Shown here piece by piece: positions 1 through 64,000 of a DNA stretch of 64,000 nucleotides. Position 1 is the stretch's first letter, and each line of letters opens with the position of its first letter. The notes below the pieces were generated by a model, which worked only from the letters and a program-made list of their open reading frames with translations, made no database searches and was not told where the DNA came from. The DNA is from Gammaproteobacteria bacterium (GTDB taxonomy: Bacteria > Pseudomonadota > Gammaproteobacteria > JAKEHO01): the NCBI GenBank assembly GCA_027296625.1, contig JAPUIX010000029.1, positions 1 to 64,000 on the forward strand, given 5' to 3'. A program made the translations under genes and the position numbers.

Positions 1-348
1 TACCACGTTACTTATCTGATCGATAGTGCGTCCATCGGAAGCACGCCACGAACGCCACTGTACACCATACACCGGCCCAAGATTTCCATCATTATCGGCC
101 CACTGATCCCAAATCGTGACACCATGTTCATTCAGATAGTGGATATTGCCTTCTCCACGCAGGAACCACAGCAGTTCATAGATAATCGATTTGAAATGCA
201 GCATTTTTGTTGTGACCACTGGAAACCCATCACCTAGTTCAAAACGCATCTGATAACCAAATACGCTCATCGTGCCGGTCCCTGTGCGATCGTGCTTCTG
301 CACGCCATGGGCCTTCACATACCGCAAAAGATCGAGATATTGCTTCAT
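1..348 (-). CDS. thyA: Thymidylate synthase, N-terminal part (runs off the window)
   Basis: The reverse strand from 348 encodes an ATG-started protein beginning [11 protein letters not shown] and continuing with [18 protein letters not shown] and the WDQWAD and GPVYGVQWR blocks of ThyA. ThyA methylates dUMP to dTMP in the cytosol using methylene-tetrahydrofolate. Only the first 116 codons are present; the catalytic Cys region lies beyond position 1. It sits 40 bp downstream of lgt on the same strand, the lgt-thyA order common in proteobacteria, so co-transcription is likely. Confidence 0.95.
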
Positions 349-388
349 TGAACGAAACGCAAGGCTAAGCGTCTATGTATCTTTGGAG

Positions 389-1189
389 CTACGTGCTCAC
401 TGCACCACGTTCTCGGTAGGCGAGTCCCACCATGAGCGCTCCAAGCAGAATCATGGGCAGAGAGAGAACGTGACCCATTGTGACCCAGCCCAAGGTAAGG
501 TAACCAAGATGGGCATCGGGCACACGAACGAACTCAACTGCGAATCGGAAACAGCCGTACAAAAACAGAAACAGGCCCGACACGGCCATCGTGGGACGCG
601 GCTTTACAGAGAAAAGCCAAAGGATGACAAAAAGCAGAAGGCCCTCAAGTAGCGCCTCGTAAAGCTGCGTTGGGTGACGTGGTAGACCACCAGCTCGAAG
701 GTCTGGGAAGACCATTGCCCAAGGTAAACTCGTCGGTGCCCCCCATAGTTCGCCATTGATAAAATTACCAATCCGTCCCGCACCTAAGCCGATCGGCACC
801 ACGGGTGCCACAAAGTCCATCACTGCCAGGAACTGCTTTGCCTGTTTGCGGCTAAAGAGCCATAGAGCCAGAAGCCCGCCAAGCAGGCCGCCGTGAAATG
901 ACATCCCGCCTTGCCAAACCTTGAAAATACCTAGCGGATCATGCAGGTACACAGGTAGGTTATAAAACAGCACGTAGCCGAGGCGCCCACCGAGCACGGC
1001 CCCAATGGCGACGTAAAAGGTGAGATCAGCCACTTGTTCAGGAGTCCAACCCAATTTCGGGTCCCGTGATCGCCAGCGCAACAACCACCAACCGGCAACG
1101 ATCCCAACGATATAGGAAATGCCATACCAGTGTATCTTCAATGGACCAAGATGTATGGCGACGGGATCAATATTCGGAAAGTTCAGCAT
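389..1189 (-). CDS. lgt: Prolipoprotein diacylglyceryl transferase Lgt
   Basis: This 266-residue polytopic inner-membrane protein transfers diacylglycerol from phosphatidylglycerol to the lipobox cysteine of prolipoproteins. The MSFHGG block (His at about residue 99) and the Lgt signature [13 protein letters not shown] (about 138-150, with its conserved Arg) are both present, and about seven hydrophobic segments span the protein. Length is typical of the family. It lies upstream of thyA on the same strand and diverges from the DUF255 gene. The lipoproteins encoded in this window (Slp, NodT-type, the Mla-operon lipoprotein) would be its substrates. Confidence 0.96.
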
Positions 1190-1324
1190 GGTCGGCCACT
1201 AGTTTAACAAGCACCATCACTAAAATCAGAACCTAGCGGGCCATGCGACCCGGGTGCTGAACGAGACAGTTGCTACCCCCATACGTTATAGTGTGGGACG
1301 TTAGTCAAACATCGGCTGCTGCCC

Positions 1325-3397
1325 ATGGCGCCTTCCAAACACCGCAATGCGCTCGCCAGTGAGACGAGCCCGTATCTTTTGCAACATGCGGACAATCCAG
1401 TAGCTTGGTTTCCCTGGGGTGAAGAGGCCCTGAAGCGAGCCAAGCAAGAGGATAAACCGATCTTACTATCGATCGGCTATTCCGCCTGTCACTGGTGCCA
1501 TGTGATGGCGCACGAGTCGTTTGAAAATGATGAAACAGCGGCTCTAATGAATGATCACTTCGTCAATATTAAGGTCGATCGAGAGCAACGACCCGACCTC
1601 GATAAAATCTACCAGACAGCTCATCAGTTGTTGACGCAGCGCGCGGGTGGTTGGCCTTTGACGATGTTCCTTACGCCTGAAGACCAAGCACCATTCTTTG
1701 GCGGCACATACTTTCCCCGCGAGCCCCGATCCGGCCTGCCGGGCTTCAAAGACTTACTGTTAAATGTCTCTCAATTCTATAAATCAAATCGTGATGCCAT
1801 CAAGGAACAAAACGAATCTTTGATCCGGGCGCTTAGCATGTTACAGCCGCAAGGCGCAGGTAATGACGCTGTCATGTCTGCAGAACCATTGGAACTTGCA
1901 CGGCGACAACTTACACAGATTTACGATGCCAGAGAAGGTGGCTTTGGTAGTGCGCCCAAGTTCCCTCACCCCACCAACATCGAACGGCTCCTGCGAGACT
2001 ACGCAACAAGCACCGCGTCAGGGCGATCGGATACCAATGTGCTGGAGATGGCGCTATTCACCTTGAGAAAAATGGCGCTCGGGGGGATCTATGACCAGCT
2101 CGGTGGTGGTTTTTATCGTTATTCCGTGGACGAGCGCTGGATGATCCCCCATTTCGAAAAGATGCTCTACGACAACGGCCCGCTACTTACGCTCTACAGC
2201 GACGCCTGGCAAATCACCCGGGATCCGCTGTTTGAAAAGGTCGCATTAGAGACCGCGGATTGGGTGATCAGGGAAATGCAATCGCTGGAAGGCGGTTTTT
2301 ATTCAACGCTGGATGCCGATTCCGGGGGCATGGAAGGCAAATTCTACGTATGGTCCCGGGAGGAAGTCAGCGATCTGTTGAGTACAAATGAAAATCAACT
2401 TGTCGCACGCTATTTCGGACTTGACCGGGACGCTAACTTCGAAGGCAAGTGGCATTTACACGTAGCGTGTGACATCGGGGCCGCGGCTCAAGCCTTAGGC
2501 GCGACGGATACTGAGGCACATACACTTCTCAAAGATGCGCGACGGAAGCTGTTCGAGGCACGCAACGGGCGTATTCGACCCGGGCGGGACGAAAAAATAT
2601 TGACCTCATGGAATGGCCTGATGATCAAAGGCATGGCGACGGCTGGCCGCATCTTTGAACACAGGGACTATGTCGATGCGGCCGAACGCGCGCTCGATTT
2701 CGTCCGGAAGACCCTGTGGCGGGACGGGCGACTCTTGGCGACCTACAAGGATGGCAAGGCACATTTGAATGCCTATCTTGATGATTACGCCTTCATGATT
2801 GACGCAATTCTGACACTGCTTGAAGCCCGTTGGCGAGATGGTGACCTGCCGTTTGCGATACAGCTTGCTGATGTTTTGCTTGATGCGTTCCAAGACAACG
2901 AGCAGGGCGGTTTCTTCTTCACATCCGATGATCACGAGCAGCTCATTCAGCGGTCCAAACCCCTGATGGATGACGCCCTGCCAGCGGGCAATGGGATTGC
3001 TGCCTACGCTTTGGGCCGCCTGGGACACATCACTGGCGAGACGCGCTACCTCGATAGCGCTGAATGCGCATTGCGCGCCAGCTACCCGTCAATTGAGCGA
3101 AGTCCCGCCACCCACAATGCCCTCTTGCTCGCTTTGGAGGAGTATCTCCAGCCACCACAAACCATTATCCTGCGAGGGCAAAGGGAAACGTTGCAGCCTT
3201 GGCGGGAACGCTGCTTGGAGCGCTTTGCCCCACGCCGGCTCACCCTCACGATCCCCACCGGTGCCACCGATCTGCCAGGCGTTTTGGGGGAACAAAGTCC
3301 AAACGGGGAAGCGGTCGCCTATGTCTGCGAGGGCCACGAATGCAGCGCGCCGATTGAAAGCCTCGATGCTCTCGCTGAGCGCTTGAAAGATTTGTGA
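1325..3397 (+). CDS. DUF255 thioredoxin-domain protein (YyaL/SSP411 family)
   Basis: A 690-residue cytosolic protein. It has an N-terminal DUF255 thioredoxin-like domain (about residues 5-165: [12 protein letters not shown], then the C-H-W-C-H motif at about 55-59, then [10 protein letters not shown]) followed by an alpha/alpha-barrel region related to N-acylglucosamine 2-epimerase-like six-hairpin proteins ([36 protein letters not shown]). Length is standard. The biochemical role of the family is not settled; a redox or carbohydrate-related function is proposed from the domains. It is monocistronic, divergent from lgt, and starts at the ATG in CCCATGGCG. Confidence 0.9.
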
Positions 3398-3700
3398 ATT
3401 CAGTGAGATAATGCTTAGTTACGATTGAGAAATGACGCCGCCCCTAAATAAACCGTCAGCCGATGGGACGCTCAACGACACCAGATAGCTCACAGTAACT
3501 GCAGCGTTAAGACAAAAGTACAGTGATAACTTGGCTGGCAAGGTATTGTACCGGTCAACTCAGAGGCGGTTCCAAATACCTTTAATATATGCGCAGTCAT
3601 ACATGCGATATGTCGACTTCAGCATGCTGATAGGGGAACCGCACGAGCACCTTGACCTTTAGGGTGAGTGTTGCAAAAAAACGATCGGGGTAGTTTACAT
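3398..3700. other. Intergenic leader region of pckG
   Basis: About 300 bp with no convincing coding signal. A TTTAATATATG stretch near 3578-3592 could hold a -10 element for pckG, but no well-spaced -35 partner was found. No riboswitch or terminator was recognised. Confidence 0.4.
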
Positions 3701-5506
3701 ATGGCGACGAGAAACAACGCACTACGGGAATGGGTCGAAGAGCTTGCAAAATTAATGCAGCCGGACGACATCCATTGGTGTGACGGCACCAAGACCGAAT
3801 ACGACGCAATGTGGGAACCGCTAGTCAAGGGCGGTACGGCGAAACGATTGAATGACGCAAAGCGTCCAAACAGCTACTACGTGAGATCCGTACCGGCTGA
3901 TGTGGCCCGTGTTGAGGACCGGACCTACATTTGTTCTGAAGAGGAGCCCGATGCGGGGCCGACCAATAACTGGTGCGACCCGAAAGAGATGCGTGCAACT
4001 TTGAATAGTCTTTTCTCCGGTTGCATGAAGGGCCGCACAATGTATGTGATCCCGTTTAGCATGGGGCCGATCGGCTCGCCCATTGCTCACATTGGTGTGC
4101 AGGTGTCCGATTCGCCATACGTCGTCGCTAATATGCATATTATGACCCGCATGGGTCAGAAGGTCTTGGATGCCCTGGGCGAAGACGGCGAATTCGTACC
4201 CTGCGTGCACTCCGTCGGCATGCCGCTTACAGATGGACAGGCAGATGTGCCTTGGCCCTGTAATCCAGACAATCGCTATATCGTCCATTACCCAGAGACG
4301 CGCGAGATATGGTCGTTTGGTTCCGGATACGGCGGTAATGCACTGCTTGGTAAAAAGTGTTTCGCTCTGCGTATCGCGTCCGTTTTGGCTCGTGACGAGG
4401 GCTGGCTGGCCGAGCACATGCTGATCCTGAAAATCACTAACCCTGAAGGAAAAGTCCGATATATCGCCGGCGCCTTCCCAAGTGCCTGTGGTAAGACCAA
4501 TCTCGCCATGCTGACGCCGAGTATCCCCGGTTGGAAGGTCGAGACCATCGGCGATGATATCTGTTGGATGAAGTTCGGCGAAGATGGGTGGCTCCACGCT
4601 ATCAACCCTGAGGCTGGCTTTTTCGGCGTGGCACCAGGCACAAATATGAAATCGAATCCCAATGCCATGCGTACGTTGCTAAAAAATTCTGTGTTTACCA
4701 ATGTGGCCGAGACCGATGATGGCGATGTCTGGTGGGAGGAGATGACCGACGAGGCACCGGCGCACCTGACCGACTGGAAGGGCAATGACTGGACGCCGGA
4801 TTCCGAAGAAAAGGCCGCCCATCCGAACGCACGTTTCACTGCACCCGCTGCACAGTGTCCCGTGATCGCGGACGAGTGGGAGGATCCCCAGGGGGTGCCT
4901 ATCAGCGCCATCCTGTTTGGCGGGCGACGTGCCTCCGTGGTCCCACTGGTCAACGAGGCCAGCAACTGGACCCATGGCACTTTTCTCGGCACCATCGTCG
5001 CCAGCGAAATGACAGCTGCCGCCTTTGGCGCAATCGGCGAATTGCGTCGCGACCCCATGGCGATGCTACCATTCTGCGGTTACAACATGGCTGATTACTG
5101 GAGTCACTGGTTAAGGATAGGCAAGACACCAGGGGCTGAGTTGCCGAAGATCTACTACGTTAACTGGTTTCGCAAAAACGACGAAGGCAAATTTATGTGG
5201 CCCGGCTTCGGCGAAAACAGCCGCGTGCTGAAGTGGATCTTCGAGCGTTGCGAGGGTACGGCTGATGCCCTTGATACACCAATCGGTAAAGTGCCGACGA
5301 AAGATGCCCTGGACTTCAGCGGTCTGGATCTCGACGAGGCCACTATAGCTGAATTGCTGCGTGTTGACATCGACGGCTGGCTTCAAGAGATCCCGCTGAT
5401 CAACGAATACTATGATCAGTTCGGTGATCGCCTGCCAGCAGAACTTCGCAAAGAGATCAAAGAGCTGCAGCAGCGTCTGGAGCGCGTCAAACAGGCGGCT
5501 GCCTGA
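3701..5506 (+). CDS. pckG: Phosphoenolpyruvate carboxykinase (GTP)
   Basis: PEPCK converts oxaloacetate plus GTP to phosphoenolpyruvate, GDP and CO2, the entry step of gluconeogenesis, in the cytosol. The GTP-class features are present: the kinase-1 loop [13 protein letters not shown] (about residues 259-271), the kinase-2 block [21 protein letters not shown], and [13 protein letters not shown]. The reading frame is open upstream to a GTG at 3668, but the ATG at 3701 gives a 601-residue protein whose N-terminus ([18 protein letters not shown]) fits the family, so that start was chosen. It is followed directly by a strong terminator, so it is monocistronic at the 3' end. Confidence 0.96.
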
Positions 5507-5533
5507 GGGATTCGCAAATCCATCAACTCATGA

Positions 5534-5563
5534 AAAAGCCCGCTTTAGGCGGGCTTTTCTTTT
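5534..5563 (+). terminator. Rho-independent terminator of pckG
   Basis: A 10-bp perfect stem AAAAGCCCGC/GCGGGCTTTT (5534-5543 with 5549-5558) encloses a 5-nt loop and is followed by a T-rich tract. It starts 27 bp after the pckG stop codon. Confidence 0.93.
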
Positions 5564-5826
5564 CTCTGCGAAAGACAATTGAGATAACGTCGCAAGATAC
5601 TTCTTACACGAGCAATCTACATCGGGGCTAGCGCAGCGAACCAAGCTTATGCATTCGCCCTTTTGGCAGCGATGGTGATGGAGGATTGAGAGGTAAGTTC
5701 AGCCAGACAAAGAACCAATATGACAAATTACAGTCAAAATTCTTTAAATCGTCCTTTATAATCCGCTACATTAACACGATGATTTCGACTACCGAACTCC
5801 CCATTTTGATTGACCCAAATAACATC
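5564..5826. other. AT-rich intergenic region upstream of the DUF2092 gene
   Basis: Nothing beyond a possible promoter zone is seen. An open frame continuous with the DUF2092 gene extends up to a TTG at 5686, but this stretch (many Lys, Gln and Asn codons) has no signal-peptide or family character and is probably non-coding. Confidence 0.35.
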
Positions 5827-6630
5827 ATGACGCGGACGTTGGTCTCCCAGCATACGCAATTTATGCGCAACCGACTCCTAGTGTGTATTGCGATCGTCTG
5901 GACTATGCTCGTCAGCGCACCGACCTATAGCGCAGACGCCGCGAGCGCTTCTGCAGTTAAACCGGAAGCCGATCAGTTGCTCAGACAAATGAGTGACTAT
6001 TTGATTTCCCTTGATCAATTTAGTGTGCGAGCTGAAAACACAGAAGACGTGCTTCTCCCCTCAGGGCAGAAACTACAGATGGGCTATTTAGTTGAACTCT
6101 TTGTGCAACGTCCAGATAGACTTCGCGCCAATGTCAGAGGCGACAGAGACAACCAAGATCTCTTCTATGATGGCGAGACCATCACGCTCTTGGACACGGA
6201 TCTCAACTACTATGCCACCATCGCAGCGCCCCCCGAGCTTGACGCGGCGCTCGATTATGCTATGGAAGCCTTTAACCTCAGGGCGCCCTTATCGGATCTC
6301 GTCTACACCAACGCCTATGCGGCATTGACGAAAAACACTGAATCCGGATTTTACGTCGGAATGAGCGAGATTCGAGGCATCGAATGTCATCATCTGGCAT
6401 TTGTCCAACATGATATCGATTGGCAAGTATGGATTGAAAACAGCGAGACACCACTACCCAGAAAGCTCGTTATCACCGACAAATGGGTAACGGGTGCCCC
6501 GCAATTTGTGGCTATCCTGTCGGATTGGAATGTGTCTCCGCACTTGCAGGATAAGCTGTTTACCTTTGTCGAACCGGACAAGGGCGAAAAGATCGAGTTT
6601 TTGCCAGTCGATCAAACCCGGATGCCGTGA
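5827..6630 (+). CDS. DUF2092 family secreted protein
   Basis: This predicted periplasmic protein has a signal peptide (hydrophobic core LLVCIAIVWTMLVSA, cleavage near PTYSADA). The mature part matches the DUF2092 pattern: DQLLRQMSDYLISLDQFSVRAE, FVQRPDRLRANVRGD, DLFYDGETITLLD, ECHHLAFVQHDIDWQVWIE. The fold is probably LolA/LolB-like, so lipid binding is possible, but the function is unknown. ATG 5827 gives 267 residues; ATGs at 5779 and 5863 are alternatives, none with a clear ribosome site. The next gene starts 21 bp downstream and is probably co-transcribed. Confidence 0.85.
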   Translation: MTRTLVSQHTQFMRNRLLVCIAIVWTMLVSAPTYSADAASASAVKPEADQLLRQMSDYLISLDQFSVRAENTEDVLLPSGQKLQMGYLVELFVQRPDRLRANVRGDRDNQDLFYDGETITLLDTDLNYYATIAAPPELDAALDYAMEAFNLRAPLSDLVYTNAYAALTKNTESGFYVGMSEIRGIECHHLAFVQHDIDWQVWIENSETPLPRKLVITDKWVTGAPQFVAILSDWNVSPHLQDKLFTFVEPDKGEKIEFLPVDQTRMP

Positions 6631-6651
6631 GCTATCACTGAGCCCCGCATC

Positions 6652-7023
6652 ATGAAACGCATAAAGTCAAAACCATCAGTAGCCTTATCTTTCATGTCGG
6701 CGTTGCTGCCTGGGCTATTGATTGGACTTGTCGGACTTACGGGGAACGATGTCCTGGTGAAAGACGCCCAAGCCGTGGTGGGCCGCCCAGCCTCTCCGGG
6801 CAGTGTAGCGGGCATTCATCGCCGTGAGACCCGGCGAACCGTTCGCGCTACAAGCTATTATGGCGGCGCCACCGTCACAACGGGTTCGTCAGTATATACA
6901 CTGCCCCCGGGTTGCGTCGCGGTGATCCATAACGCGGCAACATACTATTACTGCGACGGGATTTATTACCAACCCTACTACCAGGGCAATCAATTAGTGT
7001 ACGTGCCCGTCGAAGCGCCCTGA
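6652..7023 (+). CDS. Small secreted Tyr-rich protein, DUF2092-linked
   Basis: This 123-residue protein has a basic N-terminus and a hydrophobic segment (ALLPGLLIGLVGLTG), then a Gly/Ser region and a C-terminal motif with clustered Tyr (ATYYYCDGIYYQPYYQGN). That motif resembles short periplasmic or outer-membrane-associated proteins of the DUF6515 type. No catalytic motif is visible. It lies 21 bp after the DUF2092 gene on the same strand and converges with the ion-channel gene. Function unknown. Confidence 0.75.
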   Translation: MKRIKSKPSVALSFMSALLPGLLIGLVGLTGNDVLVKDAQAVVGRPASPGSVAGIHRRETRRTVRATSYYGGATVTTGSSVYTLPPGCVAVIHNAATYYYCDGIYYQPYYQGNQLVYVPVEAP

Positions 7024-7040
7024 ACCGCGCTGCCTATAAC

Positions 7041-8135
7041 CTACAACCAAAAAGCTGAAACAATCACCAAAGCGAAGACCAGGACGAAAAGCCAACGGGA
7101 CCAATGATTCATTCTGACGGCAAGCGACTCGTTTCCCAGCTGGGTCAGCCTGGTAGTGAGGACGACCTCCCCTAATGCTAAGAAAACCAAAATGGTGGAG
7201 CCGATCATGAATTCATCGACCCGCGTGAGATAGGAGATTTGAGGTAGGAGCTGTGAGAACCGGAATTGAAAGAAGATCAGCGTCAGTATCGCTGCCGTGG
7301 ACATACCAACCCTGGGACCAATTTCCGACGGAACGATCCAAAAGACTGTCCAGGCCATAAAAACGATCAACCCCAGCGGAACGATAAGCTTCCATACGTA
7401 GTAAGGGCTATCGCGCCGTGCTTGCAACTCATAGGTGAAGCGCGGGATGTTATGCGCCAATGGAGGCAGTTGGAATGCGTCCACTCGGGTGGTAGGGGCG
7501 CCGATCAACCAGTTAGTAACGGAAAAACGCCCGGCACGGCCCGTCATCGTTGGATCAAGCACGAACCAAAGGTCTTCCGGACTATAAAAAATAGAAATGA
7601 TCTCGATGAGTAGCGCTTGCGTGTCCCACGGGACATCCTTGAAATGCATGGGAGACGCGAGCTCACCGTAGTACCGCTGTTCATAGGCGACATTTCCCTC
7701 GGAATCGACCGTAACGGTATCTTCCAGGCGCTTTGTAAGGATTCGTTGGTTGCGGATCCGCGCGACTGGATCCCACACCTCGCCCAGACTGATCTCGCAG
7801 CCTTCAAGGGACATGCCCAAGCTTTCGGCAGAAAGCCGAGGGTCAATCCACTTTAGTTCAATATGAAAATCGGCCGTATAGGCCTGCGACCTGTCCTCAA
7901 CAGCCACAACGTCGAGCATGTAGATACCGACGCCAACCTCTGTTGCCGTACCCGGCGGGTCGGGCCGTGACTCCCTCAAACTGGGAGGCACCGAGCAATC
8001 TGCCACCGGATTATTTGAGACGACTTCGGCAGCCAATACACACGGCGCAGTGGCGAAAAACATCAGCACCAGCCAGACCGCCCAAAATGCCCATAATGAG
8101 ATCGAGAAATTCCCTATGAAGCAAACCTGTTTCAT
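7041..8135 (-). CDS. Pentameric ligand-gated ion channel (prokaryotic Cys-loop-type)
   Basis: The protein of about 364 residues has a signal peptide, a beta-sandwich ligand-binding domain and four C-terminal transmembrane helices. The region equivalent to the eukaryotic Cys-loop reads MHFKDVPWDTQALLIEI, without the disulfide, as in GLIC and ELIC. It continues through RRDSPYYVWKLIVPLG into M1, a pore helix M2 (GPRVGMSTAAILTLIFFQF), M3 (EFMIGSTILVFLALGEVVL) and M4 at the extreme C-terminus. A Glu just before M2 (PSEIGPRV) may favour cations (inference). The frame opens at a TTG (8177), but ATG 8135 has an AAGG ribosome site 10 nt upstream. It is the last gene of the five-gene minus-strand operon. 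Confidence 0.9.
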   Translation of the reverse strand: MKQVCFIGNFSISLWAFWAVWLVLMFFATAPCVLAAEVVSNNPVADCSVPPSLRESRPDPPGTATEVGVGIYMLDVVAVEDRSQAYTADFHIELKWIDPRLSAESLGMSLEGCEISLGEVWDPVARIRNQRILTKRLEDTVTVDSEGNVAYEQRYYGELASPMHFKDVPWDTQALLIEIISIFYSPEDLWFVLDPTMTGRAGRFSVTNWLIGAPTTRVDAFQLPPLAHNIPRFTYELQARRDSPYYVWKLIVPLGLIVFMAWTVFWIVPSEIGPRVGMSTAAILTLIFFQFRFSQLLPQISYLTRVDEFMIGSTILVFLALGEVVLTTRLTQLGNESLAVRMNHWSRWLFVLVFALVIVSAFWL

Positions 8136-8160
8136 TCCGATCATGCCTTGAAAGAACCAA

Positions 8161-9075
8161 TCATTTTGAAAAGACAAGCCGGAGCCTGTCTGCGTTTTGC
8201 AGCATGACGGTCAGAAAGTTGCCATCGGCTGGCGTATTGCCCTGGGGGATAAACACCACGCTGTTGATGCCAAGCGATTTAAGTGTGGCCGCGGACTCAG
8301 GCTCCGGCGCGCCCTCCCAGATCATCCATCTGGCGGGATGTTCCCTAAGTATGGCCTGCAGTTCAAGCCACTGTTCGTCAGTCGGCACCTCGTGTGGTTC
8401 CCAGTGAACGCTTTTAATATCCAATCCGTATCGCCTGGCAAAGTACTGGTACACTGGATGGGAAGCAACCAGCGGCTCGTGCATATTACTCACGACGATG
8501 CCCTTGAGGTCCCGGTCAAGGCGTAAGAGGTCATCTTCCAAGGCCTTGTAATTGCTTTCGAATATATCACGCAGTGCAGGGCGCTTCCGGCTCATTGCGT
8601 CGGCAATGGCCCTCGCCTGGTCCGCCGCCAGATGAAAATCAAGCCAGGTCGTCGGCGCCACACCAGTGTCTGCGTGTTCGCCACCGGGACCGTGGGTATG
8701 CATTACAAGATTAGCGAGGGGAATGTACTGGTCCTTAAAGCTCGCAGAGGTATCAACCAGCTTTGAGCGCGGCAACGTGACCTTGTCGATCCATTTCGCG
8801 TAGTTTGCGCCATTCAAAATAATCAAGTCGGCTCTCTGGTACTCGGCAATGACCTCAACCCCTGGATTCCAGAAGGCCGGGTCAACATCGGGTGGAACCG
8901 GAAACGCCACCGTGGCATGCGCCTCGGCGATGCGTTGGGCGAAGTATTGGAGGGGATAATTCACCACGTAGATCGTGAGCTTACCTGACACATCATCCTC
9001 AGACATCGCAATAGCCGGGAGACCGAGGATCATCACTGCCAAAAAACATAAACGCGCCATAACTTTCATAACCAC
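8161..9075 (-). CDS. TroA/ZnuA-fold substrate-binding protein with altered metal ligands
   Basis: This 304-residue periplasmic binding protein of cluster A-I has a signal peptide and no lipobox. Recognisable TroA-fold blocks are YPLQYFAQRIA, ADLIILNGANYAKWI, a His-rich loop HTHGPGGEHADTG, and SHPVYQYFARRYGL. Unusually, the positions of the usual zinc-ligand histidines read VDPAFWNP (family DPHxxxP) and APTTWLDF (family DPHxWLDP). Two canonical ligands therefore appear replaced by Ala and Thr, while the third His (SHPVYQYF) is kept. The start is GTG 9075 with GGAAA 8 nt upstream. It follows an FtsX-like permease, not a ZnuB-type one, so its ligand and partner are unclear. Confidence 0.85.
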   Translation of the reverse strand: MVMKVMARLCFLAVMILGLPAIAMSEDDVSGKLTIYVVNYPLQYFAQRIAEAHATVAFPVPPDVDPAFWNPGVEVIAEYQRADLIILNGANYAKWIDKVTLPRSKLVDTSASFKDQYIPLANLVMHTHGPGGEHADTGVAPTTWLDFHLAADQARAIADAMSRKRPALRDIFESNYKALEDDLLRLDRDLKGIVVSNMHEPLVASHPVYQYFARRYGLDIKSVHWEPHEVPTDEQWLELQAILREHPARWMIWEGAPEPESAATLKSLGINSVVFIPQGNTPADGNFLTVMLQNADRLRLVFSK

Positions 9076-9130
9076 GGCGCAGGTTTCCTATAATCCATCA
9101 AATGTCCTCTTCACGTTGGCATCATCGAGA

Positions 9131-10312
9131 CTAACGAATAAACAGCGCCCGGACGAGGTCGTTGGCAAACTGACTAAGAACCGCCATCATGGCTAAACTA
9201 AGGATCCCGCTGATGAGGACGATGATAAAGATCTCCGCACCCAAGAGCCGGGCAATCGTCATGCGGCTGCAACCGAGCTTGAAGATGGTGCTGATCTCGC
9301 GCTGACGCAGCCTGAGCGACAAGGCGAAAACGAGAACGACAGCGAGAACAGTTGCCAATCCGACCAATCCAATTACCGCATCCAGGACGTTTTTGATACG
9401 AAATATGTTTTGCAGCAGCTCATCAATGACATCCTTCGGTTGCGCGATTTGATTGATGGCATCAGTCAATAGATAACGGCCACGGAGGATTGTGCCTGCC
9501 TTTGCGTCACGGGGTAATGCAATGACCGCGCTGATTGGATAGTGCAAAGTATTGCCGTGAAAGTGAAACGAGTCTAGATTCGCTTCTGTGATCTCGGTGT
9601 ACTGCTCAAGCTTGGCGTTGGCCACCACATTCGTCTCCGTGCGGCTCAAAATCACAGTTGAATCTTGCGTTTTTGTTATGTCTTCGTGGCCATGGCCCAG
9701 GCCTTCGATGACCCAGGCGGTTTTTAGATCGACAAATATGGCCAGATCATCGGACGTATGGGCCTTCTCAAGCACACCAGCGACGCGCATCTTCAAGGGA
9801 TAAACACCCGCGAGATCAAAGAGATTGTCAGGGGATGAGATCAAACTGTCTCCCGGAGCAAGGCCCAAGCGCTTGGCCACCGTCGCACCGACGACGCAAT
9901 CGCCCAGCACAGCCAGCCCCCGACCCTCAGCCACCTTCAAACTGCGAAAATCAAAGTAGTCCAAGGTCGTTCCAACAATCGCATGCCCTCTCGCACGAAA
10001 CCGCACATAGACAGGCACGGCTAGGGCCAGGTCCGAATCCATCAGGGCTTGGGAGTCCGCCATCGAGATTAATTCCGGGACCTCGTCCCCGAAATACAGT
10101 GTATTCATCACCAGATCCAGCGCGCTGCCCTTGGCGCCGACGATTAGCGGTGTAGAAACGGCTCGGGAGAGAAGCTGCTGCTCGCTTTCAGTCAGTAGGC
10201 GTTGCAATCCCAGCGGCAAAAAGGCGATCAACGTAATGCACGCGATCAGGATAACAGTCTTTAGCTTATTAAAGGTAACGTACTTCCATGCGATATAGAA
10301 ACTTTCGATCAC
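9131..10312 (-). CDS. FtsX/MacB-like ABC transporter permease
   Basis: A 393-residue inner-membrane protein. One N-terminal helix (VILIACITLIAFLPLG) leads into a large periplasmic domain of about 250 residues (GEGRGL-type MacB periplasmic core: FRSLKVAEGRGLAVLGDCVVG) and then an FtsX-type region with TM segments near 310-332 and 355-377 joined by REISTIFKLGCSRMTIARLL, the coupling helix. Only three hydrophobic helices are visible, whereas MacB-type permeases have four. It overlaps the ATPase gene by 4 bp (ATGA), so translation is coupled. Such transporters usually do mechanotransmission or lipoprotein/peptide export rather than import. Confidence 0.88.
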   Translation of the reverse strand: MIESFYIAWKYVTFNKLKTVILIACITLIAFLPLGLQRLLTESEQQLLSRAVSTPLIVGAKGSALDLVMNTLYFGDEVPELISMADSQALMDSDLALAVPVYVRFRARGHAIVGTTLDYFDFRSLKVAEGRGLAVLGDCVVGATVAKRLGLAPGDSLISSPDNLFDLAGVYPLKMRVAGVLEKAHTSDDLAIFVDLKTAWVIEGLGHGHEDITKTQDSTVILSRTETNVVANAKLEQYTEITEANLDSFHFHGNTLHYPISAVIALPRDAKAGTILRGRYLLTDAINQIAQPKDVIDELLQNIFRIKNVLDAVIGLVGLATVLAVVLVFALSLRLRQREISTIFKLGCSRMTIARLLGAEIFIIVLISGILSLAMMAVLSQFANDLVRALFIR

Positions 10313-10977
10313 GTTGCATCTCCGTCACGAAAGTCTTCGAAATCGATTACCCGGTCGAAGCGCTTGAGCAAGTCATGATCGTGGGTTACCGCCAAGAGCG
10401 TCGCATTGTGCTCGTCGACGCTACGAAACAACAGATCGAGAATGCGGCTCTTGTTTGTTGGATCTAGATTCCCGGTTGCTTCATCTGCAAGGATCACTTT
10501 CGGCCAGGGTAAGAGCGCCCGGCAGATCGCGGCACGTTGCTTTTCGCCTTGTGAGAGATCGTTGACAAGGCGCTTGAGCTTGTTGCCAATACCCATGCTC
10601 TCGGCAAGCATCGCCGCACGAGCGCGCACCTCCCCATCGAGCATAAGGGCGCCGGTAATGCGGTAAGGATGAAGGATATTATCGAGCACGTTGAGATAGT
10701 CCAGGAGTTCAAAATCCTGAAATACAAATCCGATGTTTGTAATCCGAAAATTACGACGCTCAGAATCCGTGAGTGCATCCACTCGCACGTCACCCACCTC
10801 CACCGTCCCACCGGCGGGCTGCAGGATACCGGCAATAAGGTTCAACAGTGTTGTCTTGCCCGAGCCACTGGGGCCAATCACAGCAATTTTTTCGCCCTCG
10901 GCAACAGCGAACTCAGGCACACGGAGCTGAAACTCGCCGTCCGGATAGCGAAACGCGAGACCACTGATGTTAATCAT
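10309..10977 (-). CDS. ABC transporter ATP-binding protein, MacB/LolD type
   Basis: This 222-residue cytosolic ATPase has Walker A GPSGSGKTT (about residue 36), the Q-loop in IGFVFQDFELL, the signature LSQGEKQRAAICRALL, Walker B VILADEATGNLD and the H-switch AVTHDHDLL. The EATGNLD form is typical of the LolD/MacB/FtsE branch and agrees with the FtsX-like permease encoded immediately downstream (4-bp overlap). It would energise the permease at the inner membrane. It starts at ATG 10977, 77 bp after the 612-residue protein gene. Confidence 0.93.
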   Translation of the reverse strand: MINISGLAFRYPDGEFQLRVPEFAVAEGEKIAVIGPSGSGKTTLLNLIAGILQPAGGTVEVGDVRVDALTDSERRNFRITNIGFVFQDFELLDYLNVLDNILHPYRITGALMLDGEVRARAAMLAESMGIGNKLKRLVNDLSQGEKQRAAICRALLPWPKVILADEATGNLDPTNKSRILDLLFRSVDEHNATLLAVTHDHDLLKRFDRVIDFEDFRDGDAT

Positions 10978-11054
10978 TGGTCCAGCATCCCCAGTCTAGA
11001 GTGTGGCGGTTGCCGGAAAGAAAGCTTAAAGACACCAAATGCTGAACTCTAGAC

Positions 11055-12893
11055 CTATTTACTTGCTGTCTGTGCATAAGGGTCGATCCGTTTTTCTTCG
11101 AGCAGCTCAAGCTCGGTGATCTTCCACACGCCGTCAACAGGCTCGACGATGATATTGGCGCGGTACTCGTTCTTACGCCCATGCACATGTCCCCAGTGAC
11201 CGACCGTCCCGAACGCCGTCCAGGTAGACTTGAACGATAAGGCCAAGGGGCGTTCGGGGTGCGGCTCAACGGCGACGTCCAGGATCTCGATCTCTTTTAC
11301 TTTGGCCTGCGCCCCGCCGGCCTTTTGTACGGCGAGCGATTTTCTGTTCTGCAAATATACATCGGCCAGCAGATCACCGCTCACGCTGACCGCAAGCTTG
11401 TCATAGACATCCTCTTCCCGGCGAAAATCGAACGCGCGGTACACGTTCTTGAGCAGGCTTTGTAAGACCAACGTCGCCTCTGCCTTGCTTAGCGCCGGGG
11501 CCATGATTGCGGGCTTGCCGATCGAGGCGTGCATGTACGGCGACAGCACCAGACTCGTCCCGAGCAGCAGTGCACCAACGACAACTTGAAAGCGGATCGA
11601 TCTCGATTGACGCCGTCGCGCCTTGATCTGCCATAACACCGGCACGAGCAGGAGCAGTCCCACTGCACTCCCTATCGGCACGCTAAACTTGGTGAGGGAG
11701 TCCGGCACGATCACCTCAGCGACCTGCGGCGGCTTGTAGTTTTTCAAGAAGTTGGTCCACCTATGTACGTTGTCATCGGGCGTCACGAAAGATAGCAATG
11801 GGCCGGCCGGATCGATCGCGGTGGCCGGCACGCGCTGGACCTGATCGGTAAAGAGTTCCCAATCGACGGTAACCTCCTTTGGCAACGCGTCGGTAAGATA
11901 GGCGAGCTTTACCCCCACGATGGCGGTCGAGAGCTCAAGACGTTCAGGCTGCTCCAGTAACTGAATGCCGGTCAATGCTACCTTTACATAGTCGGCCCGA
12001 TCGAGGATCGGGCGAAGCGATTCGCCATCAACCAAAACGGTATTCTTATCTAACATGAACTCGCCGACCCGTTTCTTCAGCGGCTCCCACTCGTCGACCT
12101 CGATGTACTCGTCCCCGCGGAGGCCAAGATCCATCCATTCCTCCAAGTCCTTCACGCGTGTGAGAATCTCGTGGCGCACCTCGTAAGGTTCGACATAGAG
12201 ATAAGACATCAGCGCCGACTTGTGGTGACGCTTGAGATTCGGATTGCCAAACTTCGAGTACCAGGGATCTTCCCAGTCAAGCGCCAGACGCGCGGGAGCA
12301 CCGAGATAGCGAAAGTCGATAATGGGGACGGCCTTGTGGTAGGCGATAAAACCGATAGTGACCAAGGCGCGGCCTTCCTTGTCCAGAGGCGGGATGATGG
12401 TCAGCGTCTTCGGCTTCTTTTTCGGAAACGGGTAGACGACCTCCGCGTAGAGCACTCGTTTATCCTTTGGCGCTTCCGGCATACGTCGGCGTGTGTACGG
12501 ATTGATCATGCCCGCGAAAGGTGACTGGCGATCGGTACGCAGGCGTGGCTCGACGAGTTGCAGCTGCGCCTCTAACTTTTCACCGGTATCCGTGACGAAT
12601 TGAAATTTTTCGGAGGCAAAGATTTTCAACCGCTCTTCCGGCGCCGGGCGCTGCACCTTGGAATCTTTGACCCAGTCGTCCGGAATCAGCTCTTCGAAGA
12701 ATTCGAGATCGCCGATGTGCACCTCTAGCACCAGCCTGACGTGGTCATCCAGAACGTAGATCTCGACGATGTTGGGCGCGGTCTCGGCGCCTGTCAGGTT
12801 AATCCAGTCGGCGCGCGCCGATCCGATGCTGGTGACTACGGCAAGCAGGGCAGCTGCCCAGAGCGCTCGCGCTAAGTCCGCAACATTACTCAT
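11055..12893 (-). CDS. Membrane-anchored periplasmic protein, unknown family, first gene of the pLGIC operon
   Basis: A 612-residue protein with a signal peptide (LWAAALLAVVTSIGSARA) and a mature N-terminus DWINLTGAETAPNIVEIYV. A long soluble region follows, then two hydrophobic helices at about residues 415-435 and 440-457 (VPIGSAVGLLLLVPVLW and VVVGALLLGTSLVL), and a C-terminal soluble domain of about 150 residues (VYDKLAVSVSGDLLADVYLQ, DGVWKITELELLEEKRI). The repeated beta-strand-like patterns suggest a sensory or structural role, but I do not recognise the family. The frame opens earlier (13082), but the signal peptide fixes ATG 12893. A truncated N-terminal copy lies at 17559-17837, so this gene has been duplicated. 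It probably heads the operon with the ABC pair, the binding protein and the channel. Confidence 0.8.
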   Translation of the reverse strand: MSNVADLARALWAAALLAVVTSIGSARADWINLTGAETAPNIVEIYVLDDHVRLVLEVHIGDLEFFEELIPDDWVKDSKVQRPAPEERLKIFASEKFQFVTDTGEKLEAQLQLVEPRLRTDRQSPFAGMINPYTRRRMPEAPKDKRVLYAEVVYPFPKKKPKTLTIIPPLDKEGRALVTIGFIAYHKAVPIIDFRYLGAPARLALDWEDPWYSKFGNPNLKRHHKSALMSYLYVEPYEVRHEILTRVKDLEEWMDLGLRGDEYIEVDEWEPLKKRVGEFMLDKNTVLVDGESLRPILDRADYVKVALTGIQLLEQPERLELSTAIVGVKLAYLTDALPKEVTVDWELFTDQVQRVPATAIDPAGPLLSFVTPDDNVHRWTNFLKNYKPPQVAEVIVPDSLTKFSVPIGSAVGLLLLVPVLWQIKARRRQSRSIRFQVVVGALLLGTSLVLSPYMHASIGKPAIMAPALSKAEATLVLQSLLKNVYRAFDFRREEDVYDKLAVSVSGDLLADVYLQNRKSLAVQKAGGAQAKVKEIEILDVAVEPHPERPLALSFKSTWTAFGTVGHWGHVHGRKNEYRANIIVEPVDGVWKITELELLEEKRIDPYAQTASK

Positions 12894-13148
12894 TACGTGC
12901 AAGATTGAACCGTTGGAGTAGCTGCTGCGAGTGAACTGGTCTGGACTGCCTGTTAATAAAGCTATTCCTCGTGCGGCTCTTTTCTTCGCGGCATCCCATA
13001 AGCAACGCAGGAAGTTGTAACCATCAAGATAAATCTTGAAAGTTTGCCGGTTGGCCTGGCAATTCTTTTTCAGTTTCTCCACGCATTTAGGGGTCCTGCT
13101 CCCTGCCCTGCCTCCCCAACTCCCCGCTGTCGCAGGGGCAAGCCCTGG

Positions 13149-13584
13149 TCACTGCAGGTTGTACTTTTTCTTGAATGCGTCAACCAGGTCGCGCTGCGCC
13201 TCTTCGGCTTCGAGATTCCACTTGCCCGCCTTCATCGCATCGCTCAACGGATCCGGTACTCCCTTTATCGGAGCGGGTGGCTTATTTAGCCCAGGCACCG
13301 ACCAGGCCTGGTCAGGCGAAACTGCCATGCGCTCGACGATCTTGTCCTTTGTGATATTCCAGACCATGTTGTCCGAGGCCATGGACAAAGGTCCTGAATA
13401 CGTCTGTCGCACGCCATCATAGATCCCGTAACGGGTGTTCTCTTCATTAAAGAAATGATATGCGATGGCATGGCGGGGTTTGATGGCGCTCATTACCTTG
13501 CCAAACGCTGGCGGGGAGGTGTGTAACTCCGTGCCTACACCGAGCGCCGATCGCCGCGGCTCTAAACGAGGTTTGCTTCTTCAT
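13149..13584 (-). pseudogene. Internally deleted MBL-fold hydrolase gene (C-terminal remnant)
   Basis: The readable C-terminal part (GVGTELHTSPPAFGKVMSAIKPRHAIAYHFFNEE... DNMVWNITKDKIVERM) is a paralogue of the intact hydrolase at 15993-17282 (NVGTQIHTPPPAFGKVMSMVKPRMAIAYHFFND). Just upstream, a good ribosome site (GGGAGGATCC) and an ATG at 13584 open a different frame, MKKQTSFRAAAIGA, which looks like a signal-peptide start. The most economical reading is that the original start was fused to the last third of the gene by a deletion that removed the metal-binding HxHxDH region and left the two parts out of frame. It cannot encode an active enzyme. The last about 50 residues diverge from the paralogue. 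Confidence 0.8.
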
Positions 13585-13678
13585 CCTGGATCCTCCCCAA
13601 ATCTATTGAGGTTAATGCTCGGTCAACCCTTGTCTAGCTCGCCCATCAGGGTGTTGTTATCTTGAACTCGTACTCGTA

Positions 13679-13711
13679 TAGGACTCGAACCTACGACCAA
13701 GGGATTATGAG
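13679..13711 (-). repeat. tRNA 3'-half fragment, left copy (candidate attachment site)
   Basis: The minus strand reads the anticodon loop CTCATAA (anticodon CAU), the 3' anticodon stem, the variable loop and a complete T-arm (GTAGG TTCGAGT CCTAC) of a tRNA of the Ile2/Met type. No 5' half and no acceptor stem are present. The same 33 bases recur exactly at 17429-17461 in the same orientation. This is the footprint expected from integration into a tRNA gene. Confidence 0.8.
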
Positions 13712-13964
13712 AACCTCCCAAAACAGATTCAACACTATCCAGGAAAAAGAAACAAACGATTAGGCGAGTGATTCCCCCTGTAAACGCATCTCGGATCACC
13801 ATGGATCGGCTCAGGGTGGTAGCAATCTCGTAGCAGATTCCTTATTAATAGTCGGCGCGATCGCAGCATTTTGGACCATCAAACGGGTTATGGGATTCTG
13901 GGCCTAAGCGATCCACTTCATCGATAGGAGACGATCCTAGCAGGACTGAAACGTGCTCGACGCG

Positions 13965-14008
13965 AACGTCCGCTTTTGGCCGAAAGCAGACATTCATTGA
14001 TTCGGGAC
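13965..14008. repeat. Dispersed hairpin-like repeat, copy 1
   Basis: The sequence begins AACGTCCGCTTTTGGCCGAA and is about 80 percent identical to 15349-15392. The core CCGCTTTTGGCCGAAAGC is an imperfect inverted repeat that could form a short hairpin. It resembles intergenic palindromic elements and is non-coding here. Confidence 0.55.
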
Positions 14009-14023
14009 TTTTTCGGGATCTAG

Positions 14024-14185
14024 TTATGCGTCGTTACCCTTACGCGCGTACGCGAGGAGAAACGAAAACTGCTCATTAAAGGACTGATACCGAGAGATCT
14101 GATCTGCAGCCGCCTTGAGGATCAAACCATCTCCCGGCAGGAGCGCACCATGTTGGAAGAGTATCTGCACAAGGCGAAAAACTAA
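14024..14185 (+). other. Possible decayed coding remnant
   Basis: An open frame without a usable start codon encodes a basic, helical stretch (VREEKRKLLIKGLIPRDLI ... ISRQERTMLEEYLHKAKN) ending at TAA 14183-14185. The composition is protein-like and unlike random sequence. No family recognised. It lies in the otherwise geneless 13712-14454 interval, between the left tRNA fragment and the SYLF gene, and is most simply a gene 3' end left by deletion. Confidence 0.3.
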
Positions 14186-14298
14186 GATGCGGGGCCGGAG
14201 CCATAGAGCCTACGATAGATAGGCAGCTATGCATGCCACCGGGCTAATTTGTGGGCCGGCACGGGTATATTTCCGTAGAGGCGCAGGGGGCACGTGTG

Positions 14299-14304
14299 TA
14301 TAAT
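14299..14304 (+). promoter_or_regulatory. Candidate -10 element upstream of the SYLF gene
   Basis: A perfect TATAAT hexamer is present, but no good -35 is seen 16-18 bp upstream. Transcription from here would give a leader of about 145 nt that includes a GGCCAG-CTT-CTGGCC hairpin (near 14356-14370). Confidence 0.35.
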
Positions 14305-14454
14305 GCGCCCCGGGGGAAAGGTTCAAGTGGCTGCCTGAAAACTGCCTGTGCGCTGGCCAGCTTCTGGCCGGGCCGTCCGACAGGGCGCCACCGCTTTTAC
14401 CTTCCCGCTGAAGCGCTTTAATCAGAATCTAATCGAATAAGAGGAGGACCCCAG

Positions 14455-15138
14455 ATGAGTGCTCTGAAGAGATTAACCTTAACAATGGCTGTGCTTGTTG
14501 CGCCGTTTCTCATAGCGTCAGGCGCGGCGGCGGCCGAGACCGACGCCCAGAAGGCCCAGAAATTGGTGAATGCGGCGACGGTGACCTTTCAAAGTTTTGT
14601 CTCCAACCCGGACACCCCCTGGATTGGCGAACACCTCAAGGAGGCGCGCGCTGTTATGATTGTCCCCGAGCAGGTAAAGGGCGCGTTTATCGTTGGCGCC
14701 ACGGGCGGTACCGGCGTCTTGTTGGCGAATCATGCGGGTGAATGGAGCGACCCAGCGTTCATTGACTTAGGGGGGATCAGTTTCGGCCTGCAGGTCGGCG
14801 CTAAGGCCTCGGAGGTCCTGTTGCTGGCGATGACCGAGGCGGGGGAGAAGGCGCTACTCGGTACCAAGGTCACGCTTGGGGCCGACGTCGGCATCGCGGC
14901 CGGACCGGTTGGTACTGGCGCTGCAGCGGGCACCGTGGATCTCCTGGCCTGGTCCCAGTCAAAAGGCGCCTATCTCGGTTTGGCTCTCGACGGTGCCGTT
15001 ATTGCCCCGGCCAACAAGTGGAACCAAGCTTATTATCTGCAAGACGACATCACGCCCTACGACATCATCAGGGCACAGACCTATAAGAACCCGAAGGCGC
15101 GAGGTCTGGTGCATGCCGTCGCGGAGGCGGCCGACTAA
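14455..15138 (+). CDS. SYLF-domain (Ysc84-like) lipid-binding secreted protein
   Basis: The 227-residue protein has a signal peptide (LTMAVLVAPFLIASGAAAA) and a SYLF/YSC84 domain over most of its length. Family landmarks are LKEARAVMIVPEQVKGAFIVGATGG, PAFIDLGGISFGLQVGAKASEVLLL, KVTLGADVGIAAGPVG and YLGLALDGAVI. SYLF domains bind phosphoinositides in eukaryotes; bacterial periplasmic versions are uncharacterised. A strong ribosome site (AGAGGAGGACCCCAG) precedes the ATG. It is monocistronic, followed by a clear terminator, and is one of two intact genes between the tRNA-fragment repeats. Confidence 0.92.
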   Translation: MSALKRLTLTMAVLVAPFLIASGAAAAETDAQKAQKLVNAATVTFQSFVSNPDTPWIGEHLKEARAVMIVPEQVKGAFIVGATGGTGVLLANHAGEWSDPAFIDLGGISFGLQVGAKASEVLLLAMTEAGEKALLGTKVTLGADVGIAAGPVGTGAAAGTVDLLAWSQSKGAYLGLALDGAVIAPANKWNQAYYLQDDITPYDIIRAQTYKNPKARGLVHAVAEAAD

Positions 15139-15208
15139 GCGTAGGCCTGATGCCATACCAAGCTGCTCAGTCCCCGGGCTAATAACGCCGGGGCGACTGA
15201 TCAAACCG

Positions 15209-15237
15209 AAAGGGCCGCAGTCAGCGGCCCTTTTTTT
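15209..15237 (+). terminator. Rho-independent terminator of the SYLF gene
   Basis: The GGGCCGC/GCGGCCC stem (15212-15218 with 15224-15230), extended by flanking A/T pairs, has a 5-nt loop and seven Ts. Confidence 0.93.
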
Positions 15238-15265
15238 GACCGAGACAGCTGTCCACCCTAACAAC

Positions 15266-15463
15266 CTATTTCTTCCGGAATTTTTCAGCTATCTCGTTTG
15301 CCCGATTCTTCCCCTCCTCGAGTTCATCCGGGGTCATTTCGTCTTTTAAACGTCCGCTTTTGGCCGCAAGCAGCCGTTCATTTATGCGTGACGAAAGTGT
15401 GCCACACTGAAATGCGGTGAGATGCAAATGAGGTGCAATTGAAATACGGTTTGAAATGAGCAA
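15266..15463 (-). other. Small ORF, possibly a C-terminal gene remnant
   Basis: A 65-codon frame whose last 35 residues (LKDEMTPDELEEGKNRANE) look like the acidic helical tail seen at the C-terminus of Sel1-repeat proteins, while the first part runs through the repeat at 15349-15392. No ribosome site is seen. It may be a real small protein, but a truncated 3' end is more likely. Confidence 0.25.
15349..15392. repeat. Dispersed hairpin-like repeat, copy 2
   Basis: The AACGTCCGCTTTTGGCCGCA start matches the element at 13965-14008, with divergence concentrated in its right half. The two copies lie in the same orientation 1.4 kb apart, flanking the SYLF gene. Confidence 0.5.
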
Positions 15464-15673
15464 GCGTCGTAAGTGACTAAGTTAGTTGATTACTTAAAAT
15501 TATAATTGTGCCCTCATAATGCTCCGTACGAAGGCCATAGGAATTAACTGACTAAGGCGCAACGTCCCCTTCCGACCCAATGCGGACATTGGTGAGCAAG
15601 CTTAGAGTTACTCTAATTAATATGTTATTGTTGCTCTGACTCCGAAACAATCAAGAATAAGGGGGATGGTTCA

Positions 15674-15958
15674 ATGATGCGTAATTCCATTAGCCAAGTG
15701 ATTGCCATAGCAGGCTTGGCAGTAGCAGCGTGCTCCCCTTCCGACGATACGTCAACTTCTCCCGACATCGCGGAAGACCACTTCCACCCGAAAGGCAAGC
15801 CGCCGTCCGAGCACACGATCAAGGTCCTTAAGGAGGCGCGAGCCGGCCTGCCTTTCGCCGACAAGCGGGACTTCGCGGAGCAGTCCAGGGGTTTCATTGC
15901 AGCGCCGGAATCCAAGCAGCTGTCTCTTTCCAAACCTACGTCAGTGAACTTACATTGA
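15674..15958 (+). pseudogene. N-terminal fragment of a BDS1/SdsA-type alkylsulfatase lipoprotein
   Basis: A 94-codon frame with a lipoprotein signal peptide (IAIAGLAVAAC). The mature part HFHPKGKPPSEHTIKVLKE ... LPFADKRDFAEQSRGFIAAPESKQ is the conserved entry segment of linear primary alkylsulfatases (several hundred residues, MBL-fold), in which GFIAAPE-type sequence precedes the catalytic domain. Here homology stops and the frame ends after 18 further codons, so the metallohydrolase domain is missing. The ribosome site (AAGGGGGATG) and ATG 15674 are intact, so a short lipoprotein could still be made. It lies 34 bp upstream of another MBL-fold gene. Confidence 0.65.
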
Positions 15959-15992
15959 AACCTCATCTAATATTAAGAAAGGAGAACTTGTT

Positions 15993-17282
15993 ATGGGAAA
16001 ATTTATAAGTTCAAAATTTTTGTTTTTGGCAATGGTGGCTGTCGTGGTAGTAGCTGTGGCAGGTGTTTACATGAAAGGACGGTATGACGAACGTGCTGGC
16101 AAAGAATCCCCACTCATGGGACAGGCGGTCGAGGCCAATGACAAACCCACCGTGTCACCGACGAAAGCCAGGGGAGATCGTGGCGCATACTATCCTAATA
16201 CGGAAGATCTGGCGGCCGACGAGATGCGCATCATTTCTTGCGGAACGGGTATGCCCAATCAGCGCCCCTCGCAGGCAGCTTCATGCTGGCTGGTCGAACT
16301 GGGGAACGGTGACAAGTTCCTTTTCGATATCGGTACGGCTTCGGCGGATAACCTTGCGGCGTTGCTCATCCCCGCCGATTACCTCGACAAGATCTTCCTG
16401 AGCCATTTGCATACCGATCATTTCGGCGACTTTGGTGCGATATTTGTCGGCGGGTTGATAAACGGTCGGACCGTCCCATTGCGCGCGTGGGGGCCAAGCA
16501 GTTCGAAGCCCGAATGGGGCACCAAATACTCCCTGGAACACTGGCGGAAAGCGCTCAGCTGGGACGTTGATGGGAGAGCCGGTCGCCTGCCCGCGTCCGG
16601 GCAGGAACTAGAGATTAACGAGTTCGATTATAAGGGCGAGAATCAGATCGTATACCAGGACAATGGGGTGACCATCCGCTCCTGGCCCGCCATACACGTT
16701 ATCGATGGACCGGTCAGCTACAGCCTCGAGTGGAATGGCCTGAAGTTCGTCTTCGGCGGTGACACGTACCCCAACAAATGGTTCGTGGAATACGCCAAGG
16801 ATGCCGACGTTGTAATCCACGAATGTTTCATTACGGTCCCGGACCTGGTTGCGAAGATGAACTTCCCGGTGGCGAGAGCTTTGAATGTCGGCACACAGAT
16901 TCACACGCCACCGCCGGCCTTCGGTAAGGTCATGAGCATGGTAAAGCCTCGTATGGCGATCGCTTATCACTTCTTCAATGACTCCGACACCTCTCCAAAA
17001 ATTTTGGAGGGAATCAAATCGACCTATGACGGTCCGCTAACCTTGGCCGATGACATGATGGTTTGGAACGTGACCAAGGACAAAATCATCGTGCGAGAAG
17101 TGGTATTTCAAGAGGATGTCTGGGCGCCCCCACTGGTCAGGAAGGTCCCGGTTGACCGTAGCATCATGTTAACGGAATCGGACTGGGTCAGGCAGCACTC
17201 ATTGGATATGGGTGACATCATCCAAAAGATCTACGATCGGGCAAATAAGCTATATGGTACGAACGAAAAGCCGGGTTTTTAG
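15993..17282 (+). CDS. Exported MBL-fold metallo-hydrolase (GntH-like)
   Basis: This 429-residue protein has an N-terminal signal anchor (FLFLAMVAVVVVAVAGVYM) and a metallo-beta-lactamase fold. The di-zinc motif SHLHTDHFGDFG lies at about residues 137-149, with the later ligands plausible in FVFGGDTYPNKW, VVIHECF and AIAYHFF. The overall pattern resembles proteins often annotated as GntH-like MBL hydrolases; the substrate is unknown. A ribosome site AAGGAGAACTTGTT precedes the ATG. A broken paralogue lies at 13149-13584 and a truncated sulfatase just upstream, so the locus once held several MBL-type genes. Confidence 0.88.
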   Translation: MGKFISSKFLFLAMVAVVVVAVAGVYMKGRYDERAGKESPLMGQAVEANDKPTVSPTKARGDRGAYYPNTEDLAADEMRIISCGTGMPNQRPSQAASCWLVELGNGDKFLFDIGTASADNLAALLIPADYLDKIFLSHLHTDHFGDFGAIFVGGLINGRTVPLRAWGPSSSKPEWGTKYSLEHWRKALSWDVDGRAGRLPASGQELEINEFDYKGENQIVYQDNGVTIRSWPAIHVIDGPVSYSLEWNGLKFVFGGDTYPNKWFVEYAKDADVVIHECFITVPDLVAKMNFPVARALNVGTQIHTPPPAFGKVMSMVKPRMAIAYHFFNDSDTSPKILEGIKSTYDGPLTLADDMMVWNVTKDKIIVREVVFQEDVWAPPLVRKVPVDRSIMLTESDWVRQHSLDMGDIIQKIYDRANKLYGTNEKPGF

Positions 17283-17419
17283 AAATCAGACGCTCGGCCA
17301 GATAGCCTGATCGACCGCTCTTGGCCGTTTTCAGACGATCCCTCGCGACGAGATAAACAGAGCGATAGCAGGCGAGAAATGAGGCCTCGGCAAGCTGCGG
17401 GAAGCTAATAAATTAAAAG

Positions 17420-17461
17420 TGGGCCCGGTAGGACTCGAACCTACGACCAAGGGATTATGAG
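17420..17461 (-). repeat. tRNA 3'-half fragment, right copy (candidate attachment site)
   Basis: On the minus strand this copy runs from the CAU anticodon loop through the T-arm to the 3' acceptor strand CGGGCCC plus A. The usual encoded CCA is replaced by CTT. No 5' half follows. It shares the 33-bp core with 13679-13711, identical and in direct orientation. It is not a functional tRNA. Confidence 0.8.
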
Positions 17462-17464
17462 TAT

Positions 17465-17554
17465 TCAGGGCAGAGTTTCTTTTGCTTCAGCGAGTCCGAA
17501 GCCGATAGAAGGTGAACTGATCAACAGAAGCAATGCAGTAACGATGCGACCCAT
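17465..17554 (-). pseudogene. Signal-peptide stub truncated at the tRNA fragment
   Basis: A ribosome site (GGAGATAACGCG) and ATG at 17554 open a 29-codon frame, MGRIVTALLLLISSPSIGFG followed by LAEAKETLP and a stop. This is a typical Sec signal peptide with almost nothing after it. The stop codon falls 4 bp from the tRNA repeat, so the rest of the gene was apparently removed by the recombination that left the repeat there. Confidence 0.6.
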
Positions 17555-17558
17555 CGCG

Positions 17559-17837
17559 TTATCTCCAGGCGGGCAAGAAGCACACTCGCCATACTTTTAA
17601 CGTAGGTCGCTGCACATTGAGATCTTTTAGCCAGTCATCCGGTATCAATTCCTCAAAGGTCTCTAGGTCACCAATGTAAACCTGCAACACCAGTTTGACT
17701 CGGTTATCGAGGACGTAGATCTCAGCGATATTCGGCCAGGTCTCGGCACCGGTGAGATTGATCCAGTCGGCATTGGCGGCGAACATCCAAAGCCAAGACG
17801 CCAGAAACGCAACGGTGCGAACGAAACGTGATGGCAC
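17559..17837 (-). pseudogene. N-terminal fragment of a second copy of the 612-residue protein
   Basis: The frame encodes a signal peptide and then DWINLTGAETWPNIAEIYVLD and IGDLETFEELIPDDW, closely matching the mature N-terminus encoded at 11055-12893 (DWINLTGAETAPNIVEIYVLD). Homology ends after VQRP (about residue 78), and the frame stops 14 codons later. About 85 percent of the protein is missing. Confidence 0.82.
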
Positions 17838-17984
17838 GGCTATATTTCAGACAAAGAGACGCAGAATGATCTTTCAGTGATTGGGAATTCTGTTGTATTC
17901 CGCATTCTGCCACATCCCCATGTGTAGGAAACGCGGCAATAAACGCCGGCAGCTCACCGTCCGATAATGGCGATGATTCTTACC

Positions 17985-18392
17985 TTACACGGCAAAAACA
18001 TAGTTCAACCAGGTGTACATGCGAATGATGACTTTGCGAATAATGCGAATGACCTTGGCCTTATCGCTATAGATAGCGGCCGCACCATGGACCCCGGCTG
18101 GCAGACGCAGGTCCGACACGCCATCTAGCGTGAGCCGCACCGCAAACCGGCCCGCGGGCTGTTGCTGGGTAAACTCCAGCAGGTTACCACTCGGGGCCAG
18201 TTGTCCCTGTCCGGTCGCCCAGATAACGTTGTCCACCGTGGCACGAAAGATCTTGCCTGGCTGATCATCCAGCGCGACTTCAGCGATGTCTCCGGGTTTG
18301 ATGTAGCGAAGCACATTCTGTGTAAATGTCGCGATCACACAAGCCCAGTCATTGTCCTCCCCTAGAAAGGTAATTCCGATCAGCGTGAGTTC
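17985..18392 (-). pseudogene. C-terminal fragment of an HlyD/YibH-type membrane fusion protein
   Basis: The frame reads DNDWACVIATFTQNVLRYIKPGD, then PGKIFRATVDNVIWATGQGQL and RFAVRLTLDG, the barrel and C-terminal region of HlyD-family inner-membrane fusion proteins. The N-terminal transmembrane helix and coiled-coil are absent, and no start codon with a ribosome site is present (GTG 18338 is internal). Its upstream edge abuts the 3' end of the 18400-18867 gene. No efflux partner gene is adjacent. Confidence 0.6.
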
Positions 18393-18399
18393 GCGACGC

Positions 18400-18867
18400 T
18401 CACTGCGCGAGCGGGATGCCGCGAGCGAGCTCCAGGTTAATGATGGCGTCCAATTTGTTCTCGACCTGGAAATAGCGCATGACCTTTTTCTCGGGCAGGA
18501 CGCGCTTAAACTTTCCGAGGTACTTTTTCTTCAAATTCAGCTCGGCCTGTTCAATGCTGAACCACTCCTTCAGCATCGCCTCCGCTTTTTCATCTGTGAC
18601 ACTGCCCCAGTTATCCGCATAAAATGTGATCAAATTGACTGTTCTGCCGATCAACTTATTTTCTTCTTTCCAGTAACCATCGTACACCGGCCAGAAGCCT
18701 TTAGCCTCCTCAGTGGTCAGCTCCATGGCATTGGCGACGATCGCCTTTCGCTGGGCCTGTATCGCTTCTCTTGTCAGCTGCTCGTCGGTGGGTGCCGCGA
18801 CTGCGGCACCAGACAACATACCAGAGAACCCAAGCATAACGAGTAACATGCATTTGATCGTTTTCAT
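18400..18867 (-). CDS. Small periplasmic helical protein, unknown function
   Basis: A 155-residue protein with a signal peptide (MLLVMLGFSGMLSGAAVAA). The mature part is helical and charged, with FWPVYDGYWKEENKLIGR and VMRYFQVENKLDAIINLELA, a pattern seen in conserved hypothetical periplasmic proteins of about 150-170 residues, sometimes Spy/CpxP-like in appearance. The GGAGTC ribosome site is well placed. It is on the same strand as the following small envelope genes but separated by about 200 bp. Confidence 0.75.
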   Translation of the reverse strand: MKTIKCMLLVMLGFSGMLSGAAVAAPTDEQLTREAIQAQRKAIVANAMELTTEEAKGFWPVYDGYWKEENKLIGRTVNLITFYADNWGSVTDEKAEAMLKEWFSIEQAELNLKKKYLGKFKRVLPEKKVMRYFQVENKLDAIINLELARGIPLAQ

Positions 18868-19068
18868 CGTTGACTCCTTTGTTATTGCTAGCGTATTAGT
18901 TGGTATTTTTCACAGCGCTTGCGCTTTTCAAAAGATTGCATCGCAAGGAAAAGCCAAATCCAACGGCGCATTATCCGCCGCTCTGGCCATTGAACTATTG
19001 GGTCGCAAAGGTCCGCTTAGATCGATTTCGTAAGCCGCATTAGTTAGCCGGGCTTTGAACGAACCAGA

Positions 19069-19479
19069 TTACAGAGGCGTGCAGGCGCCAAAGAGGACAA
19101 AACCCTCGCGGTCGCCTGCTACCGACACCGACATTTTCCCCGTGTATTCTGATATGACCAGGCTCCACGCTCGCCCGGCTTCGATCCCCTGCATGACCAA
19201 CAGGCCGTCAACTCGCTCCATGGTTCTGATGCCCGTACTTTGATCCTCGCCATTCTCTTTGGTGGCGCTGATCGTCTTCTTCTTAAAGTGAATTCGGAAA
19301 AACTGCGGCGCGTTGATGCCCTCTGCCGTTCCTTCCAGGCATTCATCGCCGGGGCCACATTCGATGGCCTCGATGGTGGCACACAGAAGTGGCTTGGACC
19401 CGTCAAAATCGGCAGCCACGAGTGGATAGGACGCCACCCAAAAGCTCAGGCCCAAACTCATCGCGATCAGCTTTTTCAT
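19069..19479 (-). CDS. Small secreted protein, unknown function
   Basis: A 136-residue protein with a signal peptide (MKKLIAMSLGLSFWVASYPLVA). The mature part contains CATIEAIECGPGDECLEG with three cysteines, and a beta-rich remainder (FFRIHFKKKTISATKENG, WSLVISEYTGKMSVS). The frame opens further upstream, but GGAGGCGAATA followed by ATG 19479 fixes the start. I recognise no named family. Confidence 0.75.
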   Translation of the reverse strand: MKKLIAMSLGLSFWVASYPLVAADFDGSKPLLCATIEAIECGPGDECLEGTAEGINAPQFFRIHFKKKTISATKENGEDQSTGIRTMERVDGLLVMQGIEAGRAWSLVISEYTGKMSVSVAGDREGFVLFGACTPL

Positions 19480-19592
19480 TATTCGCCTCCGATCAATTGA
19501 CGTGTTTAATACACGATACAAATCGGGTTGTTGCTTTCCATTCGCCGGCGAGGCTATGCCATTACGATAGCCTCGTTGCCAGCAACGTCCCA

Positions 19593-20093
19593 TCAGTTCA
19601 CGGAGTAACCCCGACCTTGCAGGCAGGCCCCGTAGGCGCGGTCGTAGTTGGCGCGGTCCTGTTGGTAATGGGCGGCCTGCTCATTCGCCCATTGTTGCTC
19701 CGCGGCTTCCTGCTCCCGCTGTTGATTACGCCGTCGCATGCCGCCGATCACAGCGCCGGTCGCAGCGCCGATGGCGGCACCCTTGCCAGCATCGCCGGCG
19801 ATGGCACCCCCGACGGCGCCGGCCGCCGCACCGCGCGCGCCACCTCTGACCACGCCGCCTTGGGTGGCTCCCTGTTGCGGGGGTGGCGACGTCGCCGTCG
19901 GCTGCTTCATCGGGTCGAAGCCTGTCTGCTGAACAGACCAGTTGTAACATTCGTATTTGTCCTTGTCCTGCTGCTCCTTGCTCTGACCCTTTTCGGGATA
20001 GACATAGACATCCGCGAGCGCCGGCGGTACAAAAAGGAGGGCAGCTAAACTTAGCGCGATAAGGAGAAAGTTACGCTCTTTCATTTTCCACAT
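19593..20093 (-). CDS. Glycine-zipper (YMGG-like) secreted protein
   Basis: The 166-residue protein has a signal peptide (FLLIALSLAALLFVPPALA), a KYECYNWSVQQTGFDP segment, and a central glycine-zipper run (GAAAGAVGGAIAGDAGKGAA and GAATGAVIGG, about residues 84-115). A Gln/Glu-rich tail ends in RAYGACLQGRGYSVN, the usual C-terminus of YMGG-like Gly-zipper proteins. Likely periplasmic or outer-membrane associated. The ribosome site AAGGAG lies 8 nt before ATG 20093. Confidence 0.85.
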   Translation of the reverse strand: MWKMKERNFLLIALSLAALLFVPPALADVYVYPEKGQSKEQQDKDKYECYNWSVQQTGFDPMKQPTATSPPPQQGATQGGVVRGGARGAAAGAVGGAIAGDAGKGAAIGAATGAVIGGMRRRNQQREQEAAEQQWANEQAAHYQQDRANYDRAYGACLQGRGYSVN

Positions 20094-20168
20094 ACCCGTG
20101 ACTCCTTAAAGTTTGTCATTTTGCGTGGCGCTGGGCGGTCACGACCAAGGCCAGCCGGGTCGATGGCT

Positions 20169-21002
20169 CTACCATCGGATGTTCCATGCCAACAACGGCC
20201 CGTGCATCCAGATGTCCCAGACAAACGCGGTAGGCCCGCTCCCGCTGCTGTAGTCCTGGTATAGGCCACGGTAGCCAGCCAGGATATCCATATCAAGCCC
20301 CCATCCAACATAGCGATAATCAAAGAGACCCGAGGCGTTGAACGTGAAGTCCGATCCGACGCCGAATCCGCCGATATCGGTCCTTAGGATAAACGCCCAG
20401 CGCTCGCTGAGGTCAAAGGTCCCCCGTCCACCGAAGAAGGGGTCAGTCCAAGACTGATTACCGTTAACGTTAGGCGCCGGTGGGACCTTAAAGGTTATTT
20501 TCTGGTCGATGGAGGTATACCGACCACCGGCGAGGAGCTCCAACGTCCAGCCCCGATCGCCGTCGACGCGCCCATAAGGCCAGCGTCCGGCACGATATAA
20601 CCCACCAAACTCCACCAGCCAAATCTCGGTCTCCAGATCACCAATGATCGCCGGCACGATCGGTCCCGGCGGTACCGCCAATACCTGATTATCAAAACCC
20701 AACTTAACATAGGTCCCGTCCAGGAAGCCTCCCCATCTTTCTCTCCACCATGCCTCGCCGTGCAGCGTCAACGCAAACACCGAATCGGCGTTACTGACAG
20801 TGTCGATGAAACTCTCGTCGATGCTGGTCGAAATTCCCCCTACGGTCGCATCGCCTCGCAAGCTAACAGCCCAGATGTACGGGGCGATGCTGAAATCCCA
20901 GTCACTGGACTTGGCAGCCGTCTCCTCAGCAAACGCAACGGGGGCATTGAACCCAAAGACCGCCAGCGTCATCGCGATGACGGCGATTCTTCTAACTTTC
21001 AA
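20169..21002 (-). CDS. Outer-membrane beta-barrel protein
   Basis: A 277-residue protein with a signal peptide ending AFAEE, then WDFSIAPYIWAVSLRGDATVGG and repeated amphipathic strands ending in an aromatic-rich C-terminal strand. DUF-type small barrels share the IAPYIW start. The start is a TTG at 21002, because GGGGAGGGCAAG precedes it ideally and the signal peptide begins there; the upstream ATG frame would place the ribosome site inside the gene. Function unknown. Confidence 0.75.
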   Translation of the reverse strand: MKVRRIAVIAMTLAVFGFNAPVAFAEETAAKSSDWDFSIAPYIWAVSLRGDATVGGISTSIDESFIDTVSNADSVFALTLHGEAWWRERWGGFLDGTYVKLGFDNQVLAVPPGPIVPAIIGDLETEIWLVEFGGLYRAGRWPYGRVDGDRGWTLELLAGGRYTSIDQKITFKVPPAPNVNGNQSWTDPFFGGRGTFDLSERWAFILRTDIGGFGVGSDFTFNASGLFDYRYVGWGLDMDILAGYRGLYQDYSSGSGPTAFVWDIWMHGPLLAWNIRW

Positions 21003-21084
21003 CTTGCCCTCCCCAGGTTCAGGTGCCATCCGCCACCACAATCATTGTTCTTTTTTTGCTAAAGTCTTGCCACACGGATCCTAC

Positions 21085-21522
21085 ATGCTCACAGAGGTAT
21101 TTTCCAAAACCATGATCGAGCTGACACTCACCATGGCAGAGAAGGCGATTGCCGCCGCCCATGCCAAGGCCGCAGAGCTGGGTGTCCCCATGGGGGTCAC
21201 GGTGGTGGACGAGGCCGGGCGGGTGGTGATGGCCGCCCGCGCCGACGAGGCGGGCTTTTATACCATGGATACCTCATGCGCCAAGGCGGCGACTTCCGCA
21301 TCGTACAAGCGATCCACCCAGGCGCTCGTGGAGGGCCGGGAGGCCAATCCTGTCTTCTGGGACGCGCTGCCTTCGGTGATCCCGAGACAGGTGCTGCCCA
21401 GCGTGGGGGCTGTGCCGATCATCAAGGAAGGCCGCGTGATCGGTGCGGTGGGCGTTGGCGGTGGCACACCGGATCAGGATCATGCCTGCGCGCAGGCCGG
21501 GGCTAATGCGGCCATTTCCTAG
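21085..21522 (+). CDS. GlcG/HbpS family heme-binding-type protein
   Basis: The protein of about 145 residues has the GlcG/HbpS fold signature: AIAAAHAKAAELGVPMGV, VVDEAGRVVMAARADEA, a Lys-Ala-Ala block KAATSASYKRST, and GAVPIIKEGRVIGAVGVGGG, DQDHACAQAG. Members bind or degrade heme (HbpS) or sit in glycolate operons (GlcG). No glc genes are nearby. No signal peptide is evident, so it is probably cytosolic. ATG 21085 or 21112 are both possible starts. Confidence 0.85.
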   Translation: MLTEVFSKTMIELTLTMAEKAIAAAHAKAAELGVPMGVTVVDEAGRVVMAARADEAGFYTMDTSCAKAATSASYKRSTQALVEGREANPVFWDALPSVIPRQVLPSVGAVPIIKEGRVIGAVGVGGGTPDQDHACAQAGANAAIS

Positions 21523-21556
21523 ATCCGTTGTAGGCGATTTGCGGCTTGTTCAGGAC

Positions 21557-22492
21557 TTAAACAAAGCTGTAACCAAAGCACTCAATGAACCGCCCTTCAA
21601 ACTCTGGCGGCTCAAAGCGATGGTTCTGGGTACCGAATTCCTGGATTTTGATGGCCCCCATAAGTGATGCAATCCGGCCCGTTGTCACCCAGTCCATATC
21701 GTTCATCAACCCGTATAGCAATCCAGCGCGATAGGCATCGCCGCAACCGGTAGGGTCATTGACGGCCCCCGGTTTCGCCGGTGGCACCTCATGATGCTCC
21801 CGACGCGTACAGATGAGGGAGCCGTTCGCCCCTTTCGTTATGATCAGCGCCTCCACACGATCACATACCGTCTCGACTGACAAGCCGGTGCGATCCTGCA
21901 TCAATTGCCATTCGTAGTCATTGAAGGTGACCCAGGTGGCCTGCTCGAGAAAACGCAACAGCTCTTCACGATCGAACAACGGCATGCCCTGACCGGGATC
22001 AAAGATGAACGGAATCCCTGCATCAGCGAATTGTGCCGCGTGTTCGAGCATCCCGTCACGACCGTCTGGCGAGACGATGCCGATGGAAATGCCATTGGCG
22101 TCACTCACCTTATTTTCGTGCGAGAAGCTCATCGCGCCCGGGTGGAAAGCGGTGATCTGATTATCGTCCAGATCCGTCGTAATGAACGCCTGCGCTGTTA
22201 GGGTTGTGTCGATCACTCTCACATGAGTGCGCGGTATCCCATTGTCGTCCATCCATTCGGCGTAGGGGCCAAAATCCGTGCCCACAGTCCCCATGGGAAG
22301 TGCATCGCCGCCAAGCAGTTTGAGATTGTAGGCGATGTTGCCCGAACATCCGCCGAACTCGTGTCGCAACTCCGGCACCATGAACGATACGTTCAGGATG
22401 TGCACCTTCTCCGGTAAGATGTGATTCTTGAAGCGATCGGGAAACACCATGATATTGTCAAAGGCAAACGACCCACAGATCAATGCAGACAT
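21557..22492 (-). CDS. PfkB-family carbohydrate/adenosine kinase
   Basis: A 311-residue ribokinase-fold enzyme with EFGGCSGNIAYNLKLLGG (substrate site), TDLDDNQITAFHPGAM, and the C-terminal PfkB signature NDPTGCGDAYRAGLLYG with the catalytic Asp. The closest recognisable group is the proteobacterial adenosine-kinase-like branch, which phosphorylates a nucleoside or sugar at the 5' hydroxyl. It converges on the GlcG-type gene and diverges from the next membrane protein. The exact substrate cannot be read from sequence. Confidence 0.9.
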   Translation of the reverse strand: MSALICGSFAFDNIMVFPDRFKNHILPEKVHILNVSFMVPELRHEFGGCSGNIAYNLKLLGGDALPMGTVGTDFGPYAEWMDDNGIPRTHVRVIDTTLTAQAFITTDLDDNQITAFHPGAMSFSHENKVSDANGISIGIVSPDGRDGMLEHAAQFADAGIPFIFDPGQGMPLFDREELLRFLEQATWVTFNDYEWQLMQDRTGLSVETVCDRVEALIITKGANGSLICTRREHHEVPPAKPGAVNDPTGCGDAYRAGLLYGLMNDMDWVTTGRIASLMGAIKIQEFGTQNHRFEPPEFEGRFIECFGYSFV

Positions 22493-22622
22493 CTTTCGTC
22501 TTTCCTTATTGCCATTCGTAGCGACTAGAAGACAGCAATGAGACTATGATAACGCGAAGCGAATGGGCAACCGTCATCGCATGCTAACCTAACCTGAATA
22601 GGCAACAAAATTCCCGCATCAG

Positions 22623-23267
22623 ATGTCCTTAAGTCAGGTTCTCGTAAACGGACACTTTCTCTTTGGATACTTTATCTATGCAATTGCCGTGATCATCGCG
22701 GTGCTTTTTTTGGAACGCATTCACAATGCCCTGAATCATGCCTTCCTGCAATGGGCATGGGACCATGTTGGCATCCCGCTAGCGCGCGCCGGGCTGCTGA
22801 TCCTGTTTATCTTAATTGCTTATCCGGTCCCCTTCGGCACCCAAACGGCGCCGCCGTTACAGACATTGTTTGCGGCAGATGCGATGCGCGTCAACCACCT
22901 GCTCAATCCGGTATTTCTCATCACCCTCCTGCTCCCACTCATTCCTGTGATTGGCACTCGCCCCGCCTGGGTTGTGCCTCTGCAGGGTATCGCTGCATGC
23001 GCGTTGCTGTTCAGCTGGCTTGCCACTGAGCAAGGCCTTGAAACGGTAAGTTACTGGCCGGGAGCCAATACCCTAATGCTCATCGCGGTCATTGCCATCG
23101 CAACCTATTGGCTCGCGATTTACCTTTCTCGTCAAGTGGGACAGCATTTAGATACCGCGTTCGAAGTCAAAGGGGCAAGTATCCTTGTGTTCGAAGCAAC
23201 GGTCCTTGTCTTTCAAACCCCGGCACTTCTGTTGTTTAGCCTAGCGCTCGGCAGACAACTGGCCTAG
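22623..23267 (+). CDS. Polytopic inner-membrane protein, unknown function
   Basis: The 214-residue protein has about six hydrophobic helices (FLFGYFIYAIAVIIAVLFL, LARAGLLILFILIAYPV, FLITLLLPLIPVIG, GIAACALLFSWLA, TLMLIAVIAIATYWLAIYL and a C-terminal one). It contains LARAGLLILFI and MRVNHLLNPVFL blocks seen in conserved hypothetical proteins. No catalytic motif was recognised. It diverges from the PfkB gene by 130 bp and converges on uvrA. Confidence 0.75.
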   Translation: MSLSQVLVNGHFLFGYFIYAIAVIIAVLFLERIHNALNHAFLQWAWDHVGIPLARAGLLILFILIAYPVPFGTQTAPPLQTLFAADAMRVNHLLNPVFLITLLLPLIPVIGTRPAWVVPLQGIAACALLFSWLATEQGLETVSYWPGANTLMLIAVIAIATYWLAIYLSRQVGQHLDTAFEVKGASILVFEATVLVFQTPALLLFSLALGRQLA

Positions 23268-23320
23268 CGTCACGATCGGCAACCCCCGCGGGTAGAAGGG
23301 CTGCCCGATGGCGGCCTTCA

Positions 23321-26203
23321 TCACACGGCTTTGTCGGTGAGCGGTTCTAATCTGAAGGTCTCATCCTCAGGTCGTGCCACCCGTTTGAGGATCGGCCCAA
23401 GATAGCATCCCGTATAGGAGCGTGACTCACGACTCACTTCTTCCGGCGTGCCAACGGCCACGACCTCGCCACCCCGATCACCGCCCTCGGGGCCGAGATC
23501 GATGATCCAGTCGGCGGTCTTGATAACCTCCAGGTTGTGTTCGATCACGACGATGGTATTGCCGTGATCCCTCAGGCGGTGAAGCACCCGTAGTAACTGT
23601 TCAATATCGTAGAAATGAAGCCCCGTAGTCGGCTCGTCCAGAATGTATAGGGTATTCCCCGTATCGCGTTTCGAGAGTTCACGGGAAAGTTTCACGCGCT
23701 GCGCCTCGCCACCTGAGAGCGTCGTGGCATTTTGGCCGAGTTTGATATAGGACAGTCCCACATCAGTAAGTGTCTGTAGCTTGCGCGCAATGGTCGGTAT
23801 TGCATGGAAAAACTCCCGCGCCTCTTCAATGGGCATCTCCAGCACTTCGTGGACATTTTTGCCTTTATAGAGGACATCTAACGTTTCGCGATTGTAGCGT
23901 TTGCCTTTGCACACATCACAGGGAACGTAAATATCGGGAAGAAAATGCATTTCCACTTTAATCACCCCATCGCCCTGACACGCTTCGCAACGCCCGCCCT
24001 TCACGTTGAAACTGAAGCGACCGGGCCGATAGCCCCGCGACCGACTCTCCGGGGTCACAGCAAAGAGCTCCCGGATCGGAGTAAACAACCCTGTGTAAGT
24101 CGCGGGATTGGAACGAGGTGTTCGGCCGATGGGACTTTGGTCGATGTCCACTACCTTGTCAAATTGATCCAAACCCTCGATGCGAACACTGGGAGCCGCA
24201 TCGACATTGGCACCGTTCAACTCACGCGCCGCAAGTCGATACAGCGTGTCGTTGACCAGCGTAGACTTGCCCGATCCCGACACACCCGTAACACAAATCA
24301 TCAAGCCAACAGGTAGTTCAATATCAACTTGCTTGAGATTATTCCCGCTTGCACCATACAGCCGTAAGATGCGCTTCCCATTGACTGGCGTACGCCGCTT
24401 AGGTATGGAAATGGACTTTCGGCCGGAGAGATATTGCCCCGTGAGCGATTTGGGATACGCGGCTAGCTCAGCCGGCGTCCCCTGCATCACGACTTGTCCG
24501 CCGTGCACTCCGGCACCCGGCCCCATATCCACGACGTGGTCTGCCGCATTAATCGCTTCCTCGTCATGTTCGATGACGATCACGGTGTTGCCCAGATCAC
24601 GCAAATGACGAAGTGTTGCAAGCAACCTTTTGTTGTCGCGCTGGTGCAGGCCGATGGACGGCTCATCAAGAATATACATGACCCCGACAAGCCCGGCACC
24701 GATCTGACTGGCCAGGCGGATACGCTGAGCTTCGCCACCCGAGAGCGTCTCTGCGCTTCGATCCAACGTAAGATAATCAAGCCCGACGTTCACGAGGAAT
24801 TGCAGACGCTGACGGAGCTCCTTGAGTATCTTTGCGGCGATCGCACCTCGCCGACCTTCGAGCTGCAGCTCCGCGAAGAAGGCCTCGGCCGGTCCGACTG
24901 CCATGGCTGTGATATCCGAGATCGACAACCCTGTGATAAAGACATGCCTTGCAGGCGTATTCAATCGTGTGCCGCCGCAAGAAGGACAAGCCTTACTGCC
25001 AAGATATTTTGCGAGGTCCTCCCGCACAAGTTGGGATTCCGTGTCCCGGTAACGGCGCTCCATGTTGGGGATGACGCCCTCAAACGGATGCCGTCGCGTT
25101 ACCTTACCGTTCCGGTCATTCAGATAGGTAAAGGTGAGCTTGACACCGTCGCTACCATAAAGAATCACCTGTCGGACGTGTTCAGGCAGATCATGGAACA
25201 CCGTATCCAGATCGAACTCATAATGATTGGCGAGCGCCTGGATCAACTGAAAATAATAAGCATTGCGTCGATCCCACCCGCGTATTGCGCCGCCGGGGAG
25301 ACTCAGTTCCGGGTGTTGAACCACCCGCGCCGAGTCAAAAAACTGGATGGTCCCGAGGCCGTCACACTCGGTGCACGCGCCAGCGGGATTGTTAAAGGAA
25401 AAAAGCCGTGGCTCGAGCTCGCTCAGACTGTATCCACAATACGGACAGGCGAACTTGGCGGAGAAGATCACATCGGGTTGCTCTCCTACGTCGAGTGACG
25501 CCACCTTGGCGAGACCATCGGCAAGTTTCAACGCCGTCTCAAAAGACTCGGCCAGGCGTTGCTGAACGTCCGGCCTGACCTTGAAGCGGTCCACGACGGC
25601 TTCAATATCGTGTTTCTTGTAACGATCCAACTTCGGGACCTCGTCAAGCTCTACCACAGTGCCATTGATGCGTGCGCGTACAAAGCCTTGTCTACGCAGC
25701 AATTCGATGACCTGCTCATGCTCTCCCTTGCGCCCCTGGACAACCGGTGCAAGAAGGATCATCCGTGTCCCTTCCGGTTGCGCTAAAACGTGATCGACCA
25801 TCTGGCTCACAGTCTGCGCTTCAAGGGCGGTATCATGCTCAGGACAACGGGGTTCTCCAACGCGCGCGAACAGCAGGCGTAAATAGTCGTAGATTTCCGT
25901 GATCGTACCGACCGTAGATCGCGGGTTATGTGACGTTGACTTCTGCTCGATGGAAATCGCCGGTGATAAGCCTTCGATATGATCAACGTCCGGCTTTTCC
26001 ATTATCGAAAGGAACTGCCGTGCATAGGCCGACAACGACTCGACATAGCGACGCTGACCCTCAGCATAGATAGTGTCAAATGCCAGTGAGGACTTGCCCG
26101 ACCCCGACAGGCCTGTGATGACGATTAACTTGTCCCTCGGAAGGTCGAGGTCGATGCCCTGTAGATTGTGTGTTCGGGCACCGCGTATATGAATAGTGTC
26201 CAT
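23321..26203 (-). CDS. uvrA: Excinuclease ABC subunit A
   Basis: A 960-residue DNA-damage sensor ATPase of nucleotide excision repair. It has two ABC modules: Walker [20 protein letters not shown] near the N-terminus and [16 protein letters not shown] in the second half, with signature motifs [16 protein letters not shown] and [15 protein letters not shown]. Zinc-finger cysteines are visible in [14 protein letters not shown] with CTECDG, and in CEACQGDGV with CDVCKGKRY. The frame opens upstream, but ATG 26203 ([15 protein letters not shown]) is the conserved start. No LexA-type operator (CTGT-N8-ACAG) was seen in the 54-94 bp divergent region towards the MFS gene. Confidence 0.98.
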
Positions 26204-26296
26204 ATAAAGGTACGTTGCCGAAAAAAGTAAACTACTAATATAATCTTTTTCGACGCTATGAAGCAAAACGAAATCTATATCAAGACAGCGGAGACG

Positions 26297-27655
26297 ATGA
26301 CTGCCACGGAATTGCGCGCTTCCCTGACCCTGGCGACTATCTTCTTCCTGCGCATGTTGGGCCTATTCATGATCCTACCGGTTTTTGCCCTCTATGCCGA
26401 CAATCTCGAAGGGGTAACGCCTCTCCTGATCGGTGTTGCACTTGGCATTTACGGCCTGACACAAGCAATCTTTCAGATCCCCTTCGGCATGCTGTCCGAT
26501 CGCATCGGACGAAAGCCCATCATTTTGATGGGTCTCATCATATTTGCTGCCGGCAGTGGTCTCGCTGCGGAATCGGATACCATCCTCGGCATCATTGTTG
26601 GACGTAGCGTGCAGGGTGCCGGTGCCATCGCCGCGGCCGCCATGGCACTTGCAGCGGATCTAACGCGCGAAGAGCAGCGAACCAAGGCCATGGCGATTAT
26701 CGGAATCAGTATCGGACTTGCCTTTGCCACGGCATTGGTGGCCAGCCCCATATTGGAGGCTTGGGTTGGTGTGCCCGGCATCTTCTGGTTGACGGTGGTG
26801 CTTGCGATCATTGCCATCGCCGTCTTGTATCTCTTCGTACCGCAACCTGTTCGCAGCCGTTTCCACCGCGATGCGGAGACAGCGCCTGGCGAGCTCAAGG
26901 TTGTTCTCACAAATACTCAACTGCTTCGACTGGATCTGGGGATCTTGTTGCTCCATCTGATACTGACAGCAAGCTTTGTGGCGCTGCCGTTGGCGCTTCG
27001 CAATGAAGCAGGGCTCCCGGCCTCGGAGCACTGGCAGGTGTATCTCCCTGTGTTGATCCTCTCTGTGGGGATCATGCTGCCCTTTTTGATCCTGGCTGAA
27101 AAATACCGGGTGATGAAACAGGTATTTGTTGGAGCAGTGTTCATATTGATGTTGTCCCTTTTTGGCCTGTCCCTCTGGCACACGACGCTCCTAGCGATTT
27201 TTCTGATGCTGCTCGCGTTTTTTGCGGCTTTCAATTTTCTTGAGGCGAGTTTGCCATCCTTGATCTCAAGGACTGCGCCCCCGGACCAGAAGGGCTCGGC
27301 GTTAGGGGTCTATTCCACCTCCCAGTTTCTCGGCACCTTCATTGGGGGCGCGCTCGGCGGATGGCTTTTCGGGCAGTTTGGCTATTCCGGTGTGTTTCTC
27401 TTAGGTGCCATTGCGGCCTTCGTCTGGCTCGGGGTCGCATTGAGTATGCCTAATCTACGCCATCTTACGAGCCACATGATCAACGTCGGCAGGATCACTC
27501 AGGCACAGGCACAGCAACTGGTTGAGCAATTGACGCAGGTGGCGGGTGTCGCCGAGGCCGTGGTCATTGCCGAAGACGAGGTTGCCTACCTCAAGGTAGA
27601 CCGAAAGGCGCTGGATAACGATGCCCTGCGTGAAATTTCGCTGCGGAAAGAGTAA
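26297..27655 (+). CDS. MFS drug-efflux-type transporter, YajR-like
   Basis: Twelve hydrophobic helices, the MFS loop 2-3 motif [13 protein letters not shown], and motif C-like [18 protein letters not shown] indicate a drug:H+ antiporter-family exporter. After the last helix a soluble domain of about 65 residues ([35 protein letters not shown]) matches the C-terminal YAM domain of YajR. ATG 26297 has GGAG just upstream; ATG 26258 in the same frame is an alternative. It separates uvrA from ssb, which are adjacent in many relatives. The substrate is unknown. Confidence 0.9.
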
Positions 27656-27689
27656 TGTTAGAAAAATAAAACCATAAGGAGGACGGAGC

Positions 27690-28136
27690 ATGGCCAAAGG
27701 CATCAATAAAGTCATCCTGATTGGGAATCTGGGCAACGATCCGGAGACCCGTTATACGCCGAGTGGTAGCGCGGTTGCCACGGTAAGTCTTGCCACCAGC
27801 GCATCCTGGCGAGATAAGGAAACCGGCGACCAACAGGAACGGACAGAATGGCACCGGATCGTGTTCTTTGGCCGCCTGGCTGAGATCGTAGGCGAATACC
27901 TGCGCAAGGGATCGCAAATCTATGTGGAGGGACGTCTGCAGACACGCAAGTGGCAGGACAACGAAGGCAAAGACCGCTACACGACCGAGATCGTTGCCAA
28001 TGAGATGCAGATGCTGGGCAGCCGCAGCGGCGGAACCGCCCCTGTCGAAAAAGCACCGCCACCGACAGAGGAGAAAAAGACCGAGCCGGCTGAAAGTGCA
28101 GCCGCTGACGAATTCGACGACGATATTCCTTTCTAG
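27690..28136 (+). CDS. ssb: Single-stranded DNA-binding protein
   Basis: A 148-residue SSB with the OB-fold start [62 protein letters not shown], and the acidic C-terminal tip DEFDDDIPF that recruits repair and replication proteins. The linker is short and Pro/Glu-rich. A strong ribosome site (AAGGAGGACGGAGC) is present, 34 bp after the MFS gene on the same strand. Confidence 0.98.
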
Positions 28137-28154
28137 GGCAGACCGAACAGTTGC

Positions 28155-29510
28155 CTAAAGAAACCCGTAACGGTAGTTAACGATCACACGAATTCCCGTG
28201 GTCAGATCATCCGCGCCCTCTTGGTCCACAATTAGCCCGCGGATGCGGAACCACAGGCCCCTGAGAACCTCTTTGGGTGGGAGGTAGTCAAGGGTCATAT
28301 TAAATTCGCTCTCATCCGGCAAGGCGATATGGGTGGTGGCATCGCGCGCGCCGGTGCCGCGGGCAAAACTCCCGAACATGCTCAGCCCTGCGAGCGCCTG
28401 TTGCTTGAAGTGATAGGACATCCCGACCAACCAAGCATCCTCTCCGGCCCGGTTAAAGTCTAACTCCATCAAGGACACGAATCCCGGATAGCCACCCCAG
28501 GGACTCCTTATGGCGGCCCCATTGGAAGTCGTGTTAAACGCGACGTTCAAGATCGCGCCTTTGTAGCTCACTGCCACCTGAGCCCCGCCATTTTGGGTGT
28601 CGAAAGAGCCCAGCAGGGCGTCGCCGACGCTGCGTTGATCGGTGAACTGGCCCGAGAGTCCGAGTTCCAGCTCGTCGGTGATGGCGCTCGTGAAGTTCGC
28701 TTCAGTATAGAACGTGTTGAACAGATCGAATCCATAGAAGTTGATTGCGCCGCCGGTGAGGTTGTCCGTTGGCGCAACGATCGCGCCAACCATCGCAACG
28801 CCTTTGTCACTTCCCGGCACGCCCGCCACGTCCGACATCGATCGGAAGGTGTCTGCGCTCTTTGTCTTTATCTGATCGATATACCCAACGGAGATCCCCA
28901 GACGTCGACCCAGATAGCGGGCGTCATAAGCCTCAAAGGTATTTGCCACCATGCGGTCGTCGTCCCCATTCACATAGACCAGGTTCAATCGTTGCCTGTA
29001 CAGTCGCGAAAGAAATTCCTTGTGCTGAAGTTGGACATAGGCCGTACCCAGGACGGTGAACCCGCCTTGGCCGGGGCCAAGGAGTTCGGTGCCATCGCGT
29101 GTCTCGGGGCCAAAGAGTTTCTGGGAGGTGAAGAGCTCCGCGGAAACTGAAAACAATTCCTTCCACTGTCCCGACACATAGTAGAGCGAGCCCCCCAGGG
29201 CCCATGCTTCGTTTTTGCTGCCGTCGAGGTTGTTTTGGTCAAGATAATAGGTGCGCGGCTTGATGCCGAAGCGCGTGTCACGGACAAAGGGTGTACGGTC
29301 TTTGAGCCATTCGTCCACGCGGGGATGGAGCCGCCCTACATCTACTGGCGTTTCAGTAAAGGCACGCTGCACCCTGTCCTGAAGTTGTTGCACCGAAGCG
29401 GGCGCAGGCTCTTGGGCACGAATGTATTCTGCGGATCGGCTCTGTTGCGATACCAAGCAAAAAACCACAGGCGCCACCAACGCAATGCGCCGTGATCGGA
29501 TATGATCCAA
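28155..29510 (-). CDS. OprD-family-like outer-membrane porin
   Basis: The 451-residue protein has a signal peptide, an N-terminal plug-like stretch, then an OprD-type beginning (DTRFGIKPRTYYLDQNN, KNEAWALGGSLYYVSGQW, KLFGPETRDGTELL). Strands alternate through to a C-terminal strand ending in an aromatic pattern (IVNYRYGFL). FEAYDARYLG and FYTEANFTSAIT fit the family. It would be a substrate-specific channel, substrate unknown. It converges on ssb with 18 bp between the stop codons, and no terminator hairpin is obvious. Confidence 0.72.
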   Translation of the reverse strand: MDHIRSRRIALVAPVVFCLVSQQSRSAEYIRAQEPAPASVQQLQDRVQRAFTETPVDVGRLHPRVDEWLKDRTPFVRDTRFGIKPRTYYLDQNNLDGSKNEAWALGGSLYYVSGQWKELFSVSAELFTSQKLFGPETRDGTELLGPGQGGFTVLGTAYVQLQHKEFLSRLYRQRLNLVYVNGDDDRMVANTFEAYDARYLGRRLGISVGYIDQIKTKSADTFRSMSDVAGVPGSDKGVAMVGAIVAPTDNLTGGAINFYGFDLFNTFYTEANFTSAITDELELGLSGQFTDQRSVGDALLGSFDTQNGGAQVAVSYKGAILNVAFNTTSNGAAIRSPWGGYPGFVSLMELDFNRAGEDAWLVGMSYHFKQQALAGLSMFGSFARGTGARDATTHIALPDESEFNMTLDYLPPKEVLRGLWFRIRGLIVDQEGADDLTTGIRVIVNYRYGFL

Positions 29511-29839
29511 CCTTAGATTCCCCCAAATGACAGCAAGCGGTATTGTGAACTCAGTCTATTCCGTCAACCATTCTTGGTGCCTTAGGTCAATGTTGTGTCA
29601 TGACAAAATAAATGGAAAACACTTAATCATTAAACTTATTATGACAGCCGCAATTTATTTCCGTGCCAGCACTGTGACCGGCAGCTTTGCAGACTGCCAG
29701 ACCTGAGTCACGATAACCTATTTTTATTTATACCATCACGCTTGCCTCTCACCTAAAATCCCCCTACGATGCCAAGCTCCAAAACAATTGAATCCCAACG
29801 CAAGACTAGCCGACGAACATAAGAGACGTGGAGGATATG
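29511..29839. other. AT-rich divergent intergenic region
   Basis: About 330 bp between the divergent porin and lipoprotein genes. A 10-bp perfect palindrome TGTCATGACA (29596-29605) flanked by TT and AA is the only dyad noted; it could be a regulator site but matches no consensus closely. No coding signal is seen. Confidence 0.4.
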
Positions 29840-30322
29840 ATGCATCGTGCAGAGACCTGCCGAAAATCTGGGCTTTATTTCATTTCTCTACTGATTGTCG
29901 CGGCGCTGACGGCCTGTGCGGCGCAAGAAGACCGACCCCAGGGGTCACCCGTCCCGAGTGATCAGGTTGGGCAGCTTTTGCCCGGGAAATGGCAGGGAGA
30001 GTGGAGCGCCCGCTGGGCAACGGAAGGTCATGGCCCCGGGAAGGTCACATTCAATCTCAAATCAAACAAGCAGGGGCAAATCGCAGGGACAGGCGCTGCA
30101 ACCCCCTCGGGAGACTGCCCTGATCTGTTTAACATCAAAGGGAGCTATCAAAAGCAAGAAATCATAATGCGAATTTTTCTGACCGGCGCGTGCAGTGGCA
30201 GTGACCTCTCGATGAATATGCAAATGATGCGGACCGATGCAGGCGAATTCCTGTTGGTGGGCCACTGGTCACAACCGAATCGTAAGGACTACGGCTGGTT
30301 CTCCCTCACAAAGCAACCTTAA
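29840..30322 (+). CDS. Small lipoprotein, unknown function
   Basis: A 160-residue protein with a lipoprotein signal (FISLLIVAALTAC) followed by a Pro/Gln-rich linker and a beta-rich domain (LLPGKWQGEWSARW, KVTFNLKSNKQGQIAGTG, EFLLVGHWSQ). Its GxWxGxW-type start resembles lipocalin/extracellular domains of small lipoproteins. Of three in-frame starts (GTG 29828, ATG 29837, ATG 29840), the last has the best spacing from GTGGAGG. Confidence 0.75.
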   Translation: MHRAETCRKSGLYFISLLIVAALTACAAQEDRPQGSPVPSDQVGQLLPGKWQGEWSARWATEGHGPGKVTFNLKSNKQGQIAGTGAATPSGDCPDLFNIKGSYQKQEIIMRIFLTGACSGSDLSMNMQMMRTDAGEFLLVGHWSQPNRKDYGWFSLTKQP

Positions 30323-30502
30323 ATAGGCTTATCTTCAAGACGGACTGCGCTCGCCGACCCTGTCCCTTAATCGCAGGCAAGACTGGGTTTGGCTTTGTCA
30401 CACGTCAGAACCGAGATCACCAACGGCCCCGTTCGTCACTGGAATATGGGTTGTGGTGAGCGGATCCGGGTCCAGCACCTTCGAATCTTGCGCTGATCTT
30501 TA

Positions 30503-32173
30503 TTACCAAAGCGGCTTGTAGAACAACTTATCGGGTTTCTCGTGGACTGGCAGGTCATCCGGCAGTTGCACGTCCTCGGGTGCGAGCAACTCACCCCAAT
30601 CGGTTCGGGTCCCCATTTCTTCGATGATCTCTTCGGGCACAAAATCATGGCCAGCACGAATCTGCCAGCCGCCCCCGAGCGCCTTGTACACGGAAATCAG
30701 GCTCGTGACCACGTCACCGCGCGTTGCCGTTAGCTGATCCTGGCTCGTGACGAGGCGCTGCTGCGAATCCAAAACGCGCTGATAATCCGCGACACCGTCG
30801 CGGTACTGCAGGAGGGAAAGCTCGACGGAACGTTCTGACGCCGCTACGGATTCGGCAAGGTAGTTAGCCTGCTGCTGGCCTTGCAAGAAGCCCACGAGCC
30901 CATCTTCGACCTCGCGGGCCGCTTCAAGCACCGTGTTCTGGTAATTGACAATCAACCCCTGGAAGGTGGCATCTTGAAAGCGGACATTATTCTTAAGCCG
31001 CCCGTAGTTGAAGATCGGCCATTGGAAGGTGGGCCCAACCGTCGCCGTAAATGCGTCGCCGGTAAACAAATCGCTCAAATTGCTACTGCCGGTGGTGCTC
31101 GATAGAAAACCGATGGAACCGACCAGATTGAACTGGGGGTACAGATCCGTTCGTGCGATGCCGATCTGTGCGCTCTGTGCTGCGGCCTGAAGTTCTGCGG
31201 CGCGAATGTCCGGTCGGCGCCGAAGCAAGTCCGCCGGCATCCCGATGGCGACCTCCGCTGGGGTCGTTGGAATTACCCCGGCACCCTCCAAGATCGCCTG
31301 CAGTTCACTCGGGGGCATACCCAACAGAACGCTGAGTGCATTTTTCGCCTGACGCAGGCCCGCTTCCAAGGCAGGGATGGTTGCCTGGGTTTCGGTCAAG
31401 AGCGCCTTGGCCTGCTGGACATCGAGTTCCGTAGTCGCGCCGTTTTCGAAACGCACCTGCGCGATCTCAAGGCTTCGCTGCTGAATCGCCACGTTCTGGT
31501 GTGCGATCGCAATACGTTCCTCAAAGGTCCGGATCTGGACATAGGTGGCGGCACATTCAGCCGTGAGACTGACCAACACATCATCGTAGTTTGCAACGGA
31601 GGCGGCCAAATTGGCATCGGCCGCCTCGATGCCGCGACGGAACCGACCCCAAACATCCAACTCCCAGACCGTATCGAAGCCAATGTCAGCGGCTCCAAAC
31701 GAAGAGTCAGCAAACGCCGCAAAAAAATTTGGAGAACGTTCGCTCAGCTCGTTATACGTGATGCCACCACTCACCTGTTGTTGTTGGGGGTACTGGCTGC
31801 CGATGGCGATGCCTAAGAGCGCCCTGGATTCGAGAATTCGGATCCCGGCGATCTGAAGTGGCAGATTCTGTTGATAGGCCAACTCGATAATGCGATCGAG
31901 CACCGGGTCGTTAAAGACCGTCCACCAATCACTGTACTCCTCAGCTTGCGTGTTGACCTGTGGGTCGCTGGTCTCTATCCATTCATCAGCAACGGGTGCT
32001 TCGGGCGTCTGAAAATCCGGACCAAGCATCGTACAGCCGCTCGTCAACAGTGCTGCCACAAGCCCGGTGATCGTTCGCGAAGTGCTGAAGAGTCCTTGCC
32101 TCGCGGCAGGGCACACATTACGCGTGTGACGGAATGGACAACGAAGACCTGGAACGTTGGTTGTTTTCTTCAT
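30503..32173 (-). CDS. RND-efflux outer-membrane lipoprotein, NodT/OprM family
   Basis: This 556-residue TolC-fold lipoprotein would form the outer-membrane duct of a tripartite exporter. It has a lipobox (VAALLTSGC, Cys about residue 47), GPDFQTPEAPVADEW, and two TolC-like repeats: DPVLDRIIELAYQQNLPLQ, ARTYxQ-type helices (AATYVQIRTFEERIAIA, TELDVQQAKALLTETQA), PADLLRRRPDIRAAE and TVGPTFQWPIFNYGR. The C-terminal tail of about 60 residues is longer than usual. No RND pump or fusion protein is adjacent, so it is an orphan component or serves a system elsewhere. Confidence 0.92.
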   Translation of the reverse strand: MKKTTNVPGLRCPFRHTRNVCPAARQGLFSTSRTITGLVAALLTSGCTMLGPDFQTPEAPVADEWIETSDPQVNTQAEEYSDWWTVFNDPVLDRIIELAYQQNLPLQIAGIRILESRALLGIAIGSQYPQQQQVSGGITYNELSERSPNFFAAFADSSFGAADIGFDTVWELDVWGRFRRGIEAADANLAASVANYDDVLVSLTAECAATYVQIRTFEERIAIAHQNVAIQQRSLEIAQVRFENGATTELDVQQAKALLTETQATIPALEAGLRQAKNALSVLLGMPPSELQAILEGAGVIPTTPAEVAIGMPADLLRRRPDIRAAELQAAAQSAQIGIARTDLYPQFNLVGSIGFLSSTTGSSNLSDLFTGDAFTATVGPTFQWPIFNYGRLKNNVRFQDATFQGLIVNYQNTVLEAAREVEDGLVGFLQGQQQANYLAESVAASERSVELSLLQYRDGVADYQRVLDSQQRLVTSQDQLTATRGDVVTSLISVYKALGGGWQIRAGHDFVPEEIIEEMGTRTDWGELLAPEDVQLPDDLPVHEKPDKLFYKPLW

Positions 32174-32524
32174 CTTATTAATCTATTACGGGTGTCTACA
32201 GGCATCCCGCGAAGAATGCGTGGACGTCTCAGCAGAACGCCCCCTCTTCTTTTACGCAGACGCTCCATCGTACGCCGCGCACCATTATTCTGCTGCTCAA
32301 GATATTAAACGGTTCCCCGTCACAAGGCCAATTGGTCAAAACGAGTTTGCGCCACGGCTGCACACGACCGAGCAAAAAACCCCTGAATCCGTAGCCCGTA
32401 CCATTGCGATGCTGCTATACTCGATGGCTGACTCATGCCGAACAGGCTCCGTTCGGCCCCCCGGCCAATAATAGTACACAGAAAGAGTGCGCCCGATGCC
32501 GAGTTGCGCACCGCAAGAAAAACA
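32174..32524. other. Intergenic region between the NodT-type and Mla genes
   Basis: About 350 bp with no gene recognised. The frame of the downstream permease is open from 32435, but that part has no STAS or membrane character. Promoters for both divergent genes should lie here; none is convincing. Confidence 0.35.
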
Positions 32525-33691
32525 ATGTACGTGGTCAATAACGATCCGGAGGAAATTTCCATTCAGCAATCCAAGATAAGCTTCACTCGGCCGACTGAGG
32601 ACACGCTGCTCATCCGGTTTGTGGGGAGCTGGACTCTGCAGAATGGGCTACCCTCAGCTACCGAGGCGCAAAAGCATGTAACAGAAGGCTCACCAGTCCA
32701 GCGCGTCGCATTTGATGCCCAAGAACTCACGGGCTGGGACAGCGGGCTCTTGACCTATTTGATCAAGATCATCGATAGATGCAAAGAACGCAACATCCAG
32801 ATTGATCGGACAGGGCTGCCGGACGGGGTGAGGCGACTTTTGGATCTCGCCTATGCGGTGCCCGAACGCGAAGGCGCGCGGGTTGTTGCGAAGCGCCCCT
32901 CCTTAATCGCGCGCATCGGCGCGGATTCAATCAGGATCGCTCGCGGGGCCATGGAGACCATCAGTTTCATTGGCGAGGTCAGCCTCGCCTTCCTTAAGTT
33001 TTTGCGCGGCAAGGCCCAATATCGGCGCGTCGACTTTACCTTGACCATTCAGGAGGCTGGTCCAAAAGCCCTGCCTATCGTTACCTTGATCAGTTTCCTG
33101 ATCGGGGTGATCCTCGCCTTTATCGGCGCCGTTCAGCTCGAGCAGTTTGGCGCAGGGATCTACGTGGCCAATCTGGTTGGACTCGCCATGGCCCGGGAGA
33201 TGGGCGCCATGATGACCGGCATCATCATGGCTGGCCGCACGGGCGCGGCGTTTGCTGCCCAGCTTGGCACCATGATGGTGAACGAGGAGATCGACGCGCT
33301 GAAGACCATGGGCATCTCGCCCATCGAGTTCCTAGTCTTGCCCCGCATGCTCGCCCTCATGCTGATGCTACCGCTCTTGGTTTTGTACTCGGACGTCTTA
33401 GGGATCCTGGGCGGCGCATTCGTCAGTACCACCATCCTCGACATCGGTGCCCTGGAATACTTCGAGCAAACAAAGCACGCGATTGCAATAAAGGACTTCG
33501 CCGGCGGCCTCTTCAAGGGCACCCTCTATGGTACGCTAGTCGCCATCGCTGGTTGCCTGCGGGGTATGCAAAGCGGGCGCAGCGCAGCGGCTGTCGGCGA
33601 CGCGGCCACTTCCGCCGTGGTGACGGGCATCGTCTGGATCGTCGTTGCCTCTGCGATAACGACGGTCATTTACAACATACTCGGCATCTGA
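32525..33691 (+). CDS. MlaB-MlaE fusion: STAS domain plus lipid-transport ABC permease
   Basis: The 388-residue protein has an N-terminal STAS domain (about 20-110: IRFVGSWTLQNGLPSAT, VAFDAQELTGWDSGLLTYL, GVRRLLDLA), equivalent to MlaB. A MlaE permease follows, with LISFLIGVILAFIGAVQLEQFG, MGAMMTGIIMAGRTGAAFAA, EIDALKTMGI and LPRMLALMLMLPLL. It would be the inner-membrane core of a lipid transporter to or from the outer membrane. The chosen ATG 32525 starts the STAS part; GTG/ATG codons further up add only basic sequence. First gene of a four-gene operon. Confidence 0.92.
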   Translation: MYVVNNDPEEISIQQSKISFTRPTEDTLLIRFVGSWTLQNGLPSATEAQKHVTEGSPVQRVAFDAQELTGWDSGLLTYLIKIIDRCKERNIQIDRTGLPDGVRRLLDLAYAVPEREGARVVAKRPSLIARIGADSIRIARGAMETISFIGEVSLAFLKFLRGKAQYRRVDFTLTIQEAGPKALPIVTLISFLIGVILAFIGAVQLEQFGAGIYVANLVGLAMAREMGAMMTGIIMAGRTGAAFAAQLGTMMVNEEIDALKTMGISPIEFLVLPRMLALMLMLPLLVLYSDVLGILGGAFVSTTILDIGALEYFEQTKHAIAIKDFAGGLFKGTLYGTLVAIAGCLRGMQSGRSAAAVGDAATSAVVTGIVWIVVASAITTVIYNILGI

Positions 33692-33738
33692 AGGACAACT
33701 GTCCCTTAACACAAAACGCGATTTATTGGTGAGCTGAG

Positions 33739-34518
33739 ATGGCACAGGTGATGCCAGATGAAACACAACAAGCCGACGTGCAAATCACGGTCCGTGATCT
33801 GACGATGGCGTACGGAGACTTCGTGATCCAGCGGGATCTGAACTTCACGGTCCGGCGCGGGGATATCTTTATCATCATGGGGGGAAGTGGTTGCGGCAAG
33901 AGTACCTTGCTGAGACACCTCGTTGGACTCAAGTCACCGGCTCAAGGAAAAGTATTGTATGACGGCGAGAGCTTCTGGGACGTTGATCCCCTTGAACAGG
34001 TCAGGGTGATGAGACGCTTCGGGGTCATGTACCAGAGTGGTGCGCTGTGGAGTTCCATGACGCTCGCCGAGAACGTGGGCCTTGCCCTGGAAGAGTACAC
34101 AGACCTCAACCCCAGTCAGATCCGTGAGCTGGTATCGCTCAAGCTCGCGCTGGTGGGGCTTGCTGGGTTCGATGAATTCTATCCGTCTGAGATCAGCGGC
34201 GGCATGCAAAAGCGTGCCGGAGTGGCGCGGGCCATGGCGCTGGACCCCGATATCCTGTTTTTTGATGAACCCTCCGCAGGATTGGATCCGGTCAGTGCCC
34301 GGCGCATGGATGATCTCATTCTCGAGCTCCGGGACAGCCTCGGAGCGACGATGGTCGTGGTAACCCATGAACTCGCGAGCATCTTCGCCATCGGGGATAA
34401 CTCGACCTTTCTCGATCCCGAAACCAAAACGATGATCGCAAGCGGCCACCCTAAGACACTGCTGGCCGAGTCGAAGGATCCAAAGGTTCATAGCTTTCTC
34501 ACGCGAGGTGAGGTATGA
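33739..34518 (+). CDS. Lipid-transport ABC ATPase, MlaF-like
   Basis: A 259-residue ATPase with GGSGCGKSTLLRHLVG (Walker A), MYQSGALWSSMTLAENV (Q-loop region typical of the MlaF/Mkl branch), ISGGMQKRAGVARAMALDPD (signature) and LFFDEPSAGLDPVSA (Walker B). The VVTHELASIFAIGDN stretch is also characteristic of MlaF. It overlaps the MCE gene by 4 bp. It acts on the cytosolic face of the MlaE-type permease. Confidence 0.95.
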   Translation: MAQVMPDETQQADVQITVRDLTMAYGDFVIQRDLNFTVRRGDIFIIMGGSGCGKSTLLRHLVGLKSPAQGKVLYDGESFWDVDPLEQVRVMRRFGVMYQSGALWSSMTLAENVGLALEEYTDLNPSQIRELVSLKLALVGLAGFDEFYPSEISGGMQKRAGVARAMALDPDILFFDEPSAGLDPVSARRMDDLILELRDSLGATMVVVTHELASIFAIGDNSTFLDPETKTMIASGHPKTLLAESKDPKVHSFLTRGEV

Positions 34519-35564
34519 GCAAGCGCGCCAATCCAGCGGTAATCGGCGCATTCGTGCTGGGCGCTGTGGTGCTCATCATTGTTGGGGTGGTGGTCTTCGG
34601 TGCCGGTCAGTTTTTTGCCCAAAAGCAAAATGTGGTGGCTTATTTTAGCGGATCGGTCAAGGGGCTTGGCATTGGCGCCCCCGTAAAAGTCAGAGGCGTC
34701 ACCATCGGTTCGGTCACCAATATTGAGATGGAATACAATCCCGAGGACTTCCACGTTGTCATCCCGGTCTACTTTCGGCTTGACTTCAATAAGATCCACT
34801 ATATCGGCGTCGAAAGAGCTTCGTTTTTAAAGCAAGTGTACAAAGATCCCGAAGAACGCATGCAAAAATCGATTAAACAAGGTTTACGGGCGCAGCTGCA
34901 GTTGCAGAGCTTTGTGACCGGCCAGCTGTTCGTCGCCCTTGACTTCTTGCCCGATACACCCGTGCAGCTCACCGGCCGCGCCCCGGAGGATTATGTTGAA
35001 GTCCCAACGATCCCATCACCGCTGGAAGAATTAACCAAATCGATCGAGAAGCTGCCGCTCCGCGAACTCGCGAATGAAGCCGTGAGGGCGGTCAAAGGCT
35101 TTGCGGACCTGGTGAATTCTCCCGTAATGAAGAACATCCTCCACAACCTGGACACGACGCTGGAGGACATCGACAGACTAGTGAACACCGTCGACGCCGA
35201 GGTCAAACCACTGGCATCCAGCGCCGAGGAGACATTGGCAGATGCACGGACCACGCTTACCCGCGTGCAGTTGGCCCTTTCAGACGCCCAGGACCTGCTT
35301 CAAGGCGTCGACACCCAGGTCGAGCCGATCGCGGCAAGCGTCGAAGAGACCTTGGGAGAGGCGCGGGCCACATTGCAGCGGGCTCAAAAGACACTAGCCG
35401 ATGTTGACGACATGATCACGGCGCGCTCACCCACGCGCTATCGCATCAATGAGACGCTCAATGAGGTCGAGAGGGCAGCGCGATCCATTCGGGTGCTGGC
35501 CGATGAACTTGAACGACACCCCGAAGCGTTACTGCGCGGTAAGCCCAATACGGGAGGACAATGA
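34515..35564 (+). CDS. MCE-domain lipid-transport protein, MlaD-like
   Basis: The 349-residue protein has an N-terminal membrane helix (AFVLGAVVLIIVGVVVFGA) and one MCE domain (about 40-120: AYFSGSVKGLGIGAPVKVRG with VTIGSVTNIEMEYNP). A long helical tail contains two near-identical segments (EVKPLASSAEETLADART and QVEPIAASVEETLGEARA), an internal duplication likely to form a coiled coil or helical barrel in the periplasm. The tail is longer than that of E. coli MlaD. Both ends overlap neighbouring genes by 4 bp. Confidence 0.93.
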   Translation: MSKRANPAVIGAFVLGAVVLIIVGVVVFGAGQFFAQKQNVVAYFSGSVKGLGIGAPVKVRGVTIGSVTNIEMEYNPEDFHVVIPVYFRLDFNKIHYIGVERASFLKQVYKDPEERMQKSIKQGLRAQLQLQSFVTGQLFVALDFLPDTPVQLTGRAPEDYVEVPTIPSPLEELTKSIEKLPLRELANEAVRAVKGFADLVNSPVMKNILHNLDTTLEDIDRLVNTVDAEVKPLASSAEETLADARTTLTRVQLALSDAQDLLQGVDTQVEPIAASVEETLGEARATLQRAQKTLADVDDMITARSPTRYRINETLNEVERAARSIRVLADELERHPEALLRGKPNTGGQ

Positions 35565-36181
35565 TGCACCCGCTTTATACACGTCTGGCCCTCGTTATCA
35601 TTGGAGTTTTCCTCATCGTGTCGGCAGGCTGCGCCCGTACCCAAGCCACTAACTTCTACCTCTTGGCGCCCCTGCCACACAGCGAGACGGGGACCACGGC
35701 GGCCGAGGGGGGCCTAGTCATTAGCATCGGACCTGTGGCGCTTCCGGGTTATCTGGACCGACCACAGATCGTGAGCCGTCCCAGCGAAAACACCCTTCAC
35801 CTTGCGGTGTTCAATCAATGGGGAGAGCCACTTCAGGTTAATTTCGCGCACGTCCTTGCAGAAAACGTATCGATTTTACTCCCCAGCGATCACATTACCG
35901 TCTTTCCCGACCTCACAGGGACGCCGCATGATCTCAGTATTGCGGTCCAGGTAACGCGATTTGAACGTGATGCGAGTGGAAACGCCGTGCTCACAGCGCG
36001 CTGGCAGATCTTAGAAGGCCGCGACAGCGATGTGTTGCTGACACGAAACTCAAGTTTCAGCTCACCAATTGACGGACAGGACTACGAGGCGACCGTCACC
36101 GCGCTGAACCAAACGCTCACCGATTTCAGCCGTGAGGTCGCTGGGGCGATCAACTCGCTTTCAGAAACCGCATCACCCTAG
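35561..36181 (+). CDS. ABC-type transport auxiliary lipoprotein (PqiC-like)
   Basis: A 206-residue lipoprotein: lipobox VSAGC near residue 25, then NFYLLAPLPHSE and the family blocks ISIGPVALPGYLDRPQIVSR, HLAVFNQWGEPLQVNFAHVLAENVS and a C-terminal LTDFSREVAGAI helix. PqiC/DUF330-type lipoproteins partner with MCE transporters at the outer membrane. It overlaps the MlaD-like gene by 4 bp, which supports a physical complex. It converges on the MFS gene with only 5 bp between the stop codons. Confidence 0.93.
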   Translation: MMHPLYTRLALVIIGVFLIVSAGCARTQATNFYLLAPLPHSETGTTAAEGGLVISIGPVALPGYLDRPQIVSRPSENTLHLAVFNQWGEPLQVNFAHVLAENVSILLPSDHITVFPDLTGTPHDLSIAVQVTRFERDASGNAVLTARWQILEGRDSDVLLTRNSSFSSPIDGQDYEATVTALNQTLTDFSREVAGAINSLSETASP

Positions 36182-36186
36182 AGCGC

Positions 36187-37524
36187 CTACAGCGCATCGG
36201 GTGCCCGGGCGATGCGCGTCCAAACAAGAAATCGTTGCACAAACTCCGGGATCTGAATAAACACGGTCCCGGTGGCGACGACATTCAGCATCGCCACTAC
36301 GAGAAATACCTGAGGAATCGTCACACCTGCGCTGAGCAATCCGATCGTCACACCCGCCGAGACCACCATGAACAGGGCATTGAGGATATTGTTAGCGGCG
36401 ATGATCCGGGCACGATGGTGAGCCGCACTCCGATGCTGCATCAGCGCATAGAGTGGCACAATATAGATCCCCCCGAATAGCCCAATCAATGTGAGATCGG
36501 CAAGGACGCGCCAGTTCGCACCGTGCTGTAAAAATTCCGCAGCTCCGATTGGCGTTGCGATGTAGGCAGCGCTTGGGACCGGCACACCCACAAAGAAGAG
36601 ATCAATCGTGAACAACGTGATGCCAATGGCACCTAGGGGGACCAATCCCATTTCAATCCGCCCGCCTGATAACTTTTCGCACATCAACGCCCCGGCGCCA
36701 ATGCCGATGGAAAATGCGGTTAACAACAAGGTCCCCACATGCTCGTTACCAAGAAGGATATCCTTCGTATACGACGGCACCATCGACAGACACGTGGCCC
36801 CGACGAACCAGAACCAGGAAATCGCAATAATGGTCATAAACACCGTGCGATTCTCCCTGGCGAATCCCATCATTCGCAGCGTCTCGGCGGGAATGTTCCA
36901 ACTAATGGAAAGGCCGGGATCCGGTGCCAGGGCCTTGGGAATAAACTGGCTCGCGAGCCGTCCTAGTATAGCCACCGAAATAACAATGCCCGACACATAC
37001 AACGGCCCCGCAGATTGAATTGCGACGAGGACACCACCGGCAATCGTACCCAGCAGGATAGCGAGGTAGGTGCCCGTCTGAATCAACCCGTTGCCTCCAG
37101 TCAACTCTGACATGTCAAGATGCTGGGGAAGGATCCCGTACTTAAGCGGCCCAAACAGAGTCGATTGCGTCCCCAAGAAGAACAGAACGGTCATCAGGAT
37201 CCAGACGCTTTGAAAAAAAAACCCGACCGATGCAATCAACATGATGCAAATCTCGGCAAACTTGATATAGCGTATGAGAAATGATTTCTCATATTTGTCC
37301 GCAAGTTGGCCTGCTGTTGCGGAAAACAAGAAAAACGGAAGGATGAAAATCCCGCCGGCAAGGATCACCAGTACGGTGCTATTCATATCAAGATGGCTGG
37401 CTAATGTGAATGCAATGAAAAAGACCAGCGCGTTCTTATACACATTGTCGTTAAACGCCCCGAGAAACTGGGTTAAGAACAAAGGGGCAAAGCGTCGTTG
37501 CCTGAGTAATTTGAACTGGGTCAT
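36187..37524 (-). CDS. LplT-like MFS lysophospholipid transporter
   Basis: The 445-residue, about 12-helix MFS protein begins LLRQRRFAPLFLTQFLGAFNDN with FFLFSATAGQLADKYEKS and FGPLKYGILPQHL, all hallmarks of LplT and of the MFS half of LplT-Aas fusions. LplT flips lysophospholipids inward so that Aas can re-acylate them. Here the acyltransferase and acyl-ACP synthetase parts are absent, and the ORF simply ends after the last helix (EFVQRFLVWTRI). It is placed tail-to-tail with the Mla-type operon, another phospholipid system. Confidence 0.85.
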   Translation of the reverse strand: MTQFKLLRQRRFAPLFLTQFLGAFNDNVYKNALVFFIAFTLASHLDMNSTVLVILAGGIFILPFFLFSATAGQLADKYEKSFLIRYIKFAEICIMLIASVGFFFQSVWILMTVLFFLGTQSTLFGPLKYGILPQHLDMSELTGGNGLIQTGTYLAILLGTIAGGVLVAIQSAGPLYVSGIVISVAILGRLASQFIPKALAPDPGLSISWNIPAETLRMMGFARENRTVFMTIIAISWFWFVGATCLSMVPSYTKDILLGNEHVGTLLLTAFSIGIGAGALMCEKLSGGRIEMGLVPLGAIGITLFTIDLFFVGVPVPSAAYIATPIGAAEFLQHGANWRVLADLTLIGLFGGIYIVPLYALMQHRSAAHHRARIIAANNILNALFMVVSAGVTIGLLSAGVTIPQVFLVVAMLNVVATGTVFIQIPEFVQRFLVWTRIARAPDAL

Positions 37525-37700
37525 ATTAGCGATTCGCCAGCCAACGCATGATCTAAACTCCGCATGCTAGCTTAAGTATCGGCTCAATGCTTGGCCCTCG
37601 AAGGGCCCGACCCAAACTGCATTCATACGCTTGAGTTGACTCGTTGCCGTCATAAACTCGACAGCATATCGCGCCCACGCCCCCTGATCTTAAGGGCCGA

Positions 37701-38297
37701 TTACGCAGTAAGTCGTTGTAGGAGAGTGTCGATTGCAACAGGTTGCGCAGTTTTTGCCGTGACCGAGAAGCGTTCCTTCGGATCGCGCTCACGTTCAAGC
37801 GTGTAAACCGAACCCGGATAAAGTCTCGTCAGGAATTCTTCTAGTGCGGGCTCAAATGCCTCAAAGGCGTCATCGTTGTTCGGTGCAAGCAACCGGTCAT
37901 TGGAAAAGATTTGCACCTCATCACCGCAGAACTTGAGACGCCCTTTTGTCTCGGGTCCCTGCTCCAGGAGCTGGCACGCCTTTAGCACTTTCTGACATAC
38001 GGTGGCTAGTCGCTCGGGCAGTGTACCGGAGAGTGGACGCTTGCTGTAGTACATCATGCCACGCCGATTGCCGGTCTCGTCGAATCCGTAATTTCCCTCA
38101 TCTGCCACGAGAAGCGTTCCCGGCCCCGCATGGACATGGCTATAGTCCGCCACATCGATCAGCAGGTTATCGAGTGCGTCGATCTGAATCCAACGATGGA
38201 ATATCGGAATAAACTCAACCAGGCCGATGGCGTTGCCTTCCTCGGCAAAGAACTTGATCCCAATCTTATGCAGATCCATTGCGCCGTTTGCTGTCAC
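37701..38297 (-). CDS. Conserved protein coupled to nitrite/sulfite reductase, unknown function
   Basis: A 198-residue cytosolic protein with no membrane segment. Landmarks are IGIKFFAEEGNAIGLVEFIP and FHRWIQIDALDNLLIDVADYSHVHAGPG, typical of proteins encoded next to siroheme reductases. Its GTG start lies inside the stop region of the reductase gene (GTGA overlap), so translation is coupled; ATG 38279 is a second possible start. A role in assembly or electron transfer is inferred only from position. Confidence 0.75.
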   Translation of the reverse strand: MTANGAMDLHKIGIKFFAEEGNAIGLVEFIPIFHRWIQIDALDNLLIDVADYSHVHAGPGTLLVADEGNYGFDETGNRRGMMYYSKRPLSGTLPERLATVCQKVLKACQLLEQGPETKGRLKFCGDEVQIFSNDRLLAPNNDDAFEAFEPALEEFLTRLYPGSVYTLERERDPKERFSVTAKTAQPVAIDTLLQRLTA

Positions 38298-40585
38298 CCC
38301 CTTGCTGCCAGAGCCGGCTTTCCATTCCCAATTGCCTGCGCCGTAGCACTCTGTTCCATGATCCTCCCGTTGCAGGCATAGGAGGCCTCAATGAAGAGCT
38401 GTGTTTCCTCAAAGAGGCGCCGGGTCGTGTCTTCATCAAAGGTACGGACTTTGTCCTCGTGCCGACGGAAGAGATACTGAGCAAATTTCCCACCCGCATA
38501 CTTGTCGTGGAAGAGCTTAGTATCGTAGAAGCGGGTGCGAAATTCGCGCACGATCGTCTCGGCATCATCGATAATATCCTGGTACTGTGTTCGAATAAGC
38601 CCCTTGGCTGCCGCCAGCATGGCGCCATAGGCAGCTTCGTCAGCCTTCTGGTAATTCCCGTCTTCAGAGTGTAGTTGCGCTTCGAAATATTGGCGCTCAG
38701 CGGCCTGCAGGTCGAAGTCGATCCGAGACACGATCTCACCGGCGCATTCACCCGCGGCCATGTCGTTGAGGGTAAATTCGCGCGGATCGCGCCAATCCGA
38801 ATAGTAGGAGCGGTCCAGCTCATACGGCGGCACGGTGGCAACCTCGTCCACCAGCACCCGCAGCTCCCGCTTACCAATGCGTTTTATAAAATCCTGGAAG
38901 CGCTCGCCCTTCTCGCGTTCATTGAGATACTTGTCCGCGATCTGTTCAACGAAATCAGGGACGCGTTTGGAGGGCACCACGCCGATGGCAACACCATACG
39001 AACCCGCATTTTCCTCCCATTGACCGCCAAGGACGACCCGGAAATGAGGCACGGTCGTGCCACCCACCTTGCGGCTTACGCCGTAGAAGCCCAGATCGGC
39101 GAGGTGCTGTTGTCCGCACGAATTAAAGCACCCGCTGATCTTAATGCGCAGCCCTTGGATCGCCTTGTCCAGTTGTTGATACTTGGCCGCGAGCCGCACG
39201 CTGAGTTCCGCTGCGAGACCACGGGATGATGCGATGCCAAGTTTGCACGTGTCCGTGCCCGGGCAGGCGGTGACGTCCATAATAGTACCAGCACCCGCTT
39301 CGCCCAAGCCGATCCGCGTAAGCTCACCATGCAGGCCCGGAAGGTCGGCCTCCGAAACCCACCGCAGCAGGATGTTTTGTTCCACCGTGTTGCGAACATT
39401 CTCGCCGACGTACCGCCGTGCGATGTCACCGAGCTGGCGCATCTGCCAGGAGGTAATGTCGCCTAACGGCAGGGTCACCGTGGCCACCGCATACCCGGGC
39501 TGTTTCTGCAAATAGACATTGGTCGCCCGCCATGCCTCAAATGCCGCGTTCGTTGCGCCGCTGTTGAGCTTCGTGGCCGGCTTTAGCGGTTTCTCACCGT
39601 ATGCGGGGAGTTCCTTCAGGTAATCGGTCCATGCATCGTCATGGGGAAGCGCCCGGCGTTCTTCCAGAACCATCTCGCGAAATTGGTCAATACCGAGCTT
39701 ATCCACCAGGAATTTGATGCGCGCTCGGCCGCGATTCTTTTTCTCACCATGCCTCGCGTAGACGCGGGAGATCGCCTGAGATAATGGCAGGATCTCGTCT
39801 TCTGGTACGAACTCGTCAAAGAGCTTCGCCTGGTACGGGACCGCTCCAAGGCCACCGCCGACGTACATCTCAAAGCCCCTTTTCTCAACCCCATCCTCGA
39901 CCCGGGTTCTGGCGATAAATCCCAAGTCATGCATAGTGGTCAATCCACAGGCCCGATGTTTGCAGCCAGAGAAAGCGGGTTTGAACTTGCGGCCAAAATC
40001 CTGCACATCGGGGTGCCCCAGCAAAAAGTGAGCGCAGGCCTTTGCGTAGGGGGTGACATCGAAGGCCTCATCACTGCAGACACCGGCCAGCGGGCACGCG
40101 GTGACATTACGCACGGAATTCCCACACGCTTCGCGGGTCGTGATGCCAACCGCCGCAATGCGCCGCATGAGATCGGGCGTGTCGTCAATATGGACGTAAT
40201 GCAGCTGAATGTCCTGACGCGTGGTGATGTGGCAGATTGCGTCGCAATATTCTTCGGCGACATCGGCCAGGACATCCATCTGATCGGGTGTTAGCCCACC
40301 AAACGGGATCTTGATGCGCTGCATGCCTGGCGCATCCCATAAGGTCTCCCGTCCCTTCGTCAGCTCCCTGGACTTGAAAGACAAGGTGCGCTGGGCGGTA
40401 CCATCATGGCGTTGGCCGTTGTCATAACGCTGGCCATACACACCTCGGCGCAAGCGCGTCTCGGCAAACAGCTTGTCTTCGACCTTGCCTTGGCGCTTAA
40501 GGTCCATCTGGGTCTCGTAGATGTCGATCTCCCGGGCAAGCTCGGGCGGCATCTGCTCTGCGAGGCGTGCTTTCCAACTCGTCAT
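38294..40585 (-). CDS. Siroheme nitrite/sulfite reductase hemoprotein
   Basis: This 763-residue enzyme reduces sulfite or nitrite by six electrons using a coupled siroheme-4Fe4S centre. The cluster motifs are TACPGTDTCKLGIASS (first Cys pair) and SGCFNSCGQQHLADLGFYG (second), with ferrodoxin-like repeats (HYVHIDDTPDLMRRIAAVG and an N-terminal LPFGGLTPDQMDVLA-type start). An extra C-terminal helical domain of about 140 residues (FEAQLHSEDGNYQKADEAAY, FFxxxHDKYAGGKFAQYLF) is HEPN-like. CysI-like and NirA-like branches cannot be separated by eye. It is co-transcribed with the 198-residue partner; no flavoprotein subunit is adjacent. Confidence 0.9.
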   Translation of the reverse strand: MTSWKARLAEQMPPELAREIDIYETQMDLKRQGKVEDKLFAETRLRRGVYGQRYDNGQRHDGTAQRTLSFKSRELTKGRETLWDAPGMQRIKIPFGGLTPDQMDVLADVAEEYCDAICHITTRQDIQLHYVHIDDTPDLMRRIAAVGITTREACGNSVRNVTACPLAGVCSDEAFDVTPYAKACAHFLLGHPDVQDFGRKFKPAFSGCKHRACGLTTMHDLGFIARTRVEDGVEKRGFEMYVGGGLGAVPYQAKLFDEFVPEDEILPLSQAISRVYARHGEKKNRGRARIKFLVDKLGIDQFREMVLEERRALPHDDAWTDYLKELPAYGEKPLKPATKLNSGATNAAFEAWRATNVYLQKQPGYAVATVTLPLGDITSWQMRQLGDIARRYVGENVRNTVEQNILLRWVSEADLPGLHGELTRIGLGEAGAGTIMDVTACPGTDTCKLGIASSRGLAAELSVRLAAKYQQLDKAIQGLRIKISGCFNSCGQQHLADLGFYGVSRKVGGTTVPHFRVVLGGQWEENAGSYGVAIGVVPSKRVPDFVEQIADKYLNEREKGERFQDFIKRIGKRELRVLVDEVATVPPYELDRSYYSDWRDPREFTLNDMAAGECAGEIVSRIDFDLQAAERQYFEAQLHSEDGNYQKADEAAYGAMLAAAKGLIRTQYQDIIDDAETIVREFRTRFYDTKLFHDKYAGGKFAQYLFRRHEDKVRTFDEDTTRRLFEETQLFIEASYACNGRIMEQSATAQAIGNGKPALAARG

Positions 40586-40899
40586 GGCGATATCTAGTTT
40601 ACTCTTGACGAACTACAGTGTGCAGGCGATCCAACTTAACCAATGTACGCGTTGCGATCTTTGCGAAGGGGGAGCGACCCTTATTGCGAAGTAACGCGCA
40701 ACGTACAGTGGCTTCTTATCTTTACTGCATAAAAAAGATAGCACCTTTGCCTTATTCATAAAATAACTAAATATATCTAAAGCTATAACTTCAGGTTATT
40801 AACCCCTCCAGGGTTTCTCGGCCTGTATGAAGCGTCAAAATGTGCCGTGCGCGAGGCGGGGCGGATAGGATCATGAGCCCTCGCCAGAGCCGAGCGGCG
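40586..40899. other. Intergenic region between the reductase and EF-G-like genes
   Basis: About 314 bp. It holds an AT-rich tract at 40735-40795 and no recognised gene. The minus-strand promoter of the reductase must be near 40600, but no good hexamer pair was found. Confidence 0.35.
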
Positions 40900-42951
40900 T
40901 CAATCTGATTCTTCGGAAGGCTTGAACTGCGCGGCGAGTTCCTGCTGGGTCTTTGGCAGCACCGGATCATAGTGACTGAATTCGATGGAATAGGAGCCCG
41001 CTCCACCGGTGATCGATTTGAGCTGGGACTGATAGCTGTCCAGTTCACTCAACGGCACTTGACCTGCGATGGACGTCATTCCGCCCGACAATGCACTGGT
41101 GCTGCTGATGCGTCCACGTTTTCCGGACAGATCGGCGGTGATATCGCCTATCGTGCCGCTCGGGGCTGAGATCTGTATATTGACAATAGGCTCCAGAACA
41201 ACCGACCGCGCCTTACGAACGGCGTCTAGAAAAGCCTTCTTTCCCGCCGTCACAAATGCAATTTCCTTGGAGTCCACCGGGTGGTATTTTCCGTAGTAGA
41301 CAATTACCTTAATGTCCTGCATGGGATAACCTGCGATGGCACCCTCATCAATCACCTGATGTATGCCCTTATTTATCGCCGGGATAAACTGTTTAGGAAT
41401 CACCCCACCGACGATCTTATTGACAAATTCATAACCGCCGCCGCGTTGCATCGGTTCTACCTTCAAAAAGACTTCGCCAAACTGGCCGGCGCCACCGGTT
41501 TGCTTCTTGTGCCTGTGATGGCCTTCCGCACCAGCGGTGATCGTCTCCCGATAAGGGATCTTCGGCGGCCGGGTTTGCACTTCGACGTTGTAACGATCCT
41601 TCAGCCTTTCGAGGATCATGCGAAGATGCAGCTCACCTAGCCCCCTGATCACTGTTTCGTTGAGTGACGCGTTATGTTCCACATGGAAACTTGGATCTTC
41701 TGTTTCCAGCTTCTGAAGCCCATCCGAGATCTTCTGTTCGTCACCCCGACGCTTCGCTTCGATAGCGAGTCCGTGCATCGGCTCCGGAAGTGTTATAGAA
41801 CTCACGTGAATATGATCCTCATCATGGGAATCGTGCAAAACTGCATCGAAATAGATTTCTTCTATCTTTGCAACGGCACAGAGATCGCCCGGAATACCCT
41901 TATCGATTTCAATGTGTTCCTTACCCTGAAGTTTTAATAGGTGCCCGACCTTGAAGGGTTTGCGACCGCTGCCAATGAAGAGTTGGCTTTCTTTTATTAC
42001 GGTTCCCTGATGAATTCGGAACGCGCCTAAGCGGCCCACAAATGGATCAATACTGACTTTGAACACGTGGGCGAGGGCATGCTGCTTAGCATCAGGTTTA
42101 AAATGGACTTTTTCAGCATCATCGCCCTCACCTTTCAAGAAAAGCGGCGGATTTCCTTCCAGGGGATTCGGCATGAGCCGTGTAATTACATCCAGTAGTT
42201 CACCGATCCCAGCACCCGTCTGGGCGGAAACTAGACAGATGGGTACAAGATGTCCCTCACGCAGTGCCTTTTCGAAAGGATCGTGTAATTGCTCAGGAGT
42301 AAGCTCTTCCCCCTGTTCTAGATACAACTCCATTAATTGCTCATCCATCTCGACAACTTGATCGACGATCTGCGTGTGTGCTTCTTCAACTGAAGAAAAG
42401 TCGGTGGTATCGCCGGAGTTCTGGAAAAAACAGTCGGCGACGGACTTACCGCCATCAACGGGCAAGTTAATCGGCAAGCATTCACTTCCGAAGGTGGCCT
42501 TGATTTGGTCGAGCAGGCTTCGGAGATCAACATCCTCCACATCGATCTTGTTAATGATGATAAGCCGATCGAGGTAACGATCTTTGGCCCACTCCATCAT
42601 CCGCTGGGCCACCATTTCGATCCCCGACTGGGCACTGATGACGACCGCAGCAGTCTCAACAGCAGGAAGCACAGCCAACGCTCGACCGATAAAGTCGGGA
42701 TATCCGGGTGTGTCAACAAGATTGATATGCCGCCCCTGATAATCGAGGCTGGCGATGGCGCTGTCTAGCGAATGTTGATGCGCCTTTTCTTGAGGGTCGA
42801 AGTCCAGGACCGTGTTGCCCCGTTCAACTGACCCCATCGTCTTAATAACACCCGCTTTTTGTAGTAAGGCTTCGGCAAGGGTCGTCTTTCCCGAACCGCC
42901 GTGCCCAACAAGGGCGATGTTGCGGATGTCTTGTGTGGTGTACTTAGGCAT
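40900..42951 (-). CDS. Elongation factor G-like GTPase (EF-G2 type)
   Basis: A 683-residue translational GTPase with G1 GHGGSGKTTLAEALL, G3 LVDTPGYPDFIGRA, G4 INKIDVEDVD, domain III/IV signatures (VIRGLGELHLRMILERL, PYRETITAGAEGHHRHKKQ) and YPMQDIKVIVYYGKYHPVDS. The HHRHKKQTGGAGQFG stretch is typical of EF-G paralogues rather than the str-operon fusA. It probably assists translation or ribosome recycling under specific conditions. The frame opens upstream, but AAGGAGGGATCGGCCC before ATG 42951 fixes the start. No ribosomal genes are nearby. Confidence 0.92.
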   Translation of the reverse strand: MPKYTTQDIRNIALVGHGGSGKTTLAEALLQKAGVIKTMGSVERGNTVLDFDPQEKAHQHSLDSAIASLDYQGRHINLVDTPGYPDFIGRALAVLPAVETAAVVISAQSGIEMVAQRMMEWAKDRYLDRLIIINKIDVEDVDLRSLLDQIKATFGSECLPINLPVDGGKSVADCFFQNSGDTTDFSSVEEAHTQIVDQVVEMDEQLMELYLEQGEELTPEQLHDPFEKALREGHLVPICLVSAQTGAGIGELLDVITRLMPNPLEGNPPLFLKGEGDDAEKVHFKPDAKQHALAHVFKVSIDPFVGRLGAFRIHQGTVIKESQLFIGSGRKPFKVGHLLKLQGKEHIEIDKGIPGDLCAVAKIEEIYFDAVLHDSHDEDHIHVSSITLPEPMHGLAIEAKRRGDEQKISDGLQKLETEDPSFHVEHNASLNETVIRGLGELHLRMILERLKDRYNVEVQTRPPKIPYRETITAGAEGHHRHKKQTGGAGQFGEVFLKVEPMQRGGGYEFVNKIVGGVIPKQFIPAINKGIHQVIDEGAIAGYPMQDIKVIVYYGKYHPVDSKEIAFVTAGKKAFLDAVRKARSVVLEPIVNIQISAPSGTIGDITADLSGKRGRISSTSALSGGMTSIAGQVPLSELDSYQSQLKSITGGAGSYSIEFSHYDPVLPKTQQELAAQFKPSEESD

Positions 42952-43313
42952 GGGCCGATCCCTCCTTCTTTTCGTTCTTGCCTCAGCATCCAAACTGAAC
43001 TCGATAGCTTGAGTATACGGAGGGAAGGCGACGGCGCAAGCCGTGGCTTGGAGTGACGAAAACGCCCCATGGCCGCCGGGTCGGCGTGTCGGATTACTCA
43101 GACGCAGGAAAAAAATGGTGTCGAGGGGGTCATGGGCGCCGGGACCCATCAGGGTGGTGTCTACCACCCACGCTATCGGGTAGAAGACTCCAGAACGAAA
43201 TGCCTCCCCGACAGACGGAAGGCTCGCCTATCCCTTGGCCTCTATCCCCGGGCATCGACGACATGGGCATAGGGCGCCCCAGTCCAAGGCCACCCTGGAA
43301 CCGTGTGTCCGGC
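42952..43313. other. GC-rich intergenic region with a stable hairpin
   Basis: About 360 bp upstream of the EF-G-like gene without protein-like frames. A strong hairpin GGGTGGT-GTCT-ACCACCC lies at 43152-43169, and GC-rich blocks flank it. It could be an uncharacterised structured RNA or a decayed gene; I found no match to RNase P, 6S, tmRNA or SRP RNA. Confidence 0.3.
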
Positions 43314-43526
43314 TCAGATGAATTGATAGCGTGCGAGCAGCACGCGTCCTTTTCGGGTTAGATAGCCGTCAGGGTCAACGAAACCGAGCGCCATGGCCTG
43401 GGAATAGACAGTCCGAGGCGCGTTCTTCGGGAGGTAGACCATGCCGTCACCATAACGGTGTTGCAGTATCTGGGCGATCTGGACCTCCGTTGACTCGATT
43501 CTTTCAGTTGCCACTACGGCACTCAT
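43314..43526 (-). CDS. Small hypothetical protein (70 residues)
   Basis: The frame begins MSAVVATERIESTEVQIAQI and ends in LTRKGRVLLARYQFI, with no signal peptide or membrane helix. A good ribosome site (GGAGGAGAGAAG) precedes ATG 43526, supporting translation. The C-terminal half (GFVDPDGYLTRKGRVLL) has the look of a winged-helix or KTSC-like small domain, but I recognise no family. AT-rich DNA lies upstream. Confidence 0.6.
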   Translation of the reverse strand: MSAVVATERIESTEVQIAQILQHRYGDGMVYLPKNAPRTVYSQAMALGFVDPDGYLTRKGRVLLARYQFI

Positions 43527-43570
43527 CTTCTCTCCTCCGCAATCCCCTCTCAAGGGCCAATCCGGCTATG

Positions 43571-43680
43571 TGAATCGCTATAATTCAATATGTTATATAG
43601 TTCTTTTTATATAGATTATATTATGTGATTTGTCAAATAAATTACTTAACTATCTAATTTATATGATTTTATATAGATAG
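43571..43680. other. AT-rich tract with repeated TTATATAG
   Basis: About 110 bp of very AT-rich DNA containing three TTATATAG motifs, unlike the surrounding 50-55 percent GC sequence. It lies upstream of the 70-residue gene (minus strand) and downstream of zapE. It may be an UP-element-rich promoter, a nucleoid-protein binding region or a trace of foreign DNA. Confidence 0.4.
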
Positions 43681-43813
43681 GCCGCGTTCAGCGCCTCGGA
43701 TCCCCTTGCCACTGGCGACGGTCGCCCGTTTGCATGCCCTTTCAGCGAAGAGAAAACAACGGCGCCCGCCAGCCGGGCGTGCCATGCGCTCGCGGCGATA
43801 GGGCGAGTAGGAC

Positions 43814-44901
43814 TTAGGAGAAGTGGGGCCTTGCCAGATAGTCGTGGCTTCGCATCTCTCCGAGACGACTTACGGTACGGCTAAATTGCGGGGACAACTT
43901 GCCGTCACGATAAAGGGCAGTCGGGGGCGCTTCTGCCGAGATAATCAACTTCACATTCCGATCATAGAATTCATCCACCAGATTAATGAGGCGCCTGACC
44001 TTGTCATTATCGGCATCATCCATGGACGGAATATTGGCAATCACCACGGTGTGATAGCAACGGGCAATTTCAATGTAATCCGCGACACTCCGTGGCCACC
44101 ACAGAGTTAGTCAAACTCAAACCAGGCCACACCGTCAGCACAACGCACCGTTGGCATCGGCCGCCCGTTGATCTCGAGCACGACGCCGGCTATCCCCGCA
44201 TGCGGTGAGATATTGGTGAAACAATCGGCGAGACTCTGTGTTGCTGCATTGTCCAACGGGTAATGATAGATATCCCCCTTCTCCAGGATACGAAGCCGAT
44301 AGTCAACTCCACCATCCACCATCACGACCGCTGTTTGCGTTTTTATGAGATCAATCGCCGGCAAAAAACGCTCCTGTTGCAGGCCCTCCCAGTAGAGTCT
44401 ATCCGGCGGCTCATTTGAGGTTACCACTAAGGTTACACCACCATCGAACAGTGCCTTTAACAAGCCGCTGAGCAACATCGCATCCGTAATATCCGAGACG
44501 TGGAATTCATCGAGACAGATTACCCGCGCGCGCCGCACCAGGTCCTGAGCAACCACCTCAAGTGGATCCTCAACGGCATTGATGTTTTTGAGGTCACAGT
44601 GCACCCGCTGCATGAAACGGTAAAAATGAATGCGCTTTTTGTCTTTAAATGGCGGGCAGTCGTGCAGGGCATCCATGAGGTATGTCTTGCCCGTACCCAC
44701 ACCACCCCAGAGATACAAGCCCTTGACCGTGGCTTTATTCGCAGGACGTATCAGTTTCTTCAGCGAAGCAAAGACACCGGCCCGCACTTAACCGATGTTA
44801 ATAAGGTCATCATACAGGCGTTGGGTATGCGAGACGGCACACTCCTGGGCGGGATCACGGCAAAACCCTTCCCGCCCAAGATCCGCTTTATATCTTTCCA
44901 T
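43814..44901 (-). pseudogene. zapE: Cell-division ATPase ZapE, broken by two stops and a frameshift
   Basis: The minus strand carries a near full-length AFG1/ZapE gene (about 362 codons). The N-terminus (MERYKADLGREGFCRDPAQ) is cut by an in-frame TAA immediately before VRAGVFASLKK. The middle part contains Walker A LWGGVGTGKTYLMD, YRFMQRVH, ICLDEFHVSDITDAMLL and VTSNEPPDRLYWEGLQ. A second in-frame TAA follows AWFEFD, and a missing base about 10 nt later shifts the frame. The C-terminus continues as SVADYIEIARCYHTVVIAN, MDDADNDKVRRLI and MRSHDYLARPH. All three lesions lie within otherwise well-conserved family sequence. Confidence 0.9.
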
Positions 44902-45062
44902 CGGTACCATATTTTTTTTGTCGTTGTACGCTTGGGCTCCTACGCAAACCGATCATTGGGACCCTCTTAGTATCACAAGGCGACATAAAAAATAGTATCA
45001 TGGCCCCATCGTTATCAATTCAAGATTGAAGACGTACATAAAGAAGAGCGTCGTCCTAAATC

Positions 45063-45767
45063 ATGCCGCGCAGACTACATTTATCATTTCTTGACTACCA
45101 CAGCGGCAAGTATTTTTATCTTCTGCTGTTACTCCTTATATGGCTTATTGGCTACCCACTTGTCGCCAATTTCCCCATTGCCCGGATTGCCTTTAGTGTC
45201 TTACTTACACTCACATTGCTTGCGAGTGTCTATGCCGTCAGCCAAAAAGGCCACGTCGTCCGCACCGGGCTGGTATTGGCGATCCTAACGTTTATTTTTG
45301 AGTGGTCCGCTTTTAAGTTTCAATTTTGGTGGCTTGAGTTTGCTACAGTAGTGTTGTTCTTTCTTTTCTCTGCCTACATCACGGGGATGATCGTGCTCCA
45401 TGTCGTCAGACAACGTCGCGTGACCATGGATGAGATCTTCGCTGCCATCAGTGCCTATCTGATGATCGGGATGACGGGGGCACTGTTATTTGTCCTCATC
45501 GACCAGGTGGTTCCTGGATCGCTGTCCGTCTCTTCGAGTCTGGGCGCTGGAGGCCCTGAGGTGATGACTTTTCGACGAGTTGATTTTCCGACTTACCTGT
45601 ACTACGGCTTTGTCACGTTGACCACCTTAGGGTACGGCGATATCAATCCCGTTTCTGCCCCAGCCCGAGTATTTTCTTATCTGCTCGCCGTGACCGGCCA
45701 GATTTATCTTACTGTGCTGATCGCCTGGCTCGTGGGCCTGTACATCTCGCAATCGCGAAAGGAATAG
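45063..45767 (+). CDS. Potassium-channel-like membrane protein (Ion_trans_2)
   Basis: The 234-residue protein has about five to six helices. The last pair encloses a K+ selectivity filter YYGFVTLTTLGYGDINP (about residues 177-193), followed by FSYLLAVTGQIYLTVLIAWLVG. No RCK or cyclic-nucleotide domain is attached, so gating is unknown. Expected at the inner membrane as a tetramer. It stands alone between zapE and the YugP-type gene. Confidence 0.88.
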   Translation: MPRRLHLSFLDYHSGKYFYLLLLLLIWLIGYPLVANFPIARIAFSVLLTLTLLASVYAVSQKGHVVRTGLVLAILTFIFEWSAFKFQFWWLEFATVVLFFLFSAYITGMIVLHVVRQRRVTMDEIFAAISAYLMIGMTGALLFVLIDQVVPGSLSVSSSLGAGGPEVMTFRRVDFPTYLYYGFVTLTTLGYGDINPVSAPARVFSYLLAVTGQIYLTVLIAWLVGLYISQSRKE

Positions 45768-45874
45768 ACCCACCATTCATACCCCTGGGCACTTCCGCGA
45801 TCAAGGCCGCTCCCCTAACGCCCCAAAGAAGGGCTTGTGCATGAGACACACTGAATGATCCTGCGGGTGAGCAG

Positions 45875-46558
45875 ATGTTGATTGGCGTCGCGATCCTGTT
45901 GCTACTCGGCCTTGTCTTCGGCCCGCAACTCTGGGCAAGACACACACTCAAAAAATACAGCGGCCCCAGAGACGACTTCCCTGGCACGGGCGGCGAGCTT
46001 GCCCATCACCTCCTGAATCGCTTCGATATGCCGGAAATCAAGGTGGAAGAAACACCATCCGGCGATCACTACGACCCCGGGGACAAAGCCGTCCGGCTTA
46101 CAGGGCCCATTTTTAGTGGCAAGACGCTGACCGCTGTGGTGGTCGCCGCCCACGAAGTGGGGCACGCCATTCAGGACCAGACAGGCTACCGGCCACTGTC
46201 CATGCGTTCGCGGCTGGTTCGAGTAGCGGCCAGGGCAGAGAAACTGGGCGCCATGCTGATGGTCGCGCTACCGTTCATCGCCATACTCGCCCGCATCCCT
46301 GCCGTCGGCGCCCTGATCCTGCTTGCGGGGCTTGCGAGTCTCGGCATTCCGGTGCTGATCCATCTCGTTACCCTGCCGGTGGAGTGGGACGCGAGCTTTC
46401 GGCGGGCGCTGCCCGTGTTGGAGGCCGGCCAATATATCAGCGAATCGGATCTGCCCGCTGCACGCCGGATCCTTACAGCCTGTGCACTCACCTATCTTGC
46501 TGCCTCCCTGGCAAGCTTGCTTAACTTTTACACCTGGATCCGGATCCTCCGGCGCTAA
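45875..46558 (+). CDS. Membrane zinc metallopeptidase, YugP/Zn_peptidase_2 type
   Basis: A 227-residue membrane protease. An N-terminal helix (LIGVAILLLLGLVFGPQLWA) is followed by YSGPRDDFPGTGGELAHHLL, HYDPGDKAVRLT, and the zinc motif VVAAHEVGHAIQDQTGYRP (HEVGH about residue 90). A membrane segment and the family's C-terminal blocks (LPVEWDASFRRALPVLE, ARRILTACALTYLAASLAS) follow. Length matches the family. Role unknown; a stress or membrane-protein quality function is plausible. Confidence 0.92.
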   Translation: MLIGVAILLLLGLVFGPQLWARHTLKKYSGPRDDFPGTGGELAHHLLNRFDMPEIKVEETPSGDHYDPGDKAVRLTGPIFSGKTLTAVVVAAHEVGHAIQDQTGYRPLSMRSRLVRVAARAEKLGAMLMVALPFIAILARIPAVGALILLAGLASLGIPVLIHLVTLPVEWDASFRRALPVLEAGQYISESDLPAARRILTACALTYLAASLASLLNFYTWIRILRR

Positions 46559-46576
46559 CGCCAAGTCACTAGCGTA

Positions 46577-47671
46577 TTAGAACAGTGCCAGCTGGTTTCC
46601 ATCCGACACTGGTGGTGTGAATTTCGATACGTCGAGTTTGTGCTCCGACTTGTTGAGTCCAAGACGTTTGCACGCGAGCCGGAAGCGACGGCGAATCAAA
46701 TCCGCATAGACGCCAGTCCCCCTCATGCGGCTGCCAAATTCGGAATCGTTTTCTTTGCCCCCTCGCATGGCCCTCATCATACTCATCACGTGACCAGCTT
46801 TCAGCGGTTCATTTTCCGCTAACCATGCTTGGAAGAGATCTTTCACTTCCCGGGGCAGGCGCAGCAGAACATAACCGGCAAAGCGAACACCAAGTGCCGC
46901 ACTCACTTCGAGAATGGTTTCAATTTCCTTGTCGTTTAGTACGGGGATCACCGGCGCTACCATGACACCCGTGGGGATCCCCGCATCATGCAGCCTACCT
47001 AGGGTCTCAAGCCGGCGCTGTGGAGCCGTGGCACGCGGCTCCATACGCCGCGCTAGGTTACGGTCCAGTGTTGTAACCGACACAAAGACTTCTACAAGTC
47101 CGCTTTCCGCCATCGGCCGGAGCAGGTCGATGTCACGTTCAACCAGTGAGGATTTGGTGACAATACTCAAAGGATGACGACATTCCGCCAGCACTTCCAT
47201 GATCGCCCGCGTGATCTGCCACTTGCGCTCAATGGGTTGATAGGGATCGGTGTTCGTACCGATGGCTATCGGTTTGCATTGGTACCCCGGCTTTGATAGT
47301 TCGTGTTTCAGTAGTTGCGCGGCGTCGGGTTTTGCGAACAGCTTGCTCTCAAAATCAAGCCCAGGCGAAAGATCCATATAGGCGTGGGTCGGTCTCGCAT
47401 AGCAGTAGATGCACCCATGTTCACAACCCCGATATGGGTTAATTGAATAATCAAACGGCACGTCAGGAGACTGGTTGCGCGTTATGATGCTTTTTGGCCG
47501 CTCCACCGTGACCGTCGTTTCAAGTGGTGGTGGCTTGGGGTCAGTCTTCTCCCAGCCATCATCGATTGGCTCACGGGAATGAAGGAGGTAACGCGCATTG
47601 GGGTTCTTGGCGGCACCCCGACCCCGGCGCTTGACTCGTGCGATGTCCGATATGGTGGCAGTCACGACCAT
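46577..47671 (-). CDS. PA0069-family radical SAM protein
   Basis: The 364-residue enzyme has the radical SAM cluster motif in YRGCEHGCIYCYARP (C-x3-C-x2-C, about residue 85), preceded by SINPY and followed by GLDFESKLFAKPDAA. Family sequences KPIAIGTNTDPYQPIER, STVTKSSL-like TKSSLVERDIDLL, and GVMVAPVIPVLND are present. Members resemble spore-photoproduct-lyase-like proteins, but no substrate is established. It lies 21 bp from the SirB1-type gene on the same strand, so co-transcription is likely. Confidence 0.92.
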   Translation of the reverse strand: MVVTATISDIARVKRRGRGAAKNPNARYLLHSREPIDDGWEKTDPKPPPLETTVTVERPKSIITRNQSPDVPFDYSINPYRGCEHGCIYCYARPTHAYMDLSPGLDFESKLFAKPDAAQLLKHELSKPGYQCKPIAIGTNTDPYQPIERKWQITRAIMEVLAECRHPLSIVTKSSLVERDIDLLRPMAESGLVEVFVSVTTLDRNLARRMEPRATAPQRRLETLGRLHDAGIPTGVMVAPVIPVLNDKEIETILEVSAALGVRFAGYVLLRLPREVKDLFQAWLAENEPLKAGHVMSMMRAMRGGKENDSEFGSRMRGTGVYADLIRRRFRLACKRLGLNKSEHKLDVSKFTPPVSDGNQLALF

Positions 47672-47692
47672 GTCCTCTCAAAAAACTGCACG

Positions 47693-48577
47693 TTAGATAA
47701 GTTTCGCAATTGCTTGGCGCAACTCCACACAACGTGCCCATATGTTCGCAGCGTCATCGGCCTCAGGCTGCAGATGGAGATAGTGCCGGTAGTCCGAGTA
47801 TGCCGCCTTGAAGCAGTCCATCTTGTCATAGATTTGGCCGCGGTCACGGACTTCTTCCGCTGCGTCCGGAACAATCAAGAGTATGTAGTTAGCCACCGTC
47901 AGCACCCGGTTTAAGTTACCATGACTTGCGTAAATGGATTTAAGGTTGCGCAGCATACGCACGAGGATCTCCTTTTTACTGGCGGCGTTAAGCAAGTGCT
48001 CTAGATCGACATCGAATGACCTTTCCTCGTCAACCAGCTTGTTGAGTCGCTGTTCCAGATCCGCCTTCCCAAGAGATAATCCGCCAGAGAACGGATCGAG
48101 GACGATCTCGCCCGACTCAAGGCGAAGTTTAACCAGAAAATGTCCAGGAAATGACACGCCCACTAGAGGCAACCCCAAACGCTGACCAACCTCCAGATAG
48201 ATCACGGATAGACTAATCGGGATCCCGAGTTTTCTTTCTATGACGTCATTCAGAAAACTATTTCTGGGGTCAAAGAAATTTTCAAGATTCCCGGCGAATC
48301 CCTGCTCTTCGAACAGGTACCTGTTCAGTTCTGCCATCGTCCGGACCAGGGAGTCGTCCTCCCGCAGGTGGGTGCCAACCGCCACGGCCATTTCATCCAG
48401 CCGTCGCAAATACAGGTCCATATCCAGCTCGGGGTACGCCATCTTAGCGATTAGGAGTGCCGCCTCGGCTAGATTGATATCCTCGTCTGGGCCGGAGACA
48501 ACGGACACAAAGCGTTCAATATCTGCTCGCATCATGTCAAACTCAATGTATTCGCCTTCCAAGCTGCCAGTCACCAC
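47693..48577 (-). CDS. SirB1 family protein (transglutaminase-like/TPR)
   Basis: A 294-residue cytosolic protein with the Transglut_core2 region (LNDVIERKLGIPISLSVIYL, LGLPLVGVSFPGHFLVKL, IVLDPFSGG) and a C-terminal TPR-like stretch (MLRNLKSIYASHGNLNR, DCFKAAYSDYRHYLHLQPEA). Family function is unknown. The GTG at 48577 gives the longest product; ATG 48535 or 48532 are equally possible because no clear ribosome site exists. It is divergent from the broken rmuC and upstream of the radical SAM gene. Confidence 0.9.
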   Translation of the reverse strand: MVTGSLEGEYIEFDMMRADIERFVSVVSGPDEDINLAEAALLIAKMAYPELDMDLYLRRLDEMAVAVGTHLREDDSLVRTMAELNRYLFEEQGFAGNLENFFDPRNSFLNDVIERKLGIPISLSVIYLEVGQRLGLPLVGVSFPGHFLVKLRLESGEIVLDPFSGGLSLGKADLEQRLNKLVDEERSFDVDLEHLLNAASKKEILVRMLRNLKSIYASHGNLNRVLTVANYILLIVPDAAEEVRDRGQIYDKMDCFKAAYSDYRHYLHLQPEADDAANIWARCVELRQAIAKLI

Positions 48578-48639
48578 TTGTTGATCGCACGCGAGTGTCC
48601 CTTAGTCTGTCTGTTACCAACACCTCTCTGGAACCCTCG

Positions 48640-50010
48640 ATGTCAACGCCCATCCTATCTGACATCATTCTGCTTGTCCTGTTGCTTATCATGCTGTGGG
48701 TCGCCTTTCGCCCACTACGCTCGGCCTTCGAACATGATGCGTTGGTGCGCCTCGAGGCGCGATTGGACGAGCAATCGAAGCATATCCATAGGCTTGAACA
48801 GCGCCTCAGTGAGGTTCAGACGCAACAGGCCAATGCATCGGCCACATTACGCGAACAGCTTGTGGAGCGTTTCGAGATCCTGAAGAACGCAGTCTCTGAA
48901 AACCTCGCTGATGATCGCACGCAGGTCGTCCGCTCATTAGGAGAGCTCCGCGAGCAGTTGCAAAGCTTATTATCCGACCATCGGACCCGGTTTGAGCAGC
49001 GCCGGGGTGAAGCCATCAAGGCATCGCAGGATAGTCTGCAGGCAGGAATGACCACCGTGCAAAAGTAGGTTGCCGATGCGCTCTTGGGCAATGCTGAAGA
49101 ACTCGGTAAGCGCGTGCAAGGCCTGACCCAGAGCACAGATAAACGACTTCAGCAAATCAGTGGCGAGGTTGAACGTCGCCTGACCGAAGGATTCGAGAAG
49201 ACCACCGCGACCTTTGCGGACATCTTGAAACGCCGTGCACTTATTGTCGAGGCACAGAAAAAAATTACAGAACTCTCAACGAATGTAGTTAGCGTGCAGG
49301 AGGTCCCTTGCAGACAAGCGCTCCCGCGGGGCCTATGGTGAGGTGCACCTTAGCGCCCTTATCCGCAATGTCATGCCCCAAGCGAGCTTTGCCATCCAAT
49401 ATACCCTACCCAATGACAAGGTTGTGGATTGCATTCTGTTTTTACCGGACCCAACCGGGACTGTGGCCATCGACGCCAAATTTCCATTAGAGTCCTACCA
49501 GCGAATGACAGACATTGCGCTTGCAGAGTCCGATCGGAAGGACGCCGAGCGCCAGTTTAAACAAGATGTCCGTAAGCACATTCAGGACATCGCCGGCACT
49601 ACCTCCGACGGCGCCGTGATGTTTATCCCGGCGGAGGCGGTTTTCGCGGAGATACAGGCCCATCACCCGGATCTTGTTGAGGAAGCGAACTCTTTGCGGG
49701 TTTGGATGGGCTCACCAACTACACTCTGGGCCATTCTCAACACGGCCCGCGCAGTGCTGAAGGACGCCGCCACCCGGGAGCAGGTAGATATCATACAGGA
49801 ACACCTCGGCTATCTTGGCAAGGACTTCGAACGGTTTCAGAAACGGATGGATACCCTTTCCAGGCATATAGAACAAGCACATAACGACGTTAAGGCCGTA
49901 CATAAATCGGCCGAAAGATCAGCTCACGCTTTGCAAAGATGGAACGGGTAGAACTGGCAGATGCAAAGCAACCGGTACTACCGATGGATAAAAGCGACGA
50001 TCTAAGGTAA
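48640..50010 (+). pseudogene. rmuC: DNA recombination protein RmuC, multiply disrupted
   Basis: A full-length RmuC gene is recognisable (about 456 codons): an N-terminal helix (ILLVLLLIMLWVAF), a coiled-coil (LEARLDEQSKHIHRLEQRL), ELSTNVVSVQEV, DKRSRGAYGEVHLSAL, the core TGTVAIDAKFPLESYQRM, DGAVMFIPAEAVFAEI and TREQVDIIQEHLGYLGKDF. It is interrupted by an in-frame TAG at about 49066 (QK-stop-VADALL), a +1 base near 49306, a missing segment of about 8 codons after KHIQDIA (family EKYLIPGE-like), and a -1 shift near 49915. Beyond that shift the true C-terminus (KISSRFAKMERVELADAKQP) continues to TAA 50010. It cannot make a working protein. Confidence 0.92.
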
Positions 50011-50034
50011 TATTGCAATGCAGCAAATTAATTT

Positions 50035-50076
50035 GTGATTTAGATCAAAAATCTAGCAAATCATTTTGACTATACT
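50035..50076 (+). promoter_or_regulatory. FNR/Crp-type class II promoter of the HAD gene
   Basis: The dyad GTGAT-ttag-ATCAA (50035-50048, 9 of 10 bases of the FNR consensus TTGAT-N4-ATCAA) is separated by exactly 22 nt from TATACT (50071-50076), a good -10. This places the dyad centre at -41.5, the class II activator position, and predicts transcription from about 50083, 29 nt before the ATG at 50112. Confidence 0.65.
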
Positions 50077-50111
50077 TTCACGAAATTCTACCGGCTAAAG
50101 ACGAATCGCAA

Positions 50112-50927
50112 ATGGCTAAATTGCAGGGATTGATCCTCGATGTCGACGGCACATTAGCCGATACGGAAGAGGTTCACCGTCTCGCCTTCAATGCCGCCTT
50201 CAGCGACTTCAGCCTCAATTGGGAGTGGTCGCGCAAACTGTATGCAGACTTGCTATCCGTGTCAGGTGGCAGAGAACGGATCCAGTTCTATGCGGAAAGC
50301 CGCGGGACCGAACTGGAATGCACGGATGAACCTCAGGACTTCGCTGCCAAGATTCACCGAAGGAAAACGGTGCATTATCAACGTATGTTACGGGCCGCAA
50401 AGCTGCGCCTTCGCCCAGGCGTTGAACGGCTACTCAACGAGGCGCGCGCTAAAGGGATCCAACTCGGTATCGCGACCAGCTCATTGCGCGCAAATGTCGA
50501 AACCCTATTGGAAAACGTCCTGGGAGAGGAGGCGCTCACCTGGTTTGACGTGATTGCGACATGTGACGTAATCGCGGAAAAGAAGCCATCACCAGCGGTA
50601 TATCTATACACACTAACCGAGCTTGGACTCGACGCGGATGCTTGCATGGCGATCGAAGACACCCGAAATGGGAATCTTGCGGCGCTAAGCGCGGGTATGA
50701 AGACAGTTATCACCACCCATCCATTAACCCGCCACCAAGATTTCAGCGGCGCAAGTCTCGTGCTCGACCACCTCGGGGAACCCGACAGGCCGTTTACAGC
50801 CATCGCGGGCTATGCGCACGGTGCACATTGTGTCAACGTTACTTTGCTACGTACGCTGCACGCACAAGAAGCCCGTCCCATGAAAGAAGACGCGTGGGGA
50901 TCGCTTACCGCCTCGGCTGGGCAATAG
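50112..50927 (+). CDS. HAD-superfamily phosphatase, CbbY-like
   Basis: The 271-residue protein has HAD motif I ILDVDGTLADTEEVH (about residues 8-22), a helical cap, motif II IATSS, a conserved Lys in IAEKKPSPAVY and motif IV AIEDTRNGNLAA. This matches CbbY/CbbZ-type phosphatases acting on sugar phosphates such as xylulose-1,5-bisphosphate or phosphoglycolate. A C-terminal extension of about 40 residues follows the fold. It is preceded by a FNR-type class II promoter and follows the decayed rmuC. No Calvin-cycle genes are adjacent, so the substrate is open. Confidence 0.88.
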   Translation: MAKLQGLILDVDGTLADTEEVHRLAFNAAFSDFSLNWEWSRKLYADLLSVSGGRERIQFYAESRGTELECTDEPQDFAAKIHRRKTVHYQRMLRAAKLRLRPGVERLLNEARAKGIQLGIATSSLRANVETLLENVLGEEALTWFDVIATCDVIAEKKPSPAVYLYTLTELGLDADACMAIEDTRNGNLAALSAGMKTVITTHPLTRHQDFSGASLVLDHLGEPDRPFTAIAGYAHGAHCVNVTLLRTLHAQEARPMKEDAWGSLTASAGQ

Positions 50928-51045
50928 CGCACGCCCTCGTTTGTTATTCCGGCTCTTTCTTAAAGCCTGTTTTAACCTAGCCTTAAAGTCGCGACGCTGC
51001 AAGCCAGAGCATACGCTTGTGCACAGGCGTGCGTCAGTAGCCCGC

Positions 51046-51633
51046 CTAGTGGTGGCGATGGTGAAGACTATGGCCACGGTAACCAAAGTGATAGGGGTAC
51101 GCATACGGGTACGGATAAGCGTACGGGTAAGGGTAGTAGTACGGATCATAATAGCCGTAGGGATAGGGACCGTAGGGCGCGTATCCCGGGTAGTATGAAT
51201 ATTCGGGCCAGAGATAAAAGCTCTCCGATTGCACGAGCGGATAGGTGTAGACATGTTCACCAATGGGGCGTGTGATCATAGTATCTAAAACGCCGTAGAC
51301 GGTAACACTTCGGTCCTGCGTGTAGATCACTGGATCGAGAAATCCCTCGATCCGCACAAGAAAGCGGCCCAGCGAGTCATCGGTAGCATACGGCCTGCCT
51401 TCGCTGTCTAGTTTGCGTGCCACCACTTCCACGTCGGTTTCAGTCTCCCTGTTTTCAACCGAGGCAATCGTCCCGCCCCAGCGTACGTAGCGACCTTTGA
51501 ATTCCTGTAAATTATTTCGCACAGCGGCGACCGTGGGATTGTCGGGTGGAGACTCACGTATCTCAATAGGAACTTGGCTTGCACATCCCCCAAACCAGAG
51601 TGCTGTAATGACGATTACCGTGGGTCGCTTCAT
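51046..51633 (-). CDS. Slp-family outer-membrane lipoprotein
   Basis: A 195-residue lipoprotein (lipobox WFGGC near residue 17) with the Slp core: NNLQEFKGRYVRWGGTIASVEN, TDVEVVARKLDSEGRP, GRFLVRIEGFLDPVIYTQ and TRPIGEHVYTYPLV. The C-terminus is an unusual Tyr/Pro/Gly-rich tail (YPYAYPYPYAYPY), imperfect repeats followed by a His-rich end (HSLHHRHH). Slp proteins are starvation- and acid-induced in E. coli. It is monocistronic, divergent from oxyR. Confidence 0.9.
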   Translation of the reverse strand: MKRPTVIVITALWFGGCASQVPIEIRESPPDNPTVAAVRNNLQEFKGRYVRWGGTIASVENRETETDVEVVARKLDSEGRPYATDDSLGRFLVRIEGFLDPVIYTQDRSVTVYGVLDTMITRPIGEHVYTYPLVQSESFYLWPEYSYYPGYAPYGPYPYGYYDPYYYPYPYAYPYPYAYPYHFGYRGHSLHHRHH

Positions 51634-51782
51634 GGCCGTCCTTGCATTGTAGGCCTTGCCCGATCGATTTGACTAGCATGTGGTCCTAGCGTTCTTGGGG
51701 CTTGCCCGCTACCAGCAACCAATCGGTTCTCGCACCGATATCAGCATGCGCATCCCCTGTGAAACCCTTGTAGAATTGAACC

Positions 51783-52730
51783 ATGACCCTCACAGAGCTC
51801 CGCTATATCGTTGCTGTTGCCCGCGAACGCCACTTTGGCCGCGCCGCGGAGGCTTGTTTTGTCAGTCAACCGACGCTCAGCGTCGCCGTCCGTAAGCTTG
51901 AAGATGAATTGGACGTGGTCCTCTTCGAACGCCGGAAAAACGAAGTCAGCATCACACCAATAGGCGAACGTATTGTCGAGCAAGCTCAGCAAGTACTCGA
52001 AGAAGCAGAGACGATCAAGCAGGTCGCTCAGGAGGGCAAGGACCAGTTAAAGGGTCCGGTGCGCCTCGGTGTGATCTACACCATTGGTCCTTACCTATTA
52101 CCACACCTGATCCCTTTGCTGAATCGGCGTGCTCCTGATATGACACTGGTTATCGAAGAGAGCTTCACAGCCAACTTGCGGGAGGCTTTGAGACGTGGCG
52201 AGCTTGATATGATCATTGTGTCTCTTCCCTTTGAGGCGCCCGGTATCGTTATGCAGCCGCTTTATGATGAGCCGTTCGTCTTGGCCCTGCCTTCGGGGCA
52301 CCCATGGGGCAAGACGAAAGCGATCAACGCAGAACAGCTCGCGGATGAGACACTGTTACTTTTAAGCGCCGGCAACTGTTTCCGCGATCAGGTCATCGAC
52401 GTCTGTCCAGCATGCGCTCATGCGGGCGCACTGGATAGTCCTATCCAGAAAACGCTTGAAGGGAGCTCGATCGAGACGATACGCCAAATGGTCGCATCCG
52501 GTGCAGGAATCACGGTGTTACCCTGTACCGCTCAAAGCGACCGAAACGATCTAAAAGACCTGCTAACTATTCGTCCATTCACCGCGCCCGCACCGTATCG
52601 GCGCGTGGCGCTCGGTCACCGACGAACCTTTCCACGTCCCCAGGTCGTTGATGTCCTGCGACAAGCTGTAAATGACTGTCCGCTGAAGTGCGTGCGAAAA
52701 CTGGAAGTAGATTACCCAGAATCGAACTAA
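51783..52730 (+). CDS. oxyR: Peroxide-sensing LysR-type regulator OxyR
   Basis: A 315-residue LysR protein with an N-terminal winged helix-turn-helix (YIVAVARERHFGRAAEACFV, SQPTLSVAVRKLEDEL) and an effector domain carrying the disulfide switch cysteines at 199 and 208 (GNCFRDQVIDVCPAC), the same numbering and spacing as E. coli OxyR, plus an extra Cys at 211. It activates antioxidant genes when oxidised. It neighbours a stress cluster, but no catalase or ahp gene is in the window. Confidence 0.95.
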   Translation: MTLTELRYIVAVARERHFGRAAEACFVSQPTLSVAVRKLEDELDVVLFERRKNEVSITPIGERIVEQAQQVLEEAETIKQVAQEGKDQLKGPVRLGVIYTIGPYLLPHLIPLLNRRAPDMTLVIEESFTANLREALRRGELDMIIVSLPFEAPGIVMQPLYDEPFVLALPSGHPWGKTKAINAEQLADETLLLLSAGNCFRDQVIDVCPACAHAGALDSPIQKTLEGSSIETIRQMVASGAGITVLPCTAQSDRNDLKDLLTIRPFTAPAPYRRVALGHRRTFPRPQVVDVLRQAVNDCPLKCVRKLEVDYPESN

Positions 52731-52821
52731 AGACGTATTTTGGAACCCGCCAGATATCGGGAAATCCGCTCTGTGTGAAGCCCCGCCCAACGCAAGCAGC
52801 TATGCAATCTCTCATCACTGA

Positions 52822-54207
52822 CTATCTGGCAACGATAAACGCGACTGTATTCTCCCTTTGCACACGGAGTAGCAGACTACCCTTCACATTATTCACAGCT
52901 GCAAGAAACTCATCAAGATTTTGCACAGGCTTGCGATTTACTGATGTAATGATATCTCCTGCCCGCAGCCCGTTCTGCCACGCGCGACTGCCTCTTTCAA
53001 CGCCGTAGACCTGCACACCCGTAACATCACCATCGTAAGGAACATCCGATTTCAGATCGCCAAACGTTGCCCCGCCGAGCCTTGGATTCCTCAGCAGCCC
53101 TTTGAACACTTCCGTGCCTTTCGCCGACATGACAGTAGAAATCTGAATCGATTTGCCATTTCGTATCAGATTGAATTTTAGCTTTTCCCCTGGTCGAAGC
53201 AGGCCGATTTCATTGCGGACATCACTGGAATTCTCGATCGGCTCGTCGTTAACTGCACTGATGATATCGCCCGCCTTCAGGCCTTCCCGTTCCGCAGGCG
53301 AACCCGGTGTTACGCCGACTATGACCGCGCCCTTCTGATCCGACAAACCAAACGCATCGGCGAGATCAGCGTCGATATCTTGAAGCGTTACGCCTAAAAA
53401 CCCGCGCACCACCCGACCATATTCGACAAGCTGCTCCATAATGTCCTGAGCCATGTTGATGGGGATTGCAAATCCAATCCCGATGTTGCTCCCCGTACGG
53501 CTGAAGATTGCCGTGTTGATTCCAACCAACTCACCACGAAGATTGACCAACGCGCCTCCCGAATTTCCTGGATTAATCGAGGCATCGGTTTGAATAAAGT
53601 CCTCATAACCTTCTATCCCAAGACCACTACGTCCAAGGGCGCTGACAATGCCAGACGTTACGGTTTGCCCAAGTCCAAATGGGTTGCCTATAGCAACCAC
53701 AAAATCACCGACGCGCAAACGATCCGAATCCGCGACGGGTAAGTCCTTGAGATCCTGCGATGGTATTTTGATCACAGCCACATCGGTCTCGGGATCCGTG
53801 CCGACCAGTTCCGCTTTAAACTTGCGGCCGTCGCGCAGCGTCACTGTGATCTCTACCGCGTTTTGAATGACGTGATTGTTCGTTATTACATAACCCCGCT
53901 GCGCGTCTACGATGACACCAGACCCCAAGCTCTGCGTCTTACGTTCCGCAGGCTGATCTGGCAGGTTAAAAAACCGTCTGAAAAAGGGGTCATTGAGCAG
54001 CGGATTCTCGATGAGAATTCGGCCTTCCGTCGCAATGTTAACGACCGTAGGCGTGACACGTTCTAACATGGGCGCAAGGCTTGGAAGATCCTCGTCGCCC
54101 ACTTTCGCAGGCAAAACCGCCAAACTACCCCAACTGAAGATCAGGATCCCAAGCAAAACACTTATCGATATGAGAAATCGCACAGTTCTACAAACACCGA
54201 ACATCAC
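52822..54207 (-). CDS. Periplasmic Deg-family serine protease (DegQ/MucD-like)
   Basis: A 461-residue protein with an N-terminal signal anchor (FLISISVLLGILIFSWGSLA), a trypsin-like domain with triad His (NNHVIQN, about 112), Asp (ETDVAVIK, about 142) and Ser (PGNSGGAL, about 216), and two PDZ domains (GFLGVTLQDIDADLADAFGL, about 265-350, and GVQVYGVERGSRAWQNGLRA, about 375-455). It degrades or refolds misfolded envelope proteins. It lies downstream of the CbpM/CbpA/Hsp20 genes on the same strand. Confidence 0.95.
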   Translation of the reverse strand: MMFGVCRTVRFLISISVLLGILIFSWGSLAVLPAKVGDEDLPSLAPMLERVTPTVVNIATEGRILIENPLLNDPFFRRFFNLPDQPAERKTQSLGSGVIVDAQRGYVITNNHVIQNAVEITVTLRDGRKFKAELVGTDPETDVAVIKIPSQDLKDLPVADSDRLRVGDFVVAIGNPFGLGQTVTSGIVSALGRSGLGIEGYEDFIQTDASINPGNSGGALVNLRGELVGINTAIFSRTGSNIGIGFAIPINMAQDIMEQLVEYGRVVRGFLGVTLQDIDADLADAFGLSDQKGAVIVGVTPGSPAEREGLKAGDIISAVNDEPIENSSDVRNEIGLLRPGEKLKFNLIRNGKSIQISTVMSAKGTEVFKGLLRNPRLGGATFGDLKSDVPYDGDVTGVQVYGVERGSRAWQNGLRAGDIITSVNRKPVQNLDEFLAAVNNVKGSLLLRVQRENTVAFIVAR

Positions 54208-54386
54208 AACATGAATGAAAAGCTAATTCACAATACTTAGCCGAACATTTGAACCTGGCGATGTTAGCTACATTTACAAACAAACACACTCACACGCTGA
54301 ATGATACTACAGTGACCGAGCGGCGGCTTAAGAAGAACCCCCTCAATTAGGAACAGGCTCGTAAAAAAATATTCTTAAACAACCGC

Positions 54387-54659
54387 TCACCAATCCGGAA
54401 AGTTATGTGCGAGCGTCTTTAAGCGGGTGCGCAATTTTCGTAATTCGTCCAGCAAATCTAGTGCCAAAGCAGCGCCGGCGAGATTGATGCCGAGATCCTG
54501 CTGAAGACGCAAAACGGCATTGATTCGGCATAGGCTGTCCGATGTAAACATCCACTCGCTAGGAGATGAGCCTCTCACTTCCAACACACCTTCGTTCACC
54601 ATCTCGATCACCGTCTCAGCGTTGAGACCTCTCGCCTGGCACAGCTCGCTCAGGGTCAA
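54387..54659 (-). CDS. cbpM: Chaperone modulator CbpM
   Basis: The 90-residue protein is MerR-HTH-like: LCQARGLNAETVIEMVNEGVLEV, FTSDSLCRINAVLRLQQDL, ALALDLLDELRKLRTRL. CbpM binds the J domain of CbpA and blocks its co-chaperone activity. It follows cbpA by 63 bp on the same strand, as in other proteobacteria. The start ATG 54659 needs no re-assignment. Confidence 0.92.
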   Translation of the reverse strand: MTLSELCQARGLNAETVIEMVNEGVLEVRGSSPSEWMFTSDSLCRINAVLRLQQDLGINLAGAALALDLLDELRKLRTRLKTLAHNFPDW

Positions 54660-54722
54660 TCTGGATGTTCGTCAAGGACCACTTCGCTTAGAAATATCTG
54701 ACTTTGCCTTTTGGTTCCCATG

Positions 54723-55670
54723 TCATTTCCCCAAGTTTGCACGAGGATCAAAAGCCATTTCACGCGCCATCTGTTCATAGAGCGCTTTTTGTGCGTCCGT
54801 CTTTGGTTTCGGCGTGATCCCCTGCAATAATACATACTGATCGCCGTTCGGATCACCCGGCAAACCGCGCCCTTTGAGACGCAATTTCTGTGCTGATTGC
54901 GAACCCGATGGAATCTTAAGGTCCACCTTGCCCCCCAACGTCAGCACTGGCACAGTTGCACCCAACGCGAGTTCCCACGGAGCTACGGGAAGATTCAAAT
55001 AAACATCTCGCCCTTCTGCGCGAAATTGCGGGTGCGGCCGAAAAGCCACTTGCAAATAAAGATCGCCTTTTGGTGCCCCTCCGATCCCTGCCCCACCCTG
55101 GCCAGCTAGCCTGATCTGCTGACCCTCAGTGATGCCACGGGGGATCTTCACCTTGAAGGTGCGCTTCTTACTTACCAGGCGGCCGTGCGCGTCGCGTTCC
55201 GGTAACTGCATTGTTACCTGTCGCGTAGCACTGCGGTATGCATCTTCCAAGTCAATGGTAAGCGTTGCGCGACGATCCTCACCACGCATTCGAATGTGCG
55301 TGTGCCTCCGTGTAGGGCCCGCTGCCGGTCCCATACCGAACAATGATTCAAAAAACTCGCTGAAGTGGCTGGCATCTGCGTCGCCAAAGCCGCTGCCGCC
55401 CTCAGCAAAGTGATACTCCCATCCTGGCGGCGGCGTGAACTCCTGGCCACCTTTCCACTGAGCACCCAACTGATCGTATGCTTGGCGTTTTTCCGGATCC
55501 TTGAGTACCTCGTAGGCCTCACCAACTTCCTTAAAGCGTTGTTCAGCGTCCGGTGCCTTGCTGACGTCCGGATGGTATTTACGTGCTAGCTTGCGGTAAG
55601 CACGCTTCATTTCATCTTGGGAAGCCGTGCGCGGAACACCCATGATTTCATAGTAATTCTTGTACTTCAT
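54723..55670 (-). CDS. cbpA: Curved-DNA-binding-type DnaJ co-chaperone CbpA
   Basis: A 315-residue co-chaperone with an N-terminal J domain ([23 protein letters not shown] at about residues 33-35), a Gly/Phe-rich linker ([14 protein letters not shown]) and two C-terminal peptide-binding domains ([37 protein letters not shown]). No zinc fingers are present, as expected for CbpA. It stimulates DnaK. GGAGGATCG precedes ATG 55670. A terminator separates it from hsp20 upstream. Confidence 0.95.
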
Positions 55671-55683
55671 CGATCCTCCGCCG

Positions 55684-55712
55684 AAAAGCAAAAGGCGGGG
55701 CTTCGCCCCGCC
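55684..55712 (-). terminator. Terminator/attenuator between hsp20 and cbpA
   Basis: On the minus strand a perfect 8-bp GC stem GGCGGGGC/GCCCCGCC with a 3-nt loop (55694-55712) is followed by TTTTGCTTTT. It should stop most hsp20 transcripts, with readthrough to cbpA. Confidence 0.88.
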
Positions 55713-55741
55713 AAGACATTACGCAAAAATCACTATAACAA

Positions 55742-56191
55742 TTAACTTTGTACGGCAATCCTGCGCGGCTGTACCCGCTCGTGCTTGGGAATGGCGATCT
55801 CAAGTACGCCATCCTTGCCTTTGGCCTTAATTCCTTCCGCATCGGCGCTGTCAGGCAGGCTGAATCGACGATAAAATGTGCCACGCGCACGCTCGATGCG
55901 CTTGTAGCCTTCCCGTTCCTCCTCCGTCTGAGTCGAGCGCTCGCCTTTCAGCGTCAGCACACCGTCTTCCATAGTAACTTCAATGTCCTTGGGATCAATC
56001 CCCGGCACATCGGCGAGAATAACAAAGCGATTGTCCTCTTCCTTGATGTCCACGGCGGGCCTCCATCCACTCGTCACTATGCTAGAGCTATCGCCTTCCT
56101 GTAAATCGCCCAAACGCGATTCAAATAACCGATTCACTTCCTTCTGGAACTGGTTCAGCAGATTCCAAGGTTCATAACGTACTAATGCCAT
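55742..56191 (-). CDS. Small heat-shock protein Hsp20/alpha-crystallin
   Basis: A 149-residue holdase: WNLLNQFQKEVNRLFESR, then the alpha-crystallin domain (SGWRPAVDIKEEDNRFVIL, DVPGIDPKDIEVTMEDGVL, YKRIERARGTFYRRFSLPDS) with the GVLEIAIPK signature (IxI-type) near residue 132. It is driven by the sigma-32 promoter at 56272-56299 and has a strong AAGGAGGGTC ribosome site. First gene of the local heat-shock series. Confidence 0.96.
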   Translation of the reverse strand: MALVRYEPWNLLNQFQKEVNRLFESRLGDLQEGDSSSIVTSGWRPAVDIKEEDNRFVILADVPGIDPKDIEVTMEDGVLTLKGERSTQTEEEREGYKRIERARGTFYRRFSLPDSADAEGIKAKGKDGVLEIAIPKHERVQPRRIAVQS

Positions 56192-56208
56192 CTTTCTGAC
56201 CCTCCTTT

Positions 56209-56275
56209 ATATATAAGGTAATCTAAGAATTAAGCACCTACTCGATTGGCCTAATAGCCACCTTACCTTATATAT
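56209..56275. repeat. Inverted repeat spanning the hsp20 leader
   Basis: Two 13-bp perfect arms, ATATATAAGGTAA (56209-56221) and TTACCTTATATAT (56263-56275), are separated by 41 bp. The right arm overlaps the sigma-32 -10 element, and the left arm borders the hsp20 ribosome site. The arms could bind a regulator or form a DNA cruciform. Confidence 0.65.
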
Positions 56276-56299
56276 GGGGGCATAGATTCCACTTTCAAG
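56272..56299 (-). promoter_or_regulatory. Sigma-32 heat-shock promoter of hsp20
   Basis: Reading the minus strand: CTTGAA (-35, 56299-56294), a 14-nt spacer, then CCCCATAT (-10, 56279-56272). Both boxes match the RpoH consensus (CTTGAAA / CCCCATNT) almost perfectly. Transcription would begin near 56264, about 73 nt before the hsp20 ATG. Confidence 0.85.
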
Positions 56300-56375
56300 G
56301 ACCTCGCCACAGATACCCTTTCCCAACAGAGGGTACCGGAGGGGCACGGATAGAGCCTCCAATCAGGGCGACTTG

Positions 56376-57929
56376 TCACGCTTTCGCATCACCCAAATGC
56401 TGAAGTAGCTGGCGTAGAAACTGCTCTACCTCTGCTGGACTTGTCAGGTAATAGGCAGCAGCTGTAGCCCTCGGGCGGTCCCAGACTACAATGCCGATGC
56501 CGCAATCCGCGACCGCTCGTAAGGCATCTTCATCAGTGACATCGTCGCCGATATACAACATGTGCTCGCAGGCCAGCCCGAGGGATTCCAGCAGCCACAA
56601 GACTACCTTTCCCTTATCCCAGTCAACGCGAGGCTGCAACTCAACGACCTTCTTGCCTTCTAATTTTCTCAAGTTGGGATGCGCCGCATGCACCTCCTCC
56701 ACTGCTTGGGTGACAGCTGGAATATCCTCCGGGGCTGCTAAACGATAGTGTACGGCGACCGAAAAACGCTTGCGTTCAACCATTGTCCCCCTGATCTTAG
56801 CAAGCCGCGCGCTGAGGCCCTCTTCCGCGCTGTCGATCATGGGCAACATGGATGCCGCTTGCTCATGGTGGATCCGCTCCCCATCTGGATGCGCAATTTC
56901 AAATCCATGATCTGTGGCGTAATTGAGATTATCGAGACCCACACGATCTTTAATGTCGTCCATAGTACGTCCCGTGACGATGGCAATGGGACAGTACTCT
57001 GCAAGCGCACGGATCGTCTCACGCATGCTGTCCGAGAGTGCTGCGTCCTCTGGTCGCGCCGCAATCGGCGTCAACGTCCCATCGTAGTCAAGAAAAACGG
57101 CAACATGTCCGTCGCTGAGCCGCTTGTAAATGACTGCGAGTGAATCAAGTGCTGAGGGCAATCCCATCACCTGGATCTCTGAGAGCTGTGTCACCACCAC
57201 GTCGGCCCCGTGCTGTAATAGCACATTGCGCTGCCCGGCCCTGTCAACGCCGATCACCAATCCGAAGCCCCCCTTGCGGCCAGCCTCAACCCCTGATAGC
57301 GCATCCTCAATCACCACAGCGCGTGCGGGCTCAACGCCGACACGCCGAGCCGCTTCCAAAAATGTATCAGGGGCTGGTTTGCCTGGAAGACCAAGCTTTG
57401 CCGCCTCAAGACCGTTAACCCGCTCCTCGAACAGATCGACGATGCCCGCCGCTTGTAAGATCGCCAAGCAGCTTTTGCTAGAAGAAACCACCACAACCGC
57501 GGTACCCTCCTCTCTCAACCTCCGTACCAAGTCAATAGCATCCTGGTAGGTTTGTACGCCTTCCTCATTTAGCGACGCGAGGAACGCCTGGTTCTTTGCA
57601 TTGCCAAGACCACAGATGGTTTCCTTCATCGGATCGTCCCCGGGATCACCATAGGGGAGTGTGATACCTCTTGATGCAAGAAAACTTTTGACCCCATCGT
57701 AGCGGGGCTTTCCATCCACGTATGCTCGGTAATCCGCATCCGCATCAAACGGTTCGGCGTCAGTGCCTTGTCGTCGCTGCAGATAGCTGTCAAATAAGCG
57801 CTTCCAGGCAGCCGCATGCAATTCTGCTGTCTTCGTGATAACGCCATCGAGATCGAAGATGACCAGATCGAACGCCTGAGCGGATATCACGGGGCAGAGC
57901 GGCGAAGAGGTCTTTCGTTCTGAGGCCAT
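56376..57929 (-). CDS. Beta-phosphoglucomutase-like HAD fused to trehalose-6-phosphate phosphatase
   Basis: A two-domain enzyme of 517 residues. The N-terminal half is a beta-phosphoglucomutase-type HAD: LVIFDLDGVITKTAELHAAAW (nucleophile Asp about residue 26), AVVVVSSSKSC, GKPAPDTFLEAARRVGV, VVIEDALSGVEAG. The C-terminal half is OtsB-like: VAVFLDYDGTLTPI, AIVTGRTMDDIKDRV, VDWDKGKVVLWLLE, YIGDDVTDEDALRAV. Together they suggest handling of beta-glucose-1-phosphate and trehalose-6-phosphate. The frame reaches to TTG 58040, but the predicted transcription start near 58033 rules that out; ATG 57929 fits the family, with ATG 57968 as an alternative. Preceded by a FNR-type promoter. Confidence 0.9.
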   Translation of the reverse strand: MASERKTSSPLCPVISAQAFDLVIFDLDGVITKTAELHAAAWKRLFDSYLQRRQGTDAEPFDADADYRAYVDGKPRYDGVKSFLASRGITLPYGDPGDDPMKETICGLGNAKNQAFLASLNEEGVQTYQDAIDLVRRLREEGTAVVVVSSSKSCLAILQAAGIVDLFEERVNGLEAAKLGLPGKPAPDTFLEAARRVGVEPARAVVIEDALSGVEAGRKGGFGLVIGVDRAGQRNVLLQHGADVVVTQLSEIQVMGLPSALDSLAVIYKRLSDGHVAVFLDYDGTLTPIAARPEDAALSDSMRETIRALAEYCPIAIVTGRTMDDIKDRVGLDNLNYATDHGFEIAHPDGERIHHEQAASMLPMIDSAEEGLSARLAKIRGTMVERKRFSVAVHYRLAAPEDIPAVTQAVEEVHAAHPNLRKLEGKKVVELQPRVDWDKGKVVLWLLESLGLACEHMLYIGDDVTDEDALRAVADCGIGIVVWDRPRATAAAYYLTSPAEVEQFLRQLLQHLGDAKA

Positions 57930-58039
57930 CGACTTTCTACGATATTTCCGTTTTAGTCCCACTGACATATCGCACAATACGTATGGATCCAGTTGATCCA
58001 ACCCGAAATGCACCTTCGGCTTTTTCTTCACATGAACCA

Positions 58040-58081
58040 ATTAAACCAGCTTCCCTGCTACGGTGCATTGATCTAGATCAA
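58040..58081 (-). promoter_or_regulatory. FNR/Anr-type class II promoter of the beta-PGM/TPP fusion gene
   Basis: The perfect dyad TTGATctagATCAA (58068-58081) is followed on the minus strand, after exactly 22 nt, by TTTAAT (58045-58040), a 5-of-6 match to -10. This is the canonical class II layout with the dyad at -41.5. It predicts a start near 58033 and a leader of about 104 nt. Confidence 0.78.
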
Positions 58082-58398
58082 GCATGCCGTTTGGGAACGA
58101 TTGGGCCGTAAGAGCCGAGGTACATTCTAACTTCTCAGGCCTACCCGCAGCTCGCAAAGCCCCTGAGCTCTTCCATTCGACAGGCTTTACGGGAGAAACC
58201 AAGGACGGCCTTAGACTGCGAGCGCGTAATAAGCTTCACGCAGGAACCAGACCTTTAGCTGGGCCGCTAGCGCTTGCTTCTGCCGGCGACCGGCCCGCCG
58301 ATTAAAAAAAGCTGATATCGTGGCACGGCACGCCTCGTGCAACTCGAAGTACGCTTCATCTGTGACGATCGAGGTATGCTTGACCTCATGGATATATA
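58082..58398. other. Intergenic region between the GT4 gene and the FNR-type promoter
   Basis: About 320 bp with no gene. No clear terminator for the upstream glycosyltransferase was found, so some readthrough into the beta-PGM/TPP gene is possible. Confidence 0.4.
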
Positions 58399-59649
58399 TT
58401 AGGTGCGTTGTTTTCTCGATTTAGGTTTTTTTACACGATGCTTCAACTGATAGGATTCAGCTCGATCTTGTAATACCTTCGTATACACGTTTAGGTGGCT
58501 TTTCGTCATGATCTCTTTTGTGTAATGCTGCTCAACAATATTCCTTCCGGTGTCACCTAGTCTCCGCCTCAATCTTGCGTTATCCAACAATAAGACAATT
58601 CGGTTACTCAGTGCTTCAAAGTTTCTGGGCGGTATCACATAGCCCGACAATCCGTCCTGAACCACTTCCGGCATGCCGCCCATTCGCGTGACAATAATGG
58701 GTCGTGCCGAAGCAAATGCTTCCAACATCGCTAGACCAAAGGGCTCTGAAGCAGATGAGGGATAGACGACAACATCAGAGACCTTATACATGTCCGGCAT
58801 TTCTTCCAGTGCAAACACATCGATAAGGACGTTATCTCCAATCCCTAAAGCTCGGATTAACTCAATAAAATAAGCGATATCTTTTTCTTGCGAGACTTCC
58901 CAATCAATAATATTTTTTGAACCGGCGAGAACCAGCATGGCATCGGGAAGGTGTTCGAGAACCGTTCGCATTGCCTTAATCGTCACGTCACATCCCTTTG
59001 CTAAGCCCATACGAGCTGGGTGAAATACAACTTTCTTGTTTTTCAGTTGAGGATATTTTTGCAACGCTTTAGTCGTTTTCCCTCGCAATGAGTATTTCGA
59101 AAGATCAAGGCCATGATAAATCGTTGTTGTCATTGCATCATCAATACCAACGCCAAGGATCTCCATGCGGATATAATGGCTCACCGCAATGATATGTGAC
59201 CAGTTAACCTCCCGCGTTAAGGTAAGAAAGAGCGCATCATCCCAAACATTATGGGCTGTCAGCAATAATGGAACATTCATCTCTTGGCAAATGTCATCCA
59301 AAACTTGGATATGCGGTTCACTAAAGTAATGCATGTTGTGCGTGTGGATAATGTCCGGCGCAAATGCCCTTATGCGCTCGAGATAGAGCCGATTCAGGTC
59401 GGACACAAGACCATCAAGGCCGCGTTTAACCAGCCAGTTTAGATCAAAAAGTGGGGTGCGAAAGATTTCGACTCCATGAAAATGATCATGTGCCTTCTCT
59501 TCCAAGAACGCTCCTGTGAGCAATGCGACTTGATGCCCCTGTTTAACCAGTTGCGGCAAGAGAATTGACAAGTGTGTCTCGACCCCACCGATGGTGGGCG
59601 GGAAACCCCAGTGCATGTGGAAAATCCTTAATTTTCTGCGGCGTGCCAT
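58399..59649 (-). CDS. GT4-family glycosyltransferase
   Basis: The 416-residue GT-B enzyme has an N-terminal acceptor domain (HMHWGFPPTIGGVETHLSIL, DIIHTHNMHYFS, LLTAHNVWDDAL) and a C-terminal nucleotide-sugar domain with VVFHPARMGLAKGCDVTIKA and the E-x7-E motif SEPFGLAMLEAF, followed by GGMPEVVQDGLSGYVIPP. A basic tail (KHRVKKPKSRKQRT) ends it. The donor is probably a UDP- or ADP-sugar. It starts 3 bp after the GH65 gene, so the two are co-translated. Whether it makes trehalose, sucrose-like or polymeric products cannot be told. Confidence 0.88.
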   Translation of the reverse strand: MARRRKLRIFHMHWGFPPTIGGVETHLSILLPQLVKQGHQVALLTGAFLEEKAHDHFHGVEIFRTPLFDLNWLVKRGLDGLVSDLNRLYLERIRAFAPDIIHTHNMHYFSEPHIQVLDDICQEMNVPLLLTAHNVWDDALFLTLTREVNWSHIIAVSHYIRMEILGVGIDDAMTTTIYHGLDLSKYSLRGKTTKALQKYPQLKNKKVVFHPARMGLAKGCDVTIKAMRTVLEHLPDAMLVLAGSKNIIDWEVSQEKDIAYFIELIRALGIGDNVLIDVFALEEMPDMYKVSDVVVYPSSASEPFGLAMLEAFASARPIIVTRMGGMPEVVQDGLSGYVIPPRNFEALSNRIVLLLDNARLRRRLGDTGRNIVEQHYTKEIMTKSHLNVYTKVLQDRAESYQLKHRVKKPKSRKQRT

Positions 59650-59652
59650 AGG

Positions 59653-62013
59653 CTAGAAAATATCTTCCACATCCACCCGGGTTTGAGACCGTTTTCTACT
59701 GAGTAGACGGTACAATCGACCTAGTTCGAGTTGTTGCTTCCGCCCATAAACCTGTACCGTCACAGTACGTTCATCACCGCGCACCCGATCAGCTTCTCGT
59801 CTACATCGGAGCAACACTTGTCTTTTGTCCACCGTGACGTCGAATCTATCGCCATGCCAATAGAGCTTGAACGAGACTGCTTGCCATTGCCTGGGGAGAT
59901 GCGGATCGAAGCAAAGGATTCCATCGCGCAGAAACACGCCACAAAAACCCATAACGACCGCTTGCCAAGTTCCTCCTAGAGCAGCAGCGTGAACACCGTC
60001 CTGTGTGTTGCCATACACATTATTCAAATCTATCGAGGCAGTGATCGCAAGGTAACGGTAGGCCATATCTCGAAGGCCAAGCCGGCTTGCCACACAGGCA
60101 TGAACGGTCGTACTCAATGAGGACTTGTGAAGGGTACGTTTCTCATAATGCAAGAAGTTCCGTGCCACGGCCTCGTTCTTGAGCATCCCCCGCAGCAGAT
60201 ACAGCAGCATGAGGACATCCGCCTGTTTGACAAATTGCGTTTGGCCGATCCTTTCTAGCCTCACATTTGACGGGAGCTGCGGCAATGAATTGCCGTCGAG
60301 ATCGGGCATCGGATACTTACGCCTTTTAAAATAACCGTCAAATTGCTCGATCAGGCTGCCGTCCTTGTGATTCGGAATATTGATCCCCTCCTCGATCGCT
60401 TGCCACGTTTTCAGCTCCTTTTGTCTGAATTTTAAGCGCTTCGTAAGCGCACGTACCGCTTTTGGATCTGAGCGCTTGAACGTCAAGTATAGCGTGCGGG
60501 CCACCCTCAGATTCTCTCGCGCCATCGCATTCGTATAGGCATTGTCGTCGACGTTGTCGTGGAACTCATCGGGACCTATTACATTATTAATACTGTATTT
60601 GCGCCGATTACTATCGTACTCGACGCGACTCGCCCAGAAGCGTGCCGTCTCCAAGAGCATTTCCAGACCGTGATCTAACATAAACCGTTTATTATCGGTG
60701 GCGTGATAATAATGCGAAATACCATAGGCAATATCGGCAGTGATATGATGCTGTCGCTCCCCCGTATGGATCTCGATAACCCTCCCATCGAAATCCTTGT
60801 GCCATGTTGGCGTTACGTCCTCACCCGTGCCGGCCGATTCCCAAGGGAACATGGCACCGGAATAACCCCCCAAAGCCGCCTGGACCCGCGCAGCAGCCAA
60901 ACCCCCGTAGCGATATAAGAGGAGTTTTTTAGCGAGATCGGGAGCAGTATAGATATAGAATGGCAGCATGAAGATCTCCGTATCCCAGAAAATGTGGCCA
61001 CGGTATCCTTCACCAGTTAGACAACGCGCTCCTATACTGATGTCATTTTTAGTGTGCTCTGTAGCGGCAATAAGAAGATGATAAATACTGAATCTTAATT
61101 TCCGCTGTAACCTGAAGTCCCCCTTTATCTGGATATCTGAGCGCTGCCATATTTTTTCCCATCTTCTACTATGTCGCTTAAACAGTTCATCGAAACCCGC
61201 AAGTACGCTTCGATTAAGTGTATCCAAAGCTCTGGAGCGCACCGCAGATTGGGGTACTGTTTGAGATGTAAACAGCGCGAAGTATTTTGTAATAACCACG
61301 GTTCTCCCGGCTCCTACTTTTAAAGTAAAGATCGGCCTTAGCTGATGTCGTAGACGACCGTTGTGGTACACCGTGAGATGAGAAGCGTAGCCAAGTAGTA
61401 CCTCTTTTTCAAAAGTCTTCATGCATAAATAGTTCGTGTTGTCGACCGTCGTGTACTCATGAATATGAAAGTGCCGCTTCGCCCCTTCTGTAACCAGTCC
61501 CATGTTAGTGACAGACGTGTCGATTCCGCTCCGCACTGTAAATACGGTGCTCGAGTTAAGGGGGGTTAGCTCCACTCGCATTACAGCAACATGTGGATTA
61601 AACATAGAGATAAATCTCAGAGATTTATATTGGACCTTGTTCCTCTCCCTTGTCGTCTGATACAAAGTGTTCCGGAATATGGCCCCATGTCTCATGTCAA
61701 GTGCGCGGCTGTGATCGAGCACCTCCATGGCAGATACGTCCAACTTTTCGCCCCCGATGGCCACCTGCAGCAAAAACGGGTTAGGGGCGTTGATGAGCTC
61801 TGTAACGTGAGCACCCGTATTGTCATAGAGCCCCGCGAAAAAGGTTCCTGCTCGCGAGTCGCGCGGGAGTTCCTCCAACACACCGCGGCTACCCAAATAA
61901 CCATTGCCGAGCGTAAACTGGGACTCCTCGACGCCCTGTTGTGTGGGATCCCAACCGGATATGGCGATATGCCACTCCGACGTTGAGAGATAGCTCTCAA
62001 GAGGTTGGCGCAT
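59653..62013 (-). CDS. Glycoside hydrolase family 65 disaccharide phosphorylase
   Basis: A 786-residue GH65 enzyme: the beta-sandwich N-terminal domain (ESQFTLGNGYLGSRGVLEE), the (alpha/alpha)6 barrel with FWDTEIFMLPFY (about 342-353), and the general acid Glu at about 483 in GPDEFHDNVDDNAYTNAMA. A phosphate-binding region lies later (QADVLMLLYLL, ITASIDLNNVYGNTQDGVHAA). GH65 phosphorylases cleave trehalose, maltose, kojibiose or nigerose to glucose plus beta-glucose-1-phosphate. The adjacent beta-phosphoglucomutase fits the use of that product. First gene of the GH65-GT4 pair. Confidence 0.93.
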   Translation of the reverse strand: MRQPLESYLSTSEWHIAISGWDPTQQGVEESQFTLGNGYLGSRGVLEELPRDSRAGTFFAGLYDNTGAHVTELINAPNPFLLQVAIGGEKLDVSAMEVLDHSRALDMRHGAIFRNTLYQTTRERNKVQYKSLRFISMFNPHVAVMRVELTPLNSSTVFTVRSGIDTSVTNMGLVTEGAKRHFHIHEYTTVDNTNYLCMKTFEKEVLLGYASHLTVYHNGRLRHQLRPIFTLKVGAGRTVVITKYFALFTSQTVPQSAVRSRALDTLNRSVLAGFDELFKRHSRRWEKIWQRSDIQIKGDFRLQRKLRFSIYHLLIAATEHTKNDISIGARCLTGEGYRGHIFWDTEIFMLPFYIYTAPDLAKKLLLYRYGGLAAARVQAALGGYSGAMFPWESAGTGEDVTPTWHKDFDGRVIEIHTGERQHHITADIAYGISHYYHATDNKRFMLDHGLEMLLETARFWASRVEYDSNRRKYSINNVIGPDEFHDNVDDNAYTNAMARENLRVARTLYLTFKRSDPKAVRALTKRLKFRQKELKTWQAIEEGINIPNHKDGSLIEQFDGYFKRRKYPMPDLDGNSLPQLPSNVRLERIGQTQFVKQADVLMLLYLLRGMLKNEAVARNFLHYEKRTLHKSSLSTTVHACVASRLGLRDMAYRYLAITASIDLNNVYGNTQDGVHAAALGGTWQAVVMGFCGVFLRDGILCFDPHLPRQWQAVSFKLYWHGDRFDVTVDKRQVLLRCRREADRVRGDERTVTVQVYGRKQQLELGRLYRLLSRKRSQTRVDVEDIF

Positions 62014-62409
62014 AGGCGTTCACACGTTCTAGTACTTTATTACAGTTTCTCTCGTTCAAATCAGTTGCACCGAGTTGACTGTTGACTAAGCTTGTCTATT
62101 CCGTACCGTCACGATGACCGGAAACCAGGGCCATAGGCGTATGCTTTGAAATAAGTGGAGTCCCCCTCGCGCAAGTATGTGCCCCCGTCAAGCCCACCGC
62201 TGATAGGGCCCGCCGCCGATTTTTAGATGTTATAGCCAAGAGCCAAGAAAAACCACATGGTCTAATCCAACCGGATAACCAGAATTCGCCTATACGCGGT
62301 GCATCCATCGGCATAGATTTGCAAAACTGCCCTATTGGGGAGCGGACCTTTAGTGCCACAAATTGGTCCTAAAGATCTTAGTTTATTCGCACACCGCTGC
62401 TTCGCACTT
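62014..62409. other. Divergent intergenic region
   Basis: About 396 bp between the GH65 gene (minus) and the phosphoribosyltransferase (plus). TTGACTGTTGACT (near 62077-62089) offers a -35-like element, but no matching -10 was found. The open frame upstream of 62410 lacks family sequence. Confidence 0.4.
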
Positions 62410-63108
62410 ATGGCAATGATGTCCAAAAAGATCACTGAGCTGCCGACCATGCGGAATTGTGAGCACGTGTTTGCCGATCGGGATGATGCAGGCCGGGTGC
62501 TTGCCGAGATGCTCGAATCAGACATCGAGCGCGACGCGCTTGTGCTCGGGATCCCCGCAGGGGGCGTCCCCGTGGCAGCCGCTATTGCACGACAACTCAA
62601 CCTTCCCCTAGATGTTGCAGTGGTCAGCAAGATCACACTGCCCTGGAACACCGAGGCCGGGTACGGCGCAGTAGCGTTTGACGGCACCGTGCGCCTGAAT
62701 GACGAACTGGTCCTGCGACAGGGCCTGGACGCACAGCTGGTCGAGGAAGGCATTGAGACGACCAAGCGGAAGGTTATACGCCGCGTGAAAAAACTCAGAG
62801 GCGATCGAATGTTTTCGGAGGTGGCTGGCCGACCGTTGATTCTGGTCGATGATGGCCTTGCCTCGGGATTTACCTTGCGAGTCGCCGTCGAGGCCCTGCA
62901 AAAACAAGGCGCCAATCGCATTCACGTGGCGGTGCCCACGGGCCATGCTGATTCAGTTCGAGAAATTAGCCAATTGGTTGAGGCGATCTACTGCGCCAAT
63001 ATTCGCGAAGGATGGAGCTTTGCTGTAGCAGATGCTTACCAACGGTGGGTTGATATCGAGGAAGATGACATCATCGACCTGCTTAAAGCCACGCCGGCCG
63101 ATTCCTAA
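62410..63108 (+). CDS. Phosphoribosyltransferase-domain protein
   Basis: A protein of about 232 residues with the core fold: FADRDDAGRVLAEMLESDI, LGIPAGGVPVAAAIARQLNL, VVSKITLPWNTEAGYGAVA, the PRPP loop LILVDDGLASGFTLRVAVEAL, and VAVPTGHADSVREISQLVE. Proteins of this kind occur with archaeal-type or dienelactone-hydrolase fusions and their substrate is unknown. ATG 62410 is the first reasonable start; ATG 62416, 62419 or 62449 are possible because no ribosome site is clear. It converges on rtcB. Confidence 0.85.
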   Translation: MAMMSKKITELPTMRNCEHVFADRDDAGRVLAEMLESDIERDALVLGIPAGGVPVAAAIARQLNLPLDVAVVSKITLPWNTEAGYGAVAFDGTVRLNDELVLRQGLDAQLVEEGIETTKRKVIRRVKKLRGDRMFSEVAGRPLILVDDGLASGFTLRVAVEALQKQGANRIHVAVPTGHADSVREISQLVEAIYCANIREGWSFAVADAYQRWVDIEEDDIIDLLKATPADS

Positions 63109-63139
63109 AGGCGCTCTCCAAGACAATCAGCGCCGCAAC

Positions 63140-64000
63140 TTAACCCTTGATACAGACCAAAGGCCTGACCTCAGCCACTTTGCGCGCAAGGCCGGCCCAG
63201 CTTGCTGCTTCAACAACCGCGTTGACGTCCTTGTAGGCGCCCGGTGCCTCCTCGGCGATGCCACGCTGAGAAGGACTTCGAACAATGATCCCTCGTTCGG
63301 CCAATTCATCAGTGACTTGGCGGCCCCGCCATGTTTTTCGTGCCTGTCGCCGGCTCATGCTGCGCCCGGCGCCGTGACATGCAGATGCGAACGATAGCGC
63401 CTCACTCTCCCTATTCCCGGCAAGGATATGGGACGCAGTCCCCATGGTGCCCCCGATCAGCACAGGTTGCCCCACTTCCCGGTACTCCTTCGGTAACTCA
63501 GGGTGCTCAGGACCGAAGGCACGGGTGGCACCCTTGCGGTGCACAAACAGCCTTCGGTGTTGTCCATCGACGATATGGTCCTCCAACTTACAGATGTTAT
63601 GGGAGACATCGTAGATGAGTTCCAGTTTGGCAGCGGGCAGCACCTCTGAGAACACATCCCGGGTCAGATGGGTGATGATCTGCCGGTTCGCAAGGGCACA
63701 GTTGATCGCTGCACGCATTGCACCTAAGTAGCTATGCCCAACATCCGACTTGATGGGGGCGCAGGCTAGTTCACGATCAGGCAGCTTGATCCCATACTCG
63801 CCCGCGGTTAGCACCATGCTTTTCAGGAACTCGGTTCCTATCTGGTGGCCTAAGCCTCTCGAGCCGCAGTGGATGCTCACTAGGACATCGCCTTCTTCTA
63901 TGCCAAATGCGGCTGCCGCTTCCGCATCGTATACTCGGTGAACCTCCTGCACCTCAAGATAATGGTTACCCGACCCGAGGGTTCCCATCTCATTGCACTG
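63140..64000 (-). CDS. rtcB: RNA-splicing ligase RtcB, C-terminal part (runs off the window)
   Basis: The frame continues past 64000 (QCNEMGTLGSGNHYLEVQ). It contains VSIHCGSRGLGHQIG, the metal-binding His region, the ENHAxVE-equivalent VSHNICKLEDH, and the nucleophile motif ACHGAGRSMSR. RtcB joins 2',3'-cyclic phosphate RNA ends to 5'-OH ends with GTP and Mn2+. About 287 codons are seen of roughly 400-480. No rtcA or rtcR is visible in the window. Confidence 0.95.
   Translation of the reverse strand, partial: QCNEMGTLGSGNHYLEVQEVHRVYDAEAAAAFGIEEGDVLVSIHCGSRGLGHQIGTEFLKSMVLTAGEYGIKLPDRELACAPIKSDVGHSYLGAMRAAINCALANRQIITHLTRDVFSEVLPAAKLELIYDVSHNICKLEDHIVDGQHRRLFVHRKGATRAFGPEHPELPKEYREVGQPVLIGGTMGTASHILAGNRESEALSFASACHGAGRSMSRRQARKTWRGRQVTDELAERGIIVRSPSQRGIAEEAPGAYKDVNAVVEAASWAGLARKVAEVRPLVCIKG

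Follow-up and report, generated by a model that had tools for sequence, protein, structure and literature searches.

The usual job of MacB-superfamily permeases is export or mechanical work. ZrgABCDE of Vibrio cholerae, in which a periplasmic zinc-binding protein accompanies an ATPase and a MacB-like permease, is required for growth under zinc limitation if ZnuA is missing (PMC9820375). Binding-protein genes have also been found beside bacterial pentameric ligand-gated ion channels (pLGICs): a 2004 survey predicted that some channels share operons with PBP-II binding-protein genes (PMC549065). Here, we describe five adjoining genes that encode an ABC system with a MacB-type permease, a TroA-fold binding protein and a pLGIC subunit, within a 64,000-nucleotide stretch of gammaproteobacterial DNA (the window). 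Four of these genes form a widespread ATP-powered envelope system, apparently one not yet characterised, and ZrgABCDE is the closest known design to it. No description of a four-gene system of TroA and MacB/LolD type was found in open-access papers. The first-pass annotation of this DNA had started from the premise that MacB/FtsX permeases normally use no binding proteins; ZrgABCDE is a published exception (PMC9820375).

Layout of the five-gene cluster

The five genes lie on the minus strand at 7041-12893, and open reading frames and domain searches confirmed their order, spacing and domains as first annotated. The cluster begins with a 612-aa membrane-anchored periplasmic protein, here called HYP (11055-12893), taken from the list of open reading frames and unassigned to Pfam or NCBIfam. 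Its open frame extends to 13082, and the start at 12893 is backed by homologues. After a gap of 77 bp comes a LolD/FtsE-like ABC ATPase of 222 aa (10309-10977; PF00005, 1.1e-29), which overlaps by 4 bp the gene of a MacB/FtsX-type permease of 393 aa (9131-10312; MacB_PCD, 6.4e-10). A TroA-fold binding protein of 304 aa (8161-9075; PF01297 (ZnuA), 2.4e-39) follows after ∼55-61 bp. The best NCBIfam model of the ATPase is LolD (2.3e-48), with 164.6 bits against an equivalog cut-off of 307.75; FtsE (161.4 of 264.85 bits) and MacB (114.7 of 966) likewise stay under their equivalog cut-offs. The FtsX C-terminal domain of the permease, at 0.013, is below the cut-off.

The last gene of the cluster (7041-8177) encodes a 378-aa pLGIC subunit. 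Ligand-binding (LBD) and transmembrane (TM) domains both exceed their Pfam gathering scores (Neur_chan_LBD, PF02931, 1.5e-11, 44.6 bits; Neur_chan_memb, PF02932, 3.7e-10, 40.9 bits), and the protein matches ELIC, GLIC and other pLGIC structures; by sequence, it is a pLGIC. If translation starts at the TTG at 8177, the gene overlaps the binding-protein gene by 17 bp; an ATG at 8144 or 8135 would instead leave a gap of 16-25 bp. Between the five genes there is neither a strand change nor a credible terminator, and they are likely co-transcribed in the window, to judge from the sequence. A scan of the cluster for promoter-like and terminator-like sites was uninformative, as their frequency was not above that of shuffles.

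Several features surround the cluster. A DUF2092 and DUF6515 gene pair adjoins it at 5686-7023, and the pair recurs at three other loci (L046, L069 and L094). An MBL-fold hydrolase at 15993-17282 scores 472.6 bits against the NCBIfam GntH_guanitoxin cut-off of 333; MBL proteins of this family recur near the operon in 23 loci, and the name probably reflects a broad family. The upstream neighbourhood also survives as a second or rearranged copy, of which four pieces remain between 13152 and 18350: the C-terminal part of an MBL-fold protein (13152-13562, minus strand), a full but inverted MBL gene (16068-17270, plus strand), an N-terminal fragment of a second HYP with about 55-66% identity to relatives (17598-17831, minus strand) and a C-terminal HlyD-like fragment (17997-18350, minus strand). 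Further along, the minus-strand gene at 20172-20996 belongs to an outer-membrane-like family also seen near the system in L040, L045, L059, L061, L070 and L081. Judged by eye, reading frames resembling this family lie beside the channel genes at L165 and at L170; L170 comes from a genome without the ABC system.

Distribution of the system and linkage of the channel

One genome per species was scanned, which gave 355 permease relatives, and neighbourhoods were taken from the best 80 of these 355 loci. Among these 80, HYP, the LolD-like ATPase, the MacB/FtsX-type permease and the TroA-fold binding protein stay together in many phyla, which by submitter labels include Pseudomonadota, Desulfobacterota, Myxococcota, Nitrospinota, Tectimicrobiota and Cyanobacteriota. 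The ATPase adjoins the permease in nearly all of these loci, HYP precedes the ATPase in most, and the binding-protein gene lies directly 3′ of the permease in most of those with sufficient flank. A few loci, such as L092 and L093, have no binding-protein gene in its expected place. An initial sample of 94 relatives had held two orthologous permeases, each in a locus that ends at a contig edge: L021, ordered HYP-lipid kinase-ATPase-permease-binding protein, and L022, ordered ATPase-permease. A YegS-type lipid kinase gene lies within or near the operon in a few relatives (3893-4822 of L021; L089). Within the class sample, the permease was present at E <= 1e-40 in 7 of 369 genomes, the window's own counted.

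The wider neighbourhood varies. In Methylococcales, the HYP homologue is often a few genes off, next to CopC, to a conserved small protein and to a two-component pair for heavy metals whose response regulator and sensor kinase score above NCBIfam cut-offs; CopC and the heavy-metal regulators are nearby in Methylococcales only. Outer-membrane genes near the system differ from locus to locus (FadL type, TonB receptor), and no MacA/TolC-type partner is conserved across the neighbourhoods of the best 80 loci.

The first-pass annotation read all five genes as one machine, in which the channel or the permease may receive a ligand from the binding protein, so that the flux of ions is coupled to signalling or export driven by ATP. 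The channel gene is indeed tightly packed behind the binding-protein gene, and operons of channels with PBP-II genes are known (PMC549065). A channel also stands near the system in another lineage: at L047, it lies three genes downstream, after HdeD-like and Omp85-family genes, and a relative of that locus, L165, repeats the arrangement. The window channel, the sole pLGIC of its genome (a 2.42-Mb bin, 97.7% complete), shares one supported subclade of the channel tree with that of L047, and this subclade also holds channels unlinked to the system; the permease tree sets the window and L047 apart with modest support. Given the density of channels in carrier genomes, one or more linked channels would arise by chance with a probability of ∼0.01 for the 3.5 kb downstream, a span picked after the data were seen, and ∼0.06 for whole loci. 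The linkage is thus suggestive of more than chance at most.

Against a single machine stands the rarity of the arrangement. Only L047 carries a linked channel among the best 80 of 355 loci, with its sister L165 outside that count, and in 42 loci the sequence continues for 3 kb or more past the binding protein. The closest relatives of the window whose flanks are long enough (L030 and L053) have no linked channel, and none lies in the 9 kb downstream at L059, a sister of L047 with 85% identity between the two permeases. Any pLGIC at all is found in 11 of 50 carrier genomes, nearly always on another contig and among unrelated neighbours, and the other 39 have none. Viewed from the channel side, 18 of the 369 class genomes have a pLGIC, and the 17 others besides the window's hold no orthologue of its permease (0/17), only distant FtsX relatives. 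A conserved five-gene unit is rejected on the count of one linked channel in 80 sampled loci, and a single five-gene machine is distinctly improbable.

Because the channel is linked in only one of 80 loci and other carriers mostly lack one or hold it elsewhere, the operon is best described as a system of four genes joined by a channel that is specific to this lineage, a rare neighbour at this locus and not a conserved part of the system. The unusual ABC system proposed by the first-pass annotation stands, with its four genes kept together over many phyla, but the channel as an integral partner does not. That annotation had also held that a near-absence of channel and ABC genes together elsewhere would mark a chance adjacency; such an absence is largely what was found for the channel, and it does not hold for the other four genes. 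Glutamate in M2 is typical of cation-selective channels. M2 of the window channel reads GPRVG at −2′ to 2′, without Glu; its subclade is mixed, and we make no claim on charge selectivity.

Candidate metal sites and regulation

Characterised zinc-binding proteins have a fixed cleft site and a flexible His-rich loop. The nearest PDB relatives of the binding protein are the zinc-binding AdcA and YcdH, and AdcA binds zinc through three His and a Glu (PMC7858048). Aligned with AdcA, the first His becomes A67 (Ala in 42 and Val in 3 of 45 relatives) and the second T142 (Thr in 44/45), while the third His (H206, 44/45) and the Glu (E254, 45/45) are kept. Two of the four ligands of the canonical site are thereby replaced. 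The loop H126-x-H128-G-x-x-G-x-H134-x-H136 (HxHGxxGxHxH), by comparison, keeps three of its His in 45/45 and the fourth in 44/45. Conservation is therefore reversed relative to characterised zinc proteins, with the loop conserved and the cleft site changed. The window itself is the lone exception at the fourth loop His (D136), and it has Gln (Q278) at a position where 34 of 45 binding proteins have Cys (C278). This copy may thus be partly altered, whether by drift or by a change of function, and it comes from the same lineage that acquired the channel.

Invariant His motifs also occur in the periplasmic domain of the permease, GLGH207GH209 and FH250FH252G (HGH and HFH). H250 and H252 are present in 79/79 sequences independently of the search pattern; H207 and H209 are also present in 79/79, but both lie inside the scan pattern.

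For HYP, an AF2 model was built from 41 sequences (mean pLDDT 84.8; 93.2 for domain 1 modelled alone). The predicted layout starts with a signal peptide, after which come a pair of Ang/ZrgA-like beta domains in tandem (about 34-215 and 222-385). Transmembrane helices at about 407-428 and 434-450 precede an NTF2-like domain (about 462-605) with an invariant H566-W-G-H569-x-H571 motif (HWGHxH), whose three His are kept in 41/41 sequences. Foldseek searches of the PDB with this model, one low-quality long alignment set aside, ranked ZrgA, PA4063 and Cu-bound Ang-1 best, then NTF2-like domains, with ARC6/PARC6 also among the matches. The modelled domain 1 alone matched Ang-1 first (9gce, E 1.3e-4), then PA4063/ZrgA. 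ZrgA has itself been reported as the closest structural match of Ang-1 (PMC12537917). The likeness of HYP to ZrgA is at fold level only (TM about 0.4-0.6): no sequence-level homology to ZrgA or PDB chains was found, and PF10986 (ZrgA) has no match in HYP, its 41 aligned relatives or its own genome. The strand-strand-helices-strand pattern of domain 1 recurs in residues 222-385 of the model, and two ZrgA/Ang-like domains in tandem are likely. This reading rests on model topology, because a profile comparison for internal duplication gave only a weak in-register match (7% probability, P 0.005).

These features bear on a second explanation, that the four genes are an export, lipoprotein or envelope-stress machine of MacB/LolCDE type whose TroA-fold protein is a structural adaptor no longer carrying metal. 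The superfamily of the permease and ATPase (MacB/LolD/FtsE), the loss of canonical zinc ligands, the lack of a Zur box described below and the varied outer-membrane genes nearby would all suit such a machine. Yet metal handling is the better match for the invariant His motifs in all three periplasmic parts and for the ZrgA/Ang-like fold of HYP, a conserved partner of MacA/TolC type is missing and the ATPase falls far under the LolD cut-off. We consider this explanation unlikely.

Vibrio hangzhouensis holds both Zrg and the four-gene system; their permeases are homologous (2.7e-15), as are their ATPases. Motif searches found Zur boxes upstream of two loci: the Zrg operon of V. hangzhouensis, where the core is perfect, and the znu locus in the window's genome, where there are two mismatches. 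The same searches found none at the four-gene system in the window or in V. hangzhouensis, and no enrichment in relatives. ZrgABCDE and canonical znu thus have a Zur box, whereas the four-gene system is without one, which argues against a simple zinc-starvation importer. A plain zinc importer, in which another ZnuA serves a Zrg-type permease when zinc is limiting, would accord with the TroA fold nearest to AdcA and YcdH and with the Zrg precedent (PMC9820375). The family-wide replacement of two of four zinc ligands speaks against it together with the missing box, and we regard it as quite improbable.

We lean modestly towards a reading in which the four genes encode a Zrg-like system of the envelope that is powered by ATP and handles a transition metal; the channel is a lineage-specific addition to it. 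The soluble TroA-fold protein would capture metal at a site moved from the canonical cleft to the conserved His loop, and the membrane-tethered HYP, with its ZrgA/Ang-like and NTF2-like domains, would be a second periplasmic metal-binding part. Both would hand metal to the His-bearing periplasmic domain of the MacB-type permease, driven by the LolD-like ATPase. In favour of this reading count the joint conservation of the four genes, the homology to Zrg, the fold matches of HYP, the conserved His motifs, the heavy-metal genes of Methylococcales and the separate znu cluster with its Zur box; against it count the restriction of the ZrgA likeness to fold level, the altered loop in the window, the usual work of MacB-type permeases, the loci without a binding-protein gene and the confinement of CopC to Methylococcales. 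Import, by analogy with Zrg, is our default guess for direction. The metal may be zinc, but we give at least equal odds to copper or to some other metal that lies outside the regulon of zinc starvation; the task would be to capture and transfer a metal in the periplasm, perhaps copper. The channel would have joined the four-gene system sporadically, and is probably co-transcribed with it in the window. A metal-gated channel coupled to a metal ABC system, with the binding protein or HYP controlling its access to metal and its flux reporting or balancing transfer by the permease, strikes us as very doubtful.

If the Zrg-like reading is true, MacB-type metal ABC systems come in a second architecture, carried by hundreds of uncultured and some cultured bacteria. 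This architecture would combine a TroA-fold protein, its metal site rebuilt round a His loop, with tethered ZrgA/Ang-like proteins that form a new family. Such a system would also offer a test of how a MacB-superfamily permease, usually engaged in mechanical work or export, can move metal. The channel bears weakly so far on the open question of bacterial pLGIC function.

Comparison with described systems

Compared with ZnuABC and other cluster A-I systems (ZnuA, AdcA, TroA), the window binding protein shares the PF01297 fold, the His-rich loop, the third His and the acidic ligand, but its first and second His ligands are replaced. Its partner permease is of MacB/FtsX rather than ZnuB type and its ATPase of LolD type; no ZnuB/ZnuC-type genes stand beside it, and the same genome has a separate canonical cluster of a Fur-family regulator, ZnuA, ZnuC and ZnuB. 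The ATPase and permease superfamily is common to MacAB-TolC, LolCDE and FtsEX, but here there is no MacA/TolC partner, scores lie below the LolD and FtsE cut-offs, and a binding protein is present.

Like GLIC, ELIC and DeCLIC, the window channel has full LBD and TM domains. As in the pLGIC-PBP operons (PMC549065), a binding-protein gene is nearby; in the window, it is instead of TroA type and part of an ABC system, and the linkage is sporadic.

The best structural match of HYP domain 1 is the Ang-1 domain of HupE/UreJ-2 permeases (PMC12537917), likewise a periplasmic metal-capturing domain with a membrane tether, as HYP may be. HYP is without the HupE/UreJ permease domain, and it shows no clear counterpart of the N-terminal His that is conserved in Ang-1. 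ZrgA is a small soluble DUF2796 protein, whereas the ZrgA-like part of HYP would be tandem, membrane-tethered and fused to an NTF2-like domain. The four-gene operon holds no ZrgA (PF10986) gene and no ZrgE-like (DUF3299) gene, and has an extra TroA-fold protein. What it shares with ZrgABCDE, and with PA4063-PA4066 of Pseudomonas, is the plan of a periplasmic protein that binds metal, putatively so here, with a LolD-like ATPase and a 4-TM MacB-like permease, which in this system adjoin a PF01297 protein.
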